From an uncultured Alphaproteobacteria bacterium (GTDB lineage Bacteria; Pseudomonadota; Alphaproteobacteria; Bin95): DNA of 32,225 nucleotides. The position numbers were made by a program, and so were the translations under genes. This document shows positions 1 to 32,225 of the stretch, one piece after another; within the stretch, counting starts at the first letter, position 1; each line of letters starts with the position of its first letter. The notes under the pieces were generated by a model. That model was not told the DNA's origin. It made no database searches and saw only the letters and a program-made list of their open reading frames with translations. The DNA lies in NCBI GenBank assembly GCA_937891825.1, contig CALAHN010000103.1, positions 1 to 32,225 of the forward strand. Direction: 5' to 3'.

Positions 1-255
1 TGCGCCGCTTTGAACGGCTTGCAACGCCCGGAGGCGCGCGGCCTTTTCAGCTTCGCTCAAGGCGCCGGGCTGCGACCCGGAGTCGGACTGCACCGACCGG
101 GTCTTCTTCACCTCGACCGTAACCGTCTTCGACCGGCCGCGCGGGAAGGTCTGGCGCACATTTGCGGCCCCGACCGTCTTCTTCAGCTCAAGCTTGCCTT
201 TCGGCTGCAGCCGCAGTTTGCCGGGCTTGCGCTCCGTCGTATCGTCATCGCTCAT
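1..255 (-). CDS. infB: Translation initiation factor IF-2, N-terminal part (cut by window edge)
   Basis: Only the first 85 codons are inside the window. IF-2 is the GTPase that places initiator tRNA on the 30S subunit and promotes subunit joining. The GTPase domain is not visible; identification rests on the basic N-terminal segment, which carries the LELKKTV and GRSKTVTVEVKK stretches typical of alphaproteobacterial IF-2, and on its position after rimP-nusA-ylxR. The ATG overlaps the ylxR stop codon by four bases (ATGA), so translation is probably coupled. After about residue 55 the sequence becomes Ala/Glu/Gln rich, like the variable linker of this family. Very likely correct despite the truncation. 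Confidence 0.93.
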   Translation of the reverse strand, partial: MSDDDTTERKPGKLRLQPKGKLELKKTVGAANVRQTFPRGRSKTVTVEVKKTRSVQSDSGSQPGALSEAEKAARLRALQAVQSGA

Positions 256-923
256 GAGTTCGAGCCCTCCCCGCCTGGGGTCATCGCCGCGGCGCCGTCG
301 TCTTGTCCACCGTTGAGGCCGCGGCGCCGCGCCGCCTCACGTTCGAGCATCTCAGCAAAGCGTCCACGGGACACCAGCGCGTTCACGACGCGCTCCCGTC
401 CCAGGGCCTGCCCCAGCGTCACCGAATCCAACATATCCATTACCGGCGCGTTCGGCGCCAGCCCCTGCAATTTACGCCGCGAGCCAGGCGCCGCATCCGA
501 TGCGACGACGACCAATCCAATTTTATTGCGCCGCGAGAATTGCTGAGATTGTTCCCAGCCCGCCGCGACCTGAGACGCGCTGCGCGCCAGCCCAAGCAGT
601 TCGCTCAGCCGCCGATCCAGAAGCGCCGTGACTGTATCCGCCAGGTCGGGTTGGGTTTCAACTTCGGCTTTGAACGCAGCCTTGAAGCGGCCGGTCTTGA
701 TCGCCTTCAGTAAAAAGTCGCGGTCAGGCGTCAGCCAGACGCCGCGCCCCGGCAGCCGGTCGGCGACGTCGAAGACGACGCGCCCGTCCGGGTCCACGAC
801 AAAGCGCAGCATCGCCGCACGCGGCCGCTTGACGCGCGAGACAATGCACCGGCGCAAGCCAGTGTCCCGCTGCGGCAAGCTGGGGCGTTCCTCAGCATCG
901 GTCGTGATCGCCGTTTCGGCCAT
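252..923 (-). CDS. ylxR: YlxR-family RNA-binding protein with L7Ae-like C-terminal region
   Basis: A 223-residue protein between nusA and infB. Residues about 15-95 form the YlxR (DUF448) domain, with the RRCIVS start motif and the GRGVWL motif near residue 60. The C-terminal part (about 100-200) resembles the L7Ae-like domain often fused to YlxR in Alphaproteobacteria: it has a hydrophobic strand (KIGLVVVASDAA) and a helix-rich end. Stand-alone YlxR proteins are about 90 residues, so the length supports the fusion. YlxR proteins bind nucleic acid, and the Bacillus homologue RnpM modulates RNase P; the role in Alphaproteobacteria is less clear. It lies 36 bases after nusA, overlaps infB, and is clearly part of the same operon. 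Confidence 0.9.
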   Translation of the reverse strand: MAETAITTDAEERPSLPQRDTGLRRCIVSRVKRPRAAMLRFVVDPDGRVVFDVADRLPGRGVWLTPDRDFLLKAIKTGRFKAAFKAEVETQPDLADTVTALLDRRLSELLGLARSASQVAAGWEQSQQFSRRNKIGLVVVASDAAPGSRRKLQGLAPNAPVMDMLDSVTLGQALGRERVVNALVSRGRFAEMLEREAARRRGLNGGQDDGAAAMTPGGEGSNS

Positions 924-959
924 GCGTATCCGCGTCTTCCTTGTCTGGCGTCAGCCAGC

Positions 960-2579
960 TCACGCTGACGTCGTTTCATTTGCGGCGCCGTCTTCGGCCT
1001 CCGCGTCGTCAAACCATTCCGCTCGAAGCGCCATAATCAGGCCATCCGCCTCTTCCGAGGAGAACGGGCTGCCCTCGATGCCGGCCTTCAGGGCAGCGGC
1101 ATCCAGCTTGGCGATATCGTCGACCGTCGCGACCGCGACATCGGTATTGGTCATGTACCGGAATTCGTCGCTCGCAAGATCCGCGAGATCGTCGAGCGAT
1201 TTCACGCCACATTCGCCAAGACGGACGATCTGGGCAAGCTCCAGACCTTCGATCTGGTCCATGTCTTCCGAAATTTCCAGTTCCGCGCGCCGCGCTTCCA
1301 GGCGCGCTTGCTGCGCCGTCACGTAATCCTCAGCGCGGCGTTTCAGCTCTTCCGCGATATCTTCGTCGAAGCCTTCGATCTCGATCAGCTCGGCGATATC
1401 GACGAACGCCACTTCCTCGACGGTATTGAAACCTTCGCCGACCAGAAGATGGGCGATGACCTCATCCACATCAAGCGCGCCGATAAACGCCTGGGAGCGC
1501 TGACGCGCTTCTTCCTGGCGGCGCTCGGACTCTTCCTGCTCGGTCAGGATGTCGATCGACCAGCCGCTCAACTGGCTGGCAAGACGCACGTTCTGCCCGC
1601 GTCGCCCGATGGCGAGCGAAAGCTGGTCGTCGGGCACCACCACGTCGATCCGGCCAGCTTCCTCGTCGATTACGATTTTGGTGACTTCCGCCGGCGCGAG
1701 CGCGTTGACGACGAAGGTCGCCGGCTCTTCCGACCACGGAATGATATCGATGCGCTCGCCCTGCAATTCCGCGACGACGGCCTGGACGCGGCTGCCGCGC
1801 ATGCCGACGCAGGCGCCGACCGGGTCGATCGACGAATCGTGGCTGATCACGCCGATCTTGGCGCGGCTGCCCGGATCGCGCGCCGCCGCCTTGATCTCGA
1901 TGATGCCGTCGTAGATTTCCGGCACTTCCTGCGTAAACAGCGCTACCAGGAATTCCGGCCGCGCGCGGCTGAGGAAAATCTGCGGCCCGCGGGTTTCCTC
2001 GCGGACGTCGTAGATGATCGCCCGGACCCGGTCATTCCGGCGGAAATGCTCGCGCGGCAGCAGTTCGTCGCGGCGGATGATCGCTTCGGCGCGGCCAAGG
2101 TCGATGATGACATTGCCGAATTCCAGCCGCTTGACCGCGCCGTTGACGACTTCGCCGATACGGCCGGAATATTCGGCGTACTGGCGGCTGCGCTCGGCTT
2201 CGCGGACCCGCTGCACGATGACCTGCTTCGCGGTCTGCGCCGAGACCCGGCCGAAGTCGATCGGCGGCAGGTCGTCGACCAGGACGTCGCCGACGGCGGC
2301 GCCGGCCTTGAAGCGCTGGGCGGCGGTCACGGGGATCTGGGCGTATTCGTCCTCAATGTCGGCGTCGTCGGCGACGACGGCGCGGTAGCGGGCAAGGGTC
2401 ACCTCGCCGGTGCGCCGGTCGACCTTCGCGCGAATGTCATGCTCAAGGCCGTATTTCGTGCGGCCGGCCTTTTGAATGGCCTGCTCCATCGCATCGAACA
2501 CTTCCTCGCGGTCGATTCCTTTCTCCCGCGCCGCCATGTCCGCGACCTGCAGCAATTCTCCGCCAAAAAGATGCGCCAT
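960..2579 (-). CDS. nusA: Transcription termination/antitermination factor NusA
   Basis: A 539-residue NusA, which binds RNA polymerase and nascent RNA to control pausing, termination and antitermination. Domain order: N-terminal polymerase-binding domain (1 to about 125), S1 domain (about 130-200), two KH domains (about 225-345), and two C-terminal helix-hairpin-helix acidic repeats (about 365-520). KH motifs are visible as GACVGMRGSRVQAVV and SLAIGRRGQNVRLAS. The last residues are acidic and Ala rich. The start codon lies 7 bases after the rimP stop, typical of the rimP-nusA-ylxR-infB operon. Length and full domain content match Alphaproteobacteria. No anomaly seen. Confidence 0.97.
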   Translation of the reverse strand: MAHLFGGELLQVADMAAREKGIDREEVFDAMEQAIQKAGRTKYGLEHDIRAKVDRRTGEVTLARYRAVVADDADIEDEYAQIPVTAAQRFKAGAAVGDVLVDDLPPIDFGRVSAQTAKQVIVQRVREAERSRQYAEYSGRIGEVVNGAVKRLEFGNVIIDLGRAEAIIRRDELLPREHFRRNDRVRAIIYDVREETRGPQIFLSRARPEFLVALFTQEVPEIYDGIIEIKAAARDPGSRAKIGVISHDSSIDPVGACVGMRGSRVQAVVAELQGERIDIIPWSEEPATFVVNALAPAEVTKIVIDEEAGRIDVVVPDDQLSLAIGRRGQNVRLASQLSGWSIDILTEQEESERRQEEARQRSQAFIGALDVDEVIAHLLVGEGFNTVEEVAFVDIAELIEIEGFDEDIAEELKRRAEDYVTAQQARLEARRAELEISEDMDQIEGLELAQIVRLGECGVKSLDDLADLASDEFRYMTNTDVAVATVDDIAKLDAAALKAGIEGSPFSSEEADGLIMALRAEWFDDAEAEDGAANETTSA

Positions 2580-2586
2580 CTGGTTT

Positions 2587-3102
2587 CTAGTCCTCGTCGC
2601 CTGCAGTGGTGACGCCCGCCGCTTCCGCGTGGGCCGCCAACAATGCGTCCGTCAACACCAATTTTGCCCGCCGAATCGCCGCAAGCGGCAACTTCCGCTG
2701 GGTTTCGCCTTCACTAAGCAGGACGTCGCCGTCCTCGTCCAAACCGCCAAGCACGCCCTTGTAGCGCCTTTGGCCGTCAACCGCCGCATTCAGATCGATG
2801 CGCGCGTCGAAGCCCGCATACCGCACGAAATCTTCCGGCCGGACCAGCGGCCGGTCGATGCCCGGCGACGACACCTCCAACGTGTAAGCGCCGGTAACCG
2901 GATCCGACACGTCCAGAACCGCCGATAGCGCCCGGCTCAAGTCGGCGCAATGCTCCACCGACATGCCGCTGCCGTCCTTCGGCTCCGCCATGACCTGGAG
3001 CACGGGCCGCACGGTCCCGGTCACCTGGGCGCGCACAAGCCGAAAGCCCATGTCCTCGATTGTCGGTTCTATCGCCGTCCTGATCCTTGAGTCCGACCGC
3101 AT
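2587..3102 (-). CDS. rimP: Ribosome maturation factor RimP
   Basis: RimP (171 residues) helps 30S subunit maturation. The N-terminal domain contains EDMGFRLVRAQV and the conserved SVEHCADLSRALSAVLD segment; the SSPGIDRPL motif, characteristic of the family, is near residues 80-90; the C-terminal SH3-like domain includes YKGVLGGLDEDGDVLL. The frame is open much further upstream, but I chose the ATG at 3102 because AAGGAG lies just 4 bases before it and the protein then begins exactly at the family start (MRSDSRIR). The longer start would run through the leader terminator and promoter. First gene of the rimP-nusA-ylxR-infB operon. Confidence 0.95.
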   Translation of the reverse strand: MRSDSRIRTAIEPTIEDMGFRLVRAQVTGTVRPVLQVMAEPKDGSGMSVEHCADLSRALSAVLDVSDPVTGAYTLEVSSPGIDRPLVRPEDFVRYAGFDARIDLNAAVDGQRRYKGVLGGLDEDGDVLLSEGETQRKLPLAAIRRAKLVLTDALLAAHAEAAGVTTAGDED

Positions 3103-3145
3103 GGCGCTCCTTGTCAGCAGGGCCTCTATCCCGGCGCCCCATAAC

Positions 3146-3172
3146 AAAAACGGCGGGCCCGAGAGCCCACCG
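3146..3172 (-). terminator. Rho-independent terminator in the rimP leader (putative attenuator)
   Basis: On the minus strand an 8-bp stem, CGGTGGGC pairing with GCCCGCCG (one G-U pair), closes a 6-base loop and is followed at once by TTTTT. It lies downstream of a good rimP promoter and 44 bases before the rimP ATG, so it would stop rimP transcripts early. This fits the rimP-leader attenuator described upstream of rimP-nusA-infB in Alphaproteobacteria. The hairpin and T-run are seen; regulation is inferred. Confidence 0.8.
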
Positions 3173-3195
3173 CCATGAAAACGATGACGAATTGC

Positions 3196-3247
3196 ATGTC
3201 GCATTACGACATTCGAGCTATATATATTGAGAGAACCGCGCTGGCAA
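3196..3247 (-). promoter_or_regulatory. rimP operon promoter and first leader hairpin
   Basis: Minus-strand TTGCCA (3242-3247) and TATATA (3219-3224) are separated by 17 bases, a good sigma-70-type spacing. Transcription would start near 3212, at the foot of a 6-bp hairpin (ATGTCG pairing with CGACAT, 3196-3212). The terminator follows 23 bases later. The same AT-rich block (TATATATATT) probably also supplies the -10 region for divergent hrcA, but I found no convincing -35 on that strand. No CIRCE operator is present. Confidence 0.55.
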
Positions 3248-3294
3248 GCGAAAGCGCCCCGCCCGCGCCAGCCCCGCAAATCCGACAGTTGGTC

Positions 3295-4374
3295 ATGACG
3301 TCTGAAAAATCCGCCAGCCTTGCAGAGTTAAACGCCCGATCGCGCGAAATCTTCCGCGCCATCGTCGACGCTTACATGCAGTCCGGGGAGCCGGTCGGCA
3401 GCCGCACGCTGTCCCGCCGGCTGACGCAGCAACTTTCGCCCGCCACCATCCGCAATGTCATGTCGGACCTCCAGGAATTCGGGCTGCTGCACGCCGCCCA
3501 CAATTCCGCCGGCCGGGTCCCGACCGACGCCGGCCTCCGTCTGTTTGTCGACGGCTTGCTGCAGATCGGCGAAATCGGCGCCGAGGAGCGGGTCGAGATC
3601 GAAGGCCATCTGAGCGGCTCCGGCCTCTCGCTTAATCAAGCGCTCGAGCAGGCAAGCTCGACGCTCGCGGGCCTTTCGAGCCATGTCGGTCTGGTCATGG
3701 CGCCTAAAACTGCGGCGACAATCAACCACATGGAGTTCATCGCCCTCGGCGACGGCCGGGCGCTTGGCGTCATGGTCGACGATCGGGGTCAGGTCGAGAA
3801 CCGGATTATTCAACTGCCGCCCGGCCTGCCGGCTACGGCGCTCGCCCAGGCGTCGAACTATCTGCGGACCCGGCTCGCCGGGCGGACCCTGGAGAACGCG
3901 CGCAGCAACATCCAGGTCGAACTTGCCGAGCATCGCGCCCAGCTCGATCAACTGACCCAGAGCGTGGTCGAAAGCGGCCTCGCCGTCTGGACCGACGGCG
4001 CCAACGACCAGGGCGCCTTGATCGTCAAGGGTCAGGCGCATTTGCTTAACAACGTCGCGGCGGTCGCCGACCTCGATCGCATCCGCGACCTTTTCGACGC
4101 GCTCGAGGCCAAGGAAACCATGTTGCGCCTGATGGACGCAGCCGAGGCCGGCGACGGCGTGCGCATCTTCATCGGGGCCGAGAACGCCCTCTTCAATCAT
4201 GCGGGCTGGTCGATCGTGCTGGCGCCCTATGCCGGTCCGGGCGCCAAAGTTCTGGGCGCCATTGGCGTTGTCGGACCGACGCGCTTGAACTATGCCCGTA
4301 TTATCCCGATGGTCGATTACACCGCGCGCGTAATCGGCCGCATGCTGAATAAAAACGCGGAGATTGACCCTTGA
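3295..4374 (+). CDS. hrcA: Heat-inducible transcription repressor HrcA
   Basis: A 359-residue HrcA, the repressor that binds CIRCE operators ahead of chaperone operons and is stabilised by GroEL. The N-terminal winged helix-turn-helix is clear: residues 20-80 contain the GEPVGSRTLSRRL and SPATIRNVMSDLQEFG motifs, then SAGRVPTDAGLR. A GAF-like central and dimerisation region follows, and the C-terminal GPTRLNYARIIPMV motif is present. The frame is open for 40 codons upstream, but that stretch covers the promoter block; the ATG at 3295 gives the usual family length, although its Shine-Dalgarno match is weak. It forms an operon with grpE. No CIRCE site is seen in its own upstream region, so autoregulation is not supported. 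Confidence 0.95.
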   Translation: MTSEKSASLAELNARSREIFRAIVDAYMQSGEPVGSRTLSRRLTQQLSPATIRNVMSDLQEFGLLHAAHNSAGRVPTDAGLRLFVDGLLQIGEIGAEERVEIEGHLSGSGLSLNQALEQASSTLAGLSSHVGLVMAPKTAATINHMEFIALGDGRALGVMVDDRGQVENRIIQLPPGLPATALAQASNYLRTRLAGRTLENARSNIQVELAEHRAQLDQLTQSVVESGLAVWTDGANDQGALIVKGQAHLLNNVAAVADLDRIRDLFDALEAKETMLRLMDAAEAGDGVRIFIGAENALFNHAGWSIVLAPYAGPGAKVLGAIGVVGPTRLNYARIIPMVDYTARVIGRMLNKNAEIDP

Positions 4375-5024
4375 GCGACGCCGAAAAGTCGGCCACCCCG
4401 CCGAATGCCGCGAACGACGCCGGCGACATCCAGGACGCAAACCAGAACATGACGGCCGAATCCGCCGCCGCAGAGGCTGCGGCCGCGCCGGACGCCGAAG
4501 CCGCGGCGGCCGCCCTGGCCGATCGCGTCAATGCGCTGGAAGCCGAGGCGCAGACCCTGCGCGACGACCGTCTCCGCGCCCTCGCCGAGGCCGAGAACGC
4601 CCGCCGACGCGCCCAGAAGGACCGGGACGAAGCGAAACGCTATGGCGCCGCCGCCCTGGCCCGCGATGTGGTCAGCGTCGCCGACAATCTCACCAGGGCG
4701 CTCGCGGCGATGCCCGACAATGGCGACAATCCGGCGCTCAGGACCCTGAGCGACGGCGTCGCCATGGTCGAGCGGGAATTGCTGCAGGCGCTGGAGAAAC
4801 ATGGCGTGACGGCGGTCGGCGAGGTCGGCGCCGCATTCGACCACAACACATGTCAAGCCGTGTTCGAAGTCGAAACGGCAGACATGCCCCCAAGCGCCAT
4901 CGCCCAGGTCATGCAAAAAGGCTACATGCTGCATGACCGCCTGCTGCGCCCGGCCATGGTCGGCGTCGCGAAGCCGCCCGCCGGGGCCGATCCCCGCGGC
5001 GGCAAGGTCGACGAAACCGCCTAA
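4371..5024 (+). CDS. grpE: Nucleotide exchange factor GrpE
   Basis: GrpE (217 residues) is the ADP-release factor of the DnaK chaperone. After an Ala/Glu-rich N-terminal tail (to about residue 45) comes a long coiled coil (LADRVNALEAEAQTLRDDRLRALAEAENARRRAQKD region), then the beta-domain with GVTAVGEVGAAFDHNTCQAVFE and the C-terminal DRLLRPAMVGVAK signature. The start is a TTG whose last two bases and the next A form the hrcA stop codon (TTGA overlap), with GGAG about 10 bases upstream; the first downstream ATG, at 4450, would remove only part of the disordered tail. Translation is probably coupled to hrcA. dnaK does not follow; an exporter gene does. Confidence 0.93.
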   Translation: MSDAEKSATPPNAANDAGDIQDANQNMTAESAAAEAAAAPDAEAAAAALADRVNALEAEAQTLRDDRLRALAEAENARRRAQKDRDEAKRYGAAALARDVVSVADNLTRALAAMPDNGDNPALRTLSDGVAMVERELLQALEKHGVTAVGEVGAAFDHNTCQAVFEVETADMPPSAIAQVMQKGYMLHDRLLRPAMVGVAKPPAGADPRGGKVDETA

Positions 5025-5038
5025 GCTCCGGACCGAAG

Positions 5039-6367
5039 ATGGCGCCGCCGCCGACCGCCGCATCGGCTCGCGGCCGCCTGCTCGAACTCGCATGGCCGAT
5101 CATGCTGTCGAACGTCACCGTGCCGCTGGTCGGCGCGGTGGATGTGTTCGTGATCGGCCACCAACCGGACGCCGCCTTGCTGGCAGGCCTCGGACTTGGC
5201 GCAAGCATCTTCAGCCTGGCGTTCTTCGCCTTCAATTTCCTGCGCATGGGAACGACCGGGCCGACGGCCCAGGCCGCCGGCGCCGGCGACATGGCGGAAG
5301 CCCGCGCCATCCTGATGCGCGCCCTGACGCTGGCGCTCGGCATCGGCCTGCTGCTCGTGGCGGCGCGGCCGCTGATCGCCTATGCCGCCCTGACGTTGAC
5401 GCCGGCCGAACCCGCGGTCGAAGCCGCGGCCGACGCCTATCTGCAAATTCGCCTGATCGCCGCGCCGGCGGCGCTCGCGGAAATCGTCCTGGTCGGCTGG
5501 CTTTGGGGCTTGCAGGATACCCGCGCGGCGTTCGTCCTGCAGGTCGTCACCAACCTCATCAACATCGCGCTCGATCTCTGGTTCGTTCTGGGGCTCGGTT
5601 GGGGCGTCGAAGGCGCGGCTGCGGCCAGCGCCATCGCGCATTACGGCGGCGCGGCGCTCGGCGGCGTCATTGTCTGGCGGAAACTTCACGGCTTCGACCG
5701 AGTCCCGCTGGCGCAGATCCTGAACTGGCCCCGCATCCGGCGGATGGTCGCCGTCAACACGGATATCTTCATCCGCTCGATCTGCGTGGTCGGCGGCTTC
5801 CTGTTGTTCCGCGCCGAGGCGAACCGTTTCGGCGCCGTCGAAGCCGCCGCGATCGAGACGCTCTACCAGTTCGTGATCGTCTCGGCCTATGCGCTCGACG
5901 GGTTCAGCCACGCGGTCGAACCGATGGTCGGCGACGCGATCGGCCGGCGCGCGCCGGCGCGCTTGAAAGCGGCGGCGATCGCGGCGTTTCAGGCAGGCGG
6001 CATCGTTGCGGTGGTGATCTCAGGCCTGTTGATCGTCACGGGGCCGGAACTCATCCGCCTGTTTACCAACATCCCGGAGGTCATCGCCGCCGCCGACCGA
6101 CGCTATCTGTTCGCCGCCATCCTGCCGGCCGTCAGCGTCTGGTGCTATCTGCTTGACGGCATGTTCCTCGGCGCGGCGCTGAACACGATTGTCCGCAACG
6201 CCATGCTGCAGACCATGGTCATCTATCTGACCGCCCTCTACACGCTGCCGGAGCTCTATGGCCTGGACGGCCTCTGGGCGGCGATCGTCATCTTCAATGC
6301 GGCGCGCGCGGTCATGCTGGCGCTGAAATGGAACAGCCTGCTAGGCTCTGCTCAAAGCCCACCTTGA
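5039..6367 (+). CDS. MATE-family multidrug/metabolite efflux protein (DinF-like)
   Basis: A 442-residue inner-membrane protein with about 12 hydrophobic segments in the two-bundle MATE arrangement. The first helix region has LAWPIMLSNVTVPLVGAVDVFVIG, the usual MATE opening, followed by FNFLRMGTTGPTAQAAGAGD, a conserved cytoplasmic-loop type motif; the second half repeats the pattern from about residue 230. These proteins export cationic or amphipathic compounds using Na+ or H+ gradients. The GTTGPTAQA stretch and eukaryote-like TM2-3 loop fit the DinF subgroup. It starts 14 bases after grpE and 13 bases ahead of the enoyl-CoA hydratase gene, so it may be co-transcribed. Substrate unknown. Confidence 0.88.
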   Translation: MAPPPTAASARGRLLELAWPIMLSNVTVPLVGAVDVFVIGHQPDAALLAGLGLGASIFSLAFFAFNFLRMGTTGPTAQAAGAGDMAEARAILMRALTLALGIGLLLVAARPLIAYAALTLTPAEPAVEAAADAYLQIRLIAAPAALAEIVLVGWLWGLQDTRAAFVLQVVTNLINIALDLWFVLGLGWGVEGAAAASAIAHYGGAALGGVIVWRKLHGFDRVPLAQILNWPRIRRMVAVNTDIFIRSICVVGGFLLFRAEANRFGAVEAAAIETLYQFVIVSAYALDGFSHAVEPMVGDAIGRRAPARLKAAAIAAFQAGGIVAVVISGLLIVTGPELIRLFTNIPEVIAAADRRYLFAAILPAVSVWCYLLDGMFLGAALNTIVRNAMLQTMVIYLTALYTLPELYGLDGLWAAIVIFNAARAVMLALKWNSLLGSAQSPP

Positions 6368-6380
6368 GGAGACGCTGGCC

Positions 6381-7163
6381 ATGGCCGAATACCAATATCT
6401 GACCGTCACCCGCGAAGGCCCGATTACGATCGTCACGATCAACCGGCCGGAAGTCTATAACGCGCTGCATCCGCCGGCGCATTGGGAATTCGACCGGGTC
6501 TTCAACGCCTTCCGCGACGACCCGGACCAATGGATCGCGATCATCACCGGCGCCGGCGACAAGGCGTTCTCTGCCGGCAACGACCTGAAATATCAGGCCG
6601 AAGGCAAGGGTCCGCGCGACCGGCCGGCGACAGGATTCGCCGGACTGACCTTCCGCTACGATCTCGACAAACCCGTCATCGCGGCCGTCAACGGCTTCGC
6701 CATGGGCGGCGGCTTCGAGATCGCGCTCGCCTGCGACATCATCGTGGCGTCCGAGAACGCGATCTTCGCCCTGCCGGAGCCCCGTGTCGGCCTGGCGGCG
6801 CTGGCGGGCGGCGTCCACCGCCTGCCTCGGGCAATTCCACTGAAGCGGGCCATGGGCATGATGTTGACCGGCGGCCGGGTTTCCGCCGCGGAAGGCGAGA
6901 AACTGGGCTTCGTCAACGAAACCACCCCCGTCGGCGGCGCGCTTGACGGCGCCAAGCGCTGGGCGGCCAAGATCATGGAATGCAGCCCGATGTCGATCCG
7001 GGCGACGAAGCAGGCGTCGATGCGCGGCCTCAGCATGCCGACCTTGCAGGATGCGATCGAGACTTCATACCCGGCGGTGCGCGCGCTCGCGGCGAGCGAG
7101 GATTATATCGAAGGCCCCAAGGCGTTCGCCGAGAAACGGGCGCCGAACTGGAAAGGCCGCTGA
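6381..7163 (+). CDS. Enoyl-CoA hydratase/isomerase family (crotonase) protein
   Basis: A 260-residue crotonase. It has the oxyanion-hole segment AFSAGNDLK (residues 62-70) and the NGFAMGGGFEIALACD block (104-119). Both acidic residues used by true hydratases are present: Glu113 in GGGFEIA and Glu133 in PEPRVGL. That favours hydration of a 2-enoyl-CoA over isomerase or ligase activity, although the substrate (fatty acid, carnitinyl-CoA or aromatic breakdown) is not determined. A GAGGAG Shine-Dalgarno lies about 11 bases before the ATG. It ends the plus-strand run and faces the signalling operon tail to tail, with a 74-base gap that shows no clear T-tailed terminator. Confidence 0.92.
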   Translation: MAEYQYLTVTREGPITIVTINRPEVYNALHPPAHWEFDRVFNAFRDDPDQWIAIITGAGDKAFSAGNDLKYQAEGKGPRDRPATGFAGLTFRYDLDKPVIAAVNGFAMGGGFEIALACDIIVASENAIFALPEPRVGLAALAGGVHRLPRAIPLKRAMGMMLTGGRVSAAEGEKLGFVNETTPVGGALDGAKRWAAKIMECSPMSIRATKQASMRGLSMPTLQDAIETSYPAVRALAASEDYIEGPKAFAEKRAPNWKGR

Positions 7164-7237
7164 AACTGCACGCGCTTGCGTAGCCTGCCTTCGCCCAGCG
7201 CATGGCGCGCGGCGGCTTTCAGCCGGACCATCAGGGG

Positions 7238-8700
7238 TCAGGCGACGGCGGTCTCGGCGCCGGATTGGGCGAAGGCGGCTGGCAGCTCCATCGCGGCGAT
7301 GGTGTCGCGAGCAGCCGACGTCTGGATAAGGCTAGCGCGGCCGCCATGCAGGCCCGCGACGGCGCGAACATAGGTCAGCCCGACGCCAAGACCTTCGTGC
7401 GAGCGCTCAAGGCGGGAATCCGCTTGCCCAAAACTTTCGAACGGGTCGGCTGTCAAGGGCGGTTGCCCCTCGGCGATGGCGTTACCGACCCAGAGCGAAA
7501 TTTCGCCATCCGGCAGCGCTGTCGCCCCAAGCCGGATCGCGCCGCCGGGCGCGCCGTATTTCGATGCGTTGCTGATGAATTCGGCCATGGCGCTGGTCAG
7601 CAGCCGGTGATCGTCGCGGATATGCAAGCCTGCGCTGTTGGGCGCCGCGTGCAACCGGGGAGCCAAACCCGGCTCCGCCTGGACCGCACGGGCGATCGCG
7701 TCCTTCAGAATGGCGGCGGCCGGCACATCGCGGGGATGGCTCTTGATCTTGCCGAGGTCCATCCGCGACAATTCCAGCATCTGGTCGATTTTCGCGACGA
7801 GGCCGCGGCCCGACGCAGCGATGATGCCGGCATAGTCCGCGATTTCGGCCTTTGCGGCCACGGGCAACAATTCACTGAAGCCGATCACCGCATGCAATGG
7901 CGTCCGCATTTCATGGGACAGCCGCGCGATAAACATCGACTTTGCGGTCGACAGCCGCTCGGCTTCTTCCTTGGCCGCGCGCAGGGCATCCTCGATCGCT
8001 TTCCGCTTCGACACGTCGTGGCAGGCCAGCGTGAATTCGCCATTCCCAAGCGCGCTCAGCCGAAATTCAAGGACGCCGTCAGCGGTTCCCGGCGCCGCCG
8101 TCTCGAACGGCTCCCCGGCACGGAGCGCCGGATTCGCCAACAACGTCGCGACGCGCGCTTCGACCGCGGCCTGATCCGCGCCTGGCCCTACCAGAAATTC
8201 GCCCATGCGCTGGTTCCAGATCGGCGTCCGCCCACTCGCTTCCACCGCCGCCAGGCCAATTTCGCTTGCGGCCATCGTCGCCGAAAGAATCTCCGATTGC
8301 CGGCGGATCTCAGCCGCGGATTCGGCGGCGCGAATCGCATAGCGAATGGCCTTCTCCAGCACCTCCGGCGAAATCCGGTCCTTGACCAGATGGTCGACGG
8401 CTCCCGCCTGCATGGCCGCAAAGTCGATTTCGCGGCCGCTGTGTCCGGTCAGCAAAATAAGGGCGTATGAACGCCTTGGGCGATGGCGGCGGCCACGATC
8501 TCGACGCCGGTTACCCCGCCGACGCGATAATCGCACAGCACGACATCATACTTCTCGAAGTCGACCTTGCCGTCAGCCGCATGCATGCCGTTCGACACCC
8601 AGTCGACGACATACTCCGCATCTGGAATCGATTCGATGCAATCGAGCGTGAGGAAATAGTCATCCTCATCGTCCTCAATCAGAAGCACGCGAATGGGCAT
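7238..8700 (-). pseudogene. Response-regulator/PAS/histidine-kinase hybrid, frameshifted
   Basis: Two overlapping frames make one gene. The first (from the ATG at 8700) encodes a receiver start with the acidic IEDDEDD cluster and phosphoacceptor Asp in LCDYRVG, then stops at 8449. The second carries on the receiver (LLTGHSG with the conserved Thr, LVKDR with the Lys), then a PAS-like domain, a HisKA domain with FIARLSHEMRTPLHAVIGF, and an ATPase domain with N box EFISNASKYG, F box FESFGQ and G2 box EGLGVGLTYV. The frames join at a run of three C (plus-strand GGG, 8461-8463), where one more base would restore the receiver. The G1 box is degenerate (VGNAIAEG in place of DxGxG), so ATP binding may be weakened too. 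It may be a true frameshift or a homopolymer sequence error. Last gene of the minus-strand operon, 25 bases after the lone response regulator. Confidence 0.85.
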
Positions 8701-8725
8701 GGCAGGGGTCGTCGCTACTTGAAGT

Positions 8726-9217
8726 TCAGGCTGCAGCCGTGCCGGCGCGCTCGTCGAACTGCCCGGGCAGTTGGACGATTTCGATCCAGTAGGACGTCAG
8801 CACCTGGGTCACGCGGAGCAAGCCTTCGAACGTCACCGGTTTGGTGATGAAGGAATTCACGCCTAGCCCGTAGGTGCGCAGGATGTCTTCCTCCTGCTTC
8901 GACGTCGTCAGGACCACGACGGGGATGCTGGCGAGCGACGGATCGGCCTTGATCCGCTTCAGCGCCTCGCGCCCGTCCATGCGAGGCATGTTCAGGTCCA
9001 GCAGAATCAAGCCGGGACGCGGCGACGACTCCGGGTCCGCCCATTTGCCGCGACGCTGCAGGTATTCCAGCAGGTCCTCGCCGTCTTCGACGAAATCCAG
9101 CCTGTTAGTCAGGCGGTTCTCCTCGAACGCTTCCTCGATCAGCATCCGGTCGTCCGGATCATCGTCCGCAACCAGAATGTTGATGCTTACGCCTTCGGTC
9201 ATAATTACATGCTCCAT
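8726..9217 (-). CDS. Rcp1-type single-domain response regulator
   Basis: A 163-residue protein that is essentially only a receiver domain. It has the acidic pocket VADDDPDD, phosphoacceptor Asp in LLDLNMPRMDG, the switch Thr in VLTTSKQ, the conserved Lys in ITKPVTF, and the insertion EYLQRRGKW typical of the Rcp1 group that partners phytochrome-like kinases. No DNA-binding output domain follows, so it probably acts through protein contacts or a phosphorelay. Its ATG lies 3 bases from the kinase stop codon, a strong sign that the large kinase is its partner. A second in-frame ATG at 9202 has GGAG at good spacing and could be the true start. Confidence 0.92.
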   Translation of the reverse strand: MEHVIMTEGVSINILVADDDPDDRMLIEEAFEENRLTNRLDFVEDGEDLLEYLQRRGKWADPESSPRPGLILLDLNMPRMDGREALKRIKADPSLASIPVVVLTTSKQEEDILRTYGLGVNSFITKPVTFEGLLRVTQVLTSYWIEIVQLPGQFDERAGTAAA

Positions 9218-9220
9218 GTC

Positions 9221-11356
9221 TTAGCGCCCCTGTTCCTGGCGCAATTGCTGCAGGGGCAGATGAATAGTGAAAACAGAACCGATGTCCGGCTGGCTCGTGG
9301 CGGAGATCACGCCGCCATGTCGCTCGACGATCTTGCGAACGGTCGCCAGACCGATGCCCGTTCCGTCGTACTCGCCGCGGCCGTGGAGCCGCTGGAATAT
9401 CGTGAAGATCTGCTCGGCATACTTCATGTCGAAGCCGATGCCATTGTCGCGTATGACGAGTTCGACAACCGGGCCGACCGACATCAGCAAAGGCGGACGG
9501 GCTTCGTTCGCCGTCATGACCTTGCCGTCGACGGTGACCACCGGCGCAACATCGGGCTTGCGATACTTGATGGCGTTGCCGACGATATTCTGGATCAACT
9601 GCCGCATCTGGGTGCGGTCGGCGTCGATCGTCGGCAGGTCGCCGACAATGACCTGGCCCGCCGCTTCCTCGATGCCGACCTGCAGATCCGAAATCACTTC
9701 CTGCGCCAGCACGGTCAGATCGCATTGCTCGAACGGCCGCGCCTTGGTGGTGACGCGGGAATAGCTCAACAGATCGTTGATCAGCGTCCGCATGCGCCCG
9801 GCCGCGTTCTGCATTCGGTCGATGCATTGCAGGCCGTCCTCGTTCAACTGGGCGCCGGCGCGTCGGCGCAGCCGGTCGCCGAACGCCTCGATCTTGCGCA
9901 GCGGCTCCTGCAGGTCATGGGACGCCACGGACGCGAAGTTCTCCAACTCCCGGTTCGACCGGGCGAGCGCCTGTTCGCGCGCCTTGAGCTCCGTGACATT
10001 CGTCGCCAGCAACACAGTCTGGCCATCCGCCGTCCGGTGCTGCTTCAGCATGATCCAGCCGCCATCGCGCGTCCGCCGCTCGGTCGTGAAATCCTCGCCT
10101 GGGGCCAGGGCTTTGCGGATCGCCCCCTCCGCCCTGACCGCATCCGGATCCAGCCCGGCCGCGATGCGGCGCTCCATATCCAGGTCGACAAGCGCGTCCA
10201 TCGTCAGTCCCGGCATCAAGGCCGAACGGATATAGCCCGCGCTTTCCAGAAAGAGCGAATTGCAGGTGATGAAGTTGCTATCGGCGTCGAACAGCGCCAC
10301 CGCCTCCGAAAGGCTCTCCAGAATGGCGCTGCGGCCACGGGCTTCGGCGGCGGCGGCGGCGATCTCCGCCTCCTTGATGCGTGTCTGATCCAGGATCACG
10401 CCGTCCCAGACGACCGTGCCGTCCGGCTTCCGCGTCGGGCGGGCGATGGCATGGGTGTATTTCCGGCGGCCGTCCTGGTCGACGATCGTCGCCTCGACAT
10501 CCCACATGGTCAGGTCGCGCGACGCCTTCAGCAGCCGCTCGCGGAAATCGCGGCGGTAGTCTGCGCCGTAGGTATCGAACAAGGCCCCGGAGTTGTTGAC
10601 AATCTCCTCGGGGCTGACGCCAAAAAGCTCCTCTGCCGCGCTGGAGATATAGGTGTAGCGAATGTCGCCGTCCGGCGAGACCGCCCGCTGGTACACAACG
10701 CCGGGGATACTGTCCGCCAGGGAGGCGAACCGGCGATCCGCGGCGTTGAGGGCGTCCCGCTGCCGGGCATGTTCGATGGCGAAGCTGGCGAGCGCCGCCA
10801 GGCCTTCGAGCAAGCGCTCCTCGATCCGGGTCGGCATGCGCTTCCGGCGGAAAAAGAAGCCAAGCGAGCCATGGGGCGCGGCGGCCTCGCCGACCAGGGG
10901 CTGCGCCCAGCACGCCCGCAAATCGTAGATCGGCGCGGTTTCGAAGGCGGGGCTCGGATTGTCCGCCGGCATGGCCGACGCAAGGTCTTCCACGAGGCAT
11001 TGAGCGACCGTCGCAAGCGCCGCCGTCAGCGGAAATGCCCGATCCGCGGGATCATGACGGCGCAAAGTCTCGAGATAGCCGGTCGGCAAGCTCCGGGTCG
11101 CGACGATGCGTCCGGCCTTGCCTTCCTCCGCCAGATAGACGCAGCAGCACGCGCCGGAAATCAGGCTCTCCGCGACATCCGCCGCCTTGAACAGGATGCG
11201 ATCGAGATCCTCCCCGTTCAGGATCATCGACAGCACCTTGTTCTGCTGCTTGACGAACAGCGCGAACCGTTCATGGGCGTCATGACCGTCATCGACAGCC
11301 GCGGCGGATGGCGCCGCGGTCGCTTTGGGATCGAGATGGCTTGTCGTCATCGACAT
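9221..11356 (-). CDS. Soluble GAF-PAS-PAS sensor histidine kinase
   Basis: A 711-residue cytoplasmic kinase without membrane segments. Order: a GAF-like domain (about 30-195), PAS 1 (about 205-325; SIPGVVYQRAV, SAAEELFGVSPEEI), PAS 2 (about 345-455), a HisKA domain with SVASHDLQEPLRKIEAF, where His is the autophosphorylation site, and an ATPase domain with N box NIVGNAIKYRK, G1 box IRDNGIGFD, F box IFTIFQRLH and G2 box GTGIGLATVRKI. The HDLQEPLR H box is the phytochrome-like (HWE-distinct) type that goes with Rcp1-type regulators, in line with the adjacent receiver gene. There is no PHY domain or obvious bilin-binding pattern, so light sensing is not supported. Its input may come from the neighbouring binding protein or a small molecule. 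Confidence 0.93.
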   Translation of the reverse strand: MSMTTSHLDPKATAAPSAAAVDDGHDAHERFALFVKQQNKVLSMILNGEDLDRILFKAADVAESLISGACCCVYLAEEGKAGRIVATRSLPTGYLETLRRHDPADRAFPLTAALATVAQCLVEDLASAMPADNPSPAFETAPIYDLRACWAQPLVGEAAAPHGSLGFFFRRKRMPTRIEERLLEGLAALASFAIEHARQRDALNAADRRFASLADSIPGVVYQRAVSPDGDIRYTYISSAAEELFGVSPEEIVNNSGALFDTYGADYRRDFRERLLKASRDLTMWDVEATIVDQDGRRKYTHAIARPTRKPDGTVVWDGVILDQTRIKEAEIAAAAAEARGRSAILESLSEAVALFDADSNFITCNSLFLESAGYIRSALMPGLTMDALVDLDMERRIAAGLDPDAVRAEGAIRKALAPGEDFTTERRTRDGGWIMLKQHRTADGQTVLLATNVTELKAREQALARSNRELENFASVASHDLQEPLRKIEAFGDRLRRRAGAQLNEDGLQCIDRMQNAAGRMRTLINDLLSYSRVTTKARPFEQCDLTVLAQEVISDLQVGIEEAAGQVIVGDLPTIDADRTQMRQLIQNIVGNAIKYRKPDVAPVVTVDGKVMTANEARPPLLMSVGPVVELVIRDNGIGFDMKYAEQIFTIFQRLHGRGEYDGTGIGLATVRKIVERHGGVISATSQPDIGSVFTIHLPLQQLRQEQGR

Positions 11357-11421
11357 GAAGGTGCGTTCCTGCTTGCTCGTAACTGATCCAGCGAAGGCCC
11401 GGGTTCCGGTTCGACCCCGCG

Positions 11422-12630
11422 TCAGTCGGCGCTGAGGCCGATGGAAGCGACACGGCCGTTGCGGACCTGCTTCCCGTCATAGCCATAGATGTAGGTCGCG
11501 CTTTCGAAGAAGTTGAACGGCACGCGCAAGCCGATTTCGCGGGCTTTCTTGAAGTTGATCGCGATATCGGGCGGGGAGACGATGCCGACCGGAAGCGCGC
11601 CGACGGACCGCCGGGCAGAGAGCACCTCGCCGGCATAGATCGCGGCGAGGTGGGCGTTCGATTCGAAGCTGATGCCGATCGACAGGACCGCGGTCGCTTC
11701 AGTGCCGTTCACCACCTCCGGCACGACGCTCAGCACCGGCACGCGGTCGGCATGGGCATTGATCGTCTCGATTTCCTTGAACACGGCCGTCGAGCCCGTG
11801 ATCCAGAACAGCGACTTCTCAAGCTTGGGATCGCTCTTGCGCATCTGCGCGACCGTATCGGCGACGATCTCGCTTAACTCGGCTCTGGCGTCCTTCGGGT
11901 TGTTCACCACCATGTCGAAGACCTGCATGCCGCGCTGGCGCACATATTCCGCCATCGGCTTGGCTTGCGTCTCGACAGCGCTGACATTCTGGCCGTCGAC
12001 CAGGATGCCCATGTTCTGCAAGCCCGGCAGCGCCTGGGCGATATAGGAGAACTGGACTTCAACCGGCATGTTGAGCGAGGTGAAGGCGAAATTTCCGCCG
12101 GCGCCTTCGTCATAGCGGGCGGCCTGCCCAAGCAGCACCGGGTCCTTCGAGCAGACGGAGACGACGGGCAGCCTGCCGCCGCGATAGTTCTCGTAGAACC
12201 ACGCGGTGGATTCCGATCCCATCGACATGACGATGTCGTAGCCCTCGGCTTCCGCCAGCGCGATCGCCGCCTGGCCCCGCTCGTGGGAGTTCCGGAAATT
12301 GTAGATCGTGAAATCCGCGTCGATGCCCTTGGACGCGAACACCGACAGGATCTGCGTGATCGCGACGTCATAGGCGGACGACGGACGCGGATAGACGACG
12401 AGCACCTTCTGCTTGGCCTCGCCGGGCGTGCGGCCCTGACGGACGACGCGGCCCATAAAGGGGTCGCCGACATCCGGCACGATCTTCCAGTCTTCCTGGA
12501 CCGCCCCGCCGACACGGAACCAGTCGCCAAGCGACGTCTCCGGCGCGGCCGCATAGGCCGGCGTGGCGAAAGCGGTGACGGCGGCAATGCCGATAGCGAA
12601 CGCCAGACGGCGCGGAAATGCGAAATTCAT
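11422..12630 (-). CDS. ABC-type periplasmic substrate-binding protein, orphan
   Basis: A 402-residue secreted protein. The signal peptide has the Arg-Arg n-region, a hydrophobic core and a cleavage site after ATPAYA. The mature part resembles the ABC_sub_bind family (PF04392): a first lobe with KVLVVYPRPSS and DIVMSMGSESTAWF, and the C-terminal block GIVSPPDIAINFKKAREIGLRVP, which matches the family's closing segment. In that family the gene normally sits beside permease and ATPase genes; here none is in the window, and neighbours are an MFS carrier and a histidine kinase. A receptor role is therefore plausible, with the protein reporting ligand to the signalling genes. The start is the ATG at 12630 (GGGGAG about 9 bases upstream), just after the MFS stop; an in-frame TTG lies three codons earlier. 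Confidence 0.85.
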   Translation of the reverse strand: MNFAFPRRLAFAIGIAAVTAFATPAYAAAPETSLGDWFRVGGAVQEDWKIVPDVGDPFMGRVVRQGRTPGEAKQKVLVVYPRPSSAYDVAITQILSVFASKGIDADFTIYNFRNSHERGQAAIALAEAEGYDIVMSMGSESTAWFYENYRGGRLPVVSVCSKDPVLLGQAARYDEGAGGNFAFTSLNMPVEVQFSYIAQALPGLQNMGILVDGQNVSAVETQAKPMAEYVRQRGMQVFDMVVNNPKDARAELSEIVADTVAQMRKSDPKLEKSLFWITGSTAVFKEIETINAHADRVPVLSVVPEVVNGTEATAVLSIGISFESNAHLAAIYAGEVLSARRSVGALPVGIVSPPDIAINFKKAREIGLRVPFNFFESATYIYGYDGKQVRNGRVASIGLSAD

Positions 12631-12635
12631 CTCGG

Positions 12636-15077
12636 TCAACTCCCCGATTTTGCGATTGAATGGTCGATACGGGAGGGCTTAAGCGCGAACGCAGCCGCCA
12701 TGAGCAACATGACGACGCCGACCCAGGCGATCGATTTGCTGGCGACAAGTCCGCTCGCCAGCATCTGCCCGATAATGGCGGGACCGGCGACATGGCCGAT
12801 CCGCTCGAGAAAGCGATAGGTCGCAGTGACGGTCTGCGCGCCGGTTTCCGCCGCGACCGGCGTGGTCGCGATATGGGTGACGACCGGCGCGTTGATCAAG
12901 CCGTGCGCCAGCCCGAGGATCGCGACGGCGAGGATCATCGCCACCGTGTTCAGGTCGCCGCCGACAATCTCGACCTTCAGCCCGCCCGGTCCGAAAACGC
13001 CGATCGCGATCAACGCCAGCGCGGAAAGAAAACAGCCGGCCAGCAGCACGTCATCGGTGCAGCGGGTGCGATCGACGAAAGCCGAGACATATCCGGATGA
13101 CGCCAGCACGCAGCCAGCGTAGATCATGAGAATCTGCCCGATGTCTTCCTGGCGGAAATCCCCCGACGCAAGCATCAAGGGCAGCGCGAAAATCACGACG
13201 CCTGTCAGGACGGCTTTCGCCGGAATGCCGATGAGCAGCATGGTGCGCAGGAACTCGGCGTCGCGGAAGACCAGGGCCATGTCGCGCGCCAGCGAGTTGA
13301 GGCCCGGCGCCGGGCCGGACGACGCCTGGTCGGCGCCCTTCTCGGCGGTCATCGCTCGGCCCGGCACGACAAGGATCGTGTAGACGGCGATCAGGAAGGC
13401 GACCGCCGCTGCGATGAAGAACAGGTCGCTCCGCCCGATATGCGTGACCAGCAGCGATCCGATCGCCATGCCGGTGATCATGCCGCCCTGGAAGCCGAAC
13501 ACGATGATCGCGGCGCCGCGCGTCTTCCGACCCGGCGACGCGATGTCGAGGATGTAGGACTGAACGCCGATGAACAGGATGCCCTGGCCGATGCCCGAAA
13601 GCGCCCGCGCGCCGCACAGCACATAGAAATCCGGGGCGACCGCGAGGCACAGCAGCCCGAAGCCGGAAGCCGCCAACCCCCAGAACATCAAGGGCCGGGC
13701 GCCGAACCGCTGGCTGAGCCGACCCGCCGGGATCAACGACAACGCGAAGAACAGGTAGTAGAGCGTGAACGGCACGGACGCGAAATCGCGCGCCAGTCCG
13801 GCGCCCAGGACCAGCTCGGTCACATATTGCGGCAGGAAGGCATAGGCCAGATGCTCGCTGGCGACCGCGATGAAGAAGACCGGTTTGACCAGGTTCAACA
13901 TGGCCGCATCGCCGGAATCGACAGCGCTTGCCGGCGGTCCATGGCCTTCCGGTTGATGGCCGGCGAGCCGCCGGAGCGACCCAGCGATCTGCAAGAATAC
14001 GCCCGCCATCAGGGCCGATGCGATAAAGAGCGCCGCGAAATTCTTGATGCTGCGCACGGTCTGCATGATGACGACATCGGCCGGAATCGCGACGGCAAGC
14101 TTGATGTCCCGGCCGCCGGGCTGCGTCATGTCCGAAATATACTCGTAGTGATTGGGATTGCTTTGCCATTCCTTGCCCGCCAGGCCGGGCGTCGTATGGA
14201 AGCGGACGCTGCCGTCGACGATGATCGCCGCATGCGCCATGTCGGGATTGAGCGCCCGATAATCCGCGAGCAGGTCGTCGATGCCGTCGATTTCCCAGAT
14301 GTTCAGACCGAACGCGACAATATTCGCCAGCCGTTGGCCGAGCGTATCGGCCAATGATTTCGACTTGGCCTGCGTGCCTTCGGCGTAGAGCGTGATCAGC
14401 GTCGCGATGACGACGCCGGAAACGCCGATGAACGATGCGGCGAACAAGGCATGCAGCCATTTCTTCCTGCCGCCCAGGTCGGCGCCCAGCACCGACGTCG
14501 CGAGGCCGAAAGCGATCGCCGCGAACACCGCGGCCGCGAGCAGCGGCTCAAACCCCGACTGGACCCGCTCGATCACGAAGGAGCGCGGCATGGTGATGAC
14601 CAGACTGGCGACCTGCTCGAAGCGATTGTGCAGCGGCAGCAGGACCTGGATGAGATCATCGTTCGACCGCACGCTGAAGCTGTTTTCAGCGACCGGCTTG
14701 GCGCCGGGTTCGGCCGGCAGCAGGGCTTCGCGGATCGATGTCGCGTCGGGCGTCTCGCTGTCGCCGAAGACATGGCGTTCTTCCATGTCGAAGATGGCGA
14801 TTGCGGCGATGGTCGAATCGGAAGCAAGTATGGTGCGGGTTTTAGCCTCGAAGCCGTCGAACTGCTTGATCGGATGGCCCGGGCGCAGAAACTCGTTCAG
14901 CGCCGATTGCAGATAGCGGCCCTGGGAAGCCAGCTTGTCCACCTGGAACTGTTGCAGGGTCCGGGTCGCCTCGCCGTAGCCGACATAAAGCAGCAGGACA
15001 AGCGATAGCCCCGCCACGATCGTCATTGTGATGGCGTTGGCGAAGAAGCCGCCGGCAGATCGTTTGGCTATGCGCAT
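12636..15077 (-). CDS. MFS transporter with two N-terminal membrane-anchored sensor modules
   Basis: An 813-residue inner-membrane protein of unusual build. Residues 13-33 form TM1, followed by an extracytoplasmic segment (34-176), TM2 (177-198), TM3 (208-231), a second extracytoplasmic segment (232-344) and TM4 (347-366). After a short linker, residues about 394-805 are a 12-TM major facilitator domain with AGRLSQRFGARPLMFWGL, a loop 2-3 motif A variant, and GARALSGIGQGILFIG. The two outer segments look like paired CACHE/CHASE-type ligand sensors; the second has WEIDGIDDLLADYRALNP, as in CHASE8-like domains. Ordinary MFS carriers are 400-450 residues, so about 390 residues are added. It lies between the ATP-grasp enzyme and the binding protein in one operon, 25 bases and 5 bases apart. 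Transport substrate unknown; sensor assignment is from weak pattern similarity. Confidence 0.85.
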   Translation of the reverse strand: MRIAKRSAGGFFANAITMTIVAGLSLVLLLYVGYGEATRTLQQFQVDKLASQGRYLQSALNEFLRPGHPIKQFDGFEAKTRTILASDSTIAAIAIFDMEERHVFGDSETPDATSIREALLPAEPGAKPVAENSFSVRSNDDLIQVLLPLHNRFEQVASLVITMPRSFVIERVQSGFEPLLAAAVFAAIAFGLATSVLGADLGGRKKWLHALFAASFIGVSGVVIATLITLYAEGTQAKSKSLADTLGQRLANIVAFGLNIWEIDGIDDLLADYRALNPDMAHAAIIVDGSVRFHTTPGLAGKEWQSNPNHYEYISDMTQPGGRDIKLAVAIPADVVIMQTVRSIKNFAALFIASALMAGVFLQIAGSLRRLAGHQPEGHGPPASAVDSGDAAMLNLVKPVFFIAVASEHLAYAFLPQYVTELVLGAGLARDFASVPFTLYYLFFALSLIPAGRLSQRFGARPLMFWGLAASGFGLLCLAVAPDFYVLCGARALSGIGQGILFIGVQSYILDIASPGRKTRGAAIIVFGFQGGMITGMAIGSLLVTHIGRSDLFFIAAAVAFLIAVYTILVVPGRAMTAEKGADQASSGPAPGLNSLARDMALVFRDAEFLRTMLLIGIPAKAVLTGVVIFALPLMLASGDFRQEDIGQILMIYAGCVLASSGYVSAFVDRTRCTDDVLLAGCFLSALALIAIGVFGPGGLKVEIVGGDLNTVAMILAVAILGLAHGLINAPVVTHIATTPVAAETGAQTVTATYRFLERIGHVAGPAIIGQMLASGLVASKSIAWVGVVMLLMAAAFALKPSRIDHSIAKSGS

Positions 15078-15102
15078 GATCCGGGTTCCCCGCCGCCCTG
15101 GC

Positions 15103-16359
15103 TCAACCCAGCAATGCGTCCAGGGCCGTCACCGCGCCCCGGCGCTTGCAATACAGAAGGTCGATCCGATCGGCGAACATCGACCGGATCAGATCGTCGT
15201 AAGTCATGCCTTCGGCCGCCAGGCCGGTCGTCACGATGCTGGTCAGTTGCGGCGTCGGCGCGGCAAGGTCCGGCTTCGGATTAGCTTCAAGGATGTGCAG
15301 CTTGCCGGCTGCATCGGCGCGGATATCCAGGCGGATCAGGGATTCGAGCTGCATGTCCTCATAGACCGCATGCGCGATGTTCTTCAGGTCCGCGATCACG
15401 GCCGCGTCCTGCGCGGGGTCGAGCGGCCCGACGCGGTCGCCGGTGATCGGCTTCTTGTCCATGGACGTGAAGATCAGTTCATTCGCGTCGAGGCGGCGCT
15501 CGGCCGGCGAGAACGCGAACGGCGCCGAGCGTCGGTCCAGCATATTGCCCCGCGCGACGACAGGGCCGCCGATGGCGATGCAATATTCCCGCCCTGGCAG
15601 ATAGGTTTCGATCAGAACGTCGTTTTCCGTGGCGGCATAGACTTCGTCGATGACTTCGGCGAGGTCGTTGACGTCGTCCACGACATGGACATGCAGCGAC
15701 GCCCGACCGGAGACCGGCTTGACGATGAAGGGGCCGCCGAAGCCCTTGAAGGCGCGCTCGAACCGCCGGTCGCCGCGCGGGTCCGGTCCGCCCATGGCGG
15801 CGGGGTTCCAGAGCGCGAACGCTGCGGTCGGCAGGCCGAGATAGGCGATATTCTGCTTGAAGACATACTTGCTGTCGAGAATGCCGGTCATCAGCGGGTC
15901 ATGGCCAAGATAGGGCACGCCCAGCATCTCCAGCGTCGCCGCGGCATGGGACATGGGGCTGCGGCCCTGAACGCCGCCGGTGTTCAACCAGACGAAGTCG
16001 ATTTCGTCCTTGCTCAAACGCTCGCCAAGCCGCATGTCGTCGGGGAGCAATTGCACATTGCGCGCGCCCTGCCGCCTGAGCGAGTCGCCAATGTTCTCGG
16101 CGACGCTTCTGTAGCTTTTCCACGAGCGCGCATTGACCGCCTGGCGAATGACCGCGCCTGGCTCGCGCTTGTCGCCGCCATAGACGATTGCAATCTTCGC
16201 CCGGTCCAGCAATTGCTCGACCTGTGCTTCCAATTGATCGAGACGTCCGATGCGGCGGGAGGGCGTGACTGCCCGATTGCCGAAGCTGAAGGCCCCGGTA
16301 TTCCCCAGCTTTTCAACGGTTTCGATTTGCCCAAGCGCCTGTGCAGCCGCTATCGCCAT
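15103..16359 (-). CDS. ATP-grasp enzyme, D-Ala-D-Ala ligase-like
   Basis: A 418-residue ATP-grasp protein related to D-alanine-D-alanine ligase (COG1181 type). Visible features are the [10 protein letters not shown] strand near residue 75, the central [10 protein letters not shown] lysine strand that contacts ATP, the [13 protein letters not shown] loop, and the metal-binding end motif LRLDIR followed by EANPKPDL, in place of the EINTxPG of true Ddl. This variant occurs in ligases that act on small peptides or amino acids outside the cell-wall pathway, so cell-wall function is unlikely. An extra N-terminal region of about 70 residues precedes the fold. The ATG at 16359 has AAGGAT about 9 bases upstream. 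It is the first gene of the signalling/transport operon and may make the compound the carrier moves, but that is inference. Confidence 0.8.
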
Positions 16360-16544
16360 GCCACGCGATCCTTCCGATACGTAGCCACACACTTATCGAT
16401 CGCGTTGAAGGAACCCTTAATTTCGTCGGCGCTTTCGGAAATATCGAACGGTTCCGCGGTTTTTGCGCCGCTGGAATAATTGCGCCATTCGCGTATAGAT
16501 TCCGGCAAAACAATCACGGGCGACCGGAACGGGAGGCGATCACG
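16360..16544. promoter_or_regulatory. Divergent control region between the ATP-grasp operon and ilvD-like gene
   Basis: This 185-base gap is the only likely place for promoters of the six-gene minus operon and the plus-strand dehydratase. It has AT-rich patches and a direct repeat of TTGCGCC at 16463-16469 and 16480-16486, 17 bases apart. A TATAGAT block at 16494-16500 could be a -10 for the dehydratase, but no well-spaced -35 is visible. No regulator gene is adjacent. Confidence 0.3.
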
Positions 16545-18326
16545 ATGCAAAATGGCAAGGGCGATAGCAGGCTTCGGTCTCAGACCTGGTTCAATGAACC
16601 GAGCGACCCCGGCATGACGGCGCTATACATTGAGCGCTACATGAATTGGGGCGTCACGCGGGAGGAACTGCAGTCAGGCAAGCCGATGATCGGGATCGCC
16701 ATGACCGGCTCCGACCTGTCGCCCTGCAACCGAATCCACCTGGAACTGGCGCCGCGCCTCCGCGACGGCGTGCGCGACGCCGGCGGCATCCCGTTTGTCT
16801 TCCCGACCCATCCGATCCAGGAGACCGGCAAGCGCCCGACCGCCGCGCTCGACCGCAATCTGGCCTATCTCAGCCTCGTCGAGATCCTCCAGGGCTATCC
16901 GATCGACGGCGTCATCCTGACCGGCGGTTGCGACAAGACCACGCCGTTCCTGTTGATGGCGGCCGCGACCGTCGATATTCCGGCCATCCTGATCTCCGGC
17001 GGCCCCATGCTGGACGGCTGGTGGAAGGGGCGGCGCGTCGGCTCGGGCACGGTCATGTGGGAAGCCCGGGAACTGCATGCGGCCGGCAAGATCACATGGG
17101 AGGAATTCATCGAGATGGTGGCGGCCTCGGCTCGCTCCCCAGGTCATTGCAACACCATGGGCACCGCGCTTTCGACCAACTCGCTCGCCGAGGCGCTCGG
17201 CATGACGCTGCCCGGCCAGGCCGCGATCCCCGGCCCCTACAAGGAACGCGGCCAGGCCGCCTACCATACCGGCAAGCGCATCGTGGACATGGTCCATGAA
17301 GACCTGAAGCCGTCGGACATCCTGACCAGGGACGCCTTCCTGAACGCCATCGCCGTCAACACCGCCATCGGCGGCTCGACCAACTGCCCGATCCACCTGA
17401 ACGCCATCGCGCGCCATGCAGGCGTCGATCTCTCGATCCAGGATTGGGAAGACCACGGCTATGACCTGCCGCTGCTCGCCAATTGCCAGCCGGCGGGCGA
17501 GTATCTGGGCGAAGGCTTCTTCGCGGCCGGCGGCGTCCCGGCGATCGTCAATGAACTGATGAAGGTCGGGCGGATCAAGGAAGGCGCAGTCACCGTCAAC
17601 GGCAAGTCGATCGGCGACAATTGCCGCGGCGCCGAAATTCAGGACACCGACGTGATCCGCCCGTTCGGCAAACCCTTGGTGGCCCAGGCCGGGTTCCTCG
17701 TGATGCGCGGCAACCTATTCGACAACGCCATCATGAAAACCTCCGTCATCAGCCAATCCTTCCGGGACCGCTATCTGTCAACGCCGGGCAAGGAGAACGA
17801 ATTCGAGGGCCGCGCCATCGTCTTCGACGGCCCAGAGGATTATCACAAGAACATCAACAACGCCGCCCTTGGCATCGACGCGCACTCCATCCTGGTGATG
17901 CGCGGCACGGGTCCGATCGGCTATCCGGGCTCGGCGGAAGTGGTGAACATGCAGCCGCCCGACGCCTTGATCAAAGCCGGCGTGCGGGAGCTTCCTTGCA
18001 TCGGCGACGGCCGGCAGAGCGGCACCTCCGGCAGCCCATCGATCCTGAACGCCAGCCCGGAATCGGCGGCCGGCGGCGGGCTTTCCTTGCTGCGGACCGG
18101 CGACACGATCCGGGTCAACCTCACGATCCGGCGGGTCGACATGCTGGTCGACGACGCCGAGATCGCGCGCCGCCGCGGCGAAGCGCCCCCGGCCGTGCCC
18201 GCCGACCAGACGCCCTGGCAGGAAATCTATCGCGCCTTCGTCGGGCAATTGGGCGATGGCGGCGTATTGGAATCCGCGGTGAAGTTCCGCCGCACGGCGA
18301 AAGCGCTGCCGCGCCACTCGCACTGA
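16545..18326 (+). CDS. IlvD/Edd family sugar-acid dehydratase
   Basis: A 593-residue Fe-S dehydratase of the IlvD/Edd family. Three Cys likely to bind the cluster are Cys61 (SPCNRIHLE), Cys129 (GGCDKTTP) and Cys202 ([11 protein letters not shown]); the Lys of the DKTTP motif (131) is the carbamylated/metal residue in related enzymes. The pattern and length resemble pentonate dehydratases such as L-arabinonate dehydratase more than dihydroxy-acid dehydratase (IlvD, about 560-615). The reaction would be removal of water from a sugar acid to give a 2-keto-3-deoxy sugar acid. GGGAGG lies 9 bases ahead of the ATG. It is followed by an enolase-family dehydratase and faces a class II aldolase, which fits acid-sugar catabolism. 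The exact substrate cannot be told. Confidence 0.9.
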
Positions 18327-18332
18327 GCCTCA

Positions 18333-18373
18333 CAGCATCTCCAGCCGCGCCAGCGGCGTGGCTGGAGATGCTG
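18333..18373. repeat. Perfect 14-bp inverted repeat (stem-loop) after the ilvD-like gene
   Basis: CAGCATCTCCAGCC (18333-18346) and its exact reverse complement (18360-18373) are separated by 13 bases, forming a strong stem-loop between the IlvD-type stop and the next start codon. No T-run follows on either strand, so it is not a standard intrinsic terminator. It could protect the upstream mRNA, cause partial termination, or be a dispersed palindromic repeat. Confidence 0.7.
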
Positions 18374-18407
18374 ATCAATACCCCATCTTTCCACGCGAGG
18401 GTCGGTT

Positions 18408-19499
18408 ATGGCCAAAATCGAGGCGATCGAAGCGCGGGTGTTCCATATCCCGCTGGCTGAGCCGATGGGCGATGCCAAGCACGGCGTGCACACGTATTTT
18501 GAGCTGGTGACGGCGACCCTTCGCACGTCAGACGGCGTCACGGGCACGGGCTATACCTATACCGGCGGTTGGGGCGGCCGTGCGATCCAGGCGATGCTGA
18601 CCCATGATCTAGCGCCCGCGCTGATCGGCAAAGCCCCGGATGATATCGCGGCCTTGTATGATGCGATGTACTGGCATGTGCACTATGTCGGCCGTGGCGG
18701 GGTCGCAAGCTTCGCGATCTCCGCCGCAGACATCGCGCTTTGGGACCTGCGGGGCAAGGCCAGCGGCCGGCCGCTCTGGCAGATGGCGGGCGGCCATAAC
18801 CGGACGACCCGCGCTTATGCGGGCGGCATCGACCTGAACTTTGCGCGGGACAAGCTGCTGGCCAATATCCAGGGCTATCTTGATCGCGGCTTTGAAGCGG
18901 TCAAAATCAAGGTCGGGCGCCCGTCGCTGGATGACGACACGGCACGGGTCGCCGCCGTCCGGGCGCTGATCGGGCCGGACCGCAAACTGATGGTCGACGC
19001 CAATTACGGCCTCGACCGCGCCCAGGCGCTGGCGGCGGCCAAGGCGTTTGAGCCACATGACATCGCTTGGTTCGAGGAGCCGATCGACCCCGAAGACCTG
19101 GAGGGCTACGCCCAGATGGCGGATGCGGTCGCGATCCCGCTCGCCCAAGGCGAAAACCTGCATAGCCGCGACGAGTTTCGCCGCGCCATCGCCCAGGCGA
19201 AACTCGCCTTCATCCAACCGGACGCCTCCAACTGCGGCGGCGTCACCGGCTGGATGGAGGTCGCGGCCATGGCGCAGGCGGCAGGGATCCCGGTGTGCAG
19301 CCACGGCATGCAGGAACTGCATGTCAGCCTAATGGCGAGCCAGCCGCATGCCGGCTGGATGGAAGTCCACAGCTTCCCAATCGACGCCTACACGACCCGC
19401 CCTTTCGTGCTGCAGAATGCCAAGGGCGTCGCCCCAGATGCGCCGGGAACTGGCGTCACGTTCGATTGGGCCAAACTTGCGCCATACGCCGTCGCGTGA
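18408..19499 (+). CDS. Enolase-superfamily (mandelate racemase-like) sugar-acid dehydratase/racemase
   Basis: A 363-residue protein with the enolase N-terminal capping domain (1 to about 115) and a TIM barrel. Catalytic positions seen: the KxK motif (Lys166, Lys168), metal ligands Asp197 (VDANYG), Glu223 (WFEEP) and Glu249 (QGEN), Asp272 and His299 (CSHGMQELH). The Lys-x-Lys plus His-Asp dyad is the mandelate racemase pattern, used by sugar-acid dehydratases and some racemases. It starts 81 bases after the IlvD-type gene on the same strand and is probably in the same operon, with a stem-loop between. Two sugar-acid dehydratases in a row suggest use of several acid sugars or a two-branch path. 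Substrate not determined. Confidence 0.9.
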   Translation: MAKIEAIEARVFHIPLAEPMGDAKHGVHTYFELVTATLRTSDGVTGTGYTYTGGWGGRAIQAMLTHDLAPALIGKAPDDIAALYDAMYWHVHYVGRGGVASFAISAADIALWDLRGKASGRPLWQMAGGHNRTTRAYAGGIDLNFARDKLLANIQGYLDRGFEAVKIKVGRPSLDDDTARVAAVRALIGPDRKLMVDANYGLDRAQALAAAKAFEPHDIAWFEEPIDPEDLEGYAQMADAVAIPLAQGENLHSRDEFRRAIAQAKLAFIQPDASNCGGVTGWMEVAAMAQAAGIPVCSHGMQELHVSLMASQPHAGWMEVHSFPIDAYTTRPFVLQNAKGVAPDAPGTGVTFDWAKLAPYAVA

Positions 19500-19505
19500 C
19501 GCTAG

Positions 19506-19523
19506 CGCCGGTGAATGCCGGCG
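19506..19523. terminator. Small hairpin between convergent genes
   Basis: CGCCGG (19506-19511) and CCGGCG (19518-19523) flank a 6-base loop, sitting just after the stop of the enolase-family gene and of the facing aldolase gene. It is well placed for a bidirectional end of transcription but has no T-run, so termination is only suggested. Confidence 0.4.
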
Positions 19524-19526
19524 GGC

Positions 19527-20186
19527 CTATTCTGGCTTCGATTTCGGGCCGTAGGTCCCGAACTTCGCGACGACCCGCGCGATTTCGTCGTCGGGCAAAA
19601 TGCAGGGGTCGCCCAGCATCAGGGACAAGTGGAACTGCTTCGCCAGGGTCTCGACCTCGCCCGCCAGCCAGAGTGCCCGCTTCAGGTTCGCCCCGCAGGC
19701 GATGACGCCGTGATGGCGGAGAATGCAGGCGTGCCGGTCCGCCAGCGCCGTGACTGCATGGGCCGAAAGCTCGGCCGTGCCGAAGGTTGCATAGGGCGCG
19801 CAGCGGATCGTCGGCCCGCCGGCGGCGGCGATCATGTAATGCACCGCCGGAATATCCAGGCCCTTGATCGCGATGGTCGTCGCATAGAGCGAATGGGTAT
19901 GCACAATCGCCTGAACATCTGGCCGATCCGCCATGATATCGACGTGAAAGCGCCATTCGCTGGAGGGCTTCAAGCCCTGCTTCGCCTTGAAGTCGCCACC
20001 GAAGCGCATGAAGACGATGTCTTCCGGCTCCAGCTCGGCGTAGGGAATGCCCGAAGGCGTGACCAGCAGGCCATCCTGCCAACGGGCGGAGACATTGCCG
20101 GACGTTCCCTGGTTGATGCCGCTCGCGTTCATCTCCAGGCATGTGTCGATGACGGCTTGACGGAGGGCGGTTTCGGCGTCGGTCAT
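19527..20186 (-). CDS. Class II aldolase/adducin family protein (fuculose-phosphate-aldolase type)
   Basis: A 219-residue zinc enzyme of the FucA/AraD family. Zn ligands appear as His96 and His98 (VHTHSLYA) and His159 (RHHGVIACG); the catalytic acid is Glu77 (SSEWRFH). The phosphate-binding TSGNVS (28-33) and TPSG (43-46) motifs are intact. It would cleave or epimerise a phosphorylated keto-sugar or sugar acid, releasing a C2 or C3 fragment. I chose the ATG at 20186 since it gives the usual family length, although the ribosome site is weak. The longer open frame upstream overlaps vsr on the other strand and is not credible. Convergent with the enolase-family gene, suggesting a shared catabolic locus but separate transcription. 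Confidence 0.9.
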   Translation of the reverse strand: MTDAETALRQAVIDTCLEMNASGINQGTSGNVSARWQDGLLVTPSGIPYAELEPEDIVFMRFGGDFKAKQGLKPSSEWRFHVDIMADRPDVQAIVHTHSLYATTIAIKGLDIPAVHYMIAAAGGPTIRCAPYATFGTAELSAHAVTALADRHACILRHHGVIACGANLKRALWLAGEVETLAKQFHLSLMLGDPCILPDDEIARVVAKFGTYGPKSKPE

Positions 20187-20261
20187 GGCAGGGCGCGCTT
20201 TCAATATTGGACGATGAGGCAATATAACGGTAATTCGCCCCTTGGAAGCCCGGACAACGCA

Positions 20262-20720
20262 ATGGCCCTGCCAAAGCTCGACCGCCTGCCCGACGCCCAA
20301 AGGCGGCATGCCATGCGCGCGGTCAGGAGCGCCGACACCAAGCCCGAGATGGTCGTCCGCCGGATGGTCCATGGCCTCGGCCGCCGTTACCGTCTGCATG
20401 CCAAGGCCCTGCCCGGCAACCCCGACCTGACGTTCGCCCGCGACCGCCGCGTCATCTTCGTGCACGGCTGCTTCTGGCATGGCCACGACTGCCCGCGCGG
20501 TGCCCGCACGCCGAAGACCAACCGGGCCTACTGGACGGCCAAGATCGCCCGGAATGTCAGCCGCGACGCCGCGGCCCTGAGCGCGCTGGCGGCGCTCGGC
20601 TGGGAGGCCCGGATCGTCTGGGAATGCGAGACCAGGGATGCTGCCGCATTGCGGCGCCGACTTGCGGCCTTTCTGAACGTCGCAAGCGATGCTAGTGCAA
20701 GTCGCCACGACGCGGATTGA
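20262..20720 (+). CDS. vsr: Very short patch repair (T:G mismatch) endonuclease Vsr
   Basis: A 152-residue Vsr nuclease that nicks beside T in T:G mismatches arising by deamination of 5-methylcytosine. Family motifs: MRAVRSADTKPEMVVRR near the N-terminus, catalytic Asp55 in GNPDLTF, the zinc-binding VIFVHGCFWHGHDC block (64-77) and the end motif ARIVWECE (116-123). Length matches E. coli Vsr (156). In other bacteria vsr lies beside a C5-cytosine methyltransferase gene; none is found in this window, so this gene stands alone. It sits between the aldolase (divergent) and a TPR gene. All active-site residues look intact, so it is probably functional. Confidence 0.93.
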   Translation: MALPKLDRLPDAQRRHAMRAVRSADTKPEMVVRRMVHGLGRRYRLHAKALPGNPDLTFARDRRVIFVHGCFWHGHDCPRGARTPKTNRAYWTAKIARNVSRDAAALSALAALGWEARIVWECETRDAAALRRRLAAFLNVASDASASRHDAD

Positions 20721-20748
20721 AGCCGATCGACGCAAAAGGAGAGCGCCC

Positions 20749-22092
20749 ATGCAGACGCATCAGGACAAGCGCGGCCTTGCAATCACCGTCGCCGGCGCCG
20801 CCGCCGCTGACGCCCATGACGCCCTGACCGACGCCTATCTCGGGTTTCGAATCGATACCGGCGGCCGTCTGAAGGCCGCGCTGCAAGCCGACCCCGAAGC
20901 GCCCCTGCATCAGACGATGGCGGGCTATATCTTTCACCTGATGTGCCAGAAGCCGCTGCTCGAGCGCGCCGCCGCCGCGAGCGCCAAGGCGACGTCGCTG
21001 GCGGAAAACCGCGGCAACGCCCGGGAAAAGCTGCATGCCCAGGCGCTTGCGGCGTGGACCGCGGGCGATCTCCGCGCCGCCGTTCAGGCGCTCGAAGCCG
21101 TGCTGATCGATTGGCCGACGGACGTGCTTGCGCTGAAGCTCGCCCACTATCTGCATTTCTATCTGGGCGACGTCGCGGAGCATCGCGACTCGGTCGCCCG
21201 GGTCATGCCTCACTGGCGGCCCCATATCCCTGGCTATGCCGCCGTCCTCGGCATGCGGGCGTTCGGCCTTGAAGAAGCGGGACATTATGACGAGGCCGAG
21301 CGCTTCGGCCGGCGCGCCGTCGAACTCGACCCAAGCGATACCTGGTCGATCCACGCGGTCACCCATGTCCTGGAAATGCAGGGCCGCCATCGGGAGGGCA
21401 TCGCCTGGGTCGCGCGCGACGTCAGCGCCTGGGACGGCAAGGTCCACAATTTCGCCAATCATGTCTGGTGGCACAAGGCGCTCTATCATCTGGAACTGGA
21501 CGAACCGGAGGCCGTGCTCGACCTCTATGACAACCGCTTCCGGTCGGAAGCCACCGACGACGGGCTCGACATCGCAAACGCCGCCGCCATGCTGATGCGG
21601 CTGAAATGCCGGGACGTAAACTGCGGCGACCGCTGGGAAGCCCTGGCGGCGGTCGCGGCGACCAAAGCCGCGGACCACATCCTGCCCTTCAACGACCTGC
21701 ACATCGCGCTGGCCTTCGCCGGGGCCGGACGCGGCTCGCTGGCGGACGCCATGGCGGCGCGGGGCGCGGCGGGCGACGATCACTGGGCGGCGATCTACCG
21801 GGATATCGCAGCGCCGATGGCCGCCGGGATCGCCGCTTATGGCACTGGCGATTATGCCGCCGCCGTTAAGGCGCTGGCGCCTGTGCGCTATGCCTGGGGC
21901 GCCATCGGCGGCAGTCACGCCCAGCGCGATGTCTTTCAGCAGATGCTGATCGACGCCGCCATGCGCGCCGGCGACTGGCGCCATGCCTCGGCCCTCCTGG
22001 CGGAGCGGCAAGCCCTGAAGCCCCATAGCCGGGATACAGCCCGCAGGGCCGCCCAGGCCGCCGCCGCCGTTTCCGTCGCGGCCGCCGGGTGA
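20749..22092 (+). CDS. TTC38-like tetratricopeptide-repeat protein
   Basis: A 447-residue, mostly helical protein resembling the TTC38 family (TPR protein 38), widespread but of unknown function. Recurring helical pairs with TPR-like patterns are visible, for example near residues 100-135 (AQALAAWTAGDLRAAVQALE) and 185-215 (FGLEEAGHYDEAERFGRRA). The family-typical THVLEMQGRHREGIAWV and FANHVWWHKALYHLEL segments are near the middle. Length is close to the family norm of about 450-470. AAGGAGA is 8 bases before the chosen ATG at 20749. No signal peptide is seen, so it is likely cytoplasmic. It precedes thpR by 6 bases, suggesting co-transcription. Confidence 0.85.
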   Translation: MQTHQDKRGLAITVAGAAAADAHDALTDAYLGFRIDTGGRLKAALQADPEAPLHQTMAGYIFHLMCQKPLLERAAAASAKATSLAENRGNAREKLHAQALAAWTAGDLRAAVQALEAVLIDWPTDVLALKLAHYLHFYLGDVAEHRDSVARVMPHWRPHIPGYAAVLGMRAFGLEEAGHYDEAERFGRRAVELDPSDTWSIHAVTHVLEMQGRHREGIAWVARDVSAWDGKVHNFANHVWWHKALYHLELDEPEAVLDLYDNRFRSEATDDGLDIANAAAMLMRLKCRDVNCGDRWEALAAVAATKAADHILPFNDLHIALAFAGAGRGSLADAMAARGAAGDDHWAAIYRDIAAPMAAGIAAYGTGDYAAAVKALAPVRYAWGAIGGSHAQRDVFQQMLIDAAMRAGDWRHASALLAERQALKPHSRDTARRAAQAAAAVSVAAAG

Positions 22093-22098
22093 CGGGCG

Positions 22099-22713
22099 AT
22101 GCGGCTTTTCATTGCGCTTGACCTCCCGGCTCGCATCAAGCGGGCGCTGGAAGACCTGCAGCAGGATGTGCCGGGCGCCAACTGGACGGCGACCGAGAAC
22201 ATGCACATCACGCTGCGGTTCGTTGGCGACGTCTCGAACGCCGCCGCCGAGGAACTCGACCACGAGCTTGTGCGGATCGACCAGCCATCCTTCGAACTGA
22301 TGCCGGATAGCGTCGGCCAGTTTTCAAACGGCCGCGGCGTCAAATCGATTTGGGCGGGCCTCGCGCCGCAGGAGCCGTTGCTCGAGTTGCAGGCGAAAGT
22401 GGAGCGCGCCTGCCGCCGTGCTGGCTTCGCGGCCGACCGGCAGACCTACAAGCCCCACATCACCCTCGCCCGCTTCCGCGACCCGCCGCCGCTCGAGCCG
22501 GTCCGGGCGTTCCTGGAGCGGAACGGCGGTTTCCGGCGGGAGAGCTACCGGGTTTCGGGATTTTCCGCCTATTCGTCGACGCTCAGGCCGGACGGACCGA
22601 TTTACCGGCTGGAAGCGGATTATCCGTTCTCCGACGCCGGCCTCGGCATCTCGCCGTATTTCGGGGATTGGGACGAGGACGGCGACGACGCGCAGATTTC
22701 GGCCGCCGACTGA
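22099..22713 (+). CDS. thpR: RNA 2',3'-cyclic phosphodiesterase (LigT/2H family)
   Basis: A 204-residue 2H phosphoesterase. Two HxTx catalytic motifs are seen: His36-Thr38 in MHITLRFVGD and His120-Thr122 in PHITLARFRD, as in ThpR/LigT. The enzyme opens 2',3'-cyclic phosphate ends of RNA to 2'-phosphates and can ligate tRNA halves in vitro. The start MRLFIALDLP is the usual family start. It follows the TTC38-like gene by 6 bases and meets the macrodomain gene tail to tail with 6 bases between stop codons. The acidic C-terminal tail after residue 190 is somewhat longer than usual. No other oddities. Confidence 0.92.
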   Translation: MRLFIALDLPARIKRALEDLQQDVPGANWTATENMHITLRFVGDVSNAAAEELDHELVRIDQPSFELMPDSVGQFSNGRGVKSIWAGLAPQEPLLELQAKVERACRRAGFAADRQTYKPHITLARFRDPPPLEPVRAFLERNGGFRRESYRVSGFSAYSSTLRPDGPIYRLEADYPFSDAGLGISPYFGDWDEDGDDAQISAAD

Positions 22714-22719
22714 ACGCGC

Positions 22720-23241
22720 TCAGGCGGACGCAGCCGTCAGGATCGCCTGAAAGCGCGCCAGGGGCTCAGTCCCGAACAGCACAAACGTGACGGCTTCGAT
22801 CGATGGCAGCCGTTCCAGTTCCATCGCCGTCGCGGCGACCGCGATGCGGCTCGCCCGGTCGAACGGGAAGCGATAAACGCCCGTTGAAATCGCCGGAAAC
22901 GCGATGGTCCGGCAGCCATGCTCGGCGGCGAGGCGCAAGGCGTTCCGGTAGCAGGCCGCGAGTGCGGGATCGTCGTCCCTGCCGCCGGACCAGATCGGCC
23001 CGACCGTGTGGATGACGTAGCGCGCCCGAAGTTTGTGGCCTCCGGTGATCCTGGCTTCGCCCGTCGGGCAGCCGCCAAGCGCGCGGCATTCCTGCAGCAA
23101 TCCGGGACCGGCCGCCTGATGGATTGCGCCATCGACGCCGCCGCCGCCCAGCAGGGTTTCATTGGCGGCATTGACGATAGCGTCGCCTTCGAAAGCCGTA
23201 ATGTCGCCCGAGATCGCATGCATCCGGCCGAACACGGTCAT
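22720..23241 (-). CDS. Macrodomain protein (ADP-ribose/O-acetyl-ADP-ribose hydrolase, MacroD/YmdB type)
   Basis: A 173-residue single macrodomain. The ADP-ribose pocket motifs are clear: [20 protein letters not shown] (12-31) with the NAAN motif, [14 protein letters not shown] (32-45), and the second loop [10 protein letters not shown] (117-126). [16 protein letters not shown] and [10 protein letters not shown] are MacroD/YmdB-type signatures, so the likely activity is removal of acetyl or ADP-ribosyl groups from ADP-ribose or modified proteins. The ATG at 23241 overlaps the ygfZ stop (ATGA), which argues for translational coupling; an alternative ATG at 23223 also lies before the domain. A longer upstream frame exists but overlaps ygfZ and is rejected. 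Confidence 0.93.
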
Positions 23242-24140
23242 TCGAACGCGGCCCAATCCGGCTTCTCGGGCCACAATCTGGCGGCGCCTGCCGCAATCGG
23301 CTCGCCCGCCGCCTTCGCCGCGCGCCATGCATCCAGGCGGATCAGCGCGAGGCCGACATCGCCTTCCGCGCCGCGCATTTCGCCCGCGTTCTTGCCGTTA
23401 AAGTCAAGCGCCGCCCCGATTTCAGGGGCGGGGCCTTCGATCCGCACCGGCATCAGTCGGCGTTTGACCAGGCCCCGGTATTTCGTGCGCGCGGTCAATT
23501 CCTGGCCGACATAGCAGCCCTTCAGCCAATCGACGCCGTGCAATTCGTCGAACCCGCTTTCCAAGAGAAAGCCCTTATCGATCGATATATCCCGCCCGCC
23601 TTCGGGCACGCCGAGCGACAGCCGCAGCCGATCGTAGGCCGCCCGGTCGTCAGGGGCGCTGGCGCCGCTCAAGATCCCGGCGACCGCCGCCCGAGGCCCG
23701 ATGACGCGGACGCCGAGGTCCGCCAGGCGGGGGTCGGTATAAAGCATCGCCCCATCGCGCATTTCGGCATGTCCCGGCCTGGGATCGAGCCCGAAGGGAC
23801 GCGCCCCCCATGCCAGACCGACGACCAGGCCCTCGACCGGTGTCAGCTCGACCTTCGCCCGGAGCCGGTAGCGCTTCAGGCGCAGCAACAAGTCGTCCGC
23901 GCGCTCGGCCTCGCATTCCAGCAGGATGCCGGGGGCGCCATCGAGCGGCGCCGTCAGGAACAGGTCATGCAGAAATTTTCCCTGCGGCGTCAGCAGCGCG
24001 CCGTAGCAGGCGACGCCCGGCGCGACTTTCGTCACATCCTGGGAGAGCAGGCCTTGGAGAAATGCCGCCGCCGTATCGCCCAGAACCGTTAGAAACGCCC
24101 GGTCCTCGCGGACCGTCGTCATTACCCTATCCATCGTCAC
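23238..24140 (-). CDS. ygfZ: Folate-binding YgfZ/IBA57-type Fe-S assembly protein
   Basis: A 300-residue protein of the GcvT-like YgfZ family, which uses tetrahydrofolate to support maturation or repair of certain Fe-S enzymes. The hallmark KGCYVGQE motif, with its Cys, is at residues 207-214, followed by [15 protein letters not shown]. The N-terminal segment LQGLLSQDV and GKFLHDLF are typical as well. I chose GTG at 24140 since GGGAGG lies 8-9 bases upstream; an ATG at 24134 or 24122 is possible. The Shine-Dalgarno falls inside a 9-bp inverted repeat. It is followed by the overlapping macrodomain gene and preceded by a Usg-like gene on the same strand, a probable three-gene operon. Confidence 0.93.
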
Positions 24141-24146
24141 TGATTT

Positions 24147-24179
24147 GCCTCCCGTCCCCGTCTATGTAGTACGGGAGGC
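24147..24179 (-). promoter_or_regulatory. Inverted repeat covering the ygfZ ribosome-binding site
   Basis: On the minus strand GCCTCCCGT and ACGGGAGGC form a perfect 9-bp stem with a 15-base loop. The right arm contains the GGGAGG Shine-Dalgarno of ygfZ, and the GTG start follows 6 bases after the arm. It also lies just after the usg-like stop codon. It might limit ygfZ translation or act as a processing or partial termination hairpin; there is no T-run. The structure is seen, the role is inferred. Confidence 0.55.
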
Positions 24180-24187
24180 CGTGAAAG

Positions 24188-24475
24188 TCAGTGGATCGCC
24201 GGGGTCGTCGGCGAAATCCGGCAGGCTGGCATGGTCGCGGCTTCAATATCCGTGACGGTCACGGAGCGAACGCCGAAGTCGCAAGCGCCGCGCCAGCGCT
24301 CAAGAAACGCCCGGAGCCGCGGGAAGCCTGGCGTCACGTCATAGTCGCGCCATGTGACCGCTTCCGGCGCGGCCTCGCCGCCGAAGAATGTGATCTCCGC
24401 CGTCATCAGACGATACGCTCCGAAGGTGCTGAGGTTGGCTTCGTCTTCCAGATCCGTCCGTGCTTGCTCCAGCAT
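24188..24475 (-). CDS. Usg-like family protein
   Basis: A 95-residue protein resembling the Usg family of Alphaproteobacteria (PF06233). The best match is GAYRLMTAEITFF, then TWRDYDVTPGFPRLRAFLERW and the closing RSVTVTD; family members read YRLTTAEI...WQDYDLAPxFPRLxxFLxFW...SVRV. The function of this family is unknown; the name comes from the gene upstream of trpF in Caulobacter. I chose the ATG at 24475, which has AGGGGA about 9 bases upstream and gives the usual length; a longer start at 24559 is possible. No trp gene is near. It probably leads an operon with ygfZ and the macrodomain gene. Confidence 0.72.
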   Translation of the reverse strand: MLEQARTDLEDEANLSTFGAYRLMTAEITFFGGEAAPEAVTWRDYDVTPGFPRLRAFLERWRGACDFGVRSVTVTDIEAATMPACRISPTTPAIH

Positions 24476-24712
24476 TCTCTTGCTTCCCCTGTCGTCCCGG
24501 CGCCAGTCGGCTAAATTCACCGGGCAATTCCTTCCCATCGCGCGATAGAAAGCCTGCATTCCCCTGCCTGGCTCGCTCGCGTCGCATGGGTCTTTGCAAG
24601 CGCCGGGCCGAACGCTTTCCGTTCCAGCGAGGATTTGGTAAAAGCGCGGAGATACATGTGGAAAAGCGCGAGGGACCGACCAAGCCCGGCGCGAAAGCGA
24701 TGGGGCGGCGCA

Positions 24713-25705
24713 ATGGCGGACTTTCAAGCGATTCTTCTGGAAAAATCGGACGCTGGCGTTTCCGCCGCTGTCACGACCCTGGACCAGGACCGGCTTCCGG
24801 CGGGCGACGTGCTGGTGCGGGTGCTGTACTCGACCCTGAACTACAAGGACGGTCTGGTGTTGAAGGGCCAGGGCGGGCTGGTGCGGAATTATCCCCATGT
24901 GCCCGGCATCGACCTGGTCGGCATCGTCGAGGACGGCGGCGGCAGCGCCTTCGCCAAGGGCGACCGGGTCGTCTGCACCGGCTTCCGGGTCGGCGAGGTC
25001 TGGTGGGGCGGCTACGCGACCATGGCGCGGCTGAAATCCGCATGGCTGGTCAAGGCGCCCGAGGCGCTTTCCGACATCCAGACCATGGCGATCGGCACCG
25101 CCGGGTTCACGGCGATGCAATGTGTCCTCGCGCTGGAAGCGCACGGGATCAAGCCGGGCGACGGCGAAGTGCTGGTGACCGGCGCCGGCGGCGGCGTCGG
25201 CAGCGTCGCGGTCGCGGTTCTCGCCAAGCTTGGCTACGACGTGACCGCCGGCAGCGGCCGCGCCGCGCTCGAGGGCTATTTCAAGGACCTGGGCGCGCAA
25301 CGCCTGATCGGCCGGGAAGAGTTGACCGAACTTGGCAAGCGCCCCCTGCAATCGGAGCGCTTCGCGGGCGCGATCGATACGGTCGGCGGCGATATCCTGT
25401 CGGGCCTCTTGACCGCGATGAAATATCGGGGAGCCGTCGCCGCGTGCGGCCTCGCCGGCGGCGCTGGCCTGAAGACTACCGTGATCCCGTTCATCATTCG
25501 CGGCGTGACGCTGGCCGGCATCGATTCCGTGATGGCGCCGCAAAGCGAGCGGCAGACCGTCTGGTCCCGTCTCGCCAGCGACCTGCCGCTGGCGAAACTG
25601 GATGCGGCGACCAGCATTGTCGGCCTGGAAGCCGCCATCGGCCTCGCGGATGCGATCCTTGCCGGGTCCGTCCGCGGTCGCACCGTCATCGACGTTAACG
25701 CTTAA
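24713..25705 (+). CDS. acuI: NADPH-dependent acryloyl-CoA reductase / YhdH-type quinone oxidoreductase
   Basis: A 330-residue medium-chain dehydrogenase/reductase without zinc ligands. STLNYKDGL (40-48) and the HVPGIDLVG strand (62-70) are hallmarks of the AcuI/YhdH subgroup; GAGGGVGSVAV (157-167) is the NADPH-binding turn, and the WWGGYATMARL and TAGFTAMQCVLALE motifs also match. AcuI reduces toxic acryloyl-CoA to propionyl-CoA, as in DMSP/acrylate and 3-hydroxypropionate breakdown. No DMSP genes are in the window, so this may be a general detoxifying role. The ATG at 24713 gives the family start MADFQAI and a usual length. The gene symbol is assigned by subgroup likeness and could be yhdH in other naming. 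Confidence 0.88.
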   Translation: MADFQAILLEKSDAGVSAAVTTLDQDRLPAGDVLVRVLYSTLNYKDGLVLKGQGGLVRNYPHVPGIDLVGIVEDGGGSAFAKGDRVVCTGFRVGEVWWGGYATMARLKSAWLVKAPEALSDIQTMAIGTAGFTAMQCVLALEAHGIKPGDGEVLVTGAGGGVGSVAVAVLAKLGYDVTAGSGRAALEGYFKDLGAQRLIGREELTELGKRPLQSERFAGAIDTVGGDILSGLLTAMKYRGAVAACGLAGGAGLKTTVIPFIIRGVTLAGIDSVMAPQSERQTVWSRLASDLPLAKLDAATSIVGLEAAIGLADAILAGSVRGRTVIDVNA

Positions 25706-25774
25706 TTTGTCTGGATCCCCCTACTTTGATGCATGTAACGGGATCGCGTCCCGCACCGACACGGGAATTGCCGC

Positions 25775-26161
25775 ATGCGTATCATATCAACGCTCGCCAT
25801 GCTCCTGGCGCTGACGGCTTGCGAATATATCAAGCCGTCGGACACGCGCCTGCACGCCATTGGCTGGGCGGACCGCGGCGAGCGCCTGCCGGAGCCGCAA
25901 GCAGCCTATTGGTGCTACCGCACGCTTGGTCGGCCCGATTGTTCAGCCACGCCTTTGCCTGGGCAGGAATATCGCTTGATCGAAGGCGGGCCCGCGCCGC
26001 TGCCGCCGCAAACCCAGGCGATGGTCGAAGCGCCGCCGGTTGCGCCTGCTGCGACTGCTGTTACGGCGACGGCGATGGCGGCTCCGCCGATGGCGCCGCC
26101 CGCGCCCGCGCCCGCACTGGTAAAGCCGGTCCCGTCGCCCAAACCCGCCGCCAAAAAATAG
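25775..26161 (+). CDS. Small Pro/Ala-rich lipoprotein
   Basis: A 128-residue protein with a clear lipoprotein signal: a short Arg n-region, hydrophobic core, and the LTAC lipobox whose Cys16 would be lipidated. The N-terminal half has a small conserved-looking part with WCYRTLGRPDC, containing two Cys that could pair. The C-terminal half (about 75-125) is Pro/Ala rich, ending in KPAAKK, a typical flexible wall-spanning or tether-like tail. I do not recognise a named family. The end of the gene, AAAAAA followed by TAG, is the unusual junction with the next gene, which lies in the -1 frame. The Pro/Ala tail may simply be a linker if the two genes form one fused protein. Confidence 0.75.
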   Translation: MRIISTLAMLLALTACEYIKPSDTRLHAIGWADRGERLPEPQAAYWCYRTLGRPDCSATPLPGQEYRLIEGGPAPLPPQTQAMVEAPPVAPAATAVTATAMAAPPMAPPAPAPALVKPVPSPKPAAKK

Positions 26162-26778
26162 CGGCGCTGCTGCTGCTCGCGGGGCTGCTGCACACGCCAG
26201 CCTTCGCCCAGATCGCGCCCTTCGACGACTTCAAACACACGCCCGAATATTATAGCGCCAAAGCCAAGGCGGGCGATCCGCAGGCCATGTTCTATCTGGG
26301 GCTCGCGATCGAGGCGCTCGGGCCGGACGCCGCGAGGCGCTGGGGCGCGCCGGACGCCTGGATCGCCGAAGCCGCCAGCGCCGGATTGCCGGAAGCACAA
26401 TACAGATTGGCGCAAATCGCGCTTGCCAGAGGCGACCGGGCGCTCGCCATCCGCCAACTCGATCTGGCGGCGGCGGCAGGACTGGCGGACGCCCAGTTCA
26501 ACCGGGCGCGCCTCGCCAGCGGCGAAGGCGACATGGCGACCGCGCGCCGGCTCTACACGGACGCCGCGCGCCAGGGCCATGGGCTCGCCCGCTTCAATCT
26601 GGCGCTCGCCTTGCTGAACGGCGACGCCAAGGCTGCGCCCGTCGAAGCGCTGGCCTGGCTGATGCTGGCGGCGGAGCAGGATGTCGCGAACGCAGCCGCG
26701 GCGGCGCGCCAACTGGCGGCCGCGCTGACGCCGGATGAGCGGGCGGAAGCCGCGCGACTGGCAGAAACGCTGCGTTAG
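26158..26778 (+). CDS. Sel1/TPR-repeat exported protein, start codon unclear
   Basis: About 206 residues. The beginning has a signal-peptide-like stretch (AALLLLAGLL, cleavage after TPAFA), so it looks exported. Four or so Sel1-like repeats follow: GDPQAMFYLGLAIE, AGLPEAQYRLAQIAL, AGLADAQFNRARLAS and QGHGLARFNLALALL. These helical repeats mediate protein contacts. There is no ATG, GTG or TTG at a sensible place: the nearest in-frame starts lie over 70 codons upstream inside the lipoprotein gene or 40 codons downstream, after the signal peptide. The position given is the ATA that overlaps the lipoprotein stop (ATAG). Either an ATA start, slippage on the A6 run, or a one-base difference from a fused gene could explain it. 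Confidence 0.65.
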   Translation: MAALLLLAGLLHTPAFAQIAPFDDFKHTPEYYSAKAKAGDPQAMFYLGLAIEALGPDAARRWGAPDAWIAEAASAGLPEAQYRLAQIALARGDRALAIRQLDLAAAAGLADAQFNRARLASGEGDMATARRLYTDAARQGHGLARFNLALALLNGDAKAAPVEALAWLMLAAEQDVANAAAAARQLAAALTPDERAEAARLAETLR

Positions 26779-26785
26779 GCGCCAA

Positions 26786-27859
26786 TCACCGATCGAGCCG
26801 GCCGACATAGACGCGCCGGCCTGCGATGCGCCCTGCTTCCGTCTCGCGCCGCAGCCACCTGAAATACCGCTGGCGGCCACGGGCCAGCAGCCCCTGCGCC
26901 ACGCCGACCGGCGGCAGCGAAACCGGCAGAAACGGATTGTCGCGGGCATAGCCCATGATCGCAGTCCGCATCGCGCCCGCCGGCGCCATGCTGCGCTTGT
27001 GGAAGCCATATGTGTTCGCGACGACAAGCGTATTCGCCTTGACTGCAATCGCCCGGGGCTCTGCCAGGCCAAGTTCGATCAGGTCATCGGACGTCGCCCG
27101 CAGCGAGCCATGTTCGCTATGGCCATCGTCCAGATCGCGGGCGATCCGACTACGCCGATACTCCCAGACCAACCGCCGCCAGGTCAGGCGATTGGAGCCG
27201 ACCACATACATGAACGGACCTTCCGTCGGTCCGACATCGGTCAAATACAGCCAGCATTTTGCGGTCGGGTGAAAGGTGTCCGAATGCAACGTCGCCTGGG
27301 GGTCTCCGGCCCCATGCACGACGCATTCGATCGACCAGATCGCCGGCGCGCCGCCAGACGCCATCGCCATCGTCCGCGCCAGGGGCTTCCAGGTTTCCAG
27401 GGACCGCGTTGCCGGGCCCGGCGCCGACGCCGGGTCGTCGAACATTGCGCGGCGGGTGATCGCCTCGCCTTCCTGAAACTCCTGCACGCCGCCCTGATAG
27501 CGTTCAGCTTCCGCAACGATGCGGGCGAAAAGCTCGGGCGGGAGGAAATCCGGCTTGATGATCAGGCCGGTCCTGGCAAAGGCGCGACGGTCGGGCGCCG
27601 GGACCATGACGCCAAAAAGGCGGATCCGGAGGCCCATCATCAGATGCGCCACAATCAATCGCGCCACATGCAGGCCGCACGCATTTAGCAGGGGACTGCC
27701 GAGCACGGGGCTGCGCCGAAAGGATTTCGCGGTCGTAAAGATCGCGGCGACGCTCAGGAGCGGCCTGATCGCCCGGCGCAGAACCCCCGGCCCGCCGCTG
27801 AGCATGGCGGCCATGGGTCCGATCGGCCCTGTCGGTCGGTTATGGCCGGACTTCGCCAA
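26786..27859 (-). CDS. Phytanoyl-CoA dioxygenase (PhyH) family protein
   Basis: A protein of about 357 residues with a PhyH-type Fe(II)/2-oxoglutarate oxygenase core. The metal-binding HxD is in LHSDTFHP (His192, Asp194 from this start), and the distal His is in NTYGFHKRSM (His287), with an Arg ten residues later likely to hold 2-oxoglutarate. About 90 basic/hydrophobic residues precede the core. The start is uncertain: I chose a TTG at 27859 with GGGAGG 8 bases upstream, just after the amidohydrolase stop; ATGs at 27814 and 27805, or 27928 (inside the amidohydrolase gene), are options. The family oxidises diverse small molecules and natural products, so the substrate is open. Its gene follows the amidohydrolase gene closely, suggesting a linked pathway. 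Confidence 0.82.
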   Translation of the reverse strand: MAKSGHNRPTGPIGPMAAMLSGGPGVLRRAIRPLLSVAAIFTTAKSFRRSPVLGSPLLNACGLHVARLIVAHLMMGLRIRLFGVMVPAPDRRAFARTGLIIKPDFLPPELFARIVAEAERYQGGVQEFQEGEAITRRAMFDDPASAPGPATRSLETWKPLARTMAMASGGAPAIWSIECVVHGAGDPQATLHSDTFHPTAKCWLYLTDVGPTEGPFMYVVGSNRLTWRRLVWEYRRSRIARDLDDGHSEHGSLRATSDDLIELGLAEPRAIAVKANTLVVANTYGFHKRSMAPAGAMRTAIMGYARDNPFLPVSLPPVGVAQGLLARGRQRYFRWLRRETEAGRIAGRRVYVGRLDR

Positions 27860-27887
27860 TCTTGCGGCCTCCCTCGACAATCGCAGT

Positions 27888-29030
27888 TCAATGCTCGCCT
27901 GGACGCCGCCATACGCCTTCCCGGACATAGCCTGCAAGTCCGAACCGGCGCCGGGCCTCGACCGTGACGCCGCTGGCGTCGGTCAGGGGGAAAGCGCCTT
28001 CCTGGATGCGCAGCAAGGTCGCATCCGCCGGGCCGCCGACCGTCAGCGCGCCCAATTCCGGGCGCCCCACGGCGCGCGCCGGCGCGTCCGTCACAGCCCG
28101 CACAATATCCGAAAGCTCCTGGCCGAGGTGCAGGAATTTCGACATCGTCACAAGCTGATCGAATGCCGGCCCCAGCGCCGACATCGTATGCACGTCGGAG
28201 GAGATGCAGTCGGGCGGCAGGCCGGCCGCCAGCATGGTCTCCGCGACCTGCCAACTGAACGAGCCCTTGCCATGGCCGATATCGAAAATGACGCCCTTGG
28301 CTTTCGCCGCCATGACTTCATCGCGCACCCGGCCGTCGGCGGTGGTCGGCGCGGCCGGGAACGGGCGGTAGCAATGGGTCAGGACATCGCCGGGACGGAG
28401 CCGCGACAGCACCTCAAGCCGTGACGGCGGCGGGTGATCCAGATGCGCCATGACCGGCAGGCCCAGAGCCTCCGCCGCCTCGATCGCGATATCGAGCGGC
28501 GCGACGCCGATGCCGCCCGAGGCGACCAGCCCCACGCGGACCTTCACGCCGACGACGATGTCCAGGTGCTCGCGGCCCACCCGTACGACCTCCCCCGGAT
28601 TGAGCAGGCGGATATCGCCCGATTCGCCGACCATCACGGCCGGGCTGAAGGCGAAGATGCCAGCGAAGCTCGCATTGATATAAGCCAGGATTCGCGATTT
28701 CGCCGGCTCGACGATATGGCGGCGGAAGCCGTGGAAATTCGCCGGGCCGGCGCTCCCGGCGTCGACCAGCGTGGTGCAGCCGGTCTGGCCCATATAGGCG
28801 TCCGGGTCGACGCCAAGGGATGTGCCGCCCCAATAGATATGCGTATGCAGGTCGATCAAGCCGGGGGTCACGATCAACCCATCGGCGCGCACCGTTTCGA
28901 CGGCGCCGTCCCCGGCGCCCGCGCCGATGGCGGCGACCTTGCCGTCCTTGAAGGCGATATCGGCGAAGCCGTCCCGGCCGTTGGCGGGATCAATGATGCG
29001 GCCGCCAAGTATGGCGAGGTCATGGGACAT
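27888..29030 (-). CDS. Amidohydrolase/deacetylase-family metallohydrolase
   Basis: A 380-residue amidohydrolase of the dihydroorotase-like group. Binuclear metal site residues seen: His62 and His64 (DLHTHIYW), Lys163 (VKVRVG, probably carboxylated), His196 (MAHLDHP), His219 (LTHCYRP) and Asp279 (SSDVHT). The N- and C-terminal beta-sandwich parts (LAILGGRIIDP; GGPADATLL) are present. The pattern matches the deacetylase subgroup named after EF_0837, whose members act on N-acetyl or N-acyl amino acids; true substrates differ. It is divergent from the formamidase-like gene and 28 bases ahead of the PhyH gene, so all three may act on related amide compounds; this is inference. Confidence 0.9.
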   Translation of the reverse strand: MSHDLAILGGRIIDPANGRDGFADIAFKDGKVAAIGAGAGDGAVETVRADGLIVTPGLIDLHTHIYWGGTSLGVDPDAYMGQTGCTTLVDAGSAGPANFHGFRRHIVEPAKSRILAYINASFAGIFAFSPAVMVGESGDIRLLNPGEVVRVGREHLDIVVGVKVRVGLVASGGIGVAPLDIAIEAAEALGLPVMAHLDHPPPSRLEVLSRLRPGDVLTHCYRPFPAAPTTADGRVRDEVMAAKAKGVIFDIGHGKGSFSWQVAETMLAAGLPPDCISSDVHTMSALGPAFDQLVTMSKFLHLGQELSDIVRAVTDAPARAVGRPELGALTVGGPADATLLRIQEGAFPLTDASGVTVEARRRFGLAGYVREGVWRRPGEH

Positions 29031-29060
29031 GAGCGAAAGCCTGACTGTTGCGAGGAGCGG

Positions 29061-29100
29061 TTGCCTAGCCGATGATCGCGGAACCCCGATGGCTCGGCAA
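29061..29100. promoter_or_regulatory. Imperfect inverted repeat in divergent promoter region
   Basis: TTGCCTAGCCGAT (29061-29073) is an imperfect reverse complement of ATGGCTCGGCAA (29089-29100), within the 90-base gap between the divergent amidohydrolase and formamidase-like genes. Its location suits a shared operator or 5' hairpin. No regulator gene is adjacent, and the promoter elements themselves are not clear. Confidence 0.4.
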
Positions 29101-29120
29101 GCAAAGGATCACGCGCGCCC

Positions 29121-31337
29121 ATGATTCCGATTATCGGCTATGGCGACAAGCTGACTGTCGCCCCAGGCGACACGATCGCCTTCAAGGTCTCGAGCACGGG
29201 CGCCAAGCCCTATCGGGCGCGGCTGGTCCGGCTGATTTCGGGCGACCCCAATCCGGAGAGCCCCGGCATCCAGGAAGCGGAAATCCCGGCGGATTTCGAG
29301 GGCGCATATGCTTCGCGCTTTCAGACCGTCAGCCTGGGCTCCTATATCCGCGTCCCCGTGGGCGCCGCGCTCGACGGCGTCGCATCCTTCACGGCGTCGG
29401 CGACCATATGGCCGACGACGCCCGACAAGCCTGCCCAAGGCGTGATCGCCCGCATGACGCCGGAGGGCGCCGGGTTCGCGCTCGCCATCGGCCCATCGGG
29501 CGCCGAAGCGCGCTTGAACGGCGCCCGCATAGCCGTCGGCAAGCCGCTTCGAGAGCGGCGCTGGGCCAGGGTCTGGTGCGCCTATGACGCCGAGGCGGGC
29601 ACGCTCGCCGTCGGCCAGGAGCAGCTTCAGCCGGAAGTCGGGATCGACGACGGCCGCGTCGCGACGACCACGGTGACAGCCGACGGCCCGCCATCGGGCA
29701 AGGGCGATCTGTTGATCGCGTCGCTCGACGGGACGGGACCGGCGACCTGCTTCAACGGCAAGCTTGAGCGGCCAGTCCTGTATAGGGGCGCCGTGCGGCC
29801 CGAAACCGCGCCAGCCGGCCAGAAACCAACGCCGCCCAACGTTCTCGCCGCATGGGATTTTTCCCGGGACATGTCCGGCCTGGACGCGATCGACGCCGGG
29901 CCGCACGGCTTGCATGGCCGTCTCGTGAACCTGCCGGCCCGCGCCATGACCGGCGCAGCCTGGAGCGGCGAGGAAATGTGCTGGCGCCATCGCCCGTCGG
30001 AATATGGCGCGATCCATTTCCACGACGACGATATCGACGACTGCCGCTGGACGACGGATTTCAGCTTCACTCTGCCCGACGGCATGAAGAGCGGCGTCTA
30101 CGGCGCCCGCCTGACCCTGGACCCCGCCGACGGCGGCGCGGAGGACGTGATCCCGTTCTTTGTCAGGCCGAAGCAAGGCGAGCGGCAGGCGGATTTCTGC
30201 GTGGTCATCCCGACCTTCACCTACGTGATCTACGCCAACCAGGCCCGCCTCAACACGACGGCCGGTTATCTGGCAAAGGCGGAAGCCTGGGGCGCCCGGC
30301 CCTGGACGCCGGACACATATCCGGGTTTCGGCCTCTCGACCTACAATTTCCACAGCGACGGCAGCGGCATCTGCCATACGACGCGGCATCGGCCGATCCT
30401 GAATATGCGGCCGGGCTATATGGCGGTCGCCAATGGCTTCGCCGCATCCGGCCTTCGCCATCTGCCGGCGGACCTGCACCTCATTCAATGGCTCGAATCG
30501 AAGGGCATCGACTACGACATCCTGACCGACGAGGACCTGGACCGGGAGGGCGCCGCATGCCTCGCGGGCTACAAGGCGGTCGCGACGACGACCCATCCAG
30601 AATATCACACCAAGGCGAGCCTGGACGCCTTCCACGACTATGCCCACCGGCAGGGCGGCCGGCTTATGTATCTCGGCGGCAACGGTTTTTATTGGCGGAT
30701 CGCCAAGCATCCGATGCTTGACGGCGTCTATGAAATCCGCCGGGCCGAGGGTGGCATTCGGGCCTGGGCGTCGGAGCCGGGCGAATACTGGAACGCCTTC
30801 GACGGCGCCTATGGCGGCCTCTGGCGGCGCAACGGCCGACCGCCGCAAGCGCTGGCCGGCGTGGGCTTCACGAGCCAGGGCTTGTTCCAGGGCTCATACT
30901 ACCGGCGGACCGAGGCCTCCTACGCGCCGGAGCATGCCTGGATCTTCGATGGCGTGCCGGACGCGACGCTCGGCGACTTCGGCTATTCCGGCAATGGCGC
31001 GGCCGGGTTCGAACTGGACCGCGCCGATACGCGCCTCGGAACGCCGCAAAACGCCGCGATCCTGGCATCCTCGGAAGCGCATCAGGAACATTTCGTCCTG
31101 GTGCACGAGGAGCAACTGACCCATGTCGACACCGTCCCCCGCGCCAAGCAGCCCCCCGGCGGCCGCCCGGAGGAATTGATCCGGGCGGACATCGTCTACT
31201 TCGATACGGCGAATGGCGGCGCGGTCTTCGCGACCGGCTCCATCACCTATTGCGGCAGCTTGCCCTGGAACGGCGGCGACAACTCGATCAGCCGCATGAC
31301 GGAAAACGTCATTCGCGGATTTCTCGCCCGCCCCTGA
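29121..31337 (+). CDS. N,N-dimethylformamidase large (beta) subunit homologue
   Basis: A 738-residue protein like the large subunit of N,N-dimethylformamidase, which hydrolyses dimethylformamide to dimethylamine and formate. It starts with a beta-rich region, has a LamG-like sandwich (about 90-225), and a C-terminal catalytic part carrying family-style motifs: PTFTYVIYAN (364-373), LSTYNFHSDGSG (405-416), TTHPEYHT (490-497) and LMYLGGNGFYW (515-525). Known DMFase has a mononuclear iron held by two Tyr and one Glu; Glu494 and Tyr in these motifs are candidates, unverified. DMFase needs a small subunit (about 130 residues), and no such gene is next to this one. The homologue may act alone or on another amide. 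AAGGAT lies about 11 bases before the ATG. Confidence 0.88.
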   Translation: MIPIIGYGDKLTVAPGDTIAFKVSSTGAKPYRARLVRLISGDPNPESPGIQEAEIPADFEGAYASRFQTVSLGSYIRVPVGAALDGVASFTASATIWPTTPDKPAQGVIARMTPEGAGFALAIGPSGAEARLNGARIAVGKPLRERRWARVWCAYDAEAGTLAVGQEQLQPEVGIDDGRVATTTVTADGPPSGKGDLLIASLDGTGPATCFNGKLERPVLYRGAVRPETAPAGQKPTPPNVLAAWDFSRDMSGLDAIDAGPHGLHGRLVNLPARAMTGAAWSGEEMCWRHRPSEYGAIHFHDDDIDDCRWTTDFSFTLPDGMKSGVYGARLTLDPADGGAEDVIPFFVRPKQGERQADFCVVIPTFTYVIYANQARLNTTAGYLAKAEAWGARPWTPDTYPGFGLSTYNFHSDGSGICHTTRHRPILNMRPGYMAVANGFAASGLRHLPADLHLIQWLESKGIDYDILTDEDLDREGAACLAGYKAVATTTHPEYHTKASLDAFHDYAHRQGGRLMYLGGNGFYWRIAKHPMLDGVYEIRRAEGGIRAWASEPGEYWNAFDGAYGGLWRRNGRPPQALAGVGFTSQGLFQGSYYRRTEASYAPEHAWIFDGVPDATLGDFGYSGNGAAGFELDRADTRLGTPQNAAILASSEAHQEHFVLVHEEQLTHVDTVPRAKQPPGGRPEELIRADIVYFDTANGGAVFATGSITYCGSLPWNGGDNSISRMTENVIRGFLARP

Positions 31338-31350
31338 GGGGACCCGCGCG

Positions 31351-32225
31351 TCACTCGAACACGATCGTCGGCGCGCCTTGCTTGAGGGCGCCCCGCGCCT
31401 CGATCGCCTCGATCACCCGGTCGGCGAGACCGAGGAACGCCTCTGCCTCGGCCGATTCGGGCCGGGCGACGACGATGGGCGCGCCGGCGTCGCCTTGCTC
31501 GCGGATGCCGATCGTCAGGGGAATTTCGGCAAGGCACGGCACGCCAAGCGCCGCCGCTTCGGCCCGGGCGCCGCCGTGGCCGAAGGGATGGGCGGCGTGG
31601 CCGCAATTCTCGCAGACATAGACGCTCATGTTTTCGACGACGCCCAGCACCGGCACATTGACCTTCTGGAACATCGATACGCCGCGCCGGGCGTCGAGCA
31701 ACGCGATATCCTGGGGCGTCGAGACGATGACGGCGCCCGTCAGCGGCACGCGCTGCGCCACGGTCAACTGCGCGTCGCCGGTGCCGGGCGGCATGTCCAG
31801 CACCAGCACGTCCAGCGGCTCCGCGGGCGTCGCCCAGGCGACATCGTGCAGCATCTGCTGGAGCGCGCTCATCACCATTGGGCCGCGCCAGATCATCGCG
31901 GTCTTTTCCTCGACCATCAGGCCGATCGACATGAACTTGACGCCGTGGGCTTTCAGCGGAATGAGCTTCTTGCCATCGGGGCTGTCCGGCCGCCGGTTCA
32001 GCCCGAGCATGCGCGGGATCGACGGCCCATAGATGTCCGCATCCAGCAGCCCGACCCTGAGGCCGCGGAGCGCCATCGCCGTCGCCAGGTTCGCGGCGAC
32101 GGTCGATTTGCCGACCCCGCCCTTGCCCGACGCGACGGCGATGATGGTCCGAACGCCGGGAATCGCGCCGCCGTCGCCGCCGCCTTGCTGGCCCGCAGGA
32201 CGCGGCCCGGCGCCTCCGGGGGCGG
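31351..32225 (-). CDS. mrp: Mrp/ApbC-type P-loop ATPase for Fe-S cluster transfer (cut by window edge)
   Basis: The C-terminal 291 codons of Mrp/ApbC, an Fe-S carrier ATPase; the N-terminus lies outside the window. The deviant Walker A ASGKGGVGKSTVAANLA is read at about 32080-32130 on the minus strand, followed by GLLDADIYGPSIPRMLG, MPPGTGDAQLT (switch/Walker B region) and VENMSVYVCENCGH, whose CxxC pair holds the bridging cluster. Before the Walker motif is a Gly/Pro/Gln-rich linker, as usual between the N-terminal DUF59-like domain and the ATPase. It meets the formamidase-like gene tail to tail, with 13 bases between. Function is well supported; start not visible. Confidence 0.95.
   Translation of the reverse strand, partial: APGGAGPRPAGQQGGGDGGAIPGVRTIIAVASGKGGVGKSTVAANLATAMALRGLRVGLLDADIYGPSIPRMLGLNRRPDSPDGKKLIPLKAHGVKFMSIGLMVEEKTAMIWRGPMVMSALQQMLHDVAWATPAEPLDVLVLDMPPGTGDAQLTVAQRVPLTGAVIVSTPQDIALLDARRGVSMFQKVNVPVLGVVENMSVYVCENCGHAAHPFGHGGARAEAAALGVPCLAEIPLTIGIREQGDAGAPIVVARPESAEAEAFLGLADRVIEAIEARGALKQGAPTIVFE

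Follow-up and report, generated by a model that had tools for sequence, protein, structure and literature searches.

The window, the whole stretch of 32,225 nucleotides analysed here, comes from an uncultured Alphaproteobacteria bacterium. Open reading frame lists and Pfam place six coding regions on its minus strand between 7238 and 16359, with starts at 16359, 15077, 12630, 11356, 9217 and 8700 that leave gaps of 25, 5, 65, 3 and 25 bases, exactly the spacing given by an earlier sequence-only reading of this DNA. The features are as follows, with the evidence for each in parentheses.

15103..16359, minus strand: core gene 1, Ddl-like ATP-grasp ligase, 418 aa (Pfam, family alignments, PDB profile search)
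12636..15077, minus strand: core gene 2, sensor-MFS fusion, 813 aa (Pfam, AlphaFold2 models, fold searches)
11422..12630, minus strand: core gene 3, PF04392/TrpX-like periplasmic binding protein (Pfam, alignment, PDB profile search)
9221..11356, minus strand: output gene, soluble GAF-PAS-PAS histidine kinase (Pfam, head profile, motif check)
8726..9217, minus strand: stand-alone receiver, 163 aa, Rcp1-like in size (Pfam)
7238..8700, minus strand: REC-kinase gene, frameshifted at about 8458-8461 (frames, homologue ORFs, motif check)
16360..16544, no strand assigned: intergenic region separating the operon from a divergent ilvD-type dehydratase gene (ORF lists, Pfam of the neighbour)

The ilvD-type gene lies on the plus strand with a likely start at 16545 (ORF lists, Pfam), and the interval 16360..16544 is a probable promoter region.

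Genes of the window operon

The first protein of the operon matches Dala_Dala_lig_C (1.4e-13, Pfam) and carries the ATP-grasp catalytic pattern of Lys, Glu, Arg-x-Asp and Glu-x-Asn at K214, E251, R343/D345 and E358/N360, residues that are invariant in an alignment of 35 ligase sequences. Fold and catalytic residues are common to D-alanine--D-alanine ligase (Ddl), but the window ligase has a longer N-terminus, the loop NPKPDL at the place where Ddl carries a motif of its own, and a score of 69.7 bits on TIGR01205 (D-alanine--D-alanine ligase), far under the curated cut-off of 245.65. A true Ddl, with 261.5 bits on the same model, is encoded elsewhere in the genome, and on this ground we rejected the housekeeping Ddl as an identity for the window ligase. 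A peptide or amino-acid conjugate as its product would fit the families involved and the recurrent swap with other amide-forming ligases described below.

In the second protein, MFS_1 (PF07690) matches residues 401-766 of 813 at 1.5e-33 (Pfam). The AlphaFold2 model, with a pLDDT of 87.7 for the whole carrier and 89.4 for the N-terminal 375 residues, has a 12-helix MFS domain at about 380-800 preceded by two external alpha/beta domains at about residues 65-165 and 256-332, each flanked by long membrane helices. A fold search with the whole protein matched the MFS part alone (e.g., YajR and VMAT), and this part resembles drug:H+ antiporters. When a separate model of the N-terminal part was searched, the external domains resembled WalK/YycG and Cache ligand-binding domains (DctB, Mlp24 and PctA), with E values from 3e-7 to 2e-2; Pfam gave no Cache match on the window carrier. 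From the models, a Cache/PDC-like assignment of the external domains is reasonable, although not proven by sequence.

The third protein matches ABC_sub_bind (PF04392) at 5e-9, with 36.2 bits against a cut-off of 25.9 (Pfam), and is distantly TrpX-like in a PDB profile search (6hni, 3e-13; 3lft, 4e-10). Its alignment has a conserved N-terminal extension, and its profile spans 403 positions as against about 300-320 residues in TrpX relatives. TrpX is part of a tryptophan uptake system (PMC9382623); the window unit resembles such ABC uptake systems in its PF04392/TrpX-like binding protein but differs in having no permease or ATPase and in being tied to an MFS carrier. The ORF list and Pfam place no ABC permease or ATPase gene near the binding protein in the window operon, as the earlier reading had noted. 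A PF04392 search of the whole genome also missed the window's own copy and so is no guide to the number of further binding proteins.

Of the gene assignments in that reading, the ligase, carrier, binding protein, GAF-PAS-PAS kinase and receiver stood, and the REC-PAS-kinase proposed as the sixth gene did not. The first kinase consists of GAF_2, two PAS, HisKA and HATPase domains, with no membrane domains in the Pfam result and with intact boxes: SHDLQEPL (H box), DNGIG (DxGxG) and GTGIGL. The stand-alone receiver matches Response_reg at 6e-22 and retains the phospho-acceptor Asp and the Lys. The first kinase and the receiver thus have the H, N and G boxes and the receiver Asp and Lys of a two-component phosphorelay; the second kinase lacks the full set. 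In the sixth gene, the REC half (MPIRVLLIEDDED...) begins at 8700 and ends at an in-frame stop, and the remainder lies in another frame from about 8460. Because ten homologous ORFs from other loci span this break in one frame, the frameshift is a mutation or a draft-assembly error, and a programmed frameshift is not supported. The HisKA-HATPase part has an ATP-binding domain without the DxGxG motif that the homologues keep, so that its ATP site looks degenerate, and Pfam found no PAS domain in the gene. As sequenced, this REC-kinase is probably non-functional.

Conservation of the ligase, carrier and binding-protein core

We scanned one genome per species from 84,980 species with a ligase profile and obtained 169 relatives, the best 80 of which were examined; most of the genomes are MAGs, and the profiles were trained on sequences from this analysis. 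Among these best 80 of 169 relatives, 58 of 60 non-redundant ligase-carrier loci have the order ligase, fused carrier, binding protein, and the two exceptions (L107 and L109) are loci cut by contig ends. The gap between ligase and carrier is at most 100 nt in 58 of the 60 loci. Between carrier and binding protein it is at most 100 nt in 56 of 58, and in 27 of the 58 the genes overlap by 4 nt, an arrangement typical of translational coupling. The ligase comes first in the core at every locus of the window's branch, and outside cyanobacteria and a few others the next genes after it encode the fused carrier and the binding protein, in that order.

Core hosts are mainly Alphaproteobacteria (Kiloniellales, Rhodospirillales and many Rhizobiales), joined by Spirochaetales, one Chloroflexi MAG and the Clostridia isolate Pseudobacteroides cellulosolvens; in a sample of 377 genomes across phyla, the only matches were alphaproteobacterial. 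One locus titled Anaerolineae (L114) was set aside as a mis-binned duplicate whose gene content equals that of an alphaproteobacterial contig (L074/L119). Two nearest relatives are broken by contig ends: G001 follows the window gene order up to a contig end within the kinase, the remainder of which is on a second contig, and G003 follows it for all genes except the ligase, short of which its contig ends.

Core-bearing genomes are rare: among 387 alphaproteobacterial genomes, a core-type ligase was found in 9 and a fused carrier in 36, and all 9 were among the 36 (hypergeometric p ~2e-10). One further genome lacks the fused carrier, and its ligase relatives are all weaker (1e-130). The distance matrices of the three core proteins correlate with r = 0.79, 0.76 and 0.92, and none of 999 permutations reached values as high, as expected if the core genes were inherited together. 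Comparison of these sequences shows the ligase, the MFS carrier with its two Cache-like domains and the binding protein to be a fixed core inherited as a unit. Keeping these three genes together in 58 of 60 non-redundant loci supports the central idea of the sequence-only reading, a unit of ligase, carrier and binding protein.

Co-inheritance also fits any operon with a common task.

When loci were sampled by the fused carrier alone, including a more distant branch, a PF04392-type gene lay within 4 kb in 37 of 39. In this distant carrier/binding-protein branch, which includes another genus of the window's own family, the genes are accompanied by SpoIIE phosphatases and sometimes STAS, and the ligase is replaced by two short ATP-grasp proteins, a GCS2-family ligase or an ATP-grasp_4 protein. 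T6SS genes flank the distant-branch alphaproteobacterial loci L033 and L096. On plasmids of Vibrio tubiashii and V. crassostreae, the core lies inside a T6SS operon directly before an FHA gene, is 41, 30 and 35 percent identical to the three window proteins, and is followed by an extra binding-protein gene. T6SS on a V. crassostreae plasmid has already been studied, and the review PMC6863884 does not mention the core genes. The ligase family of the core also occurs in Microcoleus-type cyanobacteria, where 14 of 19 core-less loci examined have the ligase gene directly after that of an EamA carrier, with neither the MFS carrier nor the binding protein.

Outputs beside the core and their common head

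The output gene nearest the core varies. Across 58 loci, it encodes a histidine kinase in 21, a GGDEF(-EAL) protein in 18 and a class III cyclase in 6, with none detected in 13, counts that depend on thresholds and on flank length. Nine of the 13 output-less loci have a short flank on at least one side, and in three (L031, L124 and L127) a head-bearing protein begins but runs off the contig; at L130, L163, L175 and L177, no output gene was detected despite at least 5 kb on both sides. A histidine kinase with a small receiver adjoins the core in 12 non-redundant loci, Devosia core loci have a kinase-receiver hybrid, and in most Rhizobiales the core adjoins a GGDEF-EAL protein that bears the GAF-PAS-PAS head of the kinases. 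At L103 and L104, a GGDEF-bearing protein occupies the position of the REC-kinase.

A profile built solely from kinase-type GAF-PAS-PAS heads aligns over most of its positions with the GGDEF-EAL proteins next to the core (1e-107 to 1e-199), except in two Bradyrhizobium loci (L111 and L118), where one PAS domain alone is common to the head. Long head matches (E < 1e-90) occur in 6 of 387 genomes, all of which carry the core with the head beside it (p 2e-11); G001, whose split kinase continues on a second contig, is counted among the six. Elsewhere in the 387 genomes, the profile matched the PAS part alone, at 9e-62 or weaker. Cyclase-type partners match the head weakly (7e-9) or not at all, and some carry dCache domains instead. 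On a ligase tree from a quick search, with some long branches, output type underwent at least seven changes, against the two that three states require, and the kinase-type locus L120 is nested in a GGDEF-EAL clade.

Gene content across the loci shows that the input unit is conserved and that its outputs are interchangeable. The kinase set of the window is one of several alternative outputs that differ between loci, so the sequence-only proposal that all six genes form one unit does not hold. Conservation of the neighbourhood, the lack of which that reading had named as a refutation, was found across phyla for the three-gene core and not for the six genes together.

Proposed carrier-coupled signalling and rival explanations

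Parts of this arrangement have precedents. In UhpABC, a known case of carrier-based sensing, the MFS-type sensor UhpC works with the membrane kinase UhpB. An MFS protein thus takes part in sensing there too, but UhpC is not known to have external sensor domains, a ligase or a binding protein, and UhpB is membrane-bound whereas the window kinase is soluble. The SLC5/STAC transceptor kinases (CbrA/CbrB, CrbS and RpuS; PMC13022988, PMC9100948) likewise tie a membrane carrier to a kinase output; their carrier is of the SLC5 type, is fused to the kinase and comes without a ligase or binding protein. Compared with the CbrA type, the window has an MFS carrier fused to external sensors, and its kinase is a separate soluble protein whose output type is exchangeable. 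In binding-protein-stimulated receptors such as BctC/BctE (PMC9602780), a periplasmic binding protein is also encoded beside a signalling system, but docking takes place on the kinase's own periplasmic domain, whereas the sole periplasmic sensor domains in the window operon are those of the carrier. Carrier-based sensing (CbrA, PMC13022988) and binding-protein-coupled sensing are already known. We found no description in the open-access literature of a ligase, an MFS carrier fused to Cache-like domains and a binding protein with a common head on varied outputs, which agrees with the earlier claim that the set is undescribed and is no proof of novelty. We file the window system as a form of carrier-coupled signalling and one version of a modular sensing system; the unit suggests an undescribed way to make, move and sense a small molecule.

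In our working model, to which we give about an even chance, the carrier moves the ligase product, the binding protein and the Cache-like domains monitor it, and the conserved head reads it. The ligase would join two small molecules by an amide bond into a dipeptide-like product, spending ATP, and the MFS part would carry this product over the inner membrane, most likely outwards. That the carrier and the binding protein handle the ligase product would be the most economical mechanism, because the pairing of an amide ligase with a carrier persists while ligase, carrier and output types are each replaceable. In the periplasm, the binding protein may trap the product or a competing cue and dock on the Cache-like domains of the carrier, which would gate it; such docking is proposed by analogy with known cases in which binding proteins stimulate kinases and c-di-GMP receptors (PMC9602780). 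The altered carrier state or the cytoplasmic ligand level would then be read by the GAF-PAS-PAS head, which, being soluble, could do so by binding the ligand in the cytoplasm or through contact with the carrier. From the head, the signal would pass by phosphotransfer to the stand-alone receiver, and to c-di-GMP in relatives.

A different, somewhat unlikely reading is a transceptor for an outside nutrient. The binding protein would hand an external amino-acid-like compound to the carrier for import or mere sensing, the ligase would conjugate this compound intracellularly, and behaviour would be adjusted through the kinase or c-di-GMP; the signal would not be self-made. UhpC offers the example of a carrier acting as a sensor. 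CbrA does so as well (PMC13022988), and the binding protein resembles TrpX, which serves tryptophan uptake (PMC9382623). The resemblance of the MFS domain to antiporters speaks weakly against import, and the ligase-first core and the cyanobacterial EamA pairing without a binding protein suit product export better. Since the ligase always leads the core in the window's branch and the cyanobacterial ligase pairs with an unrelated carrier in the absence of a binding protein, we prefer export with read-back in the periplasm to import of a nutrient.

It is distinctly improbable that the genes form an ordinary operon for a natural product or for detoxification, with a compound made or conjugated by the ligase and pumped out by the MFS carrier, and with signalling genes that merely regulate the operon. 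Ligase-exporter pairs are common in natural-product clusters and the MFS part resembles drug:H+ antiporters, but the set has no transcription factor, outputs without DNA-binding domains (GGDEF-EAL, cyclase and stand-alone receiver) interchange behind an unchanged head, and the carrier is itself fused to two sensor domains. That six unrelated genes lie side by side by chance, for which the broken sixth gene was all we found, is vanishingly improbable and is refuted for the three-gene core by an order kept across phyla and a co-occurrence p of about 2e-10.

Export with read-back can be taken further, to a speculative and on balance doubtful proposal: the core may be a "write-export-read" cassette that makes an amide-linked signal, exports it via a self-gated sensor-carrier and reads it back by a dedicated binding protein, as a standard input for phosphorelays, c-di-GMP, cyclic nucleotides, partner-switching phosphatases or T6SS. 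If true, this would be an undescribed class of bacterial cell-cell or self-sensing system.

Catalytic domains have been swapped while the head stayed, and this offers a natural experiment on input function. If the reading of a made, moved and sensed ligase product holds, the core would be a standard sensing input connectable to phosphorelay, c-di-GMP, cyclic-nucleotide and phosphatase outputs and perhaps to T6SS, and a testable function would be gained by three kinds of genes that normally carry no annotation beyond "D-Ala-D-Ala ligase", "MFS transporter" and "ABC substrate-binding protein", among them the copies on Vibrio T6SS plasmids.

Frameshift in the REC-kinase gene

The sixth operon gene of the window, which encodes the REC-kinase, carries a frameshift:
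8440-8480 (window, minus strand), REC-kinase gene frameshift at ACGCCC/TTATTTTGC
The homologues lack this frameshift, which is a mutation or an assembly error.

Settings of the core and its ligase in other genomes

In loci from other genomes (L-numbers), the ligase-MFS-binding-protein core and genes of its families were found in the following settings:
L202:8980-15139, core plus second binding-protein gene, Vibrio tubiashii p251
L203:8977-15295, core plus second binding-protein gene, V. crassostreae p2
L160:6281-7666, secretin-domain and further PF04392-type genes preceding the core, Spirochaetales
L175:8547-9926, the same gene types preceding the core, Spirochaetales
L148:7407-9733, EamA-type carrier gene then core-family ligase gene, Microcoleus-type cyanobacteria
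In both Vibrio loci, a plasmid-borne T6SS operon encloses the core and the extra binding-protein gene, which are immediately followed by the FHA gene of that operon. The EamA-type carrier gene immediately precedes the ligase in L148 and 13 more Microcoleus-type loci, where a coiled-coil protein gene often comes next after the ligase. The L114 locus (JANQQD010000019.1), from a MAG titled Anaerolineae, has the gene content of the alphaproteobacterial contig L074/L119, and L114 is likely mis-binned.

Partners of the distant sensor-MFS and PF04392 set

SpoIIE phosphatases, often alongside STAS or an RsbW-like ATPase, accompany the distant set (L033, L034, L035-L038, L041, L072, L073, L084, L086, L088, L090, L092-L094). 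Other enzymes found with it are a GCS2 ligase, two short ATP-grasp proteins, a TauD dioxygenase or a formyltransferase domain protein. In several loci of this branch, a protein of ~220-260 aa that had no Pfam match is encoded 3′ of the binding protein:
L087:11282-12025
L093:11438-12226
L097:11303-11962
Two alphaproteobacterial loci of the branch are flanked by T6SS genes:
L033:8153-17993, with TssH
L096:8859-19501, with TssH, TssK and FHA
Their T6SS link is apparently separate from that of the Vibrio plasmid core loci.
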